Below the pieces are notes generated by a model. It saw only the letters and a program-made list of their open reading frames with translations. It made no database searches and had not been told where the DNA came from. Positions 1 through 64,000 of a DNA stretch of 64,000 bases are shown piece by piece. Position 1 is the stretch's first letter. The number at the start of each line of letters is the position of its first letter. The position numbers and the translations under genes are program-made. The stretch lies in assembly GCA_949288145.1 (NCBI GenBank), contig CASEJD010000121.1, forward strand, positions 1-64,000, written 5' to 3'. The stretch comes from an uncultured Coriobacteriia bacterium. GTDB taxonomy: Bacteria > Actinomycetota > Coriobacteriia > Coriobacteriales > Eggerthellaceae.

Positions 1-1228
1 CGAAGATGCGCTTCGTCTTCTTCTCGGAGCGCGGCAGCTCGCCCATCGGGACGCCCACGGCATCCGGCGTGCAGCCGATCTTCGCCTTGAAGATCATGGC
101 CAGCTCCTGCTCGCAGCGCTCTTTCTCCTCGCCCTCAAGCGGCGTCTCGAACAGCACGGTCAGCACGTCGCGGCCGGAGATGTTCTCGATCATGACCTGG
201 TATTCCGAGCTCGCGCCGTCGGTGATGGCGATGACCTCTTCCACCTGCGCGGGGAACATGTTGCAGCCCTTGACCTTGAACATGTCGTCCGTGCGACCGA
301 CCAGGATGTCGATGCGCGGGTGCTTGTCGCCGTGCGGACACGCGCACGCGCCGGGGATGATGCGCGTGAGGTCGTGCGTGCGGTAACGGATGAGCGGCGC
401 GCCCTCCTTGCGCAGCGTGGTGAGCACGAGCTCGCCCACCTCGCCATCGGGCAGGACCTCGCCGGTCTTCGGGTCGACAATCTCGATGTAGACATAGTCG
501 CTCCACACGTGCATGCCGTTGTGCTCGTGGCAGCTGATGCCGATGCCCGGGCCGTAAACCTCCGTAAGGCCGTAGATGTCGAAGATTTCCACGCCGAGCT
601 CGTTCGAGATGCGCTTGCGCATCTTGTCGCCCCAGCGCTCGGAGCCGATGACGCCCTTGCGCAGGTAGATCTTGTCGCGCAGGCCGCGCTCGTTGATCTC
701 TTCGGCCAGCAACAGCGCGTACGAGCTCGTGGCGCCCAGCACGGTGGACTTGAGGTCCTGCATCATCTGCAGCTGCTTGTCGGTGTTGCCCGGGCCCATG
801 GGGATTGCCATGGCGCCCAAACGCTCAGCGCCCAGCTGGAAGCCGATGCCCGCGGTCCACAGGCCGTAGCCCGGCGTGATCTGGATGCGGTCGGTGTTCG
901 TGATGCCCGCGGTCTCGTAGCAGCGCGCGAACTGGATGGCCCAGTCGGTGACGTCCTGCTGGGTGTAGGGGATGATGACCGGCGTGCCCGTGGTGCCCGA
1001 AGAGCTATGGATGCGCACGACCCGCTCGTCCGGCACGGCCTGCAATCCCAGCGGGTACGCCGCGCGCAGGTCCGCCTTCTCGGAGAACGGAAGCTTCTCG
1101 AAGTCGGCCTGGGTCTGCACGTCGGTCAGATCGATGCCCTCGAACTTCTTCGCGTAGAAGGGCGAGCGCTCTTTCAGCGTCTTGAACTGGGCTTTCAACA
1201 GGTCGAATTGCTCGTCGGTGAGTTGCAT
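1..1228 (-). CDS. Phenylacetate-CoA ligase family protein (3' end outside window)
   Basis: Adenylate-forming enzyme expected to activate an arylacetate (phenylacetate or indoleacetate) to its CoA thioester with ATP. The translated minus strand starts MQLTDEQFDLLKAQFKTLKE. It contains the nucleotide-binding motif SSGTTGTP at about residues 74-81 and the C-terminal ligase region with LIRYRTHDLTRI and GRTDDMFKVKG. About 409 residues are visible; the stop lies beyond base 1. The ATG at 1228 has a good ribosome site (GGAAGGAG, 7 bases upstream). It sits downstream of a T-box leader and of iorA-iorB on the same strand. In the indolepyruvate oxidoreductase pathway such ligases interconvert aryl acids and aryl-CoA. 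The exact substrate cannot be read from the sequence. Confidence 0.9.
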   Translation of the reverse strand, partial: MQLTDEQFDLLKAQFKTLKERSPFYAKKFEGIDLTDVQTQADFEKLPFSEKADLRAAYPLGLQAVPDERVVRIHSSSGTTGTPVIIPYTQQDVTDWAIQFARCYETAGITNTDRIQITPGYGLWTAGIGFQLGAERLGAMAIPMGPGNTDKQLQMMQDLKSTVLGATSSYALLLAEEINERGLRDKIYLRKGVIGSERWGDKMRKRISNELGVEIFDIYGLTEVYGPGIGISCHEHNGMHVWSDYVYIEIVDPKTGEVLPDGEVGELVLTTLRKEGAPLIRYRTHDLTRIIPGACACPHGDKHPRIDILVGRTDDMFKVKGCNMFPAQVEEVIAITDGASSEYQVMIENISGRDVLTVLFETPLEGEEKERCEQELAMIFKAKIGCTPDAVGVPMGELPRSEKKTKRIF

Positions 1229-1287
1229 GGGTGCTCCTTCCTGAGGGCGCGGGGCGCTCCTCGCGATCCGTCGGAGACGGCGGGCAA

Positions 1288-1640
1288 CAAAAAAAGCCCT
1301 TGCCTCCTACATCCTTCGTGCAGGGACAAGAGCTGAGACTCCTGCGGTGCCACCACTGCTTGGCGCCGTTCGGCGCCCACTCGCGGATGCGCTGCCGGCG
1401 AAACGCCCGCTCGTCACATCCTGCCCTGTAACGGGAGCACCCGTCTTGCGCTAGTGAGCCGCCGCCGTGCCCGCGTTCGCGAACCCGGCATTCCGCCGAT
1501 TCCGCGCGCCGAGCCCAGCGCCAACCGTTCGCGCAAGCCCTCAGAGGGCCATTTGATGGACCGCTTGCTGCCAGGTTCCCAGCACCCCCGACTCTCTGTG
1601 AGCGCGCGCCCACCGTTACTTCCTCGTCAACGGTTTATGC
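1288..1640 (-). promoter_or_regulatory. T-box leader (tRNA-sensing attenuator) upstream of the arylacetate-CoA ligase
   Basis: Read on the minus strand, the leader has the T-box hallmarks in order. A Stem I base pairs AACCGTT (1635-1629) with AACGGTT near 1529-1523. The AGAGAG element follows near 1588, then a GCTG-containing hairpin, then a CTCTGAG block. The T-box core AGTGGTGGCACCGCA lies at 1357-1343. A terminator hairpin has arms GCTCTTG (1333-1327) and CAAGGGC (1302-1296) followed by a T-run at 1295-1288. The specifier region reads ATCAAATGGCCC, so TGG (Trp) and ATG (Met) are overlapping candidate codons; I could not settle which. Uncharged tRNA would be expected to raise expression of the ligase gene. 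Confidence 0.85.
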
Positions 1641-1812
1641 GTGCATGGTAGCAGATGCACGCCGGCGCGCGCGTAACAGGTGTGTGAACGGCAGCGAGAA
1701 GGGCGAAGGCGCGCGAAACTGAGCGGGGCCTCGCGTGGCGCGTGGAGCACGAGCGCGCGCTCGGCGGAGCGGGCGCCCGGACACACGAAGAGCAGGCACG
1801 CCGCGGCGCGCC

Positions 1813-2394
1813 TTACGCCACTGCCACTTCGATGGCCTTCAGGTTAAGCGGCACGAAGCGCTCCTTCACGCACACTTCGATGGCGGCGCGCAAATCGTCG
1901 AGCGTGATGCCCAGGTCGGCGGCCTGGACTGCCTTCGCGAGCAGGATCGTATTGAGCGCCTTGCGGCTGCCCGCCTGATGCGTGAGCGCTTCGTCGTCCA
2001 CCACGACCAGGCGCTCCACCTGGGCCTGCAGCCCTTCGAGCACGCTGGACGCGCGGTAGGGCTCTTTCGAGAGCGCGGCCGTGACCGGCTGGACGGCGGT
2101 CTGGGCGGTCACCACCAGGCCGTGCGGTTTCAGGTACGGCAGCACGCGCGCGGCCTCGGCCGGCTCGAACGCGATGACCACGTCAGCGGACTGCAGGGCC
2201 AACAGCGGCGCGTGCACCGGCTCTCCCTCATTGCCCATGCGCACGTGGCTCACGACGCTGCCGCCACGCTGTGCCATGCCGATGGTCTCGGCCGTGCGCA
2301 CCTTCCAGCCGTTGTTCTGCGCAGCCTGCGCCAGGACCTTCGCGGCGAGCACCGTGCCCTGGCCGCCCACGCCCGCAAGCAGGATGTTAATCAT
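1813..2394 (-). CDS. iorB: Indolepyruvate:ferredoxin oxidoreductase, beta subunit
   Basis: Gamma/beta-type subunit of the oxidoreductase that converts indolepyruvate and related aryl pyruvates plus CoA to aryl acetyl-CoA, CO2 and reduced ferredoxin. The 193-residue product begins MINILLAGVGGQGTVLAAK, with the family's GGQG motif near residue 10, and contains GMAQRGGSV as in pyruvate ferredoxin oxidoreductase gamma domains. The start ATG at 2394 overlaps the iorA stop as ATGA, so the two genes are translationally coupled. A longer in-frame reading upstream is only the shadow of iorA. Confidence 0.95.
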   Translation of the reverse strand: MINILLAGVGGQGTVLAAKVLAQAAQNNGWKVRTAETIGMAQRGGSVVSHVRMGNEGEPVHAPLLALQSADVVIAFEPAEAARVLPYLKPHGLVVTAQTAVQPVTAALSKEPYRASSVLEGLQAQVERLVVVDDEALTHQAGSRKALNTILLAKAVQAADLGITLDDLRAAIEVCVKERFVPLNLKAIEVAVA

Positions 2395-4463
2395 CGCGCT
2401 CCTCCTTTTTCGATGGCCCCGAACGGGCAGGTGAACGTGCACAGGCCGCAGCCGGTGCACAGGCTCGTGTCCACCACGGCCTGGCCGTGCTTGGCCTTCG
2501 GGCCGCGCGCGTCCACGTCGAATCCAATGGCAGGACAACCGATGCTCGTGATGCACTTCTTGCAGCCGGTGCAGGCGTCCGGATTGATGCACACCGGCGC
2601 GTTCGGCTTCGAGAGCTGGATGCACGGGCCCACGTAGATGAGCGCGCTCGGGCCTTCGAAGTCGATGGCTTCCTGCGCGGCGGCTGTGGCCTCGTCCAGG
2701 TCGAACGGGTTCGCGCGCACGACGCACTGCACGCCGAGCGCGCGCAGCGTACCCTCGATGTCGATGGGCTGCGACTGCGATCCCATGAGCGTGATGCCGG
2801 TGCCCGGGTGCGGCTGGCCGCCGGTCATGGCGGTCGTGGCGTTGTCGAGCACCACGATGGTCACGTCGTGCTGGTTGTAGACGGCGTTCGCCACTCCGGT
2901 CATGCCGCTCGCGAAGAACGTCGAGTCGCCCACGACGGCAACGCACTTCTTGTCCGGCTCGGCCACGGCGAAACCCTGCGCCATCGTGATGCCGGCACCC
3001 ATGCACAGGCAGGTGTCCACGGCATCGAGCGGCTGCGCGTTGCCGAGCGTGTAGCAGCCGATGTCGCCACAGAGCACGGCCGGGCGTCCGCCGAGCGCGC
3101 GCTTGACGGCCGAGAAGCTGCCGCGGTGCGGGCAGCCAGCGCACAGCACCGGCGGGCGCGTGGGCAGCGCGCCTTCGAAGGCCGCGGGCTCCGGCAGGCT
3201 GGCAGCCAGGTTCTGCGGCATGTCGGCGAACGCGGAGAACGCACTCGCCAGACGGCGCAGGATATCGTCGACCGTGTTCTCGCCGCGGTCGCGCGCCACG
3301 CCGTCGCGGCGTCCGTGCACCTGGCAGGCTGCGTGCGTACGGCCAGCCTGCATGAGCAGCTCGTCCTCGATCACGTGGTCGAGCTCTTCGAACACGACGA
3401 CGGTCTCGAGCCCGTCCATGAACGCACGGGCGGCGTCCTCTGGGAAGGGGTACGGCGTGCCCACCTGCATGAAGCGGTATGCCGGCAGCTCCGTGCCCGC
3501 CTCGCGCGCCAGCGCTTCGAGCACGCCGAGCGCCTCGCGCGCGTACGCCGCCGAGACGCCACCGCATGCGAAGCCGATGCGCGGGACATTCGCCGTGCGC
3601 GCGGTTTCCAGCGCTGCGAAGTCGGCTTCGCCGGCGCCTGACGCGAGCAGCTCATCCTCGGCCGCGACGTGGGCGGCTTCGCGGCGATCGAGCTCTTCAG
3701 CGAACGCCGCGCCCTCATAGACGGGCGCTTCGTCGAACGCGCTGCCCGCCGGAACCTCGACGATAGGGTTGAACTTCGCGAACGGGCCGCTCGCGAAATC
3801 CTGCGCGATAGCGCGCAGGCGCTCGTTGATCTCGCCATGGGCCTGGAAGGCGCGGCGCGGGAAGATGACCCACTTCGGGTCGCGCTCGAAGCCTTCCTCA
3901 GGAACGGGCTTCGCATGCGTGACCTCAGGGAACTCCATGAACGTGGAAGCGTGGTTAATGCGCGTGGTGGGGCGCACGATGATGGGGGTGCGGTACGCCT
4001 CCGACAGCTCGAAGGCGGCGGCCATCATCTCGCAGCCTTCCTCCGGCGTGGTGGGGTCGAGCACCGGCAGCTTCGCAAACGACGCGAACCGACGGGTGTC
4101 CTGCTCGGTCTGGGAGGAGATGGGGCCCGGATCGTCCGCCACGAATAGCACCGTGCCGCCTTTCACGCCCACGTAGTTGAGACTCATGAGCGCGTCGCTC
4201 GCTACGTTGAGTCCGACCATCTTGCAGGTGAACAGCGTGCGCGCGCCGGTGTACGAAGCACCGGCCAGCACCTCCAGGGCTGCTTTCTCGTTCGTGGACC
4301 ACTCCACGTGCACGCCCTCGGCGCGCCCGGCGGCGTGCTCCTTCGCGACGGTCTCAATGAGCTCGGACGACGGCGTGCCCGGATAGCCCGCCATCACGCG
4401 GACACCCGCGGCCAGCGCCGCGTGCGCGAACGCCTCGTTGCCCATGTACAGCTTCTTCGCCAT
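2391..4463 (-). CDS. iorA: Indolepyruvate:ferredoxin oxidoreductase, alpha subunit
   Basis: Catalytic subunit (690 residues) that binds thiamine diphosphate and carries electrons to ferredoxin. The N-terminal pyrimidine-binding domain has AGYPGTPSSELIE. The ThDP half has CAGCPHRG and GDIGCYTLG with VVGDSTFFASG. The C-terminus is a two-cluster ferredoxin domain with CTGCKKC and CTGCGLCTFTCPFGAI, matching two [4Fe-4S] clusters. Length agrees with the family. It is the first gene of iorA-iorB, followed by the T-box and the ligase gene. In anaerobes this enzyme either degrades aromatic amino acids or runs in reverse to make aryl pyruvates from aryl acetyl-CoA. Confidence 0.96.
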   Translation of the reverse strand: MAKKLYMGNEAFAHAALAAGVRVMAGYPGTPSSELIETVAKEHAAGRAEGVHVEWSTNEKAALEVLAGASYTGARTLFTCKMVGLNVASDALMSLNYVGVKGGTVLFVADDPGPISSQTEQDTRRFASFAKLPVLDPTTPEEGCEMMAAAFELSEAYRTPIIVRPTTRINHASTFMEFPEVTHAKPVPEEGFERDPKWVIFPRRAFQAHGEINERLRAIAQDFASGPFAKFNPIVEVPAGSAFDEAPVYEGAAFAEELDRREAAHVAAEDELLASGAGEADFAALETARTANVPRIGFACGGVSAAYAREALGVLEALAREAGTELPAYRFMQVGTPYPFPEDAARAFMDGLETVVVFEELDHVIEDELLMQAGRTHAACQVHGRRDGVARDRGENTVDDILRRLASAFSAFADMPQNLAASLPEPAAFEGALPTRPPVLCAGCPHRGSFSAVKRALGGRPAVLCGDIGCYTLGNAQPLDAVDTCLCMGAGITMAQGFAVAEPDKKCVAVVGDSTFFASGMTGVANAVYNQHDVTIVVLDNATTAMTGGQPHPGTGITLMGSQSQPIDIEGTLRALGVQCVVRANPFDLDEATAAAQEAIDFEGPSALIYVGPCIQLSKPNAPVCINPDACTGCKKCITSIGCPAIGFDVDARGPKAKHGQAVVDTSLCTGCGLCTFTCPFGAIEKGGAR

Positions 4464-4510
4464 GCTGTCCCCCTATCGTTGTGTGCGCCCCATTGTAGGC
4501 CAACGAGAAA

Positions 4511-4541
4511 AGCCCTCCTCCCGCTATTCGGGAAGAGGGCT
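4511..4541 (-). terminator. Intrinsic terminator or attenuator upstream of iorA
   Basis: Arms AGCCCTCCTCCCG (4511-4523) and CGGGAAGAGGGCT (4529-4541) form a 13-bp hairpin with one mismatch. On the minus strand it is followed by TTTTCT. It lies between purE and iorA, so it can end purE readthrough. The preceding minus-strand segment (GGGCT, five bases, AGCCC) could pair with its 5' arm, so attenuation of iorA is possible. Confidence 0.7.
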
Positions 4542-4574
4542 GTGCGAGCCCTTTGTCGCCTCGGAATTGAAAAC

Positions 4575-4751
4575 GTTTTGTAGCCCATCCCGTTCGTAAC
4601 GTCAGCGAGCGCTTTCGGAGTGCGCCTTATGGACACGAAAGGAGCCCTTGGCTGGACTATGGTCCGCCAAGGGCTCCTTGAGTGGCCAGAAGGCGCACTC
4701 CGGAAGCGCGCAGCGTCGAGTTGTTCCGCCGTTCGTAGAACGGCGGAACAA
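4575..4751. repeat. Structured intergenic repeat, copy A (double hairpin)
   Basis: Member of a repeat family found in this window downstream of purE, purA and dnaB. Order: GTTTTGTAGCCC, then CGTTCGTAACGTCAGCGAG (4591-4609). An outer 20-base arm (4609-4628) pairs with 4690-4709 with one G-U pair. An inner arm (4639-4651) pairs with 4667-4679. The apex is GGAC TATG GTCC at 4654-4665. Then come CGCAGCGTCG and a terminal perfect 14-bp hairpin (4721-4734 with 4738-4751) that ends one base from the purE stop. Compared with copy B, the arms differ in sequence but keep pairing. Confidence 0.85.
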
Positions 4752-4752
4752 A

Positions 4753-5214
4753 CTACTCCGCCATTTTCGCCTTGAAGTCGGCGATCTTCTCACGGCAGCC
4801 GTCGCGGCCAGTGCCGAGGATCTGCACGGCCAGGATGGCGGCGTTCTTCGCGCCGTTGATGGCAACGCACGCCACCGGCACGCCGGAGGGCATCTGCACC
4901 ATGGACAGCAGCGAGTCCAGGCCGCCCAGGTCAGACGTCTTCATGGGCACGGTGATGACCGGCAGCGGAGTGTACGCGGCCACGACGCCGCCCAGGTGCG
5001 CCGCCTTGCCGGCAGCTGCCACGATAACGCGCAGCCCGCGCTCGACCGCGGAGGACGCCCAATCGTGGACCTCGGCGGGCTTGCGGTGCGCGGAGGCGAC
5101 CTTCACCTCGTACGGGATGCCGAATTCCTCAAGCTGCTTCATGCACGGCTCCATGGCGGGCATGTCGGATTCGGACCCCATGATGATGCCGACGAGCGGC
5201 GTTGCTTCGGACAT
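4753..5214 (-). CDS. purE: N5-carboxyaminoimidazole ribonucleotide mutase
   Basis: Class I PurE, which converts N5-CAIR to CAIR in purine synthesis. The 153-residue product starts [20 protein letters not shown], has the GSESD substrate loop, the AHRKP motif and the [11 protein letters not shown] segment typical of PurE. I chose the ATG at 5214 because GGGAG lies just upstream. The in-frame ATG at 5247 would overlap a TATAAT -10 box at 5254-5249 on the minus strand. The stop is followed at once by the terminal hairpin of repeat copy A. Confidence 0.95.
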
Positions 5215-5248
5215 GTGTACTCCCATCTCGCGAGAATGCTTTCGCATG

Positions 5249-5254
5249 ATTATA
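5249..5254 (-). promoter_or_regulatory. Candidate -10 box of purE
   Basis: The minus strand reads TATAAT at 5254-5249, about 35 bases before the chosen purE start. No clear -35 was seen. Its position argues against the longer purE start at 5247. Confidence 0.5.
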
Positions 5255-5255
5255 G

Positions 5256-5286
5256 AACGCCGCTTCGGTCGTGCTGAAGCGGCGTT
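5256..5286 (-). terminator. Terminator between thioesterase gene and purE
   Basis: Arms AACGCCGCTTC (5256-5266) and GAAGCGGCGTT (5276-5286) are perfectly complementary. There is no long T-run on the minus side. It directly follows the thioesterase gene and precedes the purE -10 box. Confidence 0.6.
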
Positions 5287-5310
5287 GCGTGAGTGAGCCG
5301 TGCGCAGAAA

Positions 5311-5691
5311 TTAGTCACGCTTGATTTTCACGTACATGGTGAGCTGGGAGCGGTTGAAGAGCTCGCCGTCGCTCAGACGGTACTGCTTGATCTCCCACAC
5401 GCGGATGCGGCCGCCCTCGCGAATGGGCGTGGCCACCGTCTCCACCGTGTCGCCCGGCATGACCGGCAGCAGATGGCTCGACGTGAGCTCAAGGCCCACC
5501 GGGAACATGTGCTCCGGATCCTCCACATGGTGCATGACGCACAGGTTCGCGGCGCTTTCGGCCAGGTACGCGCTGATGCCGCCGTGGATGATGCCGTTCG
5601 GTTGCAGCATGGTGTCGCACATCTTCGTGCGCATGACGAACTTGTCCTTCTCGTCGACGATGATTTCGCTGCCAAGCTCGTCGGTCAGCAT
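5311..5691 (-). CDS. Hotdog-fold thioesterase (PaaI-like)
   Basis: A 126-residue protein of the PaaI/YdiI hotdog thioesterase family, which hydrolyses acyl- or aryl-CoA esters in the cytosol. The motif NGIIHGGISAYLAESAAN matches the family's HGG helix with a conserved acidic residue. The start at 5691 (MLTDELGSEI) is preceded by GGAGG at a good distance; an ATG 13 codons upstream has a weaker site. With arylacetate-CoA genes nearby, an aryl-CoA substrate is possible but not shown. Confidence 0.85.
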   Translation of the reverse strand: MLTDELGSEIIVDEKDKFVMRTKMCDTMLQPNGIIHGGISAYLAESAANLCVMHHVEDPEHMFPVGLELTSSHLLPVMPGDTVETVATPIREGGRIRVWEIKQYRLSDGELFNRSQLTMYVKIKRD

Positions 5692-5855
5692 GGGCGTCCC
5701 TCCTGTGTCGTTCGTGATGTCGTTCATGGTCCTGCCATGCGCAATCGCGCGCAGTGACCCCATGGTACTGCGCCACGCCCCGCACACGATGGCCAGATGG
5801 TTAAAAGGCGGGAAAGATTTGTTTGTCACCCAGGTAGTCGAAGAGACAAACAAAA

Positions 5856-5879
5856 AAGGCTCCCTTTGCTGGGAGCCTT
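5856..5879 (-). terminator. Terminator of tRNA-Phe
   Basis: Arms AAGGCTCCC (5856-5864) and GGGAGCCTT (5871-5879). On the minus strand the hairpin is followed by TTTTTTGTTTG. Confidence 0.85.
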
Positions 5880-5890
5880 CCAATTTTGAA

Positions 5891-5966
5891 TGGTGGTCAG
5901 AGAGGGACTCGAACCCCCGGCACGGGGATTTTCAATCCCCTGCTCTACCAACTGAGCTACCTGACC
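5891..5966 (-). tRNA. tRNA-Phe (GAA)
   Basis: A 76-base cloverleaf on the minus strand starting GGTCAGG and ending in encoded CCA. The anticodon stem GGGGA/TCCCC encloses loop TTGAAAA, giving anticodon GAA. The T-arm has the usual GGTTCGAGTCC. Confidence 0.96.
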
Positions 5967-5989
5967 GGTTCGCGCAAGCGCGGATTAGT

Positions 5990-6018
5990 ATATTACGTGC
6001 TCGCTACGCTCAGGTCAA
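5990..6018 (-). promoter_or_regulatory. Promoter of tRNA-Phe
   Basis: On the minus strand, -35 TTGACC (6018-6013), a 17-base spacer and -10 TAATAT (5995-5990), about 25 bases before the mature tRNA 5' end. Confidence 0.7.
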
Positions 6019-6144
6019 GCGTTTTCGCGAACTTCTTGCTCGATTTCTGAGGCCTTGCGCCCGATTCGAGGCTGAACTGAGTGCGAGCCCATCCCGCGCT
6101 CGCACCGCAGCGCCGCGGCACGTCGCGTCCGCACGCCCGCGTGG

Positions 6145-7509
6145 CTACTTCCCGCAGCCGGCGCATATCGAGCCGTCGCCGAAGAGGAGTTCGCGCTCTT
6201 CGCCATGCAAGGCCTCGCGTGCCTGATCACGCAGGTTGTTCACGCCAATGAAGAACTGGCGCATCATGACCACCATGAGGTAGCGGCCTTTCGGCGTGAG
6301 CGTGAGCTCGTTCTCGTCGTTGGTAGCGAAGGCGCCGGAGAGCTTCATGAAGTCCATCTCGAGCGGCAGACCTTGCTCCACCGTGCACCCGAAATCGCGC
6401 AGGAACTGCTGCTTGTCGAGGCGCAGGCCGAACAGCTGCATCATGAAGCGGTAGCGCATGCGCTCGCGCTTCGTGAACGTGGTCTTGCCGGAGAGCGACA
6501 TGCGGCCGGACTCGATGGCCTCGTTATACTCCTTGATGGAGAACGTGTTCACGTACAGGCTGTTGCCCAGGTACGTGATGCCGCCGGAGCCGATGGCCGG
6601 GTACTCCTCGTAGTCGACCACGTACTCGTCGATCATCGGACCGCCGTCGCGCGCTTCGGCACCCTGGGTTTCGGCAGCCGTCACCGGCTCGCGGCGGTTG
6701 AACGTCCACGCGCTGCCGAACTCGTACGCCGGGTTCTCGCCACCCGTGAGCGCCTCGCAGATAATCTCGTAGAAACGCTGTTCGCGCGCGTAGTCCACCT
6801 TGCCCACCGTGGCGGCCAGGCTTCGTTCCACCGAGGGCGAGGCCATGAGCGGGTAGAACGTGGTCTGCCCGGCGCCGCTAGCCAGCACCATCTCGAGGTC
6901 GTGGCGCAGCATCTCCTCCGTCTGCAGCGGGAAGTTGAAGATCATGTCCACGTTGAGCGAGGTGAAGTACGGGGCGGCCACCTTGATGCGCTCGAAGATC
7001 TCTTCCGCGCTGCCGTACTTGTCGTACCGGTCCATCTGCTTGAGCAACCCGTCGTCGAAGCTCTGCACGCCCACGGACAGGCGCTGCACGCGACCCTGGA
7101 GCGCCTCGAGGTGCTCAGGGATCAGGTGGTTCGGGTTCGTCTCGCTCGAGACCTCCTTGATGCTGAACAGCTCGCGCGCCTCGTCGATGGTCTGACATAG
7201 CTCGTCGAGCATGATGGTGGGCGTGCCGCCGCCGATGTAAAGGCTGTCGAAATCGTAGCCCAGGTCCTTGAGCATGCGCATCTCGGCGCGGAGGTTCTTG
7301 AAGTATGGCCGAGCACGCTCCTCGGAGTACGGGAAGCGGTTGAACGAGCAATACGGGCACAGTCGTTCGCAGAACGGCACGTGCATGTAGAGCATGTACG
7401 GCTGCCCGGGGACGGGCGCGGGCACGTGCGTGTCCTCCGTCGGCTTCAGTTTCAAGTACTGCTTCGTGCACTCGCGCACGACTGTCGTCAGCAATCGTTC
7501 GGAAAGCAT
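6145..7509 (-). CDS. Radical SAM protein of the HemW/HemZ (coproporphyrinogen dehydrogenase-like) family
   Basis: A 454-residue radical SAM enzyme. The cluster motif CERLCPYCSFN (C-x3-C-x2-C) follows YMLYMHVPF, as in HemN/HemW. GGGTPT and GVQSFDD are the SAM-binding motifs of this family. The C-terminus ends in ICAGCGK, an extra Cys pair not typical of HemN. Members include oxygen-independent coproporphyrinogen oxidases, heme chaperones and heme-degrading enzymes (ChuW/HutW), and the sequence does not decide among these. The ATG at 7509 has only a weak GGTGA site just upstream; another start is possible. Confidence 0.8.
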   Translation of the reverse strand: MLSERLLTTVVRECTKQYLKLKPTEDTHVPAPVPGQPYMLYMHVPFCERLCPYCSFNRFPYSEERARPYFKNLRAEMRMLKDLGYDFDSLYIGGGTPTIMLDELCQTIDEARELFSIKEVSSETNPNHLIPEHLEALQGRVQRLSVGVQSFDDGLLKQMDRYDKYGSAEEIFERIKVAAPYFTSLNVDMIFNFPLQTEEMLRHDLEMVLASGAGQTTFYPLMASPSVERSLAATVGKVDYAREQRFYEIICEALTGGENPAYEFGSAWTFNRREPVTAAETQGAEARDGGPMIDEYVVDYEEYPAIGSGGITYLGNSLYVNTFSIKEYNEAIESGRMSLSGKTTFTKRERMRYRFMMQLFGLRLDKQQFLRDFGCTVEQGLPLEMDFMKLSGAFATNDENELTLTPKGRYLMVVMMRQFFIGVNNLRDQAREALHGEERELLFGDGSICAGCGK

Positions 7510-7583
7510 AGTCACCGGCCTTGCGTATCGTGGGACGCGGCCAAAGCCACGCCGAGTTCGTTCAATCGACCACGATACAACAA

Positions 7584-7618
7584 CGCGACCAGGGACGTTC
7601 CAACAATCCCTGGTCGCG
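7584..7618. repeat. Inverted repeat between the radical SAM gene and purD
   Basis: Arms CGCGACCAGGGA (7584-7595) and TCCCTGGTCGCG (7607-7618) are perfectly complementary over 12 bp. Neither side has a T-run after the stem, so it is not a classical terminator; on the minus strand a T-run precedes it. It lies upstream of the radical SAM gene. Confidence 0.6.
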
Positions 7619-7641
7619 AGAAAAAACGGACAAATCGTCAA

Positions 7642-7663
7642 GCGCGTCCGGCAGCGGACGCGC
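7642..7663 (-). terminator. Hairpin downstream of purD
   Basis: Arms GCGCGTCCG (7642-7650) and CGGACGCGC (7655-7663), just after the purD stop. The T-run comes about 13 bases later on the minus strand, so it is not fully canonical. Confidence 0.5.
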
Positions 7664-7674
7664 GGGCGCCGGCT

Positions 7675-8964
7675 TTAACGCTCCTCGAAGACCGCGGCGG
7701 CGCGGTAGCCGATGTCGCTGCGGTACTGCTTGCCCTCGAACTCGATGCGGTCGCACGCCTCGTAAGCCAGCTCGCGCGCCTCGGTGAACGTATCAGCCAG
7801 GGCCACGACGTTCAGCACGCGTCCGCCGTTGGTGATGAGCTCGCCGTCGGCGTTGTGGGCGGTGCCAGCGTGGAAGACCTTCACTCCCTCCAGCTCCTCC
7901 GCGTCGTCGACGCCCAGGATGACCTTGCCCTTCTCGTACGAGCCAGGGTAGCCCTCGCTTGCGAGGACGACGCACACGGCCCACTGGTCGGACCATGCCA
8001 GCTCCACGTCCTCCGGACGGCCGTTGGCGACGGCCCACATGACGTCCACGAGGTCGGACTTCAGGCGCGGCAGGACCACCTGGGTCTCCGGGTCGCCGAA
8101 GCGCGCGTTGAACTCGAGCACCTTTGGGCCTTCCTCGGTCAGCATGAAGCCGCCATAGAGCACGCCGCGGTAGTCATGCTCGAACGGCTCGCGCGCCGTG
8201 GCGGCGGCGGACGTCTCCATGACGTTCACCATGGCCGCCAGCTCCTCGTCGGTCACGATGGGCACCGGCGAGTACACGCCCATGCCACCCGTGTTCGGAC
8301 CGCAGTCGCCGTCGAAGGCGCGCTTGTGGTCCTGCGCCGTGGCCATGCAGAACGCCTTGCCGCCGGTGACGAAGGCGAGCAGGGAGCACTCCGGGCCCAC
8401 CATGCACTCCTCGATGACCACCGTGGCGCCGGCAGCGCCGAACGCGCCGGAGAAGCAGTCGTGCACGGCATCGCGCGCGGCCTCGACCGTCTCGGCCACG
8501 ACGACGCCCTTGCCTGCGGCCAGGCCGTCGGCCTTCACCACGATGGGCGCGCCGAGTTCGTCCACATACGCGAGCGCCGCGGCCTCGTCCGTGAAGCTCT
8601 GGTAGCGAGCGGTCGGGATGCCGTTGGCCTCCATGAACTCCTTGCTGTAGGTCTTAGAGCCCTCGAGCTGCGCGCCCTGCGCGTCCGGGCCGAACACGGC
8701 CACGCCCGCTTCGCGCAGCACGTCGGCCACGCCCGCCACGAGCGGGGCCTCGGGGCCGATGACCACCAGATCGATCGCGTGCTCGCGCGCGAACGCCAGC
8801 ACCGCCGCGCCGTCTTCGGCGTTCAGGCCGGACACGTTCTCCGCGAAGGAGGCCGTGCCGCCGTTGCCGGGCGCAACGTAGAGTTTCTCGCACTTCGGGG
8901 ACTTGGCGAGCGCCCACGCGATCGCATGCTCGCGGCCGCCAGACCCAAGAAGCAGGATGTTCAT
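7675..8964 (-). CDS. purD: Phosphoribosylamine-glycine ligase
   Basis: GAR synthetase (429 residues), an ATP-grasp enzyme that joins phosphoribosylamine and glycine in the second step of purine synthesis. It starts [20 protein letters not shown] and has [15 protein letters not shown] and [13 protein letters not shown], signatures of PurD. Length is normal. The start at 8964 has GGAAGGGAA upstream. It is not directly adjacent to purA or purE; each appears to have its own promoter region, and a 660-base gap filled with repeats separates purD from purA. Confidence 0.97.
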
Positions 8965-9027
8965 GTTCGTTTCCCTTCCGCCGCTCGTCAGAACGGCAAG
9001 AACAATGCAGTCGTTAGTGCGAGAAGA

Positions 9028-9050
9028 ATTCTATCGCGCAACCCGCGATA
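9028..9050 (-). promoter_or_regulatory. Candidate purD -10 box and overlapping inverted repeat
   Basis: The minus strand reads TAGAAT at 9033-9028. Next to it lies an inverted repeat TATCGCG (9032-9038) / CGCGATA (9044-9050), spacing 5. The overlap with the -10 suggests an operator, but no regulator is known. Confidence 0.35.
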
Positions 9051-9202
9051 TTTCTATCACGCTCCCAAAAGCGAAGGCGAAGCGCACCCCCACGTCGCGG
9101 AACGCACGCAAGCGAACGGCGAGCCCGCCGAAACGGCCAAAGCGGAAATGGCAGTAAAGGCGGGCGTTGGAGGGGTGCGCTGCTTCACCAGCACACTCCG
9201 GC

Positions 9203-9348
9203 GATGGCACAAAACCGCCGATGTCGGTGGCACTAGGCCGCTTCCAGCGCGTGTTTTCAGAATGAATGCAGCTTTTCGAGAAATGAATGCGATCATTCGG
9301 CGCACATTCCGCACCGCGTGGCACCGACATCGGCCGTTTTGTGCCATC
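9203..9348. repeat. 31-bp inverted repeat enclosing 84 bp (MITE-like)
   Basis: Bases 9203-9233 and 9318-9348 are reverse complements over 31 bp with two mismatches. The arms start GATGGCACAAAAC and end GTGCCATC. The 84-bp interior has no credible gene. There is no clear target-site duplication, so a mobile-element origin is a guess. It lies in the 660-base gap between purD and purA. Confidence 0.6.
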
Positions 9349-9384
9349 GGAGCCAGGATCCTAACGCCCGCAGGTCCCAAAAGG

Positions 9385-9446
9385 GTCAGCGAAAAGCCCC
9401 ATGGCGCCGAAAATAGGCGGGAACGCGAAGACCGGCCGGACTGATG
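9385..9446. repeat. Truncated copy D of the structured intergenic repeat
   Basis: Begins GTCAGCGA and continues GCCGAAAATAGGCGGGAAC then GCGAAG and CCGG. This matches the left half of copy C (14821-14879) and then breaks off where copy B begins. No right-hand arm is present. Confidence 0.55.
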
Positions 9447-9619
9447 GTTTTGTAGCCCTGGTCGTTCGTAACGTCAGCGAGAAGCGTTCTGGCGCCCTAG
9501 ATAGACCGAAAGCCCCCTGTGGCTGGACTTTGGTCCGCCACAGGGGGCTTAAATGGCTAGATGGGGCGCCAGAACGTTTCGCAGCGTCGGGTCTTCCGCC
9601 GTTCGTCAGAACGGCGGAA
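9447..9619. repeat. Structured intergenic repeat, copy B (double hairpin)
   Basis: Starts GTTTTGTAGCCC, then GTCGTTCGTAACGTCAGCGAG (9461-9481). Outer arm 9482-9497 pairs with 9564-9579 (one G-U). Inner arm 9510-9522 pairs with 9538-9550. Apex GGAC TTTG GTCC at 9525-9536. The left internal spacer has GATAGACC and the right has GGCTAGAT. It ends with CGCAGCGTCG and the hairpin TTCCGCCGTTC (9594-9604) / GAACGGCGGAA (9609-9619), five bases from the purA stop. Confidence 0.88.
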
Positions 9620-9624
9620 TAAAC

Positions 9625-10938
9625 TTACTCCCAGCCGTGCAGGATCGTCTGATCGCGGTCGGGGCCGACGGCGATGATGCTCATGGGCACGCCGACAAGC
9701 TTCTCGAGGTACTCGATGTAGTTGCGCGCGTTCTCGGGCAGCTCCTCGTAGGTGCGGCATTCCGTGATGTCGACGCCCTTCCAACCCGGCAGCTCCTCGT
9801 AGATGGGCTTCGCGTGGAACAGCACGCTCTGCTGCATGGGGAAGTAGTCGTAGCGCACGCCCTCATGCTCGTAGGCCACGCAGACCTTGATGGTGTCGAA
9901 GGCCGACAGCACGTCAAGCTTCGTGAACGCCACGTCCGTCAGGCCGTTCACCTCGGCGGCGTAGCGCGCGATGACCGCATCGAACCAGCCGCAGCGGCGC
10001 TTGCGACCGGTGGTGACGCCGTACTCGTGGCCCACCTGGCACAGCAGCTCGCCGACCTCAGCCTCTTCCGGCGTGCCGCCGTCCTCGGCGAAGCGCTGCT
10101 CTGTCGGGAACGGTCCGGAGCCCACGCGCGTGACGTAGGCCTTCTGGATGCCGAGCACCTTCGTGATGGCCGTGGGGCCCACGCCCGAGCCCGTGGCTGC
10201 GCCGCCGGCGCAGCAGGACGAGGACGTGACGAAGGGGTAGGTGCCGTGATCGATGTCGAGCAGCGTGCCCTGAGCGCCCTCGAACAGGACGTTCTTGCCG
10301 TCGCGCAGCGCGTCGTTGAGCAGCTGAGCGGTCTCTGCCATGTACGGCTTCAGGATGCGCGCGTACGGCAGGTACTCTTCGCAGATTTCTTCCACCGTGT
10401 AGGTGTGCAAGCCGTAAATCTTCTCGAGAATGGAGTTCTTCTGGGCGAGCGCGGTCTCTACCTTCAGGCGGAAGATCTTCTCGTCCATGAGGTCTTGCAC
10501 GCGAATGCCGCGGCGCGAGGCCTTGTCCTGGTAGCAGGGGCCGATGCCGCGCTTCGTGGTGCCGATCTTGTTCTCGCCGAGGCGCTTTTCATCGGCGCCG
10601 TCGAGGTCTTTGTGGTACGGCATGATGACGTGGGCGTCGCAGGAAATCTTCAGGCGCTCGCAGGAGATACCCTCCGCCTCGAGCATGGCCATTTCCTTCA
10701 CGAGCACGCCCGGGTCGATGACCACGCCGTTGCCGATGACCGGCACGGCCGTTTCGTACATGACGCCGGACGGCATAAGGTGCAGCGCCAGCTTCTTGTC
10801 GCCATGGATGACGGTGTGACCTGCGTTGTTGCCGCCCTGATAGCGCACGACGTAATCGTAATCGCGCGCGATGAGGTCGGTGATCTTACCTTTGCCCTCG
10901 TCGCCCCACTGGGCGCCGACCAGAACGGTGGATGGCAT
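9625..10938 (-). CDS. purA: Adenylosuccinate synthetase
   Basis: GTP-dependent enzyme joining IMP and aspartate, the first step from IMP to AMP. The 437-residue product has the N-terminal [11 protein letters not shown] loop (residues 8-18), [20 protein letters not shown], and [12 protein letters not shown] near the C-terminal third. Length fits the family. The ATG at 10938 has GAGAGGGG upstream. The stop is followed by repeat copy B. Confidence 0.97.
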
Positions 10939-11101
10939 GGGTGCCCCTCTCGGTTAGCAGCTTCTGCGGTGCGCGCGGGCGTCCGTGCGGAAACCACGCG
11001 CGAACAGTCATTATATTACAGAGCCACCGAATCGCGCGAATGCTCGACGAGCGTGTCGCTCCGGGGACGCGATAGGCTTCGCGCTCTCGCTTCGCTGTTC
11101 A

Positions 11102-11127
11102 GAAAGTCCGGCAGAGGCCGGACTTTC
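11102..11127. terminator. Hairpin between purA and the YhaN-like gene
   Basis: Arms GAAAGTCCGGC (11102-11112) and GCCGGACTTTC (11117-11127), perfect 11 bp. It likely ends the YhaO-YhaN operon that runs leftward, though the T-run after the stem is short. Confidence 0.6.
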
Positions 11128-11175
11128 TTCATGCGTTCCCGGAACAGCACATCACCGAAGCAGCCAACCGAGGGA

Positions 11176-13386
11176 TTAGAGCTTAATAAGGTTCAGCTTG
11201 GGGTCGACTTTCTGCATGAGCTTCGCCATGTCCTTGTGGCAGGTGAACATGATGACCTGTCGGGTGCGGGCCAGCTCGGCGAGCGCCTCGGCGGCACCGC
11301 GGCGGCGTTCGTCGTCGAAGTTCACGAGGATGTCGTCGGCCAGAATGGGCACGGCGCGGCCCACGTTGTCCGCCGCCGTCAGCAGGGCGATGCGCAGCGA
11401 GAGATAGAGCTGCTGGCATGTGCCGAGCGACAGGTGCAGCGGATCGCGCTCGGTCTTGAATGCGTCCACCACCGAAAGCCGGCCGCGCTCGCTCATGCGC
11501 ACTTCCGTCCACACGCCGCCGGTCATGCGTGCCATCAGGCGGCTGGCCTGGGCGTACACTTCGGGCTGGCTGCGGCTTTCCCACACGGCGATGGCGGAGC
11601 TCAGCATGGCGCGCGCCAGCAGCAGGCGCGCGTAGGCATCGCAGCTTTCGTTCAGGCGCGTCTGGATGCGCTCCGCCTCGAACTTGAGCGCTTCGAAGCG
11701 GTGTTCTTCGCGCGCCGCGGCAAGGATGCTCTTAAGCTCACCGGCACGGTGGTTCGCGCGGTCGAGGGCCTCTTGCAGGCCATCACGCTGCTGCACCTTC
11801 GCGGCGAGCGCCTGGGACAACGTGGCCGCCGAAACGGGCACGCCGGGCGCAAGCCCTACGGACGCGTGCGCAGCGGAGAGCTCGCGCTCGAGCGCGTCGC
11901 GCTGGGCGTACACCTCGTCCAAGCGGGACTCCACGGACGCGCGCTGCGACACGATCGCCTGCCGGCGCTGCGCGTACAGGCGCAGTTGGGCGCGCGCCTC
12001 CTTCGCATTGTCGAGCAGCGTGCGCGCATGGCGCAGCGAGCCGTGCGCGCCAGCAAGCCCGACGCTCTCCAGGTACGCCGCGATGGTCTGGTTGTGCTCA
12101 GCCAGGTCGGCCTCGCAGGTTTCGAGCTTCTTCTCGTCCTGCAGCATGACCCACCGCAGGCTCTGCTGCCGGTCACCGCGCTGCTCTTCGCGGTGCGGCG
12201 GGCGGAACAGGAGCACCATGGCGGCGATGGCCATGAGCACGCCGCAGATGACAAGGCCCACGCCAATCATGCTGATTGACAGGCTGCGGTTCATGCGACC
12301 GATCACGAACGTGGGGATGCCTGCGCCCAAGAGCACGATGGGTAGCAGCGTCGAGATGACGAGCTGCGCGCTGCGCTGGCCTGAGCGCGGTGCGGAGCCC
12401 TCCTGCAATCCTTCGCTCTCCATGAACGCGCGGTAGCTTGCCGTGGACGTGCGGTTGTTCTCGCGCGCGATCTCCACCGCGTGCTCCCGGCGAGCGCGCT
12501 CTTCCGCCAGGTTGTCGAGCGTCTCGCGCAAGCGCGCGTCCGCCGCGTCGTCGAGCGCAGCTAGGTCGGGGGCGACGCTGGCGCGGAACCGGCTTTCGTC
12601 ACGGCGCGCGTCCTGCTCCTGGGCATTCAGCTGCGCGATACGCTCGTCGGCGTCGGCGATGCTCTCGTCCAGGCGCGCCAATGTCGCCTGCGCCGCCGTG
12701 AGCCGTTCGATCTCCGCGTTGAGCGCGCGCAGGCGCTCTTGCAGGTCGACGCGCTGCGGTTCGAGCTCGCGCAGCTCCTTGTCCTGCTCCTTCGCGCGCT
12801 CGGACTCCTCCGCCGCCTGTGCCACCTGCGCGCGCAGCTCCTCTCGGCGAGCGCGCAGGTTCGCGATGGAGTCCTCGGCTCCTGCTGCGCGCGAGGTCAG
12901 CGCGGCCAGGCGCTCGTTCACTTCGGCCAGCGCATGTGCAGGCGAAGCCGCCGTGCCTGAACCTGCCGTGAGCAGGCGCGCTGTGACGTCCGGCGTGTTC
13001 CGCAACGAGCGCAGCTCGTCGCTCGTGAGCGAGAACATGGTGGTGAACGTCTCTTTGTCGATGTCGTCGAAGAGCGCGAGCGCTTCGGAAGCGCCCTGCA
13101 GCCCGTCGGCGTTGCGGGCGCGCGAGACCTCGTGCTCGGCGCCGGTCTTCTCGTCAACAAAGACCATGCTGCCGGTGCGCTCGATGCCCGCGGGACGGTA
13201 CGTGTTGCGGGCGCCACGGTCGGCCTCCCAGCCGAACAGTACGCCTTCGATGAATTTCGCCGTGGTGGTCTTTCCGGCCTCGTTCTTGCCGTAGACCACG
13301 TTCATGCCCGGCTTGAACGGGCCGATGCGCTTGTCCAAGAACGCACCGAACCCCCGCATGCGCAGTCGCTCCAAGAACACGCTCAT
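11176..13386 (-). CDS. YhaN-like SMC/Rad50-type ATPase with two membrane segments
   Basis: A 736-residue AAA ATPase with Rad50/SbcC layout. Walker A is GKNEAGKT at residues 33-40. A long coiled coil follows, interrupted near residues 350-400 by two hydrophobic segments (QLVISTLLPIVLLGAGIPTF and SMIGVGLVICGVLMAIAAMV). The ABC-type signature LHLSLGTCQQLYLSLR and Walker B PILADDILVNFDDE lie near the C-terminus. The membrane segments in the coil match Bacillus YhaN rather than classic SbcC. Its start overlaps the stop of the nuclease gene as ATGA, so the two proteins probably form one complex in DNA end processing at the membrane. Confidence 0.85.
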   Translation of the reverse strand: MSVFLERLRMRGFGAFLDKRIGPFKPGMNVVYGKNEAGKTTTAKFIEGVLFGWEADRGARNTYRPAGIERTGSMVFVDEKTGAEHEVSRARNADGLQGASEALALFDDIDKETFTTMFSLTSDELRSLRNTPDVTARLLTAGSGTAASPAHALAEVNERLAALTSRAAGAEDSIANLRARREELRAQVAQAAEESERAKEQDKELRELEPQRVDLQERLRALNAEIERLTAAQATLARLDESIADADERIAQLNAQEQDARRDESRFRASVAPDLAALDDAADARLRETLDNLAEERARREHAVEIARENNRTSTASYRAFMESEGLQEGSAPRSGQRSAQLVISTLLPIVLLGAGIPTFVIGRMNRSLSISMIGVGLVICGVLMAIAAMVLLFRPPHREEQRGDRQQSLRWVMLQDEKKLETCEADLAEHNQTIAAYLESVGLAGAHGSLRHARTLLDNAKEARAQLRLYAQRRQAIVSQRASVESRLDEVYAQRDALERELSAAHASVGLAPGVPVSAATLSQALAAKVQQRDGLQEALDRANHRAGELKSILAAAREEHRFEALKFEAERIQTRLNESCDAYARLLLARAMLSSAIAVWESRSQPEVYAQASRLMARMTGGVWTEVRMSERGRLSVVDAFKTERDPLHLSLGTCQQLYLSLRIALLTAADNVGRAVPILADDILVNFDDERRRGAAEALAELARTRQVIMFTCHKDMAKLMQKVDPKLNLIKL

Positions 13387-14651
13387 GAGGCGTCTCCCGA
13401 TCCGAGCAGCATATCGAGCACCAGGTGCTCCGCACCTTGAGAAAGCTCGCCCACCGAGCGCTCCGTCGACGACGGTAACGTCATGCCCAGCTTCAGGAAC
13501 TCGTCTTGCAGCAGCGCGCGCTCGGCCAACTCGTCGCCATGCAGCGCATCTGCCGCCTGCATGAACACGGCAGGGAACAGCCCTTCGCGCAGAAGCGCAT
13601 CGCGGTCGAGCGGTTGGGTGGTGGCATCCACCAGCGCGTCGCAGAAGAAGACGGAGTACCCGTGGTTCAATCCCGCGCGCACGTCCTCGAGCACGCCCGG
13701 ACGCTGGAGCAGCCCGTGCAGGGGAGTAGCGCCCGTGAGCGTGACGCGCGTGACCATCTCTTCGCAGTGGGCGTCGCCGTTCGCGCGGAATTCCTCGCGC
13801 ATAATCTTCTCTTGTACTGCCGTGAGGCTTTCAAGGCCCGACACGTCTACCGTCAGGCGCTCCCACACGACCGACGCCGTGGGGATGAACTCTGCAGTGT
13901 TCGGCAGGCCTTCTTCCAGCGTGACGTGCCAGACACCGCGCGGGCCGGTCTCTTTGATGTCGCGGCCTTGGACGACTCCGGAAAACGCAATATGCGGGTT
14001 CTCCGGCATGTCCTGCCAGGGCATGTGCACGTGGCCGCACGCCCAATAATCGACGCCGCGAGCATAGAGGGCGTTCGGGTCGCACGGTGCTTTCAGTCGG
14101 TCAAGGTGCAGGCCGGTGTGCAGCACGCCCACCGCGAACGGCGCAGTCGCGCCCAACGCCTCCTCGGCTGCTTCACGTGAAACACCCGCGCTAATGTCCT
14201 CGGTGTGCGACCACGTCTGGTTGTAGTACCCGCGGCCACCGAGCAGCGCGAGCGGCTCGCCACCGCGCTCGTACAGGAAGAACGACGGCTTGTCAGCGCT
14301 GAACATGTGGGCGTTATCAGGCAGATCAACCATGCGCCCTTGCCATGAGGTGTACGGGTCGTGGTTGCCGGTGCAGAAGTACACAGGGATGCCTGCGCGC
14401 TGCAATCGCCTGCAGCCCTTGGCGAAGTGGACGTAGTCAGCGTACGAGCCGCGCGAGGTGTCAAAAATGTCGCCCGCAATGACGACGAAGTCCACCGCAC
14501 GGTCGATGGCGGCTTCGATCACGCGGTCGAACGCCTCGGGGATAGCCCGGAGCATGCGGTCAGCCCACGCCTCGGAAAGCGCGCGCAACCCCCTGAACGG
14601 TGCGCCCAGGTGCACGTCGGCGGCGTGTATGAACGTGATCTTTCTACCCAT
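13383..14651 (-). CDS. YhaO-like metallophosphoesterase (SbcD/Mre11-type nuclease)
   Basis: A 422-residue calcineurin-like phosphoesterase. Metal-binding motifs are visible in order: HAADVHLG (residues 9-16), VVIAGDIFD, CTGNHDPYTSW and ACGHVHMP. This is the Mre11/SbcD order. It is the first gene of a two-gene operon with the YhaN-like ATPase and overlaps it by ATGA. A parS-like site with one mismatch lies inside the gene (14169-14184), where it encodes VSRE. Confidence 0.9.
   Translation of the reverse strand: MGRKITFIHAADVHLGAPFRGLRALSEAWADRMLRAIPEAFDRVIEAAIDRAVDFVVIAGDIFDTSRGSYADYVHFAKGCRRLQRAGIPVYFCTGNHDPYTSWQGRMVDLPDNAHMFSADKPSFFLYERGGEPLALLGGRGYYNQTWSHTEDISAGVSREAAEEALGATAPFAVGVLHTGLHLDRLKAPCDPNALYARGVDYWACGHVHMPWQDMPENPHIAFSGVVQGRDIKETGPRGVWHVTLEEGLPNTAEFIPTASVVWERLTVDVSGLESLTAVQEKIMREEFRANGDAHCEEMVTRVTLTGATPLHGLLQRPGVLEDVRAGLNHGYSVFFCDALVDATTQPLDRDALLREGLFPAVFMQAADALHGDELAERALLQDEFLKLGMTLPSSTERSVGELSQGAEHLVLDMLLGSGDAS
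14169..14184. promoter_or_regulatory. parS: parS-like site (one mismatch) inside the YhaO-like gene
   Basis: TGCTTCACGTGAAACA differs from the palindromic parS consensus TGTTTCACGTGAAACA at position 3 only. It lies about 20 kb from the origin, within coding sequence. Confidence 0.65.
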
Positions 14652-14742
14652 GGGGGCAGTGTAGCGCGAAACATCATCCTGAACCGTCGAGGCTTCGAGA
14701 ATCTCAGCAACATACCGCGCGAAGGGTCCTTTTATCTCACAG

Positions 14743-14791
14743 GTCGTTCGTAACGATAGCGAGGTGCATCCGCCGTTCGTCAGAACGGCGG
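14743..14791. repeat. Internally deleted copy of the structured repeat
   Basis: GTCGTTCGTAACGATAGCGAG is followed after six bases by the family's end hairpin CCGCCGTTCGTCAGAACGGCGG split as 14770-14791. The central double hairpin is missing. Confidence 0.6.
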
Positions 14792-14808
14792 GACCCTTAG
14801 TCCCACAG

Positions 14809-14971
14809 GTCGTTCGTAGAGTCAGCGAGAAGCGCGCTCGGGCCGAAGATAGACGGGAACGCGAAGGCGGGCTGGCCTGGAGGGCCGCCCACCTTCGGGT
14901 TCGCGGCTAGATTCGGCGTGAGAGCGCTTCGCAGCGGCAGCCCGTTCCGGCGCCCGTTAGGGCGCCGGAAC
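14809..14971. repeat. Structured intergenic repeat, copy C (divergent double hairpin)
   Basis: Head GTCGTTCGTAGAGTCAGCGAG (14809-14829). Outer arm 14830-14847 pairs with 14912-14929 with three mismatches. Inner arm GAACGCGAAGG pairs with CCTTCGGGTTC with one mismatch. The apex is CTGGCC, TGGAG, GGCCG, replacing the GGAC/GTCC of A and B by a compensated GGCC/GGCC. Spacers keep GATAGACG and GGCTAGA. The end hairpin is GTTCCGGCGCCC (14944-14955) / GGGCGCCGGAAC (14960-14971), which overlaps the 3' end of dnaB. Confidence 0.75.
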
Positions 14972-16366
14972 GTAGGCCTCATCGATGAAGTTCATGAAGC
15001 GCGTGTGCTCGGCGCTGAACGATAGCGTGATGTCGCGCGTGGGGCCGTTACGGTGCTTCGCCACGATGATCTCTGCCGTGCCCAGGTCGGGGCGGCCGTC
15101 CTGCTCTGCCTCCATCTCGTCCATGCTGCGGTCGATGAACATGACGATGTCGGCGTCCTGCTCGATGGAGCCGGACTCGCGCAGGTCAGAGAGCATCGGG
15201 CGCTTCTTGCCGCGCATCTCGACGGCACGGGAAAGCTGCGAGAGCGCGATGACCGGCATGTTCATCTCTTTCGCAAGGACCTTGAGGCCACGGGAGATCT
15301 CACCGACCTCGACGGCGCGGTTGCCGTCGGCGCGGGCGCGGGGCGGCTGCATGAGCTGCAGGTAGTCGACCACAATCAGGCCCTTCTCCTTGCTGCGCAG
15401 CTCGCGTCGAGCCTTTGCGCGCAGCTCGAGGATGGAGAGCGCCGGCGTGTCGTCGATGTAGATGTCCAAGTTGTACAGCGTGTTCGACGCTTCGATGATG
15501 GCCATCCAGTCCGAGTCGGTCATGCGACCCTGGCGCACATTGCCCAGGTTCACGCGCGCTTCCGAGCACAGGATGCGCTGCGTAAGCTGCGAAGCTGACA
15601 TTTCGAGCGAGAGGAAGGCCACCGTGGTGCCCGCCTTCGCCGCATTCACGGCCAGGTTCAGCGCGAACGACGTCTTGCCGACGCCGGGTCGCGCGGCCAG
15701 GATGACCAGGTCGCCGCCGCGGAAGCCGCCGAAGAGCTCGTCGAGGTCTTTGAAACCGCTCGGGACGCCCGCCATGTGCGTTTGCTGCTGCGCGAGCTGG
15801 GTGATCTCGTCCATGGCGCTCGTGAGCAGGCTGTCCATCTTCGTGAACGCGGAGCTCACGCGCTTTTCCGTCACGTTGAAGAGCGTCTTCTCAGCCTCTT
15901 CCACCACCACGTTCAAATCGTCCGGCGCGTCGTACGCCAACGCGCGGATGTCCGCGGATGCGTAGATGAGCTCGCGCAGGATGGCCGTGCGCTTCACGAT
16001 ATCGGCATGGTTCGCCCAGTTCGTGAGCGCGAAGGTGTTATCGGCAAGGTCGGCCAGGTACGCGCGGCCGCCAGCTGCCTCGAGCTGACCGTTCGCCTGC
16101 AGCGTGTCCGCCAGCGCGATCGGATCGACCGGGATATGGCGCAAATTCAGATCGCACATCGCCTCGAAGATGATGCGGTGCGACGGCCGGAAGAAATTCT
16201 CCGGCTTCAGGCGCATCATGACCTCCGTGAGCGCGTCGGCGTTGAGCATGCTCGCCGCCAGGACGGATTTTTCCGCCTCGATGTTCTGCGGCAGGCCGCG
16301 GCGCGACCCGCCTTCCTCGGCAGGGTCGGTCGTCCGCGCGGTGCGATCGTCGGTGCCAGATGCCAT
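14957..16366 (-). CDS. dnaB: Replicative DNA helicase
   Basis: Hexameric helicase that unwinds the fork (469 residues). The N-terminal domain begins near LPQNIEAEKSVLAASMLN. The RecA-like domain has Walker A LAARPGVGKTSFALN at about residue 225, LSLEMSASQL, and Walker B LIVVDYLQLMQ. Length and motifs are normal; no intein. The start at 16366 has GGGGAGG upstream. It follows the rpsF-ssb-rpsR-rplI operon, separated by a terminator. Its last codons (VPAP and the stop) lie within a perfect 12-bp hairpin whose loop holds the stop codon. Confidence 0.97.
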   Translation of the reverse strand: MASGTDDRTARTTDPAEEGGSRRGLPQNIEAEKSVLAASMLNADALTEVMMRLKPENFFRPSHRIIFEAMCDLNLRHIPVDPIALADTLQANGQLEAAGGRAYLADLADNTFALTNWANHADIVKRTAILRELIYASADIRALAYDAPDDLNVVVEEAEKTLFNVTEKRVSSAFTKMDSLLTSAMDEITQLAQQQTHMAGVPSGFKDLDELFGGFRGGDLVILAARPGVGKTSFALNLAVNAAKAGTTVAFLSLEMSASQLTQRILCSEARVNLGNVRQGRMTDSDWMAIIEASNTLYNLDIYIDDTPALSILELRAKARRELRSKEKGLIVVDYLQLMQPPRARADGNRAVEVGEISRGLKVLAKEMNMPVIALSQLSRAVEMRGKKRPMLSDLRESGSIEQDADIVMFIDRSMDEMEAEQDGRPDLGTAEIIVAKHRNGPTRDITLSFSAEHTRFMNFIDEAYVPAP

Positions 16367-16514
16367 AGTCCCTCCCCATGCCTCGGAAACAGTGCGTCCT
16401 GCCAGTATACAGAAGGCGCGCGAAAGCGCCGTGGACTTCGTGCGTGAGTTGATAGCCTGAAAGCCGCCCGAATAGCCTGAAAGGACAGGCGACTATGGGC
16501 CAACCATATAAAAA

Positions 16515-16541
16515 GAGACCTGGGCGATGTGCCCAGGTCTC
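16515..16541 (-). terminator. Terminator of the rpsF-ssb-rpsR-rplI operon
   Basis: Arms GAGACCTGGGC (16515-16525) and GCCCAGGTCTC (16531-16541), followed on the minus strand by TTTTTATA. Confidence 0.9.
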
Positions 16542-16563
16542 GCATGCGTGAAGCGGAGCTGCG

Positions 16564-17118
16564 TTACTCAGTGGCCTCTTCGGTCTCGACAGCTTCCTCA
16601 GCCTCGGCCTCGACGGCCTCCTCGGCCGGAGCCTCCTCCTCAGCCTCGACAGCCTCTTCGGCGGCCAGGGCGTCGGCGGAACCGACGGTCAGCGTCACGA
16701 CGGCCTTGATGTCGCGGTACAGCGAGATGGTGACCTCGTGGGTGCCGGCGGTCTTGATCGGGTTCTTGAGGTCGACGCGCTTGCGGTCGATCTCAACGCC
16801 CGTGACGGCCTTGATGGCCTCGGCGATGATCGGAGCGGTGACGGAGCCGAACAGCACGCCCTCTTCGCCAACCTGGGCCTCGACCGGAACGGTCGTGCCG
16901 GTCAGCTGCTCGCGCAGGGACTCAGCCTCGGCGATGCGCTTCTCCTCGCGCTTGGCGATGGCGCCACGGCGCTGCTCGAGCTGCTTGAGCTCGCCCTTGG
17001 TGGCGCGGACGGCGATGCCCTGACGGAGCAGGTAGTTGTTCGCGAAACCGTCGGCAACGTTGATGACGTCGCCCTCGCCGCCGCGGCCCCTCAGTTCCTG
17101 AAGCAGAATAACCTTCAT
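16564..17118 (-). CDS. rplI: Large-subunit ribosomal protein L9 with acidic tail
   Basis: L9 binds 23S rRNA. The first 150 residues are typical: MKVILLQELRGRGGEGDVIN, the long central helix, and the C-terminal domain ending near LYRDIKAVVTLTVG. After that comes an extra tail of about 35 residues made almost only of Ala and Glu, which is not part of the usual 148-residue L9. Start at 17118 has GGGAGGT. Last gene of the rpsF operon. Confidence 0.97.
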   Translation of the reverse strand: MKVILLQELRGRGGEGDVINVADGFANNYLLRQGIAVRATKGELKQLEQRRGAIAKREEKRIAEAESLREQLTGTTVPVEAQVGEEGVLFGSVTAPIIAEAIKAVTGVEIDRKRVDLKNPIKTAGTHEVTISLYRDIKAVVTLTVGSADALAAEEAVEAEEEAPAEEAVEAEAEEAVETEEATE

Positions 17119-17135
17119 GTCTCTACCTCCCTGGA

Positions 17136-17396
17136 CTAACGGTTGCGACGGTCGCCGCGGCCGCTGACGGCCGGGACCGTGTACGGCATGAGCGCCATGT
17201 AACGGGCGCGCTTAACGGCGTTCGCGATGTCACGCTGGTGCTGCGTGCAAGCGCCGGTCACGCGGCGCGGCTTGATCTTGCCGCGGTCGGTGACGTACTT
17301 GCGCAGCATCTGGGTGTCTTTGTAGTCGATGTACTGGGTGTCCTCTTTGCAGAACTGGCAGTACTTACGACGAGGCTGCTTAGCATAATCTGCCAT
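17136..17396 (-). CDS. rpsR: Small-subunit ribosomal protein S18
   Basis: An 86-residue S18 that pairs with S6 on the 30S platform. It has [10 protein letters not shown], a Cys-x2-Cys with a further Cys in GACTQHQR, so this is a likely zinc-binding (C+) form. Core [20 protein letters not shown] is typical. Lies between ssb and rplI with short gaps. Confidence 0.97.
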
Positions 17397-17413
17397 GAGT
17401 GTCCTCTTTCAGA

Positions 17414-17893
17414 TCAGAACGGAATGTCTTCGTCGTAGATGGAAGCATCCACCGCCGGAGCCGCCTGGGCGGGCGTCGGTGCGGCGTAAGCCGGAGCAGC
17501 AGGCATGGTACCGTACGCTGCGGCGGGTGCGCCGTATGCCGCGTGACCCTGGTCTTGACCGCTATTGCGGCTGGACATGAACTCGAGCTCGTCGACGATA
17601 ACCTCGATCTTGCTGCGCTTCTGTCCATCGCGCTCCCACTGGCTCCAACGGAGCTTGCCTTCGATGGCCACTTTCGTGCCCTTCGAAAGGTAACGGGAGA
17701 GCGCTTCCGCGCGGGAGCCGAACATCGTGCAGTCGATGAAGTTCGGATAGTCCTCCCATTCGCCGGTGGTCTGGTTCTTGCGGCGGTCGTTCACCGCCAC
17801 GCCCAGGCCCAGGACCGGCATGCCGCTCTGCGTCTGGCGCAGTTCGGGATCGCGCGTCAGGTTACCGCTGATGATCACACGGTTGATGCTCAT
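17414..17893 (-). CDS. ssb: Single-stranded DNA-binding protein
   Basis: A 159-residue SSB: OB fold of about 105 residues (MSINRVIISGNLTRDPELRQ, LRWSQWERDGQKRSKIEVIV), then an Ala/Pro/Gly-rich linker, ending in the acidic tip YDEDIPF that recruits repair and replication proteins. Gene order S6-SSB-S18 is classical. Start at 17893 has GAGGT upstream. Confidence 0.97.
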   Translation of the reverse strand: MSINRVIISGNLTRDPELRQTQSGMPVLGLGVAVNDRRKNQTTGEWEDYPNFIDCTMFGSRAEALSRYLSKGTKVAIEGKLRWSQWERDGQKRSKIEVIVDELEFMSSRNSGQDQGHAAYGAPAAAYGTMPAAPAYAAPTPAQAAPAVDASIYDEDIPF

Positions 17894-17942
17894 ACTGTCT
17901 ACCTCTTCTCATGCGTGGGGCATACGCCCCGGATCCGGTGCC

Positions 17943-18236
17943 TTAGTCGCGGTCGGTACGGCGGACGATCATGTGACGCTCAACAGCGTCGGTGATGCGC
18001 AGCACGCGATCGAGCTCGGCAATGTTCTCGGGATCGGCATGGAAATCGATCAGGGTGTAGTCACCCTCGGTCAGACCGTTGATCTCATAAGCCAGCTTGC
18101 GCTTGCCCCAGTCCTCGACGTTGTCGATGACGCCCTGGCCGGCGGCCACGGTGGTCTCGATGCGCTTCATGGTCGCAAGACGAGATTCCTCATCGATAGT
18201 CGGAGCGACAAAGAACAGCAGTTCGTAAGCCTTCAT
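17943..18236 (-). CDS. rpsF: Small-subunit ribosomal protein S6
   Basis: A 97-residue S6 starting MKAYELLFFVAPTIDEE. The start at 18236 is chosen over a longer reading because AAAGGAGGTGA lies directly before it. Contains the family's GKRKLAYEINGL and the C-terminal IVRRTDRD. First gene of rpsF-ssb-rpsR-rplI. Confidence 0.97.
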   Translation of the reverse strand: MKAYELLFFVAPTIDEESRLATMKRIETTVAAGQGVIDNVEDWGKRKLAYEINGLTEGDYTLIDFHADPENIAELDRVLRITDAVERHMIVRRTDRD

Positions 18237-18260
18237 CAGCTCACCTCCTTTGGACTCGCG

Positions 18261-18294
18261 GCTTCGGGCATGGATGAAGGCTCTCACCCGAAGC
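18261..18294 (-). promoter_or_regulatory. Leader hairpin of rpsF, possible S6:S18 autoregulatory site
   Basis: GCTTCGGG (18261-18268) pairs with CCCGAAGC (18287-18294) in the untranslated leader, just upstream of the rpsF ribosome site. S6:S18 complexes are known to bind leader RNAs of this operon in many bacteria; whether this hairpin is that site is an inference. Confidence 0.4.
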
Positions 18295-18314
18295 AGGAAA
18301 TAAACAACTGGTCT

Positions 18315-18343
18315 AAGATAGCAGCCGTCCTCAGACCTCGCAA
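18315..18343 (-). promoter_or_regulatory. Promoter of the rpsF operon
   Basis: On the minus strand, -35 TTGCGA (18343-18338), 17-base spacer, -10 TATCTT (18320-18315), giving a leader of about 70 bases before rpsF. Confidence 0.65.
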
Positions 18344-18635
18344 ACCGTTTTACCCCACTTCACGCGAAGGCCACATTTTCCGCGCGGTACGTACGCTCCA
18401 TGCTGTGCGCGGCACCATGGCGACGCCCTGGACACTCATCGGGCGCACGGCTTCGCAGGGCGAGCCTTCCTCGAACGGCAGTACTTATGCGCGCAACGCG
18501 AGAGCGCGTGATTGCCCTTCGCCGCAGGCGCGCCGTCCGAGCGCTGTTCGCATGCCGATCCTTCGCCCAGTCTGGCACACGGACCTTACCGGGTTTCGTA
18601 TCAGGTCTTGACGGGAATCTGACGAAACCTTGCAC

Positions 18636-18651
18636 GTTTTCACGTGAAACC
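18636..18651. promoter_or_regulatory. Degenerate parS-like palindrome
   Basis: The core TTTCACGTGAAA (18638-18649) is intact, but three of four flanking consensus bases differ. ParB binding is doubtful. Confidence 0.35.
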
Positions 18652-18695
18652 TTGCCGCCGGCAAACGCAGCGCGCCAACACGGGCTCAACAACGA

Positions 18696-18719
18696 CGAAA
18701 GCCCTCGTAGGGGCTTTCG
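18696..18719 (-). terminator. Terminator of the acidic hypothetical gene
   Basis: Arms CGAAAGCCC (18696-18704) and GGGCTTTCG (18711-18719). Minus strand continues TCGTTGTTG. Confidence 0.65.
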
Positions 18720-18801
18720 GTGCGATGGTGCGGTATGCGAGCGGTGCGGCCAGCGTCGACTCCGCGGAGCAGGCTGCGCGCGAAGGCGCGCGACCTGGTA
18801 C

Positions 18802-19320
18802 CTACTCTTCCCCGTCGCCCTCGACGAAGTTCTCCTCCGCGGCTGCCTCGAAGGCAGCAGCGTCCTCGTCGGTGGGCTGCGTCAGCTTGGCCATGAAGTT
18901 CGGCGCCGGGCCCACGTAGGCGGGCTCGTCCTCGAACTTGAGCACGTCGCCCTCGATGGTGTAGAGCAGCGCCACCGCAACGCCGTCCTCTTCGCCGGGC
19001 AGGCCGCCCTCGGCGATGATAGCGTCCTGCTGGCCAGCGTCGGTGTCCACGTAGCCGTCGTAGCAGAACGCATACGCACCAGCACCGCGGGCGTTCTCGA
19101 CCGTGTGGCGGGCGGCAGCGAAACACGCCTCCGCGGAATCGCCGGGGTGCGTCTCGATGAAGAGGTTCTCCTTCACGACGAGCGCGGTGAAGGGGATGAC
19201 GTCGCCGCCTTCCGCCATCTTCTCGCGGGCTTCCTCCAGCGTGTACACGAGCACGCTTTCGAGCGTCTCGTCAATCTCGGGAACTTCGTTGATCTCTTCT
19301 TCGACGGTGCGGTCGGCCAT
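18802..19320 (-). CDS. Acidic hypothetical protein, 172 residues
   Basis: Not recognised. The product starts MADRTVEEEINEVPEIDETL and is strongly acidic, with a Glu/Asp-rich C-terminus (EENFVEGDGEE). It has no signal peptide or membrane segment. The middle (IPFTALVVKENLFIETHPGD and AGAYAFCYDGYVDTD) looks like a folded alpha/beta domain. GGAG lies before the ATG at 19320 and a terminator follows. It is a single-gene unit upstream of the ribosomal operon. Codon use looks like that of its neighbours. Confidence 0.75.
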   Translation of the reverse strand: MADRTVEEEINEVPEIDETLESVLVYTLEEAREKMAEGGDVIPFTALVVKENLFIETHPGDSAEACFAAARHTVENARGAGAYAFCYDGYVDTDAGQQDAIIAEGGLPGEEDGVAVALLYTIEGDVLKFEDEPAYVGPAPNFMAKLTQPTDEDAAAFEAAAEENFVEGDGEE

Positions 19321-19456
19321 GGCGTCTCCTATCCTCGAATCGTGGTACACCCCGCACTAGACGCGCGTGCGGGCGGTTCGTTGCGCCCTATGGTAGCAAA
19401 ACACGAAATACGGCGGCCACGGCTACCGAGGATTGGCATAAAGGAAGGTCAGTGCG

Positions 19457-19651
19457 CTACCTGAGGCCGTGCACGGTGGCGAACGACGCGACGGCGATGA
19501 AGGCGGCAAGCAGCGCGACCGCCAGCACGAGGTGCTTCGCCGTCTCACGACGATGGCGCGATTTGATCTCCTGCTCCGTCAGGCGCGTGTCGACGAAGTT
19601 GAAGCTGGTAGTGCTGGAAACGAGGGGGAATTGCTGCGTGTCGAATCTCAT
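19457..19651 (-). CDS. Small single-pass membrane protein, 64 residues
   Basis: Not recognised. The product MRFDTQQFPLVSSTTSFNFV is followed by a charged stretch (EQEIKSRHRRETAKH) and one hydrophobic helix, LVLAVALLAAFIAVASFATV, near the C-terminus. GCAGGA lies seven bases before the ATG. Small and isolated, so it may be a real mini-protein or a chance frame; composition and ribosome site favour a real gene. Confidence 0.55.
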   Translation of the reverse strand: MRFDTQQFPLVSSTTSFNFVDTRLTEQEIKSRHRRETAKHLVLAVALLAAFIAVASFATVHGLR

Positions 19652-19784
19652 GTGCGGCTCCTGCGATTATGGTTCGTTCTGTCTCTCTCGCGTTCCACTG
19701 TGCGCCGCGAATGTGGAGCACGCGTCAAGAAGCCGCAGTCTCCATGGAGTGTGCAAAAGGTCTGAATTCCTCCTCAACAACAAA

Positions 19785-19808
19785 CGAGCGCCCCAACTGG
19801 GACGCTCG
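19785..19808 (-). terminator. Terminator of tRNA-Ser (CGA)
   Basis: Arms CGAGCGCCCC and GGGACGCTCG with one mismatch; minus strand continues TTTGTTGTTG. Confidence 0.75.
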
Positions 19809-19819
19809 CGTTACTGACC

Positions 19820-19912
19820 TGGCGGAGGAGGAGGGATTCGAACCCTCGTTACCCGGGTTACGGGTAAAACGGTTTTCGAGACCGCCGCATTCAACCACTC
19901 TGCCACCCCTCC
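19820..19912 (-). tRNA. tRNA-Ser (CGA)
   Basis: A 93-base class II tRNA on the minus strand. It starts GGAGGGG and ends GCCA. The anticodon stem encloses loop CTCGAAA (anticodon CGA), with a long variable arm as in serine tRNAs. Confidence 0.95.
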
Positions 19913-19963
19913 GCGTTGGGTGAGGCCACGGGATTTCGGGCCATTCGAGTATTCATTTGAAAA

Positions 19964-19985
19964 AGGCCACGTCCGTGCGTGGCCT
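19964..19985 (-). terminator. Terminator between the two serine tRNAs
   Basis: Arms AGGCCACG (19964-19971) and CGTGGCCT (19978-19985), then TTTTTCAAAT on the minus strand. Confidence 0.8.
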
Positions 19986-19993
19986 GAATATTC

Positions 19994-20085
19994 TGGCGGA
20001 GAGATGGGGATTCGAACCCCAGGTACGCTTTTGGCGCACATACGATTTCCAATCGTACACCTTCGGCCAGCTCGGTCATCTCTCC
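19994..20085 (-). tRNA. tRNA-Ser (GGA)
   Basis: A 92-base class II tRNA on the minus strand. Anticodon stem TACGA/TCGTA with loop TTGGAAA gives anticodon GGA. Acceptor GGAGAGA; encoded CCA. Confidence 0.95.
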
Positions 20086-20144
20086 GCTGCCTCATTGCGT
20101 TTGCCTATGCGGTTGTCTCTCCGCATCCTTAAACGCGAGTGATA

Positions 20145-20173
20145 ATAATAGACCAGCTTCCGCGCGAACACAA
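20145..20173 (-). promoter_or_regulatory. Promoter of tRNA-Ser (GGA)
   Basis: On the minus strand, -35 TTGTGT (20173-20168), 17-base spacer, -10 TATTAT (20150-20145). Confidence 0.65.
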
Positions 20174-20309
20174 GAGGAAAACGCCGCGCATCCCAAGAAA
20201 GATTCATATGGGAACACTGCAGGCCTCTTTTGGCGCGTACGCCGCGTATCGCATGGCGGCACGTCGCTCAGAGCGTAGCTGCCCGCCCGCGCCCCTGCCT
20301 GCTTTCACC

Positions 20310-21107
20310 TTAATACCTGCTTAACAACGTGTAGTACCCGTCGGTCTCTTCCACGGTCAGCGGCACGTCGAACAGCGCCGACATGCGCTCGCTTGTGAGC
20401 AGGCGTTCTTTCCTCCCATCGGCGAACACAAGGCCGTCCTTGATCATGACGATGCGATCGATCTCCGGGATGACGTCCTCGGGATAATGCGTCACCAAGA
20501 TGAGCGATTTCCCCGCCCGAGCCAGCTCGCGCATGCTCTGCCGCACGTGGTACATACCCTGCGGGTCGAGCCCTGTGCACGGTTCGTCGAACACGAGCAC
20601 GTCCGGGTCGTCCACGAGCGCACGGGCGACGAGCACGCGACGCGCCTGCCCGGACGAAAGGGTCGTGACATCGCGCTCTGCCAGGTCGTCAACGCCGAGC
20701 AGGCGAAGAGCGCGCAGTGCCTTCGAGCGCCCTTCGTCGGTCACCGTGTACTGCCGCGGCACGCCGAGCGTTCCGAACAGGCCGCCGCACACGATGTCGA
20801 GCGCCGGCACGTGCACGGTCATTTGATCCTGCATCGTGGCAGACACGACGCCCACGCACGATTTCACGTCCTGCAGCGTGCAGCGCTCATGACCGCGGAA
20901 GACCACGGGAGGCACGTCCCGGTGCAGCGGGAAGACCTCGCGCGTGATCAGGCTGATGAACGTGGATTTGCCGGCCCCGTTCGGGCCGAGGAGCGCCATG
21001 CTCTCGCCCTCCGCGAGCGTAAACGACGGGACTTCGAGGATGTTCCTGCCCGCGCGCCGCACGACGGCGTCGGTCAGTTTCAACAGCGGAGTCGAAGGTT
21101 CGGCCAT
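20310..21107 (-). CDS. ABC transporter ATP-binding protein (stand-alone)
   Basis: A 265-residue ABC ATPase. Walker A LLGPNGAGKSTFISL, the signature variant TLSSGQARRVLVARALV (usual LSGGQ is LSSGQ), Walker B DVLVFDEPCTGLDP, and the switch His in LVTHYPED. No permease gene is adjacent, so the partner is unknown; proteins resembling ModF or other soluble ABC ATPases also fit. A terminator separates it from the foldase gene upstream. Confidence 0.88.
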   Translation of the reverse strand: MAEPSTPLLKLTDAVVRRAGRNILEVPSFTLAEGESMALLGPNGAGKSTFISLITREVFPLHRDVPPVVFRGHERCTLQDVKSCVGVVSATMQDQMTVHVPALDIVCGGLFGTLGVPRQYTVTDEGRSKALRALRLLGVDDLAERDVTTLSSGQARRVLVARALVDDPDVLVFDEPCTGLDPQGMYHVRQSMRELARAGKSLILVTHYPEDVIPEIDRIVMIKDGLVFADGRKERLLTSERMSALFDVPLTVEETDGYYTLLSRY

Positions 21108-21127
21108 GATTCTGTCCTTTGCAGAGA

Positions 21128-21155
21128 AAAGGCCCGTTCCGAAGAACGGGCCTTT
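21128..21155 (-). terminator. Terminator of the PrsA-like gene
   Basis: Arms AAAGGCCCGTTC (21128-21139) and GAACGGGCCTTT (21144-21155), then TTCTCTG on the minus strand. Confidence 0.85.
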
Positions 21156-21175
21156 GAGCGTGCGATTGCGCGATG

Positions 21176-22411
21176 TTAGTTGGAGCTCGAAGAGCTAGAG
21201 GCGGAAGAGCCCTCCGCGGTGGAGCCGCTCTCCGTGGACGCGCTCTCGGAGGAAGCCTCAGTCGAAGCGCTGCCCTCCGTGGAGGAAGACTCGGCCGCGC
21301 TGTCGGTCGCCGTCTCGTCCGTTGCGGAAGCGTCCGTGGAGGAGCTGTCGGAGCTGGTCTGGTACGCGCTCATGTCGAGGTTGTACGGCACGTTCTCCGG
21401 CATGTCGTTGATCTGGATGTCGGCGCTCTCCTCGTAGCTGTTGTACCACTCGGAGAAGGCGGTTGACTTGTTGGAGTTCTCAACCGTGGTGCGGATGGCG
21501 TCCTGGAACTCGGTGGGAAGCTGGTCGATGCTCGTGACCTCTTCCGGGGCGGTGAACACGTCGGTGCACTTGATGATGTGGATGCCGTAATCGCTCGTCA
21601 CCAGACCGCTGACCTGGTCCTTCTCAAGGCCGTTCAGCGCGTCGGTGTACTCGGTCACGAAGCTGTTGAGCTTGTCCCAACCCACGTCGCCGCCGTTCTC
21701 GGCAGAGCCGGTGTCCTGGGAGTACTCTTTCGCGGCCTCGGCGAAGTCAAGCTCGCCGGAGTTGATGCGGTCGAGCACGTCCTGCGCGGTGGCTTCATCG
21801 CCCGCGTTGAACAGGATGTGCGAAGAGCGCTTCGCGCCGTCGTAGGCGGTGGCGTACATCTGAGCGTAGGAAGCGAGATCCTCAGCAGACGGCTCCTCAG
21901 GCTGGGCGACCGTCTCGGAAAGCTTCTGCTCCAGCAGGCCAATCTCGACGGAAGAGCGGTAGGTCTCCTCGTCGGTGCCCGCCTGGGACAGGGCGGACTG
22001 CCATGCCTCGTCGGAGTCGTAGTTCGCCTTCATGTTGTTGACGACCTCGTCGACCTCGGAGGACTCGACCTTGACGTCGTTCTCCTCAGCGGCCTGGCGG
22101 ATGAGCTCCTGGCCGACGTAGTAGTCGATGACCTGCTCGCGCACGGTGGTCGGGTCCATGCTCTGCTCGGCCATCCACGTGCCCCACGACTCTTCGTCGG
22201 TGTAGCCGGCGGACTCGCGGAACTTCTGGATGTAGGTGGTGACGGTGTCCTCCTGGATCTCCGTGCCGTTGACGGTGGCGGCCACGCCGCCGGTGAGGCC
22301 TTCGACCGTGCTGGTGGAATCGCTACCGGACGAGCAGCCCACAAGACCGAACGCCAGAGCGCCCGTCAGGCCGGCCGCCGCGACAGCCTGGAACAATTTC
22401 GAGGTCTTCAT
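21176..22411 (-). CDS. PrsA-like foldase lipoprotein (parvulin peptidyl-prolyl isomerase)
   Basis: A 411-residue secreted lipoprotein. The signal peptide ends in lipobox LVGC with acylated Cys26. Residues from about 50 form a SurA_N-type chaperone domain (VNGTEIQEDTVTTYIQKFRE). The parvulin domain holds SSHILFNAGDEATAQDVLDR, GGDVGWDKL and YGIHIIKC. The last 60 residues are almost all Ser, Thr, Ala and Glu, likely a disordered tail. It should help fold exported proteins outside the membrane. Start at 22411 has AGGAAGG. Confidence 0.9.
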   Translation of the reverse strand: MKTSKLFQAVAAAGLTGALAFGLVGCSSGSDSTSTVEGLTGGVAATVNGTEIQEDTVTTYIQKFRESAGYTDEESWGTWMAEQSMDPTTVREQVIDYYVGQELIRQAAEENDVKVESSEVDEVVNNMKANYDSDEAWQSALSQAGTDEETYRSSVEIGLLEQKLSETVAQPEEPSAEDLASYAQMYATAYDGAKRSSHILFNAGDEATAQDVLDRINSGELDFAEAAKEYSQDTGSAENGGDVGWDKLNSFVTEYTDALNGLEKDQVSGLVTSDYGIHIIKCTDVFTAPEEVTSIDQLPTEFQDAIRTTVENSNKSTAFSEWYNSYEESADIQINDMPENVPYNLDMSAYQTSSDSSSTDASATDETATDSAAESSSTEGSASTEASSESASTESGSTAEGSSASSSSSSN

Positions 22412-22585
22412 ATAGCCTTCCTCTTTCAACCGCCTATGCAGGCGCATCAGGGATTATTCGACCGCGCTATTTTCCCATACGGGTTTCGGGGGCAGAGTGC
22501 GCTCATACATTTCACAAATCTCGTCCACTATTGTTCCTCCGTTCGGAGTACGCAGACCTCTTGACATGCGCTTGATGTTTGAGCT

Positions 22586-22613
22586 GTGTGCGAAAACCGA
22601 TCTTTTCGCACAC
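22586..22613. terminator. Hairpin upstream of the PrsA-like gene
   Basis: Arms GTGTGCGAAAA (22586-22596) and TTTTCGCACAC (22603-22613), a perfect 11-bp stem whose ends are A/T runs, so it could terminate in either direction. Confidence 0.6.
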
Positions 22614-22648
22614 GTATTCACCACGTAAAACCGCATACGTGCCCGAAC

Positions 22649-22687
22649 GCACGAACGGCCGGCATTCGGCCGACCGTTCGTTGTGCG
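22649..22687 (-). terminator. Hairpin downstream of typA
   Basis: Core arms ACGAACGG (22651-22658) and CCGTTCGT (22674-22681), extended inward by CCG/CGG pairs and outward with a small bulge. Lies 60 bases after the typA stop; no clear T-run. Confidence 0.5.
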
Positions 22688-22747
22688 TATATATGGTTCC
22701 AAATCACCACAACTCCCGAAAGCAGGAGCGCGATGCCGAACGCTGCA

Positions 22748-24559
<1,812 letters not shown>

Positions 24560-24677
24560 GTGCCTTCCTTCAGTGGTTGCTTCGAGGTTCGAAAAGCGCG
24601 GAGGCCGCGCATTGTTCATATGGTGGTTGACCGGATGACGAACGCGCTCAGCGCGCGGCGCCACCGGCCAAAGGGCG

Positions 24678-25235
24678 CTATAGCGCGTCCAACCGTTCGA
24701 TCAGCGCGCGTTTCTCCTTCGCAAGGGCGTTCAGGTGCTCATTGAGCGTCATGACGTCGCGCTGTTGGGACGCCGCCTGCACGATACCCCAGATGATGGC
24801 TGTACTACCGAGCGCGATGGCAAAAGGGGAGCGCCGGAACACCGCTGCCAGAATCAAACCAATCAGCAAGATGATCAGCCCGTTGCGGCGCTTATCCAGG
24901 GCGGCATCTCGCTCTGCCACCAGCTGCACGCGCGCTGCGGCGATGCCGGCAAGGCGAGCTTCGATATCGTGCTCAGTGGCGTAGCTGTCAACCGGTCGAG
25001 CCGCCTGGTCGTGCCCATGCCGCGACGGCGCGGTCTGCTTCGTTGGGTCCATGAGGACGTCGTAGGCTTCCTGCAGGTTCTTGAACTGCTCGGTCGCGCG
25101 GTCCTGGAGCTTCTTATTCTTCGCGAACCGGTCAGGGTGGAGGATCTGCGCGCTCTCTTTGTAGGCGGCCTTGATCTCGTCTGCGGTGGCGGACTCGTCA
25201 AGACCGAGTATGCGCAGCGCTTCGTCCCTGGTCAC
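24678..25235 (-). CDS. Membrane-anchored J-domain protein
   Basis: A 185-residue protein with an N-terminal J domain (RDEALRILGLDESATADEIK) and the HPD tripeptide in QILHPDRF, which stimulates DnaK ATPase. A coiled region and two hydrophobic segments follow (GLIILLIGLILAAVF and FAIALGSTAIIWGIVQAA), so the J domain is probably tethered to the membrane. A GTG start at 25235 with GGGGA upstream is preferred over ATG further upstream. It is divergent from the MATE gene. Confidence 0.85.
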   Translation of the reverse strand: MTRDEALRILGLDESATADEIKAAYKESAQILHPDRFAKNKKLQDRATEQFKNLQEAYDVLMDPTKQTAPSRHGHDQAARPVDSYATEHDIEARLAGIAAARVQLVAERDAALDKRRNGLIILLIGLILAAVFRRSPFAIALGSTAIIWGIVQAASQQRDVMTLNEHLNALAKEKRALIERLDAL

Positions 25236-25377
25236 GGTTCCCCTTCTCTGTCGTCGCATGGCGTGCGCGCAAGAAAGCGCGCATTTTTCAAACCGACCTG
25301 TTATGGTATCACGCGGCCTGTTCAACCCCGCAGGGAGCAAGCAAACACACGCCAATCAACAAAAACGGAGGGATACC

Positions 25378-26688
25378 GTGCTCATCAAGCAAGACCTTGT
25401 GCGCGAATACCTGAAGTACATCGTGCCGACCATGCTCACGTTCACGCTCGTGAGCATCTACAGCATTGTCGACGGCGTGTTCGTCGGGCATGCCGTGGGC
25501 GACGCCGGCCTGGCGGGCGTGAACGTGGCGTACCCGCTTGTGCAGCTTATGGCCGCGGTAGCGACGGGTATTGGTATGGGCGGCGGCGTCATTGCTTCCA
25601 TCAACGTGGGCAAAGGCGACCCGGCAGCCGCGCGGCGCGCCATGGGGACGACGTTCTCGCTGCTGCTCATCGTCGCCATACCGCTCATGGTGTTCGCTCT
25701 CTTCCTTTCGCACCCGATCGCGTACGTGCTCGGCGGGCGTGGCGAGACGCTTGAGCAAGCGGTTCACTACATCAACGCCATCATGCTCGGTGTGCCGTTC
25801 CAAATCATCACTGCCGGTTGCCTGCCTCTCGTGCGCAACAAGGGCAAAGTCGCCTATGCCATGGCTGTGAGCATGACCGGCGGCCTGGTGAACGTCTTTT
25901 TGGACTGGCTGTTCGTCATGGTGCTAGGGTGGGGGACGGCCGGCGCCGGCTGGGCGACCGCGTTCTCGCAGTTCGTGTCGTTCGTCATGTGCGCGTTCTT
26001 TTTCACACGCCCCGTGAACCGTATCGCACGAGCGGATTTCAAGCCGATGGGATCTGTGGTCGCGCACATCCTCAAGTTAGGCATCGCGCCGTTCGGTCTG
26101 ACCCTGCTGCCCGAGTTCACGGTCATCTTCATCAACAACAGCGCCGTCATCCACGGCGGCGAGCTCGCTGTAGCAGCGTACGCCGTCATCGCATATGTCG
26201 CGTGCATCATACAGATGCTCATCCAGGGCATCGGCGACGGCAGCCAGCCGCTTATCAGCAAGAAGTACGGCGCGGCAGACTACGACAACGTGCGCCGCCT
26301 GCGCAACACCAACTACGTGGCCACGTACAGCATCGCGATTGTGGGCGTGGCGGTGGTCTACCTGGCGCGCAACGAAATTCCGCTGCTGTTCGGCACCTCC
26401 CCCGACGCGGCCGCCCTCGTGGCGTGGGCGATGCCTATCTTCTCGCTGGCGTACCTGTTCTTTGCGTACACGCACGCCAGCACGTCGTTCTTCTACGCCA
26501 TCGACAACGCGAAGTCCTCCACCGCCCTCGTGTGCGGCGAGGCGCTCCTTATCGCACCGTGCGCGTTCGGCCTGGGAGCGTTGCTCGGGCTGAACGGCGT
26601 CTGGATTGCCCCGGCGTGCGTCCAAGCCATCCTCTGCCTCCTCGCCGGCGCGCTCATGCGCCGCAATAGCAAGAAGATGCGCGAATAA
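25378..26688 (+). CDS. MATE family efflux transporter
   Basis: A 436-residue multidrug/toxin exporter with about 12 hydrophobic helices in two bundles, driven by Na+ or H+. Early motif IVDGVFVGHAVGDAGLAGVN is typical of the MATE domain and repeats in relaxed form in the second half. GTG at 25378 is chosen because GGAGG precedes it. It is the only plus-strand gene between the left edge and 27 kb, and it faces the J-domain gene head to head. Confidence 0.9.
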   Translation: MLIKQDLVREYLKYIVPTMLTFTLVSIYSIVDGVFVGHAVGDAGLAGVNVAYPLVQLMAAVATGIGMGGGVIASINVGKGDPAAARRAMGTTFSLLLIVAIPLMVFALFLSHPIAYVLGGRGETLEQAVHYINAIMLGVPFQIITAGCLPLVRNKGKVAYAMAVSMTGGLVNVFLDWLFVMVLGWGTAGAGWATAFSQFVSFVMCAFFFTRPVNRIARADFKPMGSVVAHILKLGIAPFGLTLLPEFTVIFINNSAVIHGGELAVAAYAVIAYVACIIQMLIQGIGDGSQPLISKKYGAADYDNVRRLRNTNYVATYSIAIVGVAVVYLARNEIPLLFGTSPDAAALVAWAMPIFSLAYLFFAYTHASTSFFYAIDNAKSSTALVCGEALLIAPCAFGLGALLGLNGVWIAPACVQAILCLLAGALMRRNSKKMRE

Positions 26689-26749
26689 GCCGTTCTCCAT
26701 TCTTGAAAGACAAGGCCAGGTGCCAGGGGAGACCACAGCGGCAACGAAA

Positions 26750-26773
26750 AACGCCTGCTGACAGGCAGGCGTT
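26750..26773 (-). terminator. Terminator of tRNA-Ala
   Basis: Arms AACGCCTGC (26750-26758) and GCAGGCGTT (26765-26773), then TTTTTCG on the minus strand. Confidence 0.85.
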
Positions 26774-26780
26774 GAATTGA

Positions 26781-26856
26781 TGGTGGAGCATAGGGGGATC
26801 GAACCCCTGACCTCAGGCTTGCAAAGCCCGCGCTCTCCCAGCTGAGCTAATGCCCC
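26781..26856 (-). tRNA. tRNA-Ala (TGC)
   Basis: A 76-base tRNA on the minus strand beginning GGGGCAT. Anticodon stem CGGGC/GCCTG with loop TTTGCAA gives anticodon TGC. Encoded CCA. Confidence 0.95.
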
Positions 26857-26865
26857 GTAGACACA

Positions 26866-26909
26866 ATAAACGCTCCACCGGCAAACTCGGCTCACGGTGG
26901 AGCGTTTAT
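26866..26909. repeat. Perfect 15-bp inverted repeat between tRNA-Ile and tRNA-Ala
   Basis: ATAAACGCTCCACCG (26866-26880) pairs perfectly with CGGTGGAGCGTTTAT (26895-26909) around a 14-base loop. It may end tRNA-Ile transcription, as minus-strand TTTATTG follows, but the CGCTCCACC core also resembles the tRNA-Ala 3' end (GCTCCACCA). Confidence 0.65.
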
Positions 26910-26935
26910 CATCACGTATGTTAGCACGTTTTAGA

Positions 26936-27012
26936 TGGTGGGCCCAACAAGATTCGAACTTGTGACCTCACGATTATCAGTCGTGCGCTCTAGCCAACTG
27001 AGCTATGGGCCC
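26936..27012 (-). tRNA. tRNA-Ile (GAT)
   Basis: A 77-base tRNA on the minus strand beginning GGGCCCA. Anticodon stem CACGA/TCGTG with loop CTGATAA gives anticodon GAT. Encoded CCA. Followed by tRNA-Ala, an order often found in rRNA spacers, but no rRNA is present here. Confidence 0.95.
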
Positions 27013-27030
27013 GAAAAAGCGTGCCCGATT

Positions 27031-27059
27031 AATATACCTGCACGCATGCCTGAACGCAA
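27031..27059 (-). promoter_or_regulatory. Promoter of tRNA-Ile
   Basis: On the minus strand, -35 TTGCGT (27059-27054), 17-base spacer, -10 TATATT (27036-27031). Confidence 0.75.
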
Positions 27060-27331
27060 GAACTATTTTGACTTTTTTGCTTACCTTCGCGCTCTACCAC
27101 GGCGCGCGAGCAGGCTCTCTATGCACATAGACGCAATGGATATCGAATTTACATTCCTAGCTCGCATATTCATACAATCTTATCCATTATCAAAACGCTT
27201 ATCTGCCCAAAACAATCCTTAGAGAACCACCTCGCACTGCGACCAAGCGAGTCAACCTTTCGACCTGTCAATCTCAATCCACGAGCTTCAACTTTCGGTA
27301 TCATGCATTACAGCGAAAGCGAGGTGGCAGC
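27060..27331. other. AT-rich intergenic region between tRNA-Ile promoter and the BFN gene
   Basis: Clearly lower GC than the surrounding genes. I see no gene, palindrome or repeat in it apart from a possible -10 TATCAT near 27299 for the downstream gene. Confidence 0.4.
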
Positions 27332-27847
27332 ATGGTTGAAGTGAACGTGCAAACGTTGGTGGTCTCGACGGCGCCAGCGCCGTGCGTGCTCGTGCTGCAA
27401 CCGCTTTTGGAAGAGCCCGCGGAAACGGACGACCATGTGAGCTCGCGCATTCTTCCTATCTGGGTGGGCGTCGCCGAAGCCACGCAGTTGGGCGTGGCGC
27501 TTGAGAAAGCGAAGTTCGCGCGCCCGATGACCCACGACCTTATGCTCGACGCGCTCACGAACCTCGACGCCACCATTGACCACGTGCTCATCTCCGACGT
27601 GCGCGGTTCCATGTTCTACGCGCGCTTGTACCTGCGCCAGCATGACCGCCTGGTGGACCTCGATGCGCGTCCGAGCGACGCCATATCGCTCGCACTCCGT
27701 CAGAACGCGCCCATCTACGTGGAAGATTCCGTGCTCGACCGCGCCAGCTACCCGTTCGTCTACCGCAAGCGCGCCGACCGCGCGGGCGAGCTTGAAGCGT
27801 TCAAGACCTTCGTGCAAACGCTCGAACCGGAGGACTTCGAGCAATAA
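27332..27847 (+). CDS. BFN-domain (bifunctional nuclease / DUF151) protein
   Basis: A 171-residue protein of the bifunctional nuclease family. The core has ILPIWVGVAEATQLGVALEK, a central TYD/TIDHVLISDVRGSMFYARL-like segment, and RPSDAISLALRQNAPIYV, the family's most conserved block. Some members cleave DNA and RNA, but biochemical data on bacterial members are sparse. The start has GAGGTGG upstream. It converges on gyrA, with terminator and parS between. Confidence 0.88.
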   Translation: MVEVNVQTLVVSTAPAPCVLVLQPLLEEPAETDDHVSSRILPIWVGVAEATQLGVALEKAKFARPMTHDLMLDALTNLDATIDHVLISDVRGSMFYARLYLRQHDRLVDLDARPSDAISLALRQNAPIYVEDSVLDRASYPFVYRKRADRAGELEAFKTFVQTLEPEDFEQ

Positions 27848-27928
27848 CGCCCTATCCGTAAAAGACCGCACGAGAGAGCCCCATTCCGCACAACTGGGAT
27901 AGCCGAGTTCTGTATCGCGCGAAATCCC

Positions 27929-27944
27929 TGTTTCACGTGAAACA
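27929..27944. promoter_or_regulatory. parS: parS site (perfect) between the BFN gene and gyrA
   Basis: TGTTTCACGTGAAACA, the full 16-bp palindrome, in a convergent intergenic space. Confidence 0.9.
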
Positions 27945-27945
27945 A

Positions 27946-27980
27946 AACGCCGGGACCTGCATGGCGCAAGCCCCGGCGTT
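27946..27980 (-). terminator. Terminator of gyrA
   Basis: AACGCCGGG (27946-27954) and CCCGGCGTT (27972-27980); minus strand continues TTGTTT. Confidence 0.75.
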
Positions 27981-28012
27981 CTTAGAACACTGTCAGTCCT
28001 TCAGCGGTCGGA

Positions 28013-30625
<2,613 letters not shown>

Positions 30626-30678
30626 GTACTTCTCCTTCAAGAGAGGTGGTTGGTATTAGTTCGTTCGCATGCCATGCA

Positions 30679-30694
30679 CCGTTCGTCAGAACGG
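30679..30694. repeat. Short hairpin downstream of gyrB, related to the repeat-family end hairpin
   Basis: CCGTTC GTCA GAACGG (30679-30694) lies seven bases from the gyrB stop. Loop GTCA and arms match the end hairpin of copy B (GCCGTTC GTCA GAACGGC), but the outer stem is not complementary here. It sits inside the gyrB-gyrA operon. Confidence 0.55.
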
Positions 30695-30701
30695 CGGAAT
30701 A

Positions 30702-32651
<1,950 letters not shown>

Positions 32652-32785
32652 CTACTCCTTTTCGTCTGCTGGTGTGGTCAGATGACGCTAGAAAACGTCA
32701 ACCTGCAGATTTTACCACCTCTTGTCGCAGTACAGGCTTATTCCACGTTGTTTACAGGCTTTCACAGCCTTTTTAAGGCGCGGTA

Positions 32786-33325
32786 TTACACTTCCCTGTC
32801 ATTTTTGGCCTTCACGCCATTCTTCCATGCCATATCGGCCGAAGCGGCGCGCTCTAAGCTCTTGCGAAGCTCGGGGTTGTCCACTTTATCGAGCGCAGCC
32901 AAAAGCGCGGCTCTCTGGCCTTCTTGCAGCGGCTCAGGAACGCACGCCTCTTCATAATCAGGCTCGCTTTCGCGCACGAAGGGATATACATGCTTGTACC
33001 GCCCGCGCGAGATGAGGATCTTGAACGTGACGATTTCTTCCCCGTAGCGGCGCAGGAACTGCAACTTGATGAGCTCGCGACGCGCGTTGAGCTCGGCAGC
33101 GTAGATGCTCTCGTCCACGTAGGCGATAAGCTCCTTGCCCGCTTCGGTGCGCTTGATGAAGACCGCGTTGGTATGGCGCACGATCGAATCGTCCACGATG
33201 TCGGCCCACATGGCGCGCACCTGGGCGGCGCGGCGGTCGATGCGGACGCGGTCGACGTCGCCGCCCATGGCCACGATCGCGCGTTCCATCTCACGCGACA
33301 AGGACACGCCCTGCATCCTCCTCAT
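32786..33325 (-). CDS. DUF721 / DciA-like protein
   Basis: A 179-residue protein in the position where many actinobacteria carry DUF721. Members (DciA) load the DnaB helicase in bacteria without DnaC/DnaI. The DUF721 core is MWADIVDDSIVRHTNAVFIK with LIAYVDESIYAAELNARREL, and RYGEEIVTFKILISRGRYKH follows. The start overlaps the recF stop as ATGA. No DnaC or DnaI was seen in the window, which is consistent with a loader role. Confidence 0.8.
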   Translation of the reverse strand: MRRMQGVSLSREMERAIVAMGGDVDRVRIDRRAAQVRAMWADIVDDSIVRHTNAVFIKRTEAGKELIAYVDESIYAAELNARRELIKLQFLRRYGEEIVTFKILISRGRYKHVYPFVRESEPDYEEACVPEPLQEGQRAALLAALDKVDNPELRKSLERAASADMAWKNGVKAKNDREV

Positions 33326-34503
33326 GCGCCCTCGCCTCCTTCGGTCATGTCGGCGCCACCCGTGAAATCTCCCTCCACGCGCGTTGTGCCCTCATCCTTG
33401 CGCAACCGCACGACGCGCGCGCGGTCGAGCAGGCTCTTCGAGAAGTACCCGAGGTTCGTCGTCGTGATGAACGTCTGGATGTCGCCTTCGATGAACTCGA
33501 CGAGCGCGTCACGGCGACGCGCGTCGAGTTCGCTCATCACGTCGTCGAGCAGCAAGATAGGCTGTTGGCCCGTCATCTCGCGCACGAGCGCCACTTCCGC
33601 TAGCTTGAACGCCAACACGAGCGAGCGCTGCTGCCCCTGGCTTGCGAACTGAGCCGCGTTGCGGCCGTCGATGAAGAATGCGACCGCATCTGCGTGCGGA
33701 CCCCAAATCGCGCGCCCGCGGTCAAGTTCCCGCTGCGCGCCGGCCTCCACCGCGCGGGCCAACTCCTCGCGTGCCTCCTCGAGTGTGAACGCGCCATCCC
33801 ACGGGCGCTCGGCATCCCATGCCACCCACGATGGAGCGTACGACACGTCGACCTGCTCGGTGCCTCCTGAGAGCGCGCGGTAATAGTCCTGCACGTGCGG
33901 GCGCAGGCGCGCGAGCACGTCGCCGCGCTTCGCGGACAGGTGCGCGCCCACCGTGACGAGCACGTCGTCCACGCTCGCGCGGAACGCGGATGACGCGCCA
34001 TCCTTCAGCAGGCGGTTCTTTTGGCGCAGCATCTTCTCGTAGTCGCGGCGCACAGCATGGTAGTTGCGGCTCATCTGCGAGCCCATCTCGTCGAGCGCGG
34101 TCCGCTTCACGCCGTTCGACCCTTTCGCAAGCTCAAGGTCGTCGGGGGTGAAGCACACGGCCGGCAGCATACCGCGCAGCTCGGCCGCGCGGCGCGGTTT
34201 GTCGTTCAAGCGGTACGCCCGAGAGCCTTCCTTCAGCACGACGTCCACCTCGAGCAAGCGGCCGTCGTCCCCTTCGATGCGCGCGGAAAGCCGCGCGGCG
34301 TCATGCCCCCACGCGATCAGCTGGCGCGCCGTCGGGTGGCGAAACGAAGAGAGAGCCGTGAGCAGCTGCACGCCCTCGAGCGCGTTCGTCTTGCCAGCGG
34401 CGTTCTCGCCGTCGAGCACCGTGAGCACGCCGATGTCGTAAAGCTCGAAGCGGTCATAGCTGCGGAACGACTCAAACCGCACCTTCCGCAGGCGCAATCC
34501 CAC
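33322..34503 (-). CDS. recF: DNA replication and repair protein RecF
   Basis: SMC-like ATPase (393 residues) that helps load RecA at gaps with RecO and RecR. Walker A DGENAAGKTN at residues 31-40, the signature SQGQQRSLVLAFKLAE, and Walker B ILLLDDVMSELD. GTG start at 34503 with AGGAAGG seven bases upstream. Lies 12 bases after dnaN. Confidence 0.96.
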   Translation of the reverse strand: MGLRLRKVRFESFRSYDRFELYDIGVLTVLDGENAAGKTNALEGVQLLTALSSFRHPTARQLIAWGHDAARLSARIEGDDGRLLEVDVVLKEGSRAYRLNDKPRRAAELRGMLPAVCFTPDDLELAKGSNGVKRTALDEMGSQMSRNYHAVRRDYEKMLRQKNRLLKDGASSAFRASVDDVLVTVGAHLSAKRGDVLARLRPHVQDYYRALSGGTEQVDVSYAPSWVAWDAERPWDGAFTLEEAREELARAVEAGAQRELDRGRAIWGPHADAVAFFIDGRNAAQFASQGQQRSLVLAFKLAEVALVREMTGQQPILLLDDVMSELDARRRDALVEFIEGDIQTFITTTNLGYFSKSLLDRARVVRLRKDEGTTRVEGDFTGGADMTEGGEGA

Positions 34504-34515
34504 CGCGGTGCCTTC

Positions 34516-35616
34516 CTAGGACAAGCGAACCGGCATGACGAGATACAGGAAGTTCTCGCCCTCGTCGGCTTTGAAAATGCCCGGACGGCGCGAGTCCTGC
34601 GCCTCGAGGTACACGCGCTCGGTCTCGACGGCGCCCAGTCCGTCGAGCACATAAGCGTAGTTGAACGCGACAACCACGTCGTCGCCCTCGACGGCGCTCG
34701 CCAGCGTCTCCTGCGCGGCGCCGACGTCCTGCGTCACGGTGGAGAGCTGCGTGGTGTTCGAGGCCGCGTTCACGTCGAAGCGGATTGGGCTCGTGGTGCT
34801 GCTGAGCAGCGAGGTGCGCTTCACGGCGGCAGCAAGCTGCGCCGTGTCGAACTCAACACGCGTCGCGTAGGAATCCGGCAGCAGCTGTCGGTAGTTTGGA
34901 TAGGTGCCCTCCAGGCGGCGGTTCACGAAGACCGTGTCCTGGTAGCGCACGACGATCTGGTTGTCGGCCAGCGCGATGGTGACCGGGTCGTCCGTGCGCG
35001 GTAGGGCTGCGATGTCCTGCAGGAAGGAGCCCGGGATGACCGCCTGGAAGTCCTCGGCCTCGGAGTCCGGCAACGGGGCCTCGGTGATGGCAAGACGGTA
35101 GGAGTCGGTGGCCACCATGCGCAGCATGCCGTTCTCGTTCGTGACGAGGATGCCGGTCAAGATCGCGCGGCTCTCGTCGCGCGAGACGACGCGCGCCACG
35201 CGCTTGACCATGGAGGCGAACTCAGGGAACGGGACGGCGATGGTCTGCTGCGGCACCACCTTCGGGAACGCCGGAAAGTCCTGGGCCTGCAGCGTCTTCA
35301 AGGAGAATGACGCCGCATCGCAGATGATGGAGGCGGCGTCCTCGCCCGCTTCCACGTGCACGGCGGCGTCCGGCAGGCTCTTCACGATGTCCGAGACGAG
35401 CTTGCCGGGAATGACGGTCTCGCCCTCCTCTTCCACGAGCGCGTTCACGTGGTACTGGACGGAGAGCTTCAGGTCAGTCGTCTGCAGCGTCAACGTGTCG
35501 CCCGTCGCACGACAATGGACGCCCGCAAGGACGGGCAGCGTTGTGCGCGAGGACACGCCCTTCATGACGATGGTGAGCGCGTTCTGCAGCTCGCTTTGAT
35601 TGATGCTGAATTTCAA
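34516..35616 (-). CDS. dnaN: DNA polymerase III beta clamp
   Basis: Sliding clamp (366 residues). The N-terminus KFSINQSELQNALTIVMKGV and the C-terminus FLYLVMPVRLS are typical. The TTG at 35616 is chosen because AAAGGGG precedes it and the length then equals that of other clamps; the longer frame from 35685 has no such site. Between it and dnaA lies the probable origin. Confidence 0.95.
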   Translation of the reverse strand: MKFSINQSELQNALTIVMKGVSSRTTLPVLAGVHCRATGDTLTLQTTDLKLSVQYHVNALVEEEGETVIPGKLVSDIVKSLPDAAVHVEAGEDAASIICDAASFSLKTLQAQDFPAFPKVVPQQTIAVPFPEFASMVKRVARVVSRDESRAILTGILVTNENGMLRMVATDSYRLAITEAPLPDSEAEDFQAVIPGSFLQDIAALPRTDDPVTIALADNQIVVRYQDTVFVNRRLEGTYPNYRQLLPDSYATRVEFDTAQLAAAVKRTSLLSSTTSPIRFDVNAASNTTQLSTVTQDVGAAQETLASAVEGDDVVVAFNYAYVLDGLGAVETERVYLEAQDSRRPGIFKADEGENFLYLVMPVRLS

Positions 35617-35821
35617 CGCCGGCCCCTTTCGCTTCGACGGCGTCCTGCCGTTCGCATTCCATGCTCCGTGCGATCGTGTGAACATGTTCGTTTCTCGATG
35701 AGACAGGATATACCATCGATGACCGCACAGACGAGAAGCTCATACTGCTATTAAGAAGGCCCCTGGAATGTAAAGCTCGCATCAAGGGCGCAGCCTCTCT
35801 TCGTATTCTTTCGAAGTCCTT

Positions 35822-36140
35822 CGTAATAATTAAATAAGAGTAATAACAATAATAAGGTCGGTGGAAACAGGGGAAAACGTGCGTCATGCCAGGTGGCAAA
35901 CGAGATTTCATGACCGAACGATGACCGAAAACCGGTGACGGGTTTCCACGCTGGTTATCCACCGGTTTTCCCTTCCACCGTTGAAGGGCGGTTTTCAGCC
36001 GGATGTGAGTCATCTTTCACCTAGTTTTCCCCTCTGCGTGGGCGACGCGGTCAGAGAAGCATCATCAGACCGACTTCCAATTCGTTTCCTCCATGACGAG
36101 CACCGGCTGCTTTCCACGCGATGCAACGTGGTTTTCCACC
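35822..36140. other. oriC: Probable chromosomal origin (oriC), dnaA-dnaN part
   Basis: A very AT-rich stretch at 35822-35856 (TAATAATTAAATAAGAG, then TAATAACAATAATAAG) is a candidate unwinding element. Near it lie DnaA-box-like sites: TTATCCACC at 35955-35963 (one mismatch to TTATCCACA), GGTGGAAA at 35860-35867, TTTCCACG at 35943-35950 and 36111-36118, TTTTCCACC at 36132-36140. The position between dnaA and dnaN is the usual place of oriC in Actinobacteria. Strand bias of the genes agrees. Confidence 0.75.
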
Positions 36141-36210
36141 TCTTTTGAGCATGGTGTTCAAAGCCCTGTACTGGCATGATGATGGTTTCCAACGTTTTCC
36201 GCAGTGAAAT

Positions 36211-36226
36211 TGTTTCACGTGAAACG
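36211..36226. promoter_or_regulatory. parS: parS site (one mismatch) next to oriC
   Basis: TGTTTCACGTGAAACG, differing only in the last base, between the origin and the 3' end of dnaA. Confidence 0.85.
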
Positions 36227-36258
36227 TCGAGCCGTCCGCGAACGCGAGCGCAAACAAA

Positions 36259-36282
36259 ACGGCCGCTCCGAAGAGCGGCCGT
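36259..36282 (-). terminator. Terminator of dnaA
   Basis: ACGGCCGCTC (36259-36268) and GAGCGGCCGT (36273-36282), then TTTGTTTG on the minus strand. It separates dnaA transcription from oriC and dnaN. Confidence 0.9.
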
Positions 36283-36286
36283 GGTC

Positions 36287-37879
36287 TTACAGGTCTTGGA
36301 CGATCTGGCGGATCGTGTTCACTTCCTCCTCATACTCACGGTTTTCTTTCATGCGGTCTTCCACGCAGTTGATGGAGTACATGACCGTGGAATGGTCGCG
36401 ATTGAACTGCTTGCCGATGTCATTGTACGGCAGGTCGAGCAGCGTGCGCGAAAGGTAGATGCCCACTTGGCGCGCGTACATGATGTTGCGGTTGCGCTTC
36501 TTCCCCACCAGGTCGGCATGGCTGATGTGATAGAACTGCTCCACTTCCTTCTGGATGTCCGCCACCGTCAGGCGCTTAAACGAGCCACCCGAGAAGTGGC
36601 TCTCCAGCAAGCGCCGCACGTTGTCGACCGTCATGTCGGTCTTGAAGAGCTCCATCTGATTGATGACCTTCGTGACGGCGCTCTTCAGCTCGCGCAGGTT
36701 CGAGTTCGAGTTCTCGGCAATGTAGAGCTGGATCTCGTTGGAAATCGTGAACGACTCGCGATGCTCGGCGCGACGGTACTCTTCCACGAACGTCTTGATG
36801 ACGCCGAGCTTCGTCTCGACCTCGGGCGCCTGGATGTCGAACGTGCCGCCGGAGTTGAAGCGGCTGGAGTACCGGTCGTCGATGTCGATGTTCTTCGGCG
36901 CGCGGTCTGCCGCGAGCACGACCTGCTTGCCCATGCTCGTGAGCTTGTTGAAGATTTGGAAGACGATGTCGAGCGTCTGCTTCTTGCCCTGCAGGAACTG
37001 CACGTCATCGATAAGCAGCACGTCCACGTCCTCGTAGCGCGTCTTGAAGTTCTTGAAGCTGGACTTCTCGCGGTCGTGCGCTGCGGACGCCTCCATGTAG
37101 TCGCTCAGCAGTTCGGCGGAGTCCACATACTGCGTGGTCATACCGGGGTGCGTCGTATGGATGTGGTTCTGGATGGCTCGCAGCAGATGCGTCTTGCCGC
37201 AACCGGACCGCCCGTAGATGAACAACGGGTTGAGCTGGGATTTCCCGGGAGTCTCCGCTACCGAGACCGCCATGGTGTAGGCCATGCGGTTCGAGTCGCC
37301 GATGACGTAGTTCTCGAACGTGAGGTGCGAGGTCGGGGTGTCCTCAGCACGCGCGCCGTCACCGTACTGCTGCATTTCCACCGTCGTGCCTCCCAGGCGG
37401 CCGGTTGCCTGCTCGTCTTCAGGCTCGATCAGGTCGTCGGACTCGGGCGCGGGCGCGCTTTCGGCCTGGAAGGCGCTCTCAGAGGCATCCGTCCTGTCGG
37501 GAATCGTTTCCGGCGCGACGGGAGCAGGTGCTGGGGGCGCCGGCGCGGCAGCAGCGGGCTGTACGGACTGCGGGGTCGTGATGGGTGCTGATTGAGGTGC
37601 CGGCGGCTGCTGGTTCGGGTCGACCTCCAACATCACGGTGGCGGGCACCCCGTCGATCTCTTCGACCGCGCGGGTGATGAGCTCCATGAACTGGCGCTCG
37701 ATAATGGTCTTGATGAACTCGTTATCCGCCGTGATCATGACGAACCCGGCGCTGTGGGCCTGGAGCTGCAGGCGCGAGAAAAAGGCGTCGACTTGGTTGG
37801 CGGCCGCCCCTTCGTACGATTTCACGCGCGTGGTGATGTCGCTCCACTCACGTGCGAGCTTCTCGGTTTCCATGGTCAT
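36287..37879 (-). CDS. dnaA: Chromosomal replication initiator DnaA
   Basis: AAA+ initiator (530 residues). Domain I is at residues 1-90. Domain II is a Pro/Ala-rich acidic linker of about 110 residues. Domain III has Walker A GRSGCGKTHLL near residue 220 and Walker B VLLIDDVQFLQGK. Domain IV ends with the DnaA-box helix FNRDHSTVMYSI, where many relatives have GRDHTTV. Two ATGs (37879 and 37873) are possible. It lies 15 bases after the GHKL-winged-helix gene, so both are probably on one transcript. Confidence 0.97.
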   Translation of the reverse strand: MTMETEKLAREWSDITTRVKSYEGAAANQVDAFFSRLQLQAHSAGFVMITADNEFIKTIIERQFMELITRAVEEIDGVPATVMLEVDPNQQPPAPQSAPITTPQSVQPAAAAPAPPAPAPVAPETIPDRTDASESAFQAESAPAPESDDLIEPEDEQATGRLGGTTVEMQQYGDGARAEDTPTSHLTFENYVIGDSNRMAYTMAVSVAETPGKSQLNPLFIYGRSGCGKTHLLRAIQNHIHTTHPGMTTQYVDSAELLSDYMEASAAHDREKSSFKNFKTRYEDVDVLLIDDVQFLQGKKQTLDIVFQIFNKLTSMGKQVVLAADRAPKNIDIDDRYSSRFNSGGTFDIQAPEVETKLGVIKTFVEEYRRAEHRESFTISNEIQLYIAENSNSNLRELKSAVTKVINQMELFKTDMTVDNVRRLLESHFSGGSFKRLTVADIQKEVEQFYHISHADLVGKKRNRNIMYARQVGIYLSRTLLDLPYNDIGKQFNRDHSTVMYSINCVEDRMKENREYEEEVNTIRQIVQDL

Positions 37880-37894
37880 GGTTCATTCGCCGCC

Positions 37895-38764
37895 TTACGC
37901 GTGTTTCTTCGCGACGCGGGACGCGATGTCCTCGCCGTAGGACGTGAGCACGCGCTTTTGGCCGGCGGTTTTCTCGAGGATGCCCTGGGCTTCGAAGTGC
38001 GTGAGTTCCTTGTGCACGCTGGACTGCGGCATGCTCGTGAGCTTCACGATGTCGGTCACGCCAAGCGCGCCGTGCGTTGTGAACAGGCCGAGCACGCGTT
38101 TTTGGCGCTCATTGAGCTGTGGGACGTCTTCTTTCGTGCTGGGTTTGGGAGCGTCTTCGCGCAGGACGGGCTCCTGAGCCTTGATGTTATCCGCGACGCG
38201 CGCAGATGCGGCCGTCTCTTCCACCGGCTTCACGTTGCGAGCCAGGCTGATGGTGACCACGGCGCCGCTGCCCATATTGTCTTCGATGCACAGCGAGCCG
38301 CCTGCCACGGCCAGGTACTCGCGCGCGAGCGGCAGGCCGGATCCAACGCCGCGGATGTAGTCCTTCATGGACTCCGAGGCAGAGGTGAAGCCCGGCTGTT
38401 GCGCCTGCACCTTATGAGAGATGCCCGGACCTTGGTCGGCGAAGCGGATGGTGTCGCCATGGTCGAAGATGGAGATGACCACTTCCGCGAAGCGCGCGTG
38501 GATGAAGTTCTCGGACAGCTCGCGGATGACGGTGTACGGGATGGAACCGCCCAGCGCCTGCGCCTGCTGGTAGATCTCCTGGGAAAGGTGCTCGATGTAA
38601 GCCGACGTCTCGTCGGGCTCGACCTCGACGATGCGCGGGGCGCTTCGCAGGTCATCGTACACGGCGATGCGCGCCGTGGTGTAGACGAATGTGTAATCGA
38701 ACAGCTCGCGCTCGTCGGCGTCGGGGTCGTTCAGTTCGTCGATGCGTTCAATGGTCTCGGTCAC
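37895..38764 (-). CDS. GHKL ATPase domain fused to a winged-helix DNA-binding domain
   Basis: A 289-residue protein, not a known standard gene. The first two thirds hold a histidine-kinase-like ATP-binding fold: N box YTVIRELSENFIHARFAEVV, G1 box IRFADQGPGISHK, and G2 box GVGSGLPLAREYLAVAGGS. There is no phospho-acceptor His domain. The last 85 residues form a winged helix (LNERQKRVLGLFTTHGALGV, SSVHKELTHFEAQGILEK). GTG at 38764 with GAAGGA is preferred to ATG at 38848, which lacks a ribosome site. It is 15 bases upstream of dnaA, suggesting a role in controlling initiation or dnaA expression (inference). Confidence 0.85.
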   Translation of the reverse strand: MTETIERIDELNDPDADERELFDYTFVYTTARIAVYDDLRSAPRIVEVEPDETSAYIEHLSQEIYQQAQALGGSIPYTVIRELSENFIHARFAEVVISIFDHGDTIRFADQGPGISHKVQAQQPGFTSASESMKDYIRGVGSGLPLAREYLAVAGGSLCIEDNMGSGAVVTISLARNVKPVEETAASARVADNIKAQEPVLREDAPKPSTKEDVPQLNERQKRVLGLFTTHGALGVTDIVKLTSMPQSSVHKELTHFEAQGILEKTAGQKRVLTSYGEDIASRVAKKHA

Positions 38765-38879
38765 GTATGGTCCTTCTACAGTGCTGCGTTCACGTTCATA
38801 GCGCGCGGTTTCCTCCGGAGTGTCGGGACCGCGCGGGCATGAAAGCATTCATGAAGGCTGAAACAAGTCCAACCTGCAG

Positions 38880-39490
38880 TTTTCAACAGTATGTCGACCA
38901 ATTTGGGAAATCTTTCACCTGATTTCATCTTGAGATTCACTGTTTTCAACAATTCATTCAGAAAATGTTGAAAAGTGAATGAAACCGTGAAAGGCAAGGT
39001 GAAAACTGTGGTCGATCATGATGAAAACCAGTGGCTCCAACAGAGGAGATCCTGCGTTAGAACCGCTTTCATGCGCTTTCCGTACCTGGATGGTTGCATG
39101 TTCCACGCGTTTCGTCCAGTTGGCGATACGTGATAATGGATTTGTAAAACCCCAGGTCAGACATATTAGATTTTGAACGCGGAATATGATCTCTCCATGC
39201 GCTTCGTAAAAGGCCGCCTGTTTTCACGAGAGTTTTCCACAATGAAACACGAGTGAATCCGCAGTTTTCAACATTTTCCACATTTTATTCGGGAGCCCAT
39301 TTCGAACACTGGTTCGCATGTTGGAAAAATCGTTTGAAGCAAAGGTTTTCCACCTGAAATTCATGAAAGACTCCATAGAAAGCACACAATCACTTGAATT
39401 GCACGGAAAGAGGTGTGGAATACGGAAAAACCAAGGTTTGAAACTGTTGAAAACTCAAAATATGACCCCTGTTCCAAACCATATCCACAA
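38880..39490. other. Second DnaA-box-rich, AT-rich region (regulator-rpmH spacer)
   Basis: An 870-base gene-free space with low GC and no credible gene. Box-like sites: TTTTCAACA at 38880-38888, 38943-38951 and 39265-39273; TTTTCCACA at 39233-39241 and 39274-39282 (the last two sites in 39265-39282 abut directly); TGTTGAAAA at 38966-38974 and 39445-39453; TGTGGAATA at 39414-39422; TTTTCCACC at 39346-39354; ATATCCACA at 39481-39489. It is probably a DnaA-binding control region or the second half of a bipartite origin. Confidence 0.7.
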
Positions 39491-39571
39491 TGCATGGTGT
39501 TAGCGCCAACAAGGCAGGGGTTGAAATCGCTGTTTTCCCCGTTCGCTACACACAAGCTGTTCAAATCATCC

Positions 39572-39600
39572 TTGACAGACGGTTCGTTCGTCAGTACGCT
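39572..39600 (+). promoter_or_regulatory. Promoter of rpmH
   Basis: -35 TTGACA (39572-39577), 17-base spacer, -10 TACGCT (39595-39600), 39 bases before the rpmH start. Confidence 0.7.
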
Positions 39601-39638
39601 TTCGAAGTTACTCTTGAAGTATGAAAGGGAAATGAAAC

Positions 39639-39773
39639 ATGAAACGCACCTACCAGCCGAACAAGCGTCACCGCGCTAAGACCCATGGCTTTCGTGCTCG
39701 CATGTCCACCAAGGGTGGTCGTGCGGTTCTGAAGGCTCGCCGTGCAAAGGGCCGCAAGCGTCTCTGCGTGTAA
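39639..39773 (+). CDS. rpmH: Large-subunit ribosomal protein L34
   Basis: A 44-residue, very basic L34: [20 protein letters not shown], followed by [15 protein letters not shown] and KGRKRLCV. Length is normal. Start preceded by AAAGGGAAATG spacing that fits a ribosome site. It opens the plus-strand block next to the origin, followed by rnpA. Confidence 0.97.
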
Positions 39774-39788
39774 CCCCGCAGGTGTCGC

Positions 39789-40136
39789 GTGTTGCCCATC
39801 ATCAAGTCAAGCACTGAGGTATCGCGCGTCTTCACGCAGGGGAAGCGCTTGAACGCGCATTCTCTCACGTTATTGGTATATGAGAGCGAAGAGCAACACG
39901 GCCAGAGTGGTCGTGTTGCTTTTATTGCGGGCAAAAAACTTGGTTGTGCCGTATGGCGCAACCGAGCAAAACGCCGCCTTCGAGCGGTTTGCCGCGAGCT
40001 CGGCGGCCCCTGGGAGGGGCACGACGTCGTGTTCATGGCGCGTCGCTCGACGGCTGACGACCCGTACGTGAAGTTGCTGGCGGACGGCGAAAGGTTGCTT
40101 TCGCGCGCTGGTTTACGGAAGGTCGAATCGGAATGA
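39789..40136 (+). CDS. rnpA: Ribonuclease P protein component
   Basis: A 115-residue protein subunit that aids RNase P RNA in tRNA 5' maturation. The motif [18 protein letters not shown] is the conserved RNR region. GTG start at 39789. Its end overlaps yidD by four bases (ATGA). Classical rpmH-rnpA-yidD-yidC order. Confidence 0.95.
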
Positions 40137-40375
40137 GCGCCGTGTGGCAAGCGATCAGGCATGCTCCGGTCAAAGGGGCTGTGTTCTTGGTGCGCTGCTA
40201 CCAGGTGGTCATCTCGCCGCACTTCCCCGGCTGCTGCCGGTTCACGCCCACGTGCTCGCAGTACGCGATCATTGCCTTGAAGCGGTATGGCCTAATCAAA
40301 GGTGGTTGGCTTGCCGTGAAACGTATCGCCCGTTGCAGACCTGGCGGACCGTACGGCTACGATCCTGTGCCGTAA
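40133..40375 (+). CDS. yidD: Membrane protein insertion efficiency factor YidD
   Basis: An 80-residue membrane-associated protein. Typical sequence [20 protein letters not shown] and [20 protein letters not shown] with three to four Cys. Starts within the rnpA stop. It is thought to assist YidC-dependent insertion. Confidence 0.95.
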
Positions 40376-40403
40376 GGCCGCGGACGAGAGGAACTAAAGC
40401 CCA

Positions 40404-41174
40404 ATGTGGGAATTCCTGTTAGATGTCACCTTTGACATCATCAACTTCTTCTACAGCTTTGTAGGTGACTGGGGCATGGCGATCATCATCGTCACCGTCA
40501 TCTTCCGAGCGTGCCTCGCGCCGCTCATGAGCAGGCAGATCAAGTCGTCCTACCATATGCAGAAGCTCCAGCCGCTCATGCAGGAGATTCAGACGAAGTA
40601 CAAGGACGACCCGGTCCGCATGAACGAGGAGATGCAGAAGCTCTACGCCGAGGGTCACTTCAACCCCCTGGCCGGCTGCCTGCCGATGCTCCTGCAGATG
40701 CCGATCTTCATGCTGTTGTTCCAGGTGCTCCGCACTATGGGAGACCGCATCCAGGGCTCCTCGTACGAGTTCTATCATCTCGTGCCGAATCTGACGGAGT
40801 CCCCGTCGGTCGCTATCGGCTCCGGCTTCGTGCACTTCCTTCCCTACCTGATCCTCATGATCATCTTCGCGGGAGCCACGTTCCTGCCCATGGTCTTGCA
40901 GCAGCGCAACACCGAGGGCCCGCAGAAGACTCAGATGATCATCATGGCGGTCGTCATGTCGGTCATGTTCCTCTGGATCGCGTGGGGCTCGCCCGCAGGC
41001 GTTCTGCTCTACTGGGGCACCTCGACGCTCATCGGCATCGCTCAGCAGCAGCTCACGATGCGTCACCTGAGGAAGCTCGACGAGCAGAAGGCGGCCGAGA
41101 CCATCGACATCGAACCGGTCAAAGTCGAGGTCACGCGCAAGGCCAAGAAGAAGCGCCCGACCAAGAAGCACTAA
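40404..41174 (+). CDS. yidC: YidC/Oxa1-type membrane protein insertase
   Basis: A 256-residue insertase of the short Gram-positive type. The conserved Arg of the hydrophilic groove is in IFRACLAPLMSRQ. Hydrophobic helices include MAIIIVTVIFRACLAPL, CLPMLLQMPIFMLLFQVL, FLPYLILMIIFAGATFLP and MIIMAVVMSVMFLWIAW. A basic C-terminal tail (TRKAKKKRPTKKH) fits ribosome contact. No lipobox N-terminus is seen. Confidence 0.95.
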   Translation: MWEFLLDVTFDIINFFYSFVGDWGMAIIIVTVIFRACLAPLMSRQIKSSYHMQKLQPLMQEIQTKYKDDPVRMNEEMQKLYAEGHFNPLAGCLPMLLQMPIFMLLFQVLRTMGDRIQGSSYEFYHLVPNLTESPSVAIGSGFVHFLPYLILMIIFAGATFLPMVLQQRNTEGPQKTQMIIMAVVMSVMFLWIAWGSPAGVLLYWGTSTLIGIAQQQLTMRHLRKLDEQKAAETIDIEPVKVEVTRKAKKKRPTKKH

Positions 41175-41256
41175 GCTCACCTGATTCTGTACGCTGCGGC
41201 AGTCGTCATGGACGGCTGCCGTTGGCATATATACGCACACGTCGAAGGAGACGGAC

Positions 41257-41862
41257 ATGGCAGAAGAGTTCGAAGAGTACGAAGAGACGGTCGAGGAAGC
41301 GAACGAGCTTCCGCTCGACGAAGAGACTGAGTCCGAGGAAGCCGCCGAGGACGCGCTCGCTGCAACCGACGAGCGCCTGCCGGAGGACTTTACGGACGAA
41401 GAGGTGGACGCGGTCGCTGACACGGCCATCGCCGCGCTGCAGGACATCCTGAAGTACTTCGATGTGGGAGAGGTCACCATTGACGAGTACGACGGCGACG
41501 AGGGAGAGCTTATTCTGGACATCACGGGCAACGACCTGGCGGTGCTCATCGGCCGCCACGGCAAGACGCTCGATGCCCTGCAGTTCCTCATCTCGGCCAT
41601 TACCACGCGTACGATGGGCTTCCGTTACCCGGTCGTCGTGGACGTGGAAGGGTACAAGAGCCGCCAGCGCGAGAAGCTTGAGAACCTGGCATACTCGGCC
41701 GCCTACCGCGCTCGCACCCAGCATCGCAGCATCAAATTGCGCCCGATGACCCCGTACGAACGTCGAATTATCCATATCACGCTGCGTGACGAGGAAGGCG
41801 TCGAGACCGCTTCTGAGGGCGAGGGATCCGCACGTCACGTCGTGGTGATTCCTACGGAGTAG
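41257..41862 (+). CDS. Jag/KhpB RNA-binding protein
   Basis: A 201-residue KH-R3H protein that in Gram-positives regulates cell elongation with KhpA. The usual Jag_N domain is replaced by an acidic stretch of about 55 residues (EEFEEYEETVEEANE). The KH domain has LIGRHGKTLDALQFLIS and the R3H domain has LRPMTPYERRIIHITLRDEE. Lies between yidC and rsmG, ended by a terminator. Confidence 0.9.
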   Translation: MAEEFEEYEETVEEANELPLDEETESEEAAEDALAATDERLPEDFTDEEVDAVADTAIAALQDILKYFDVGEVTIDEYDGDEGELILDITGNDLAVLIGRHGKTLDALQFLISAITTRTMGFRYPVVVDVEGYKSRQREKLENLAYSAAYRARTQHRSIKLRPMTPYERRIIHITLRDEEGVETASEGEGSARHVVVIPTE

Positions 41863-41890
41863 CGAAGCGGGATAGTCGATTGTGAGCTAG

Positions 41891-41918
41891 AAGGCCGGCT
41901 GAGGTTTCAGCCGGCCTT
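41891..41918 (+). terminator. Terminator after jag
   Basis: AAGGCCGGCTGA (41891-41902) pairs with TCAGCCGGCCTT (41907-41918). Confidence 0.7.
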
Positions 41919-41950
41919 GCGCGTTGATGGAAGACCAGGGAGAGACCGAT

Positions 41951-42640
41951 ATGGATATCTTTGAGCCGCCTGTTGTGACGGACGAGCAGCGAAGCTTGCT
42001 GGAAGGACACCTGCGCGGTGTGCTCGAGGCAAATAAGGTGCATAACCTCACGCGTATCGACACATGGGAGGACGGGTTGCTGTTGCATGTCGAGGACTCG
42101 CTTGTGGGCCTTCCAGAGATTCAGGAGGCGCCGGATGGCCGCTATGCGGACCTTGGAACAGGCGGGGGGTTCCCGGGCGTGCCGGTGGCTGTCATGACAG
42201 GACGCGAGACGCTGCTCGTCGATTCGGTGCAGAAGAAGATGGTCGCGGTCCAAGAGATAGTGGATTCGCTCGGGTTGTCAGACCGTGTGAGCACGTATGG
42301 CGGGCGCATCGAGGATTTGGCGAAAGAAAAGCCGCAGGTGTTCTCGGTCATCTCGGCGCGCGCTCTGAGCGCGCTTCCGTCATTGCTGGAGCTCGCGGTG
42401 CCGCTCCTGCAAGATGGCGGACGGCTGGTGTGCTATAAATCGCAGCTTCCTGACAACGAGCTGGAGCATGCGCGGGCATTGGAGGAGAAGCTTGCCATGC
42501 GCCTGGTCTCCGAACGTCATGTGCTCTTGAGCGATGGTGTGACTGAGCGGTGCATCGTCGTATTCGAGCGGTGCGGAGAACCCCGTGTCAAGCTACCGCG
42601 GCGCGTTGGCAGCGCTCAGAAGAACCCGTATCGTGCATAG
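41951..42640 (+). CDS. rsmG: 16S rRNA (guanine-N7)-methyltransferase G
   Basis: GidB-type methyltransferase (229 residues) that modifies G527 of 16S rRNA; loss gives low-level streptomycin resistance in other bacteria. SAM-binding motif YADLGTGGGFPGVPVAV, and ARALSALPSLLELAVPLL later. The ATG at 41951 has GGGAGA upstream and is preferred to a start at 41924. Located just before parA, as in many bacteria. Confidence 0.94.
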   Translation: MDIFEPPVVTDEQRSLLEGHLRGVLEANKVHNLTRIDTWEDGLLLHVEDSLVGLPEIQEAPDGRYADLGTGGGFPGVPVAVMTGRETLLVDSVQKKMVAVQEIVDSLGLSDRVSTYGGRIEDLAKEKPQVFSVISARALSALPSLLELAVPLLQDGGRLVCYKSQLPDNELEHARALEEKLAMRLVSERHVLLSDGVTERCIVVFERCGEPRVKLPRRVGSAQKNPYRA

Positions 42641-42688
42641 TTGGTTTTGGCCGGTGGAAAAGCCGGTCAATTCCGCGCAAAGTTCGTG

Positions 42689-42711
42689 CCGCCCCCTGAA
42701 ACTGGGGGCGG
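42689..42711 (+). terminator. Hairpin between rsmG and parA
   Basis: CCGCCCCC (42689-42696) pairs with GGGGGCGG (42704-42711); weak T-rich tail. Confidence 0.6.
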
Positions 42712-42755
42712 TTGTCGTATTATGGGGTGTGCATCCCAACGAACAGACCTTGCAG

Positions 42756-42771
42756 TGTTTCACGTGAAACA
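42756..42771. promoter_or_regulatory. parS: parS site (perfect) upstream of parA
   Basis: TGTTTCACGTGAAACA, 36 bases before the parA start. A possible -10 TATTAT lies at 42718-42723, so ParB bound here could autoregulate the operon. Confidence 0.92.
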
Positions 42772-42807
42772 CTTGGCAATAGAACACCGCGTGGAAAAGA
42801 GGTATTG

Positions 42808-43836
42808 GTGGGATTCTTCGATGGTCTGAAACGAGATAAAAAGGCAGCAGAGACTATCGCCAGTGTGAAGCGCGAGCAGGAGGCAGCCCAGGCTGACCCT
42901 GAGATTCCCGACATCGAGGACATTCCGGTCATCGAGCGCGAAGTCCCGTATCTGCGCGATGATTCGCAGCCTGCCGCGCGCATGAACGCGACCGCTGATT
43001 CCGAGAGCGAGTCAGTAGTGGAGCGCGAGATCAAGACGTACGCCGAAAAAGCGCGCGTTCACCATGTCATTGGCACGACGAAGGTTCTGGCTATCATCAA
43101 CCAGAAAGGTGGCGTCGGAAAGTCGACGACCGCTATCAACCTGTCTGCGACTATTGCTGCCGCGGGCAAGCAGGTATTGCTCGTGGACCTTGACCCGCAG
43201 GGCAACGCTTCGAGCGGTCTGGGTATCGAGAAGGGCCGTGTCGAGCATTGCATCTACGACGTGCTCCTGAACGACGTGCCGATCGAGGAAGCCATCATTC
43301 CGGATGTTTGCGAAGGACTCGACGTGGTGCCTGCTACCATCAACCTGGCCGGTGCTGAAGTGGAGCTCGTCTCGGAGATGGCGCGTGAGAACCGTCTGCG
43401 CGACGCGGTCGGCTCTCTGCGCGGCAAGTACGACTACGTTTTCATCGATTGCCCGCCCTCCCTGGGTCTGCTCACGGTCAACGCGCTTGTCGCCGCTGAC
43501 AAGTTGCTCATTCCCATCCAATGCGAGTTCTACGCTCTGGAAGGTGTGACAAAACTCCTTGATTCAATGAAGCGTGTCAAAAGTCGCCTGAATCCGAAGT
43601 TGGATATCTTCGGTGTCCTTTTGACCATGTACGACGGCCGCACGACGCTTTCGCGCCAGGTTGCCGACGAAGTGCGCCAGTTCTTCGGGCGCACGGTGTT
43701 CGAGACGATGATCCCGCGCACGGTCAAGCTGTCTGAGGCTCCCAGCTTCGGGCAGCCTATCAATGAGTATGACCCGACGGGCAAAGGCGCGCAGGCGTAC
43801 GGTGATCTTGCGAAGGAAGTGATTAAGCGTGGGTAA
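42808..43836 (+). CDS. parA: Chromosome-partitioning ATPase ParA/Soj with N-terminal extension
   Basis: Walker-type ATPase (342 residues) that drives origin segregation with ParB. The deviant Walker A KGGVGKST is at residues 100-107 instead of the usual position near 10-17. DLDPQGNASSGLG and FIDCPPSLGLLTVNAL follow. The first 90 residues are charged and acidic (IPDIEDIPVIEREV), probably disordered. GTG at 42808 with GAGG upstream. The gene overlaps parB by eight bases. Confidence 0.95.
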   Translation: MGFFDGLKRDKKAAETIASVKREQEAAQADPEIPDIEDIPVIEREVPYLRDDSQPAARMNATADSESESVVEREIKTYAEKARVHHVIGTTKVLAIINQKGGVGKSTTAINLSATIAAAGKQVLLVDLDPQGNASSGLGIEKGRVEHCIYDVLLNDVPIEEAIIPDVCEGLDVVPATINLAGAEVELVSEMARENRLRDAVGSLRGKYDYVFIDCPPSLGLLTVNALVAADKLLIPIQCEFYALEGVTKLLDSMKRVKSRLNPKLDIFGVLLTMYDGRTTLSRQVADEVRQFFGRTVFETMIPRTVKLSEAPSFGQPINEYDPTGKGAQAYGDLAKEVIKRG

Positions 43837-44968
43837 GAAGTCGCGGAAGGGTCTCGGCCGTGGCCTGAGCTCTCTGTTGGGCGACAGCTACGATGAGGCA
43901 GCGCCGTCTCGTCGCGCTCCTGAGACCGTCATCAACGAAGAGGCCGCCGAGAATGCCAAAGTGGTGGAACGTGAGGCTTCCCGCCCGGCATACCAGCAGC
44001 CGAAGCCCGAACAGCAGCCCGAGCGTTCCGCCGAGCTGCGCCCGCGCGAGGTCGAGCGTGTGCACGAGGTCGCGCAAACACAGGCAGCTGAGGCCGCCCA
44101 GCCGGTCGTTCGCCCCCGGGTAGACCAACCGACGACGCTCGCCACGCCCGAGCAAGGCGCGTCGGTGCGCGAGATGGCCGAGCGTCGTTTGGACGAGCTA
44201 CCGCTCGACTCCATCCAGCCGAACCCTGAGCAGCCGCGCACGAACTTCAAGAAGGAAGACCTTGAAGAGCTTGCAGCCTCCATTGAGAAGGAAGGCTTGC
44301 TGCAACCAATCGTCGTGCGCAAGGTGGGCGATCATTATCAGATTATCGCCGGCGAACGTCGTTGGCAGGCCTGCCGCACCCTCGGCCTGCAGTCCGTTCC
44401 TGTGCGCATCAAGGAAGCCGACGACGACAAGGCGCTTGAGCTCGCGCTCATCGAGAACGTGCAGCGTTCCGACTTGAACCCCATCGAAGAGGCGTACGGT
44501 TACAAGCGTCTGATGGACCGTCGTCATATGACGCAATCCGAAGTGGCGCAGGCGGTTTCGAAAGGCCGTTCTACCATCGCCAACGCCCTTCGCCTGCTCG
44601 AGCTTCCTGAGGCCGCGCAACAGCTTCTCTTCGAGGAGAAGATTACGGCGGGCCATGCGCGCGCTATCCTGGCCGTCCCAACGAAAGAGGGACGCCAGAA
44701 GCTGACCGAACGCCTGGCGAACGAGAAGCTTTCTGTGCGCGAGACGGAAGCGCTCGCGCGACTGATGGCAGGTCGTGAAGCGCAGAAGGATGCACCGGTT
44801 CACCGGACTCCTACGCCGAAGTCGTTCAAGAAGGCCGCTCGCAGCCTGCGCGAGACGCTCGGCACCAACGTGCGCGTGAAGACGGTTCAAGGTAAAAATA
44901 AGATCGAGATTGAGTTCGCTGACGAGAATGACCTTGAGCGTATCTTCGGCTTGATCACGCATCAATAG
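43829..44968 (+). CDS. parB: Chromosome-partitioning protein ParB
   Basis: CTP-dependent DNA clamp (379 residues) that loads at parS. A linker of about 110 disordered Gln/Glu/Pro-rich residues precedes the core: LPLDSIQPNPEQPRTNFK, the CTP-binding box AGERRWQACR, and LALIENVQRSDLNPIEEAYG. A helix-turn-helix has MTQSEVAQAVSKGRSTIANA, and a C-terminal dimer domain follows. GTG start at 43829 inside the parA end. Confidence 0.97.
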   Translation: MGKKSRKGLGRGLSSLLGDSYDEAAPSRRAPETVINEEAAENAKVVEREASRPAYQQPKPEQQPERSAELRPREVERVHEVAQTQAAEAAQPVVRPRVDQPTTLATPEQGASVREMAERRLDELPLDSIQPNPEQPRTNFKKEDLEELAASIEKEGLLQPIVVRKVGDHYQIIAGERRWQACRTLGLQSVPVRIKEADDDKALELALIENVQRSDLNPIEEAYGYKRLMDRRHMTQSEVAQAVSKGRSTIANALRLLELPEAAQQLLFEEKITAGHARAILAVPTKEGRQKLTERLANEKLSVRETEALARLMAGREAQKDAPVHRTPTPKSFKKAARSLRETLGTNVRVKTVQGKNKIEIEFADENDLERIFGLITHQ

Positions 44969-44991
44969 CGCTCGGAAGAATCGAGGCTCTG

Positions 44992-45011
44992 AAACGCTTC
45001 CTCAGGCGTTT
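44992..45011 (+). terminator. Terminator of parB
   Basis: AAACGC (44992-44997) and GCGTTT (45006-45011) with following TTTAAT. Short stem. Confidence 0.5.
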
Positions 45012-45050
45012 TAATAGTAAAGGTCGAGTCCGAGTTCGATATACAGAAAA

Positions 45051-45093
45051 CAAGGCCTGAGAATCGACGAGAACGTCTGACTCTCAGGCCTTG
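45051..45093. terminator. Bidirectional hairpin between parB and rlmN
   Basis: CAAGGCCTGAGA (45051-45062) pairs with TCTCAGGCCTTG (45082-45093), serving the converging parB and rlmN. Confidence 0.75.
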
Positions 45094-45134
45094 ACTCATA
45101 TGGAGGAAAAATCCCCTTAAAATAGCCTGCTCGC

Positions 45135-46178
45135 TTACCGAAGCGCGTTCTTCAACTGACCGCACGCGCCTTCGATGTCGGAACCGCGCGAATCGCGTAC
45201 GGTGGTCTCGACGCCGGCTGCCTCCATCTGGCTGACCCAGCGTGCGCGGGTCTTCGCGGACGCTGGTTGGAACGGAGAGCCGGCCACTTCGTTGAACGGC
45301 AGAATGTTCACGTGGCAGAGCAACCCGCGGCAGAACTCCTTGAGTGCGTTGAGGTGCGTCTCGTCATCGTTCAAATCTTTCAACAGCAGGTACTCAAGGC
45401 TCACGCGCCGCCCGCTCTGCTCGATGTAGCGCTCGAGCGCGGTGTGCAGGTGATGCAGCGGCGCGTTCGTCATGTGCGGCATAAGGGCGTCGCGCGTAGC
45501 CTGAACGGCCGAATGGAGCGACACCGCCAGCGTGAACTGCTCCGGCTCGCTTGCCAGGCGTTCGATGCCCTTCAAGATGCCGCACGTCGAAATGGTGATA
45601 TGCCGTGCGCCAATGCCCAGCCCGTCTTTCGCGTTCATGAAACGCAGCGCGGCAAGGGTGTTGTCATAGTTCAGGAACGGTTCGCCCTGGCCCATGGCGA
45701 CCACGTTGCTGACGCGCATGTCCATGTCTTGACCAGCGAGCACGATCTGGTCGACCATCTCGCCGGGCGTGAGGTTGCGCACGAATCCTTCCTTGCCGGT
45801 CGCGCAGAACGCGCAGCCGATGGCGCAGCCTACTTGCGTGGAGAAGCACACGGTCAACCGCTGAGGGCTTCCTTGCGCGTTCGTGTCCTTCGACGGCATG
45901 GCAACAGTCTCAACGCCGGAACCGTCGTGAAACTGCCACACGTACTTGCGCGTGCCGTCTTTCGACACGCGACGATCGAGCATTGTGGGCACAGTGAGCG
46001 GCGCCCGCTCCGCCAGCTCCGCGCGCAGCGTCTTCGGCAGGTCGGTCATGTCATCGTACGACCGCACCCCGCGCTGGTAGAGCCATTGAACGATCTGTTT
46101 CGTGCGGAATCGAGGTTGCCCCAGCTCTTCGAACAGGCGCTCGAGGCCCTCCCGCGAATATGCCTTGATAGTGTCCAT
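45135..46178 (-). CDS. rlmN: Dual-specificity RNA methyltransferase RlmN
   Basis: Radical SAM methylase (347 residues) acting on A2503 of 23S rRNA and A37 of some tRNAs. Cluster motif CAIGCAFCATG (C-x3-C-x2-C), VAMGQGEPFLNY and the typical C-terminus with ETTVRDSRGSDIEGACGQL. The start MDTIKAYSREG at 46178 is favoured because the upstream ATG at 46187 overlaps a TATAAT box. There is no ribosome site, so the message may be leaderless. Confidence 0.93.
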   Translation of the reverse strand: MDTIKAYSREGLERLFEELGQPRFRTKQIVQWLYQRGVRSYDDMTDLPKTLRAELAERAPLTVPTMLDRRVSKDGTRKYVWQFHDGSGVETVAMPSKDTNAQGSPQRLTVCFSTQVGCAIGCAFCATGKEGFVRNLTPGEMVDQIVLAGQDMDMRVSNVVAMGQGEPFLNYDNTLAALRFMNAKDGLGIGARHITISTCGILKGIERLASEPEQFTLAVSLHSAVQATRDALMPHMTNAPLHHLHTALERYIEQSGRRVSLEYLLLKDLNDDETHLNALKEFCRGLLCHVNILPFNEVAGSPFQPASAKTRARWVSQMEAAGVETTVRDSRGSDIEGACGQLKNALR

Positions 46179-46185
46179 GGCCCTC

Positions 46186-46191
46186 ATTATA
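46186..46191 (-). promoter_or_regulatory. -10 box just upstream of rlmN
   Basis: Minus strand TATAAT at 46191-46186, ending seven bases before the rlmN ATG, as in leaderless genes. No clear -35. Confidence 0.5.
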
Positions 46192-46296
46192 GGGTGCGTT
46201 TGCTATACTTCATGCGGCGTTACGAGGCGCATGAAATGCGCATGCTTCGGCGCGCGCCCGCGAGTCCGCAGGCGCAGGAGCGATCGAAAGGACATC

Positions 46297-47247
46297 ATGG
46301 GTTCCATCAAGCCTGAGAACGTCCGCGTGGCATTGTTTGCCGGCGGTAATAGCGACGAGCGCGAGATTTCCCTGGCTTCGGGCCGCGGCGCGGGCGCCGC
46401 GCTGCGCGAGGCCGGTTTTTCCGTCACCGAGTTTGACCCTGCGTCGAAGCAGGACCTTCAGGATGTGATCGCTGGCGATTTCGACGTCGCGTTCCTGTGC
46501 ATGCACGGCAAGATGGGCGAGGACGGCACGCTGCAGGGCTTCCTTGAGATGATTGACCTGCCGTACATCGGCCCGGGCGTGTGGTCGAGCGCCCTTGCCA
46601 TGGACAAGGTGAAGTCGAAGGTCTTCTACGAGCGTGCGGGCATCTCCACGCCGCGCTCGCTCACGCTGAACAGCCCTGACGATTACACCGCCGAAGAGAT
46701 TGTCGCCCAGGTGGGCGAGAATTGCGTCGTGAAGGCTGCCACCGAGGGTAGCGCGCTCGGCGTGTACATCGTGAACGGCGCTGCTGAGGTTGCGGACGCC
46801 GTGCAAAAGGTGTTCGAGATTGATTCCGAGGCCTTGGCCGAGACCTTCGTCAGCGGCACCGAGCTCACGTGCGCGGTCATCGGCAACGACGATGTGCAGG
46901 TGTTGCCGGTCATCCAGATTGTCCCGCGCGGCGAGTTCTATGACTTCGATTCGAAGTACGCTCCTGACGGTTCGCAGCATCTCTGCCCTGCTCCGCTCGA
47001 CGCCGAGACCACGGCGCGCGTGCAGGAAACTGCCATCGCCGCGCACCGCGCGCTCGGGTGCCGTGGCGTGTCTCGTACAGACATCATCCTGGACGAGAAC
47101 GGCGAATGCTGGGTTCTCGAGACGAACACGCTGCCGGGCATGACCGAGACCTCGCTGCTGCCGGACGCTGGCCGCGCCGCGGGCATCGAATTCCCGGAGC
47201 TCTGCACGAAGCTCATCGAGCTGGCGCTCGAAGGGGCCGAGAAATAA
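46297..47247 (+). CDS. ddl: D-alanine-D-alanine ligase
   Basis: ATP-grasp ligase (316 residues) making the D-Ala-D-Ala of peptidoglycan. It has LFAGGNSDEREISLASG, FLCMHGKMGEDGTLQGFLEM, ATP-grasp loop KAATEGSALGVY and C-terminal LETNTLPGMTETSLLP. The start at 46297 with AGGA is used; a longer frame upstream is not supported. Divergent from rlmN. Confidence 0.95.
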   Translation: MGSIKPENVRVALFAGGNSDEREISLASGRGAGAALREAGFSVTEFDPASKQDLQDVIAGDFDVAFLCMHGKMGEDGTLQGFLEMIDLPYIGPGVWSSALAMDKVKSKVFYERAGISTPRSLTLNSPDDYTAEEIVAQVGENCVVKAATEGSALGVYIVNGAAEVADAVQKVFEIDSEALAETFVSGTELTCAVIGNDDVQVLPVIQIVPRGEFYDFDSKYAPDGSQHLCPAPLDAETTARVQETAIAAHRALGCRGVSRTDIILDENGECWVLETNTLPGMTETSLLPDAGRAAGIEFPELCTKLIELALEGAEK

Positions 47248-47345
47248 CGAGATCTGGCATGCGCTCTGTACAGCGTGCGTTCGATAGGAGAAGAAGCTAA
47301 TCCTCCTGCGCTGCACGGCGAGTTTCATAGAAATGAACAACGGGG

Positions 47346-47361
47346 TGTTTCACGTGAAACA
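47346..47361. promoter_or_regulatory. parS: parS site (perfect) downstream of ddl
   Basis: TGTTTCACGTGAAACA in the convergent space between ddl and a hypothetical gene. Confidence 0.9.
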
Positions 47362-47406
47362 TCCCGTTGTGTTATCTCAGAAAAGTTGCGTGCGATTGAT
47401 CGTTCG

Positions 47407-48051
47407 TTAGAAAAGCCCGCAGGATTTCAGCCCGAACATGAGCATGGCGACTACAGCAAGCAGGAAAATCCAGCTCACGATGTAGCAACCGATGTTCTTC
47501 TGACGTCCTTGCTCGATGAGCTTCTCGGAAATCTTTTCGCGTGATTTCAAAAGGACGGTACCTTTTTCGCGCGGCGGGAACGGAACGCGTTCGGTGGGCA
47601 TCCATGAATCAGGCGCTGCTTGCAGCTGCTCTAACGCACCAGGTCCCAACGAAAGCTGCGGGCGCACGCCTTCGCCGATAAGCTTGCGCGCTCGCTCGAT
47701 GAACGGATTCACCGTGTCAGATTGCAACGGGTCGTACGCGATCACGGCTGCTTGACCCCAGTACACGCCCGGCTCGGGCATCTCGGAGAACGCGACGAAC
47801 GAGAGCACGCCCACGAGCGTCCAACCTTTCGCCTCGCAGAGGCTGAGCTCATGTGTCGTGGTCTCGTCGAAGAACCCGAGGCGCGCGCCGAAACGGTTCA
47901 CCAGCCATGCGCGACGCACACCATCTTCGCGCGTGATTTCAATCTCATACCGGTCGCCAACGATGGAGTCGGCGTTCATGAGGACGGCGCCGTCTTTCTT
48001 CTCAAGTGTGTCGAAACGTGCGTACGTGCCGTAGTACGGGAAGTCTGCCAT
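47407..48051 (-). CDS. Hypothetical protein with C-terminal membrane anchor
   Basis: Not recognised. The 214-residue product begins MADFPYYGTYARFDTLEKKD and has a soluble N-terminal domain of about 150 residues, including AKGWTLVGVLSFVAFSE and FIERARKLIGEGVRPQLSLG. A basic linker (EKISEKLIEQGRQKN) leads to a single C-terminal helix, IGCYIVSWIFLLAVVAMLMF, so it is tail-anchored-like with the bulk in the cytosol. No signal peptide. The start at 48051 has AAGGAGAAAAC upstream. Divergent from the DinG-like gene. Confidence 0.75.
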   Translation of the reverse strand: MADFPYYGTYARFDTLEKKDGAVLMNADSIVGDRYEIEITREDGVRRAWLVNRFGARLGFFDETTTHELSLCEAKGWTLVGVLSFVAFSEMPEPGVYWGQAAVIAYDPLQSDTVNPFIERARKLIGEGVRPQLSLGPGALEQLQAAPDSWMPTERVPFPPREKGTVLLKSREKISEKLIEQGRQKNIGCYIVSWIFLLAVVAMLMFGLKSCGLF

Positions 48052-48115
48052 GTTTTCTCCTTGAGAAGACGGGAACGGTCAAGTTGGTGTGAAAAATCAT
48101 GATAGATTGAACATC

Positions 48116-51100
48116 ATGGAAAACGAAATGCTCAGCACAGCCCACATGAAAAAATTCACGACCGACGGCACGCCTGATGCCGTCGTCGCACGTTATGCGC
48201 GCTTGAAAGAAGACGCTCGCACGGCTCACTATGGAGCGCTGGACGAAGACGTCGTGGTGGTGGACACCGAGACGACCGGCGTCTCCTTCAACCATGACGA
48301 GCTGACGCAGATTGCTGCGGCGCGCATGCGAAACGGACAGATCGTCGATTGGTTCGTCACGTTCGTGAACCCAGGCAAGCCTATTCCGGACGAGATTGCT
48401 CATTTGACCAATATTCATGACTCCGACGTGGCCGGCGCCCCCACGCCTTCGGAAGCGTGCGCTCAGTTGGCGGAGTTTGTGGGAACGTCGAACCTTGTGG
48501 CGCACAACAGCGCCTTCGACAAGACGTTCACGACGAAGAACGCCGGAGGCGCGCCGCTCGCGGACAACGTGTGGATCGACTCGCTTGATTTGGCGCGCGT
48601 TGCCTTGCCGCGCTTGAAGTCGCATCGTCTGATCGACCTCGTGCACGCGTTCGACGCACCGGTGTCAACCCATCGCGCTGATGCTGACGTCGAAGCCACG
48701 TGCGCGGTCTACCGCATCTTGCTGGCAGGCGTTGCCGCCATGCCTGAAGAGCTCGTGTCGTACATCGCCGGTCTAGCGAGCGTCGAAGATTGGCCGACCG
48801 TCCGCGTGTTCGAGCATTTCGCGTTCGGAGATGGGGATGGCGCAGAGCTGACCGAAAGCGAGCTTTCGGAATCGAACGACTGTGCTGTCGAGTCTGCCGT
48901 CATGAAATCCGAAATGGCTTCTCCGGAAACGACCTCACCAGATGCCGCAGAAGGCCTTGACTGGGTCGATCAGGCACTCGCGGTCATGAAAACAGAAACC
49001 ACCCCTGAGAATCCGTCTCAGGGCGCCTTGTTCGAAATGGGCGAAAAAAAGTGCAAAGCCGCCTCGTCGGTTGACCTCCGTGCGCTCCGTCGCGCGCGGA
49101 CCCGGCGAGAGCTGCGACAAGCGCCGAAGGTTGACGCCCGAACCATCACGGACGACCCAACGCGCGCGCTGTCCATTCCCTCCGAAGAAGAGGTGGCTGC
49201 TGCGTTCACAGCGGATGGTCTGGTTGGCGGCCTGTATGCGACGTACGAGCAGCGTGCTGAGCAAGTAGCCATGGCAAAAGCGGTGCGCGAAGCGTTCGCG
49301 TCCTCCACGAACTTGGCCGTCGAAGCAGGCACGGGTGTTGGCAAGTCCATGGCATACCTGGTTCCGGCAGCGCTCATGGCACAGCGCAACAACATCTCGG
49401 TCGGCGTCGCCACGAAGACGAACGCGCTGCTCGACCAACTGGTGAACAAAGAGCTCCCGCTGTTATCGAAAGCGCTCGAACAGCAGACGGGCGTGCCGCT
49501 CACGTATGCTCCGCTCAAAGGTTTCTCGCATTATCTCTGCCTACGCCGCGTGGAGAACCTGGCGCACGCAGGCGCACGCATGAAGGAAGTTGCTGGCAAA
49601 GAGGTCTCTCAGGCGCCTGCCATTGCGGGCGTGCTCTCTTATATCGAGCAGACTGAGTACGACGATATCGACACGCTGAAGGTCGATTACCGCACGGTGC
49701 CACGTTACCTCATCACCACGAACAGCACCGATTGCCTGCGTCGGAAATGCCCGTACTTCGGCACGTCGTGCTTCGTGCACGGTGCGCGCGAACGCGCGAA
49801 CGCGGCCGACGTGGTCGTGACGAACCATAGCTTGCTGTTCTGCGACGTCGCTGCTGACGGTGGCCTGCTGCCGCCGGTGCGCTACTGGGTCGTGGACGAG
49901 GCGCACGGTGCTGAAGTGGAAGCGCGCCGTGCCCTCTCGCCTGAAATCTCCGCTGATGCCCTGCTACGTCAGGCACGCCGGTTGGCCGCCGGAAGCGGAA
50001 ACACGGTGTTCCATCGCATCGAGATGGCCGCCGCCCGCACGCAGGACGATTCATCGCTCGTGTACGGGTTGTCTGCGAAGGCGAAGTCTGCCGGTGCCGA
50101 GATGGCAGCTGCGGCGGCGGAGTTCGCGCATCATTTCAAGGACCTCCTGTACTTCGACCATAATCGTCGTTCCAAGGGTTATGAGTACGTGGAGATTTGG
50201 CTCAACGACGACGTGCGCGGTAGCGAGCATTTCGCCGCGCTCGCTTCGCATGCCAACGTGTACTACGACGCGGCCGAGAAGTTCGTGAAAGCCGGTCAAG
50301 AGCTCGTGGTCGCTTTGGAGGACATCGAGCATGCCGCTGTTCCGCAGCGCGAGCTTGCTTCGCTCGTGGTGGAGACGAAGGACTTCATGAGCGCGGCCGA
50401 GGTGATCTTCTTCAACCCGTCCGACCGCTACGCCTATGCCGCCCGCCTTTCGAAGAAGGCTGACAACCCGAATGACCTGCTGCAGGCGCTTCTCGTCAAC
50501 GTGGGCTCCGAGCTCAACGGGCGTTTCTTCGAACGTACGAACAGCGTGGTCTTCGCATCGGCGACGCTTTCTATTTCAGACGATTTCACCGCGTTCGAGA
50601 GCGCGCTCGGCTTGAACACGTCGGAACAGAGCACCACGCGAACGCTGCAGCTGCCGTCAGGGTATGACTTCGATCGCAACATGACGATTTACGTGGTCGA
50701 GGACATGCCGGAGCCGAATGCCCCGCAGTACCTGTCTGCACTGCAAGACCTGCTGATCGGTGTGCACCGCGCGCAACGCGGATCCATGCTCACGTTGTTC
50801 ACGAACCGCAAAGAGATGGAGTCGTGCTTCAACGTGGTGCAGCCGGCGCTCAAAGAAGACGACTTGCGCCTGGTCTGCCAAAAGTGGGGCCTCTCCATCA
50901 AGGGCCTGCGCGATGATTTCCTGGCCGACCAACACCTGTCGCTCTTCGCGCTTAAGAGCTTTTGGGAAGGGTTTGACGCGCCGGGCGCTACGTTGCGTGG
51001 TGTGGTCATCCCGAAGCTGCCGTTCAGCAAACCGTCCGACCCGCTGTCCTGCGAACGCGGAGCGCGCGACGACAAAGCCTGGAGCCACTACGTGCTGCCG

Positions 51101-51301
51101 GCAGCCGTCATTGATACGAAGCAGGCGGCAGGCAGGTTGATTCGTAGCGCCAACGACACCGGCGTGCTGATCTTCGCTGACAAACGGCTGGTCACGAAGG
51201 GGTATGGTCGCGTGTTCCTGCGCTCGATGCCCAGTAAAACGGTGAAGTTCGTGAAAGCGAGCGAGCTAGTCGCACTGTTGGAAGCCGGTTTGGACGCATA
51301 A
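48116..51301 (+). CDS. DnaQ-DinG fusion: 3'-5' exonuclease with XPD-like helicase
   Basis: A 1061-residue fusion. The N-terminal DEDDh exonuclease has DTETTG at residues 50-55, AHNSAFD with His130, and THRADADVEATC near 190. A linker rich in Glu/Ser follows. The helicase has Walker A GTGVGKS (405-411), a Cys cluster likely binding [4Fe-4S] (CLRRKCPYFGTSC near 541-553 plus an earlier Cys), DEAH at 594-597, and QAAGRLIRS from 1003. The fusion also occurs in Firmicutes DinG. ATG at 48116 is chosen with moderate certainty; GTG at 48089 is an alternative. The next gene starts two bases after the stop. Confidence 0.9.
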   Translation: MENEMLSTAHMKKFTTDGTPDAVVARYARLKEDARTAHYGALDEDVVVVDTETTGVSFNHDELTQIAAARMRNGQIVDWFVTFVNPGKPIPDEIAHLTNIHDSDVAGAPTPSEACAQLAEFVGTSNLVAHNSAFDKTFTTKNAGGAPLADNVWIDSLDLARVALPRLKSHRLIDLVHAFDAPVSTHRADADVEATCAVYRILLAGVAAMPEELVSYIAGLASVEDWPTVRVFEHFAFGDGDGAELTESELSESNDCAVESAVMKSEMASPETTSPDAAEGLDWVDQALAVMKTETTPENPSQGALFEMGEKKCKAASSVDLRALRRARTRRELRQAPKVDARTITDDPTRALSIPSEEEVAAAFTADGLVGGLYATYEQRAEQVAMAKAVREAFASSTNLAVEAGTGVGKSMAYLVPAALMAQRNNISVGVATKTNALLDQLVNKELPLLSKALEQQTGVPLTYAPLKGFSHYLCLRRVENLAHAGARMKEVAGKEVSQAPAIAGVLSYIEQTEYDDIDTLKVDYRTVPRYLITTNSTDCLRRKCPYFGTSCFVHGARERANAADVVVTNHSLLFCDVAADGGLLPPVRYWVVDEAHGAEVEARRALSPEISADALLRQARRLAAGSGNTVFHRIEMAAARTQDDSSLVYGLSAKAKSAGAEMAAAAAEFAHHFKDLLYFDHNRRSKGYEYVEIWLNDDVRGSEHFAALASHANVYYDAAEKFVKAGQELVVALEDIEHAAVPQRELASLVVETKDFMSAAEVIFFNPSDRYAYAARLSKKADNPNDLLQALLVNVGSELNGRFFERTNSVVFASATLSISDDFTAFESALGLNTSEQSTTRTLQLPSGYDFDRNMTIYVVEDMPEPNAPQYLSALQDLLIGVHRAQRGSMLTLFTNRKEMESCFNVVQPALKEDDLRLVCQKWGLSIKGLRDDFLADQHLSLFALKSFWEGFDAPGATLRGVVIPKLPFSKPSDPLSCERGARDDKAWSHYVLPAAVIDTKQAAGRLIRSANDTGVLIFADKRLVTKGYGRVFLRSMPSKTVKFVKASELVALLEAGLDA

Positions 51302-51303
51302 CG

Positions 51304-52488
51304 ATGGCACGCAAGAAGAACAAGCTCACCGGCAGCATGCACATCAAGCAGCACACGCAGGGCACGTCGAACGAGATTTCGTTCAGCGTGCTCGACGCGC
51401 GCAAGCAACGGGCTGATGCAGGGAGCGACAAAAGCGACGTCTCCTGGGGTGTCCTCGGCGGGAACACGGCCAAGGCAGGGGGTCAGCAAACATCTTCCAA
51501 GCGCGGTGTTTCACGTGAAACATCCAAGCCGTACAACCCAGATAAAGAGATCGCGCGCCGTAAACGCCGTCGTCGTCTCAGCCGCGTCATCTCAGGCGTG
51601 ATCGGTACTTTGTTGCTTGCTGGCGTTGCTGGCGCGGTTGGATGGTACCTCTACCAAGACATTCAAACGCAGGATGCTACGCGCGGACAGCTCCATGATG
51701 CCGTCGCGCTGATTGCGGAGACCGACGAAACCGTGCTTACGCTCGACGACCTTCTAAAGCAGGAAGTGAACGAGTCGACTGTCAAGGAAATGGTGCGCCT
51801 GCAGGACGGATTCCCTGAGGCAGAGAACAAGCTGGAGACAGCCCGCCATGACGCGACGGCCGTCATCGACACGCTGCACGGAAGCAAAGACCGCGAGGCT
51901 GCGGGACAAGCGGCGAACGCTGCTACCGCGCGCGTCTCCATGTTCGAAGCAGGGTCTGACATCATCGACAAGACCGCGGAGGTGTTCGAGACGGCACAAC
52001 GCGTGGAGGCGGCCTGGAACGAAGTTCTTGCAGCGGACGCGGTGGCGCGCGAGGCAGCAAGTCTGGTGGCCGATACAACGCCGGAAAACGTGCAGCAGGC
52101 GTCGGAGCGAGCGAACGAGGCGATCGAGACCTTCAACCAGGCGTCCAATGAATTCTCTGCCCTGCGCGACGAGCATGCTTTGGTCGATGCCCAGGTGTAC
52201 CTCGACTACATCGCGAAGCGCGTAGAGTCGCTTGGGTACGCGCTCTCCTCGAACGCGGCAATCCTCATTCAGGACAAACAAACGGCCGAATCGTTCAACG
52301 AACAGTACAATGCCGCCGATGCGGAAGCGGCTGCCATGGCGGCAGAATTGCCGAAAAGCCCGACAGAAACGCTGTATGACCAGTACGACAACGAGACCGC
52401 CGAGCTGTTTGACAGCTATAACAGCGCCCGCGCGACCGCGAGTGCGGCCGACTCGTTCCTTCGGGACTATTTGGGTGAAGTAGGCTAA
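51304..52488 (+). CDS. Single-pass membrane protein with coiled-coil exterior, contains parS
   Basis: Not recognised. The 394-residue product has a basic disordered N-terminus of about 90 residues (MARKKNKLTGSMHIKQHTQG), a poly-Arg stretch (RRKRRRRLSR), one membrane helix (VISGVIGTLLLAGVAGAVGW) and a long Ala/Glu-rich helical region of about 270 residues. Repeated AxxAAxxA heptads suggest coiled coil. The parS site in the cytoplasmic part encodes GVSRETS. It starts two bases after the DnaQ-DinG stop and is followed by the M28-like gene. Confidence 0.75.
   Translation: MARKKNKLTGSMHIKQHTQGTSNEISFSVLDARKQRADAGSDKSDVSWGVLGGNTAKAGGQQTSSKRGVSRETSKPYNPDKEIARRKRRRRLSRVISGVIGTLLLAGVAGAVGWYLYQDIQTQDATRGQLHDAVALIAETDETVLTLDDLLKQEVNESTVKEMVRLQDGFPEAENKLETARHDATAVIDTLHGSKDREAAGQAANAATARVSMFEAGSDIIDKTAEVFETAQRVEAAWNEVLAADAVAREAASLVADTTPENVQQASERANEAIETFNQASNEFSALRDEHALVDAQVYLDYIAKRVESLGYALSSNAAILIQDKQTAESFNEQYNAADAEAAAMAAELPKSPTETLYDQYDNETAELFDSYNSARATASAADSFLRDYLGEVG
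51507..51522. promoter_or_regulatory. parS: parS site (perfect) inside the membrane-protein gene
   Basis: TGTTTCACGTGAAACA; in frame it encodes VSRET. Confidence 0.9.
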
Positions 52489-52545
52489 TGTCGTATACTC
52501 ACCTCTATATGCACATTCGCTGATGAACTATAGAAAGGCGAAGAG

Positions 52546-55500
52546 ATGGCGCAGATTCTTGAGGACGTTACGCAGCTGTCCCAGGACATAGGGCCGCGGC
52601 CTGCCGGCACCGAGGAAGAGCAGCAGGCTGCTCTGTACATTGCAGACCAATTCAACAAAGACGCGGGCATGGAAGCCGACGTCGAGGACTTCAAATGCGT
52701 GCCTGACTATGAGCTGGTTCGCATCGTGCTGTTCGGCGTGGCGTTGCTTGCTGCGCTCGTGGCGTTCTTGTTCGACGTCGCGGCGCTGCCAGCCGTCATC
52801 GTCGGCTTGGTCGCCGCGGTGCTCTTCGTACTCGAGCTCATCGACCGCCCGGTCGTCTCGCGTTTCTTCGAGCAAGGCATCAGCCAGAATGTCATCGCGC
52901 GTTACGTGCCGCCTGCGACCGAGGGCACCTCGTCCGCTCGCCGTCGCAAGGTCATTCTTGTCGCGCATTACGACAGCGGCCGCACGATGCCTGAGATGGT
53001 CGGGCCGGTGGTGAAGTTCCTTCCGCTGTTCTTGAAGCTTTCGTACGGCGCCATGGTGTTGACGCCCATCTTGCTGCTGATCAAGCACTTCGCCTTCGCT
53101 CATTCCGCTGGCGTCCTGGCGCTGATCTTCAACGTGCTCATCATTATTGGCATGGTGCTCATCCTGCTGTCGCTTGGCCGCGCGGTGCTTCATCGCACGC
53201 AGCCGTACAACGACGCAGCGAACTGCAACGCCGCTGGCGTCTCTGTTCTCATGGAGGTTGCCCGACGTGTTGCCGCCGGCCGCGTGAGCGAGGAAGAGAT
53301 CGCTGCGCGCGAAGCGGTGATCCACGGCGAGGAGGCGGCGCTTGAAGCCGGACTGGTGCCCGAAGGCGCGCGCCTGACCTACGAGGCGGCGCAGAAGAAG
53401 GGCCCCGACGCCGCACCGCAGAGCGAAGAGGCACGCCTGGCGTCTGCAAAGGCCGCCATTGCCGCACTGACCGGCAAGCCCGTGGAAGGTGCTGCAGAGG
53501 TGTCTAGCATCAGCGAGAACCTCGTGCAGGTCGAACCCGATCTTCCTGAGGCGACCGACGAGCTGCGCCATGAGCAGAACATGGAGATCATGAACGCCTT
53601 CACGGGCGGCACTGCTGGCTCTTCCAAGAAGGATGAGACGGAAGAGGACGTCGCTGAGGGCGAAGAGACCGAAGCGACGCCGGTTGATGAAACGACCGCT
53701 GTGGCGGAGGATGCCGCGGACGAAGCGAAAGCGGAGTCTGAGACTGAGGGCGTTTCGGTGAAGGCCGCGGGGGTTGCGGTCGCAGCAGCCGCCGGAGCCG
53801 CCGCTGCCGCAACTGCAGTAGCGTCCGCCGCGGCGCAACCTGAGGTCGACGACGACCCGAACGTTCCCGACTGGTACCGCAAGGCGCGTCAGCACGCAAA
53901 GCGCGAACCCGAAGAGGAGACGAAGAACACGACGTTCCGCTCGCGCTTCGCGTCGGCGTTGGACGCGACCGAGGAAAAACTGCACGAGCAGGATATTGAG
54001 CGCGAGGAGGAAGCCCGCAAGGAGGCCGAGGCCGAGCGCCAGCGTCAGATGATCGCGGAAGCGACCAAGGCGAAAGCGGAAGCCGCGCGCCGTGCGGAGC
54101 AGGAGAAGGCCGCCGAGGAAGAGGCCTCCCGCCAGGTTGAGCAGCTGCGCGCCGCTCAGGAGCAGAAAGCTCGCGAAGAGGAAGCCCGCGCTGAGCAAGA
54201 ACGCCTTGCTCGCGAGCAGGCAGAGCGCGAGCGTGCTGCCCAAGAAGAAGCCGCGCGCCGTGCTGAGGCCGAGCGCCAAGCGCGCGAAGAGGCAGAGCGC
54301 GCTGAGACCGCCCGCCGTGCTGAAGAGGCGCGCCGTGCTGAGGAAGCCCGTCAGGCAGAAGCCGCCCGCCAGGAAGAAGCTCGCCGTGCTGCAGAGCAGC
54401 GTGCCGCCGAAGAGCGCGCCAAGCAGGCTGAAGCAGCTGCCCGCGAGGATGTTTCACGTGAAACGCCGCAGCCAGGTGCCACGGTTGCCATGCAGCCTGT
54501 CATGATCGACAGAGAAGAGCTCCTCCGTGAAGCAAACACCGCACGCAATGATGTTTCACGTGAAACAGCCAAGCCCACTCGCGTGGAGGAAGAGCCAGCA
54601 TCGGAGGCCGTCGCGACTCAGGAGCAGCCTGTCGCCGCTGACATGCCCGACGCCACCACGGCGATGGCGCCTATTGACGTCAGCGACCTGGTCGCCGAGA
54701 TGAAGGGTATGAAGCAGGACGAGCCGAAGGTCCCAACGTTCATCACCGGTGAGAAAGAACCGATCTTCCTGCCCGAGGACGAAGCGGAAGAGCAGGCGGA
54801 GGAGGCGCAGCGTGCTGAGGTCTCGTACCGCGAGCCGAGGCATGAGCCCACGCCCGAGGAGACGGCCGCCCAGCGCCTGGTCGACCCGGACGCTCCGTTC
54901 ATTCCGGTCATTGCCGAAGAGGTTTCTGCCGCCGCCGCGAAGCGCGCCATCAAGCATGAACCGCTCATCGCCGAGGTCACGCAGAAGATCACGCTGCCCG
55001 AGCTTGATCAGGACAGCGAGGTGCTGCCGCCGGTCGTGGAGAGCACGAAACAGCGTGCGCCGCTGGCAGACGTGACCGAGAACAAGGCGAAGAAGGCCGC
55101 ACGAAGCCTGCTGTCCACCGTCCTGCCCGAGATTGGGGCCAAAGCGAAGGAGGCGACGGGAGCCATCAACCTTGCCGCTAAGAAGCATCTGACCGATCTG
55201 CCCTCGCTTTCGGGCGAGCTGCGCGGTATGACCGCCGAGCAGGCCGTCGAAGAAAAGCCTGAGCCCACGCCCGTGGAGAAAGCCGAAGAGCACGCTCCCG
55301 CCAGCCAGACGGGCTCGCTGTCGACCGCGGGTGCGACGGGTTCGTTCACGGCGGTCAGCAACGACCTGGTCGCTGAGTCCGACCTGGACGACATGTACGT
55401 CCAGGACGCCGACGATTCCGAGTACGCCGAGAACTTCACCGAAACGGGCGCGTTCGCTGGCCCTGGCTACGTCGACATGCCGAAGTCCCGCATGCAGAAG

Positions 55501-56433
55501 CTGTTCGGCAAGTTCGGCTTGGGTCGCAAGAAGAAGCACGAGGAAGAGCTCTCTGCGCACGAGTGGCTTGATGTGAGCGACGACTTCGAAGCGCGCAGCG
55601 TTGGCAAGCAGCGTGGTGGCTGGGAAAGCTTCCAGGAGGGCGCCGACGACGCGTACTACGACGAGTTCTCCGCGTCGAGTTCCGCTTCTTCCGACTCGCG
55701 TTACGTGCCGGCGGACGACGCATACCCGGCGGATGACACGCCGCTTCCGGCAAGCTCCCCGCTTCGCCGCGGCGCGAAGTTCCAGGACGCCAGCCTGGAC
55801 GGCGCGTTCGAAGAGGACGTGGATGACGAGTTCGCGAACGACACGAAGCGTTGGAACGGCGGTGCGGTCTCGAGCGACCGTGCGAGCGGCGAGGAAGCGC
55901 CTGAGGAGCAGCCTGTCGACTCCGAGAAGACCGCCGACCAGGACGAGCTGGTGGGCGAAGAACTCAAGCAGATCTACCAGTTCCGCAACCCGGACATCGA
56001 CTCCGAGGTCTGGTTCGTGGCACTGGGTGCCGAACTGTCCGGTAACAAGGGCATGAAGCAGTTCTTGGCCGACCATGCGCCGGAGCTGAAGCGCGCTGTG
56101 GTGATCAACCTCGAGGGCATGGGCGCGGGCGATCTGACCTACCTGCAGAAGGAAGGCGTGCTGAAGAAGTACAACGCCTCTTCGCGTACGAAGCGCAGCC
56201 TGCGCAAGGCGTCCCAGGCGACGGGCGTCTCGTGCGCTACGGGCGAGATGCATTGGAAGGAGTCCGCGGCGAGCGTGGCGATGTCCCACCGCCTGCAGGG
56301 CATGACCCTCATGGGCATGGAGCACGGCAAGCCCGCCTACTACGGCGACGCGCTCGATACGGCCGACGAAGTGAGTGAGGAGACGCTTCAACAGAATGCT
56401 GACTTCGTGCTCGCCATGCTCAAGAACATTTAG
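52546..56433 (+). CDS. M28-like membrane protein split by a 900-residue insertion
   Basis: A 1295-residue protein. The N-terminus (DIGPRPAGTEEEQQAALYIA) and AHYDSG (His141, Asp143) match M28 aminopeptidases. Two pairs of membrane helices follow, near residues 58-100 and 160-215, then NDAANCNAAGVSV (Asp223). A huge low-complexity insertion spans roughly 240-1140: an Ala-rich hydrophobic stretch near 405-430, an Ala/Glu/Arg coiled coil near 475-634, then acidic segments. The C-terminal part resumes the fold (ALGAELSGNKG, VVINLEGMGAGD). The last zinc His of M28 (usually HTxxD) is not seen; YYGDALDTADE is in its place. Enzyme activity is doubtful. Confidence 0.75.
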   Translation: MAQILEDVTQLSQDIGPRPAGTEEEQQAALYIADQFNKDAGMEADVEDFKCVPDYELVRIVLFGVALLAALVAFLFDVAALPAVIVGLVAAVLFVLELIDRPVVSRFFEQGISQNVIARYVPPATEGTSSARRRKVILVAHYDSGRTMPEMVGPVVKFLPLFLKLSYGAMVLTPILLLIKHFAFAHSAGVLALIFNVLIIIGMVLILLSLGRAVLHRTQPYNDAANCNAAGVSVLMEVARRVAAGRVSEEEIAAREAVIHGEEAALEAGLVPEGARLTYEAAQKKGPDAAPQSEEARLASAKAAIAALTGKPVEGAAEVSSISENLVQVEPDLPEATDELRHEQNMEIMNAFTGGTAGSSKKDETEEDVAEGEETEATPVDETTAVAEDAADEAKAESETEGVSVKAAGVAVAAAAGAAAAATAVASAAAQPEVDDDPNVPDWYRKARQHAKREPEEETKNTTFRSRFASALDATEEKLHEQDIEREEEARKEAEAERQRQMIAEATKAKAEAARRAEQEKAAEEEASRQVEQLRAAQEQKAREEEARAEQERLAREQAERERAAQEEAARRAEAERQAREEAERAETARRAEEARRAEEARQAEAARQEEARRAAEQRAAEERAKQAEAAAREDVSRETPQPGATVAMQPVMIDREELLREANTARNDVSRETAKPTRVEEEPASEAVATQEQPVAADMPDATTAMAPIDVSDLVAEMKGMKQDEPKVPTFITGEKEPIFLPEDEAEEQAEEAQRAEVSYREPRHEPTPEETAAQRLVDPDAPFIPVIAEEVSAAAAKRAIKHEPLIAEVTQKITLPELDQDSEVLPPVVESTKQRAPLADVTENKAKKAARSLLSTVLPEIGAKAKEATGAINLAAKKHLTDLPSLSGELRGMTAEQAVEEKPEPTPVEKAEEHAPASQTGSLSTAGATGSFTAVSNDLVAESDLDDMYVQDADDSEYAENFTETGAFAGPGYVDMPKSRMQKLFGKFGLGRKKKHEEELSAHEWLDVSDDFEARSVGKQRGGWESFQEGADDAYYDEFSASSSASSDSRYVPADDAYPADDTPLPASSPLRRGAKFQDASLDGAFEEDVDDEFANDTKRWNGGAVSSDRASGEEAPEEQPVDSEKTADQDELVGEELKQIYQFRNPDIDSEVWFVALGAELSGNKGMKQFLADHAPELKRAVVINLEGMGAGDLTYLQKEGVLKKYNASSRTKRSLRKASQATGVSCATGEMHWKESAASVAMSHRLQGMTLMGMEHGKPAYYGDALDTADEVSEETLQQNADFVLAMLKNI
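54450..54465. promoter_or_regulatory. parS: parS site (one mismatch) inside the M28-like gene
   Basis: TGTTTCACGTGAAACG, encoding DVSRET near residue 635, directly at the end of the coiled coil. Confidence 0.85.
54552..54567. promoter_or_regulatory. parS: parS site (perfect) inside the M28-like gene
   Basis: TGTTTCACGTGAAACA, encoding DVSRET again, 102 bases after the previous site. Confidence 0.9.
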
Positions 56434-56576
56434 AAGTTCTATGTTTGCGCAGCTCGGCAGCGAAGTTACGGTATAATCGCTGCCGATGCAAGCAGGCGCG
56501 AACGGGGTGTTTGCGATCGCGGTTGCTCACGCTGTATTGTTGGATCTAATTCTGAGAAGAAAGATTGAGGTCACAC

Positions 56577-56729
56577 ATGGCGATTGAAGCGTATTGCGTG
56601 AAGTGCAAGGCCAAGAAGATCATGGTCGATCCCGTGGAGAGCACCACCAAGAACGGCAAGCCCATCACGAAGGGCAAGTGCCCGGACTGCGGCACCACGA
56701 TCTGCCGCATCGGCGCCGCCAAGAAATAG
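56577..56729 (+). CDS. Zinc-ribbon mini-protein (DUF5679-like)
   Basis: A 50-residue protein: MAIEAYCVKCKAKKIMVDP, then the basic KNGKPITKGKC region with CPDCGTTICRIGAAKK. Two Cys pairs (CVKC and CPDC) fit one zinc site. TGAGGT precedes the ATG and a strong terminator follows. Small zinc-ribbon proteins of this kind are common in Actinobacteria and Chloroflexi; no function is known. Confidence 0.88.
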   Translation: MAIEAYCVKCKAKKIMVDPVESTTKNGKPITKGKCPDCGTTICRIGAAKK

Positions 56730-56740
56730 CCGAACTCACA

Positions 56741-56769
56741 CATGCCGGGCACTGCCCGGCATGTTTTTT
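56741..56769 (+). terminator. Terminator of the zinc-ribbon gene
   Basis: CATGCCGGGC (56741-56750) pairs with GCCCGGCATG (56754-56763), followed by six T. Confidence 0.95.
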
Positions 56770-56795
56770 GCATTCGGCAGGATGTGCGCTATAAT
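56768..56795 (+). promoter_or_regulatory. Promoter of tRNA-Gly
   Basis: -35 TTGCAT (56768-56773), 16-base spacer, -10 TATAAT (56790-56795). The -35 overlaps the T-run of the preceding terminator. Confidence 0.7.
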
Positions 56796-56809
56796 GCCGA
56801 AACTGCAAT

Positions 56810-56884
56810 GCGGGTGTGGCCAAGTGGTAAGGCAAAAGCTTCCCATGCTTTCATTCGCGGGTTCGAGTCCCGTCACCCGCTCCA
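56810..56884 (+). tRNA. tRNA-Gly (CCC)
   Basis: A 75-base tRNA starting GCGGGTG. Anticodon stem AAAGC/GCTTT with loop TTCCCAT gives anticodon CCC. Encoded CCA at 56882-56884. Confidence 0.95.
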
Positions 56885-56893
56885 GGTAATTTC

Positions 56894-56920
56894 ACGGCAA
56901 CGGAAAACTCCCGTTGCCGT
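56894..56920 (+). terminator. Terminator of tRNA-Gly
   Basis: ACGGCAACGG (56894-56903) pairs with CCGTTGCCGT (56911-56920), then TTGTCGTTTC. Confidence 0.8.
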
Positions 56921-56974
56921 TTGTCGTTTCGAGGACGTCGAGGGACTCGAACCGATGAGGTGGAAACGCGTTAA

Positions 56975-56999
56975 AAGAACTGCCCAGTGGGCAGTTCTT
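56975..56999. repeat. Perfect 11-bp palindrome within the att-like interval
   Basis: AAGAACTGCCC (56975-56985), loop AGT, GGGCAGTTCTT (56989-56999). No T-run. Purpose unknown. Confidence 0.6.
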
Positions 57000-57088
57000 A
57001 GCGTTTCGCCCGACCGAGCTTGCGAGGGAGGGGTTGAGTGTTCCGCGCAGCGGGACGCGGGAGTCCCGTCACCCGCTCCAGGCGTTCC

Positions 57089-57112
57089 AAGCCCGGCCTA
57101 ACGGCCGGGCTT
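57089..57112 (+). terminator. Terminator after the duplicated tRNA end
   Basis: AAGCCCGGCC (57089-57098) pairs with GGCCGGGCTT (57103-57112), followed by TTTG. Confidence 0.8.
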
Positions 57113-57129
57113 TTTGCTGCCGCTGCGGC

Positions 57130-57224
57130 CTTCTCTGGCACCGAATCTTGCCCTTCAAGAAGGGTGCGACGGCCAGCAGGCCAGTCGCACCCTTCTTTCA
57201 AGGCAATCTTCGGCACCAGAGAAG
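57130..57224. repeat. Nested inverted repeat (95 bases) upstream of the HAD gene
   Basis: Outer arms CTTCTCTGG (57130-57138) and CCAGAGAAG (57216-57224). A 14-base inner arm, AAGAAGGGTGCGAC (57157-57170), pairs with 57184-57197. The apex is GGCC AGCA GGCC. The double-hairpin plan recalls repeats A-C, but the head and end sequences of that family are absent. Confidence 0.65.
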
Positions 57225-57292
57225 TCCTCGCTGTCTCTTCGGCGACCAGTGATATTACAATTTGACCTGTGATACACCACCAGGAGGTTCTT

Positions 57293-57949
57293 ATGGCCGC
57301 GTTTGATGTGTTCATCTTCGATATCGACGGCACGCTGCTTGATACGCTGCCGGATTTGACGGCGGTCACGAACGCCGTGCTGGATTCGTACGGTTTTCCG
57401 CAGCATCCTGCCAGCGAGATCCTGCATTTCGTGGGCAAGGGCGGGCGCCGTCTGATCGAGAAGGCCGTTCCAGCAGGCACGTCGCCCGACGTGGTGGACG
57501 AGGCGTTCAAGCGTTGGCAGGGCGTCCACGAAGAGATGGGCATCCGCCTGACGCAGGAGTACGAGGGCATCACGAGCGTGCTCACGGAGCTCAAGGCGCA
57601 GGGCATCAAGCTCGCGGCGCTCTCGAACAAGTTCGACGGCGGCGTGCAGGAGATCGTGCCGCACTTCTTCCCAGGGTTGTTCGAGGTGCAGCACGGTGAG
57701 TGCGACTGCATTCCGCGCAAGCCCGATCCGACAGGCCTGCTGCTCACCATGGAGGAGTTGGGCGTCGCTCCGGAGCGCACCGTGTACGTGGGCGACTCGA
57801 AGGGCGATATGGTGGTAGCGCATGCGGCAGGGACGTACGCGCTCGGTGTTTCGTGGGGATATCAAAGCAAGGAAGAGCTCCAGGCGGGCAAGGCGGACCG
57901 GATTATCGACGCGCCTGCAAGCTTGCTTGAGGTCGCAGGCGTTTGTTAA
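57293..57949 (+). CDS. HAD family hydrolase, phosphoglycolate-phosphatase-like
   Basis: A 218-residue HAD phosphatase. Motif I FDIDGTLLDTLPDL with catalytic Asp pair; motif II LAALSNK; motif III Lys region in CIPRKPDP; motif IV YVGDSKGDMVVA. The cap domain between motifs I and II is the helical type of Gph/PGP. Substrate cannot be read from sequence; phosphoglycolate or pyrophosphate are common. AGGAGG precedes the ATG. Confidence 0.88.
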   Translation: MAAFDVFIFDIDGTLLDTLPDLTAVTNAVLDSYGFPQHPASEILHFVGKGGRRLIEKAVPAGTSPDVVDEAFKRWQGVHEEMGIRLTQEYEGITSVLTELKAQGIKLAALSNKFDGGVQEIVPHFFPGLFEVQHGECDCIPRKPDPTGLLLTMEELGVAPERTVYVGDSKGDMVVAHAAGTYALGVSWGYQSKEELQAGKADRIIDAPASLLEVAGVC

Positions 57950-58108
57950 CCGACGGCGATTTACCGACGTTTCCGTGTGGAACATCTGGATAGGCGCGCT
58001 CGAAACCATCTCTGAAATGCGCGAATGCTATCATTCGACTGTTTAGAGTCAAACAACGGTTCAATCGTGATGCGCGATGGCCGTCGTAGACGATAGATCG
58101 GAGAGCAG

Positions 58109-59662
58109 ATGGCACGTTCCTCCCAGAAGGGCACCGGTGGAAAACACGCCGCTCCCAACCAGGGCAACCAACCGTACACGCCGTCAACCAATCCTTATAG
58201 CCGCAACAACGCGCATTACCGCGCGGGGGCGGGTGCTCACAACCAGGCTCAACACGGTGGCGTCAACCACCCTGTGGGCGTCGGGGCCAACCAGTATTCT
58301 CGTGCCACCGCGGACTACAGCAAGAAGAAGCGTGGTCTTTCGCGCGGCAAGAAGATCGCCGTCGGCATCGTGTGCGTGCTCCTGGTGGCCCTGGTGGGCG
58401 TGGGCGTCGCTGCCGCGTGGTTCCTGGGCGGCGTGGACAAGACCCTCCAGGGCAACCTGACCGACGAGCAGCGCAACGCCGTCTCCCAGGTCACCCAGCC
58501 GAACGCGAACTTCGACAAGCCGTTCTACATGCTGCTCATCGGCTCGGACGCGCGCGCTGACGACGCCTCCATGGGCCAGCGCTCTGACACGAACATCCTT
58601 GTGTACGTGGACCCGGTGCAGAACATCGTGAGCATGGTCTCCATCCCGCGCGATACCATGATCGAAATCAACGGCAACACGGAGAAATTTAACGCCGCGT
58701 ACGCGTACAACGGCCCGGCTTCCACCATCACGGAGGCGAACGAGCTCTGTGGCATCAAAATCTCGCACTACGCGGAAGTGAACTTCGAGAACCTGGTCGA
58801 CCTTATCGACGCCGTGGGCGGCGTGGAAGTGGACGTCCCTGAGCGCATCAACGACCCCGACGCGGGCAATATCGTGATCGAAGAGGGCCCGCAGACCCTC
58901 GACGGCGAAGCGGCGCTCGTGTTCGCCCGCAGCCGTGCGTACGCCGACGGCGACTTCACGCGCGCATCCAACCAGCGCCTGCTGGTGGAGGCCCTCATCA
59001 ACAAGGTGCTCTCCATCTCCCCCACGGAGCTGCCGGGCGTCATCCAGAAGGCCGCCGAGTGCGTGACCACGGACTTCTCGTCCACGGAGATCATCGACCT
59101 GGCCCTGCGCTTCCAGGACGGCGACATCACCATGTACTCCAGCATGGTGCCGTCCACCACGGCCATGGTCGGCGGCGTGTCGTACGTGCTCACATACCAG
59201 ACCCAGCTGGACGAGCTCATGGCGGTGGTCGAAGCCGGCCAGGACCCGTCCACCGTCAACATGGTCGGCACGCAGTCCGACATCCGCGAAGAGCAGCTCG
59301 AGCTCATGAGCGGTAGCAGCGTCACGTACGAGGGCGGCACGATCGGCGGCTATGGCGCCGTCTCAGACGGGTATAGCGACTCAGGGTACTCCGACTACGG
59401 TTCGAGCGCATATGGCTCCTCAGCGGGCGGCAGCTCTGGTTACAGCGACTATGGCTACGACGATGACTACAGCGGTGGCTCGGGCTACTCTTCTGGCTAT
59501 TCCGATGGCTCCGGTTCCTACGATTCCGGCTATTCTGACGAAGGCAGCGGCGGGTACTCCGACAGCTCGTATTCCGGCGGCGGATCGTCGGAATACGCGG
59601 GCGACTCGGACTACTCCGAGGACAGCAGCGCTTCCGGGTACGAGGCAGTGCCCGAGGAATAA
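58109..59662 (+). CDS. LytR-CpsA-Psr (LCP) cell-wall ligase with Ser/Tyr/Gly-rich tail
   Basis: A 517-residue LCP protein that attaches polymers to peptidoglycan from lipid carriers. A disordered N-terminus of 80 residues precedes the membrane helix IAVGIVCVLLVALVGVGVAA. The LCP domain starts near residue 138 (FYMLLIGSDARADD), with the conserved Arg in VSIPRDTMIEI and VFARSRAYADGDFTRASNQR. From about residue 400 the tail is made almost only of Ser, Gly, Tyr and Asp, with many SGYSD and GGYSD-like units. The LCP domain and tail lie outside the membrane. Confidence 0.93.
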   Translation: MARSSQKGTGGKHAAPNQGNQPYTPSTNPYSRNNAHYRAGAGAHNQAQHGGVNHPVGVGANQYSRATADYSKKKRGLSRGKKIAVGIVCVLLVALVGVGVAAAWFLGGVDKTLQGNLTDEQRNAVSQVTQPNANFDKPFYMLLIGSDARADDASMGQRSDTNILVYVDPVQNIVSMVSIPRDTMIEINGNTEKFNAAYAYNGPASTITEANELCGIKISHYAEVNFENLVDLIDAVGGVEVDVPERINDPDAGNIVIEEGPQTLDGEAALVFARSRAYADGDFTRASNQRLLVEALINKVLSISPTELPGVIQKAAECVTTDFSSTEIIDLALRFQDGDITMYSSMVPSTTAMVGGVSYVLTYQTQLDELMAVVEAGQDPSTVNMVGTQSDIREEQLELMSGSSVTYEGGTIGGYGAVSDGYSDSGYSDYGSSAYGSSAGGSSGYSDYGYDDDYSGGSGYSSGYSDGSGSYDSGYSDEGSGGYSDSSYSGGGSSEYAGDSDYSEDSSASGYEAVPEE

Positions 59663-59824
59663 CCCAGGCTCGCTCAGTATCCTGAGATGTATGTACGGCT
59701 CAAGCGGGCAGACATGACGCATCGATGACGTTGTGCCTGCTCGCTTGTTCATTTTTCAAGCAAGACGCCTATACTGGTGCGGTTTGGGACACCGCGGCCG
59801 CAGGCCGCCCGGCGGAAGGCAGCC

Positions 59825-62800
59825 ATGCTCGAGCTGAAGAACATCACGAAGAACTACATCTCCGGCGACGAGACGGTGCACGCGCTCAAAGGCGTGAGCG
59901 TGAGCTTTCGCGAGAGCGAGTTCGTGGCGATTCTGGGCCAGTCGGGCTGCGGTAAGACCACGCTGCTCAACATCATCGGCGGCCTGGACCAGTACACCGC
60001 AGGCGACCTGGTCATCAACGGCGTCTCCACCAAACAGTACAAGGACAAGGACTGGGACGCCTACCGCAACCACAGCGTCGGCTTCGTCTTCCAGAGTTAC
60101 AACCTCATCCCGCACCAGACAGTGCTCTCCAACGTGGAGCTGGCGCTCACGCTCTCGGGCGTGTCGAAGGCCGAGCGCCGCCAGCGCGCTGTGAAGGCGC
60201 TGCAGGACGTGGGCCTGGGCGACCAGCTGCGCAAGAAGCCCAGCCAGATGTCCGGCGGCCAGATGCAGCGCGTGGCCATTGCCCGCGCGCTCGTGAACGA
60301 CCCGGACATCATCTTGGCCGACGAGCCCACCGGCGCGCTGGACACCGCCACGTCGGTGCAGGTCATGGACATCCTGCGCCAGGTGGCAAAAGACCGCCTG
60401 GTGGTCATGGTCACCCATAACCCTGAGCTGGCCGAGCAGTACGCAACGCGCATCGTGCGCCTGCTCGACGGCGTGGTCCAGGAGGACACGAACCCGCCGA
60501 GCGCCGCCGAGCTGTCTTCCGCCCTGCAGGCGCGCCAGAGCTCCGCTCCCGAAGGCCGCAAGAGCGGCAAGACGCGCATGGGCTTCCTCACGGCGCTGTC
60601 GCTCTCGCTCAACAACCTCATGACCAAGAAGGGCCGCACGCTGCTCACGGCGTTCGCCGGCTCTATCGGCATCATCGGTATTGCGGCCATCCTTTCGCTC
60701 GCGAACGGCGTGAACGCCTATATCGCCAGCGTGGAGGAGGACACCCTCTCCGAATACCCGCTTACCATCGAAGACCAGGGCTTCGACATGACGAGCATGA
60801 TGACCGCCAGCATGGGCATGACGGGCGATGGCTCGTCCAGCGACGAGGGGAACGGCGAAGGCGAAGGCTCCGAAGATGGCTCGCAGAACGCCGACGACAA
60901 GCCCATCCACGAGGCGAAGATGGTCTCGAGCATGTTCGGCAGCATCGGCAGCAACGACCTAGCCGCGCTCAAGAGCTTCCTCGACAGTCCGGAGTCCGGC
61001 ATCGGCGAGTACGTGAACTCCATCGAGTACAGCTACAACGTCACGCCCCAGATTTTCAGCTCGGACACGTCGAACGGCGTGCGCCAGGTGAACCCGGACA
61101 CGTCGTTCAGCGCGCTGGGCTTCGGCTCCACCACCACGAGCAATAGCATGATGTCGTCCATGATGACCACGGACATGTTCTACGAGCTGCCCTCCGACAT
61201 GGGGCTGGTGGAGAACCAGTACGACGTGGTGGCCGGCCGCTGGCCGGAGGGCTCCAACGAGTGCCTGCTCGTGCTCACGTCGAACGGCAACGTGAGCGAC
61301 TTCTTGCTGTACACGCTCGGTTTGCGTGATTCCACCGAGCTTGAGGACATGGTGCGCCAGTTCGCCAACGAGGAAGAGGTCACGGTGCCCGAAGACCGCC
61401 TCTCCTTCGACTACCAAGACATGCTGGACGTCTCGTTCAAGCTGGTGAACGCTGCCGACTACTACCAGCGCGACGACCAGTACAACGTGTGGGTCGACAA
61501 GTCCGGCGACGAGGCGTACATGACCGACCTCGTGAACAACGGCGAGGACCTGCACATCGTGGGCATCGTCCAGCCGAAGCCCGACGCGAACATCACCTCG
61601 CTCACTACGGGCATCTGCTACACGCCCGCGCTCGTGGAGCACCTGGTGGACGAGGCGTCGCAGACGCGGGTCGTCCAGGACCAGCTGGCGAACCCGAGCG
61701 TGAACGTGTTCACGGGCAAGTCGTTCGTGGAGGAAGAGCAGGAGCAAGACGACGAGTTCGACATGAGCTCGCTGTTCACCATCGACGGCGAGAAGATCCA
61801 GGCGGCCTTCACCATCGACCAGAGCAAGCTGCAGATGGACCTCTCCGGCCTGCAGCTGGACACCTCGGCGCTCAACATCGACGCGGCGTCGCTGCCGGCG
61901 TTCGACGCGGCGTCCATCAACCTGAGCCCGAGCATCGACCTGAACGCGCTCAACCTGGACTTCAGCGACCTGTCGCTTTCGCTCGACGGCGGCCTGAACA
62001 CTGCCGACATGGTGAAGCCCGAGGCGCTCAGCTCCGCCATGGCCGGCGTCATCGAGGGCTTCTTCCCCTGGTGGCAGGGCGGCGGCACCACCACGACCGA
62101 TGTGTCGCAGGCGTTCCAGGAGTACATGGCCACCGAAGCGGTGCAAGAGCAGCTGGGCCAAGCCATCGCGGGCTCCATCGACCTGACCGGCATGGAGGAG
62201 GGCATCCAGACCGCCGTGCAGGAGCAGCTGGCCCCGCAGATCCAGGCGAAGGTGGCCGAGCAGCTGGTGCCCGCGCTGCAGAGCGCCATCTCGGAATCGC
62301 TGCAGACCTTGCTCTCGAGTGCGCTGCAAAGCTACATGCAGAAGGCGCTCACCCAGGTCATGGGCAACGTGACCAGCCAGCTCGAGGCGCAGATCACCTC
62401 CGCCATGCAGCGCTCCATGAGCCAGCTGTCCCAGAACATGGCCTCCGCCATGAGCATCGACGAGGACGCCTTCGCCGACGCGTTCCAGATGAACATGGAC
62501 CAGGAGCAGCTGACCGAGCTCATGATGTCGCTCATGACCACCGAGGAGAGCTCGTACGCGGGCAACCTGCGCGATTTGGGCTACGCCGACTTCAACGAGC
62601 CGTCGGGCATCGACATCTACCCGAAGGACTTCGAGAGCAAAGAGCACGTCGTCCAGATCCTCGACGACTACAACCAGCGCATGGAGGACGAAGGCAAAGA
62701 GGACCAAGTGGTCACCTACACCGACATCGTGGGCGCGCTCATGTCGTCGGTCACCACTATCGTGGACATGATCACGTACGTGCTCGTGGCGTTCGTGGCC

Positions 62801-63172
62801 ATCTCGCTCGTGGTGTCGTCCATCATGATCGGCGTCATCACCTACATCAGCGTGCTCGAGCGCAACAAGGAGATCGGCATCCTGCGCGCCATCGGCGCGA
62901 GCAAAGGCGACATTGGCCGCGTGTTCAACGCCGAGACGCTCATCGTGGGCTTCGTGGCCGGCATGATCGGCATCGGCGTGACGGCGCTCGGCTGCATACC
63001 GGCGAACGCCATCGTCTACGCGCTCTTCGACGTGCCAAACGTGGCCATCCTGCCCGTGAACGCGGCGGTTATCCTGGTGTGCATCAGCATGTTCCTCACG
63101 TTCGTGGCGGGCTTGCTGCCCTCGAGCATCGCCAGCCGCAAGGATCCTGTGGTGGCGCTGCGCAGCGAGTAG
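59825..63172 (+). CDS. ABC exporter: ATPase fused to MacB/FtsX-type permease with a huge outer domain
   Basis: A 1115-residue single-chain transporter half. The ATPase has Walker A GQSGCGKT (38-45), signature MSGGQMQRVAIARAL (142 on) and DEP from 166. Membrane helix 1 is near 272-296 (LLTAFAGSIGIIGIAAILSL). Then comes an outside domain of about 680 residues, with an acidic Gly/Ser loop, a leucine-periodic stretch near 680-730 and a Gln/Ala-rich helix of about 130 residues. Three helices follow from 982 (MITYVLVAFVAISLVVSSIM). Such transporters export peptides or lipids, or act as mechanotransmitters. ATG at 59825 has GAAGG. Confidence 0.9.
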   Translation: MLELKNITKNYISGDETVHALKGVSVSFRESEFVAILGQSGCGKTTLLNIIGGLDQYTAGDLVINGVSTKQYKDKDWDAYRNHSVGFVFQSYNLIPHQTVLSNVELALTLSGVSKAERRQRAVKALQDVGLGDQLRKKPSQMSGGQMQRVAIARALVNDPDIILADEPTGALDTATSVQVMDILRQVAKDRLVVMVTHNPELAEQYATRIVRLLDGVVQEDTNPPSAAELSSALQARQSSAPEGRKSGKTRMGFLTALSLSLNNLMTKKGRTLLTAFAGSIGIIGIAAILSLANGVNAYIASVEEDTLSEYPLTIEDQGFDMTSMMTASMGMTGDGSSSDEGNGEGEGSEDGSQNADDKPIHEAKMVSSMFGSIGSNDLAALKSFLDSPESGIGEYVNSIEYSYNVTPQIFSSDTSNGVRQVNPDTSFSALGFGSTTTSNSMMSSMMTTDMFYELPSDMGLVENQYDVVAGRWPEGSNECLLVLTSNGNVSDFLLYTLGLRDSTELEDMVRQFANEEEVTVPEDRLSFDYQDMLDVSFKLVNAADYYQRDDQYNVWVDKSGDEAYMTDLVNNGEDLHIVGIVQPKPDANITSLTTGICYTPALVEHLVDEASQTRVVQDQLANPSVNVFTGKSFVEEEQEQDDEFDMSSLFTIDGEKIQAAFTIDQSKLQMDLSGLQLDTSALNIDAASLPAFDAASINLSPSIDLNALNLDFSDLSLSLDGGLNTADMVKPEALSSAMAGVIEGFFPWWQGGGTTTTDVSQAFQEYMATEAVQEQLGQAIAGSIDLTGMEEGIQTAVQEQLAPQIQAKVAEQLVPALQSAISESLQTLLSSALQSYMQKALTQVMGNVTSQLEAQITSAMQRSMSQLSQNMASAMSIDEDAFADAFQMNMDQEQLTELMMSLMTTEESSYAGNLRDLGYADFNEPSGIDIYPKDFESKEHVVQILDDYNQRMEDEGKEDQVVTYTDIVGALMSSVTTIVDMITYVLVAFVAISLVVSSIMIGVITYISVLERNKEIGILRAIGASKGDIGRVFNAETLIVGFVAGMIGIGVTALGCIPANAIVYALFDVPNVAILPVNAAVILVCISMFLTFVAGLLPSSIASRKDPVVALRSE

Positions 63173-63333
63173 CCGAAGAGGCAGCGTCGCACGAAAGCCC
63201 CTGGAAGAAAGTCGTTTCGGCATTTCGATAATATTATCCTTGACTACAGATAATAGCGAAGTTACTATAACTGCCAGACAAGGAAGAGCCCATACTCCCC
63301 CAATGATGGGCAGCTCCCAACTTCTCGTCCTTA

Positions 63334-63362
63334 CCAAGGCCGCCCTTCCCAGGCGGCCTTGG
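63334..63362. terminator. Terminator after the ABC exporter
   Basis: CCAAGGCCGCC (63334-63344) pairs with GGCGGCCTTGG (63352-63362). The stretch 63173-63333 shows no gene. A TATAAT box at 63387-63392 probably starts the next gene. Confidence 0.7.
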
Positions 63363-63386
63363 TGCGTTCTGGCGTTCGAAGCGCGC

Positions 63387-63392
63387 TATAAT
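63387..63392 (+). promoter_or_regulatory. -10 box of the phosphohexomutase gene
   Basis: TATAAT, 80 bases before the ATG; no convincing -35 was seen. Confidence 0.5.
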
Positions 63393-63471
63393 ACGCACGT
63401 TTGAACAAGCCGCGCAGGCGGCGAAGGGCAGGCCGCGGCGGGAGGGCCGCGCCGGACCAGAAAGGCACATC

Positions 63472-64000
63472 ATGGCTGACATTCATTTCGGCACCGACGG
63501 ATGGCGCGCCATCATTGGCGAGGACTTCACGGAGGAGACGCTGGCGCGCACGGTGGACGCCGCCGCGCGCGTGTTCAAGGAGGATCGCGACGCCAACCCG
63601 GAGCTGGCGGGCAAGAACACCCTCATCGTCGGCCATGACTGCCGCCAGGACGCGCACCGCTACGCCGAGCTGGCAGCCGAAGTGGCCGCCGCGCACGGGT
63701 TCACGGTGAAGCTCACGCAGGATTACTGCCCCACGCCGTGCCTGTGCTGGTCCGTCGCGCAGGACGCGGACGCCGTGGGCGGCATCATGCTCACGAGCAG
63801 CCACAACCCGGCAGAGTACCTGGGCGTGAAGCTGCGCATGGTGGACGGCGGCGCTTCGCCTGCCGAGTTCACCGACCGCGTGGAAGCCGCCCTGCTGCCC
63901 GAGGCGCCCGTCGCCCGCGGCGAATTCCAGACGGTTGACCTGGTCACCCCGTACCTGGCCGCGCTCAAGGAGCGCGTGGACGCGGAGGCCATCCGCGCCG
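63472..64000 (+). CDS. Phosphoglucomutase/phosphomannomutase family protein (3' end outside window)
   Basis: The first 176 residues of an alpha-D-phosphohexomutase: MADIHFGTDGWRAIIGEDF at the N-terminus and the active-site serine loop MLTSSHNPAEYLGVK, where Ser carries the phosphate. It interconverts hexose 1- and 6-phosphates for cell-wall or glycogen sugars. AAAGG precedes the ATG. Exact substrate is unknown because the sugar-binding loop lies beyond the window. Confidence 0.92.
   Translation, partial: MADIHFGTDGWRAIIGEDFTEETLARTVDAAARVFKEDRDANPELAGKNTLIVGHDCRQDAHRYAELAAEVAAAHGFTVKLTQDYCPTPCLCWSVAQDADAVGGIMLTSSHNPAEYLGVKLRMVDGGASPAEFTDRVEAALLPEAPVARGEFQTVDLVTPYLAALKERVDAEAIRA

Follow-up and report, generated by a model that had tools for sequence, protein, structure and literature searches.

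Nicalin and nicastrin are eukaryotic M28-like membrane proteins that have no peptidase activity, and both are single-pass proteins with a luminal domain. We analysed a gene from a 64,000-nucleotide stretch of DNA of an uncultured Coriobacteriia bacterium (this whole stretch is hereafter called the window) whose predicted product was compared to these two proteins and to M28 enzymes. An open reading frame that the initial annotation had placed at 52546..56433 on the forward strand was confirmed there by the open reading frame list and Pfam as an M28-like pseudopeptidase gene; it begins with ATG, remains open for 1295 codons (1295 aa) and was present in a single copy when the genome was searched. 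Like M28 enzymes (PF04389; Bacillus YwaD, structure 6hc6, and the aminopeptidase 2ek8), the window protein has the M28 order of segments, the HxD motif, the SQN strand and the catalytic Glu position; unlike them, it lacks the zinc ligands, has two transmembrane (TM) hairpins and a 907-residue insert, and shows no evident signal peptide. Judged from its sequence, it is a member of the M28 fold that falls outside the definition of an M28 peptidase. Nicalin was detected, with an E value of 3.7e-4, by a profile of bacterial relatives that lack the insert, and nicalin-TMEM147 has been modelled on nicastrin-APH1 (PMC7505659). The window protein appears comparable in kind to nicalin and nicastrin, since it too combines a membrane M28-like domain with the absence of a full zinc site, but it differs from them in topology and partners: four TM helices interrupt its fold, its core is predicted to be cytoplasmic and its insert bears motifs, and where the partners of nicalin and nicastrin are multi-pass (TMEM147 and APH1), the product of the neighbour gene in the window is single-pass. 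Two groups of bacterial relatives were also compared. Short multi-TM M28 relatives from the same phylum (L174, L176, L178 and L182; ~380 aa) share the TM hairpins and the M28 segments, but have a full zinc site and no insert, while relatives from the same class but outside the order (such as L154 and L161; ~560-610 aa) share the architecture, the place of the insert and its end motif, but have shorter inserts and, in 30 of 55 members, a full zinc site.

The closest named locus, with 92% identity across the C-terminal half, was from Candidatus Aveggerthella excrementigallinarum, which places the window in the Eggerthellaceae. Orthologues were found in 93 of the 100 genomes sampled, and 75 of the 77 good genomes carried the gene; the M28-like pseudopeptidase is thus a feature of nearly all sampled Coriobacteriales genomes and not an oddity of a single one. 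The dN/dS ratio between the window gene and that of L036 was 0.07 for the N-terminal half, 0.11 for the insert, 0.043 for residues 918-1037 within it and 0.057 for the C-terminal half, values that are rough because the synonymous distances of the insert are close to saturation. Codons in every part of the gene are therefore under purifying selection (dN/dS of 0.04-0.11). Neither the window protein nor the members of the order that were tried had a match among NCBIfam models, and a limited literature search (covering M28 pseudopeptidases, M28 proteins of Coriobacteria, ParB/parS in Eggerthella and essential-gene screens in Eggerthella) found no description of the family.

Zinc-peptidase halves had been reported at both ends of the protein, and both were recovered, the C-terminal one by Pfam and the N-terminal one by a profile. 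The Pfam M28 model (PF04389) matched residues 1149-1290 above its cut-off (E value of 6.5e-11), and in the same search the N-terminal half gave no match. A profile of the N-terminal half built from 24 orthologues nevertheless aligned to solved M28 peptidases, with an E value of 1.1e-13 for YwaD (6hc6), on which it fell in order as three segments, YwaD residues 50-97, 220-253 and 255-281. All three are encoded on the forward strand. The first spans residues 1-50 (52546..52695; SQDIGPRPAGTEEEQQAA; profile positions 6-53 on YwaD 50-97), the second contains ISQNVIARY...VAHYDSG and retains His141 and Asp143 (52879..52983), and the third, YNDAANCNAAGVSVLMEVARRV, has Cys227 in place of the bridging Asp (53203..53274). 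The C-terminal half (55996..56430, forward strand) was identified by both Pfam and a profile; it keeps Glu1163, with Leu1164, Glu1190 and Gly1267 in place of zinc ligands, and its profile, which is weak alone (E value of 0.011 for YwaD and 7e-4 for 2ek8), aligned on YwaD residues 282-426. In relatives without the insert, the Pfam M28 match runs unbroken over the junction, and a profile of these relatives matched YwaD at 2e-25. Because the two half profiles meet on YwaD at residues 281/282 and insert-less relatives match across the junction, both ends of the protein are assigned, by profile alignment, to one M28 fold. An AlphaFold run on the Eggerthella sinensis orthologue (L037), made from a three-sequence alignment only, had a pLDDT of 33.5 and yielded no usable fold.

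We scored seven columns of the zinc site (His, the Asp of HxD, bridging Asp, catalytic Glu, Glu, Asp and His), for which the canonical string is HDDEEDH. The window protein reads H D C E L E G. The bridging Asp is replaced by Cys, the second Glu by Leu, the third acidic ligand by Glu instead of Asp and the final His by Gly, and the five ligands needed by an active M28 enzyme (here H141, C227, L1164, E1190 and G1267) are thus an incomplete set. This agrees with the earlier observations that the last zinc His could not be seen, its position being Gly1267, and that acidic ligand positions looked altered, as the bridging Asp, second Glu and third acidic ligand are all changed. None of the 86 Coriobacteriales members read (83 plus three more) had a complete site. 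Among the 52 Eggerthellaceae members, the first ligand was H, R or N in 17 members each and P in one, the bridging position was C in 23, and the second Glu and last His were gone in all; Glu was present at the catalytic position in 45, as it is in the window (Glu1163), and in Coriobacteriales families other than Eggerthellaceae this position was Ser, His or Gly. Outside the order, the full HDDEEDH was found in 30 of 55 class relatives, about 10 further class relatives kept every ligand and had the catalytic Glu replaced, and the site was complete in 7 of 20 phylum-level relatives. The zinc site therefore occurs in related lineages and is absent throughout Coriobacteriales. Classical M28 activity has very probably been lost, and the proposal in the initial annotation of a pseudo-enzyme is strongly supported, since a full site is kept by 30 of 55 class relatives but by 0 of 86 order members. 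Some members of the order possess four ligand-capable residues (H, C, E, E and H in family f10), so that metal binding may persist in places, an observation that was counted against the scaffold reading given below.

The protein had also been described as split by membrane helices. Helices are indeed predicted from hydropathy, although not as a single stretch: there are four, arranged as two hairpins that both lie inside the first M28 half. Hairpin 1 (residues ~57-96; 52714..52833, forward strand) occupies the place of YwaD residues 98-219, and hairpin 2 (residues ~161-208; 53026..53169, forward strand) separates the HxD motif from the bridging-ligand motif. The Ala-rich hydrophobic run mentioned earlier (residues 407-430) is not a conserved helix and is absent from L036. 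Across the 77 family members having four detected helices, the loops within the hairpins averaged 3 and 9 residues with 0.2 and 0.7 Lys plus Arg, and the flanks on the M28 side had 0.9-2.4 Lys plus Arg per 15 residues. Since these basic residues are richer on the M28 side than in the loops, the positive-inside rule predicts that the M28 core and the insert are cytoplasmic. In the M28 fold, hairpin 2 would exit on the active-site side and the insert on the opposite side, and the former active-site pocket may therefore face the membrane.

The insert was delimited by ligand-column alignment, conserved blocks and hydropathy as residues 244-1150 (907 residues; 53275..55995, forward strand); its place in the fold is after the helix that follows the bridging ligand and before the strand leading to the catalytic Glu pair. 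An insertion of ~900 residues had been noted as low complexity; its length was right, but it holds about 10 conserved blocks in an alignment of 52 Eggerthellaceae members, at residues 244-285, 289-319, 433-480, 698-717, 809-866, 878-897, 918-1037 and 1095-1115, some of these being compound. Residues 433-480 (53842..53985, forward strand) include the blocks PNVPDWYRKARQ.AK and RSRFASALDA, and a P-[DAES]-W-[FYLIM] motif was present in 50 of the 52 Eggerthellaceae (f1) members. The 120-residue block at 918-1037 (55297..55656, forward strand), which holds WLDVSDDFEARSVGKQRGGWESF, is conserved to an extent equal to that of the M28 halves, and its WLDVSDDFEARSVGKQRGGWESF core corresponds to the motif WLGVDEDFDARKAGKDIGSWDNF in class relatives whose zinc site is complete, so that the order and intact-site class members share WLG-FDAR-GSWDNF. 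A loose form of this WLDVSDDFEARSVGKQRGGWESF/WLGVDEDFDARKAGKDIGSWDNF motif was found in 19 of 20 class members and 33 of 52 Eggerthellaceae, and in none of the phylum-level relatives. The Ala/Glu/Arg coiled coil described earlier is present, as a predicted coil, at residues ~480-640 (53983..54465, forward strand), but is confined to a few genera, a stretch as dense occurring in just 4 of the 52 Eggerthellaceae orthologues. Because about 10 blocks are kept across Eggerthellaceae and one is common to active-looking relatives, the insert is not mere low-complexity filler.

Phylum-level relatives had an insert length of ~0; the range was 106-390 residues for the class and 269-1564 for the order. 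Class members with an intact site also carried inserts (175-282 aa). When the ligand columns were removed before tree building, the order formed one clade (SH-aLRT of 99%) and Eggerthellaceae another (100%). In these trees, which have midpoint roots and weak deep branches, a single clade of the order plus the degenerate class families f11, f13 and f14 was not rejected (AU p of 0.52), and one main loss of the zinc site is possible. Because intact-site class relatives bear shorter inserts and phylum-level relatives none, the insert probably predates the loss of the zinc site, the likeliest reading being that the insert came first and the loss followed.

The gene has a conserved neighbour. Homologue comparison identified, at 51304..52488 on the forward strand and ending 58 bp upstream of the M28-like gene, a gene for a putative partner with one TM helix and a long, probably mostly helical C-terminal part. 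Immediately upstream of it is a DnaQ-like exonuclease/DinG-like helicase fusion (48089..51301, forward strand; Pfam/NCBIfam), and gidB, parA and parB lie at 41.9-45.0 kb of the window. The gene order parA/parB, RlmN-like, DnaQ/DinG, partner and M28 is common to most Eggerthellaceae loci, and a partner homologue was directly upstream in 38 of 51 of these loci as well as in families f2, f3, f5, f7, f8 and f9; loci of f3, f5 and f8 keep it although the other tested genes of the window were not detected nearby. In class relatives for which enough sequence was read, the partner was mostly upstream on the same strand, 0.03-7 kb away. We dropped a possible tie between partner adjacency and loss of the zinc site, suggested by the first degenerate testable class members (5 of 5, versus 0 intact), when, in a larger sample, the partner lay at 220 and 525 bp in intact-site members and was absent within 3 kb in degenerate ones. 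Because the partner gene was missing, among the loci examined, from families f4 and f10 and several Eggerthellaceae genera, it is not obligatory for the M28-like gene, and its absence from these groups was also counted against the scaffold reading.

Our best inference for the role of this protein is a scaffold. The whole reading, that it is a dead M28 peptidase serving as a membrane-anchored scaffold at the cytoplasmic face, is in our judgement likely. The two TM hairpins would hold a folded pseudo-M28 core at the membrane, and the insert would emerge from this core at the loop preceding the strand that formerly bore the catalytic Glu pair, with the short conserved motifs strung along it recruiting cytoplasmic partners. 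The single-pass product of the neighbour gene, with its helical extracytoplasmic domain, would probably belong to the same complex and extend it across the membrane. Decay of the gene, with the insert as genetic noise, could also account for a lost zinc site and for an insert length as variable as 269 to 1564 residues in the order, but the results for selection and distribution already contradict it: the gene is kept in 75 of 77 good genomes, its dN/dS is 0.04-0.11 and the blocks of the insert are conserved. We give it almost no weight. The protein might instead still be an enzyme or a metal-binding sensor in which Cys227, His141, Glu1163 and Glu1190 hold one metal, as the window has His141, Glu1163 and an acidic residue at 1190, f10 members have the residues listed above, and L036 and L052 have a His two positions ahead of the lost ligand. 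The same positions are poorly kept elsewhere, however, with His141 replaced by Arg, Asn or Pro in 35 of 52 Eggerthellaceae and Cys227 in 29 of 52, the second Glu lost and the final position never His throughout the family, and the catalytic Glu replaced in every order member read from outside Eggerthellaceae; such a metal site seems unlikely.

Two further alternatives would tie the insert to a particular cellular process. One is that a peptide similar to the FtsZ tail (DDDPNVPDWYRKAR versus DEDYIPDFLKRQR) lets the insert dock on the division machinery, as suggested by the near-invariant FtsZ tail of the family and a VPDW motif within the insert, the pattern occurring in 21 of 52 members and in 1 of 2600 shuffled inserts. 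That pattern was picked after the motif was seen, the part conserved across genera consists of P-x-W-[FY] and, after it, a short Ala-rich stretch that looks helical, and the pair of basic residues characteristic of FtsZ tails is frequently absent (VPAWFVAAQQKAR), all of which makes this docking quite improbable. The initial annotation had speculated, from two parS sites, that the protein might tether the origin region to the membrane while being made. Both sites are exact matches within the insert, in frame and reading VSRET (54451..54464 and 54553..54566, no strand assigned), the protein is a membrane protein, and its operon is origin-proximal and adjoins parAB. The window contains 9 parS-like sites versus 0.25 expected, and since the parS-like 16-mers of the whole genome (<=2 mismatches) are confined to this contig, it is the origin region. 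However, only 6 of 52 Eggerthellaceae orthologues, and none from the other families examined, had parS within the M28-like gene, the gene is kept in f3, f5 and f8 with no parAB/DinG neighbours detected in the 3-10 kb fetched upstream, and the partner gene holds a parS site as well (51508). Every in-gene site occupies frame 0, where exact copies read VSRET, and one other reading of parS contains a stop, which restricts its placement inside genes. The simplest view is that the disordered insert of an origin-proximal gene tolerates parS in its VSRET reading and that nearby sites reflect location. The link of the protein to the chromosome origin is coincidental, and we consider tethering by the nascent protein very improbable.

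We therefore retain the reading of a membrane-anchored scaffold. It could be extended to an order-wide bacterial counterpart of nicalin and nicastrin, which gained its insert while apparently active, then lost its zinc site to become a hub that is paired with a helical extracytoplasmic protein of the single-pass type and organises an essential process of the Coriobacteriales envelope; we hold this extension to be tentative and rather doubtful. The family displays a route from an enzyme to what would be a non-catalytic scaffold with living intermediates, from relatives with a full site and no insert, through those with a full site and an insert and those changed in the catalytic Glu only, to a whole order without the site. 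As a near-universal and strongly selected gene of a prominent gut order, it merits functional study in Eggerthella.

A third exact parS site, in addition to the two within the insert of the M28-like gene, lies at positions 51508-51521 inside the partner gene that precedes it, and its in-frame reading is again VSRET. The partner gene starts 2 bp after the stop of a gene encoding a DnaQ-like exonuclease/DinG-like helicase fusion (48089-51301). Downstream of the M28-like gene are genes for a LytR-CpsA-Psr protein whose C-terminal tail is long and rich in Ser, Gly, and Tyr (58109-59662) and for an ABC ATPase and FtsX-like permease joined in a single chain of 1131 residues (59777-63172). The genes downstream of the M28-like gene at L092 (family f8) and L165 (a class relative) encode what we take, from their sequences, to be TrkA-like potassium-uptake regulators.

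In phylum-level genomes (L175, L177, L179, L184, and L185), the short membrane M28 protein occurs as several paralogues, some of which have separately degenerate sites (NDDG...). Cys occupies the bridging position in all seven members of the order family f10 (L109-L112, L114, L115, and L117), and the accompanying residues are His, Glu, Glu, and His; this set possibly forms a metal site of an altered kind. The zinc-site string of the class relatives in family f12 (L157, L196, L198, L200, L202, L211, L219, and L223) was HDDKEDH, with Lys at the catalytic Glu position and every zinc ligand retained. These f12 proteins may be metal-binding yet non-hydrolysing members.
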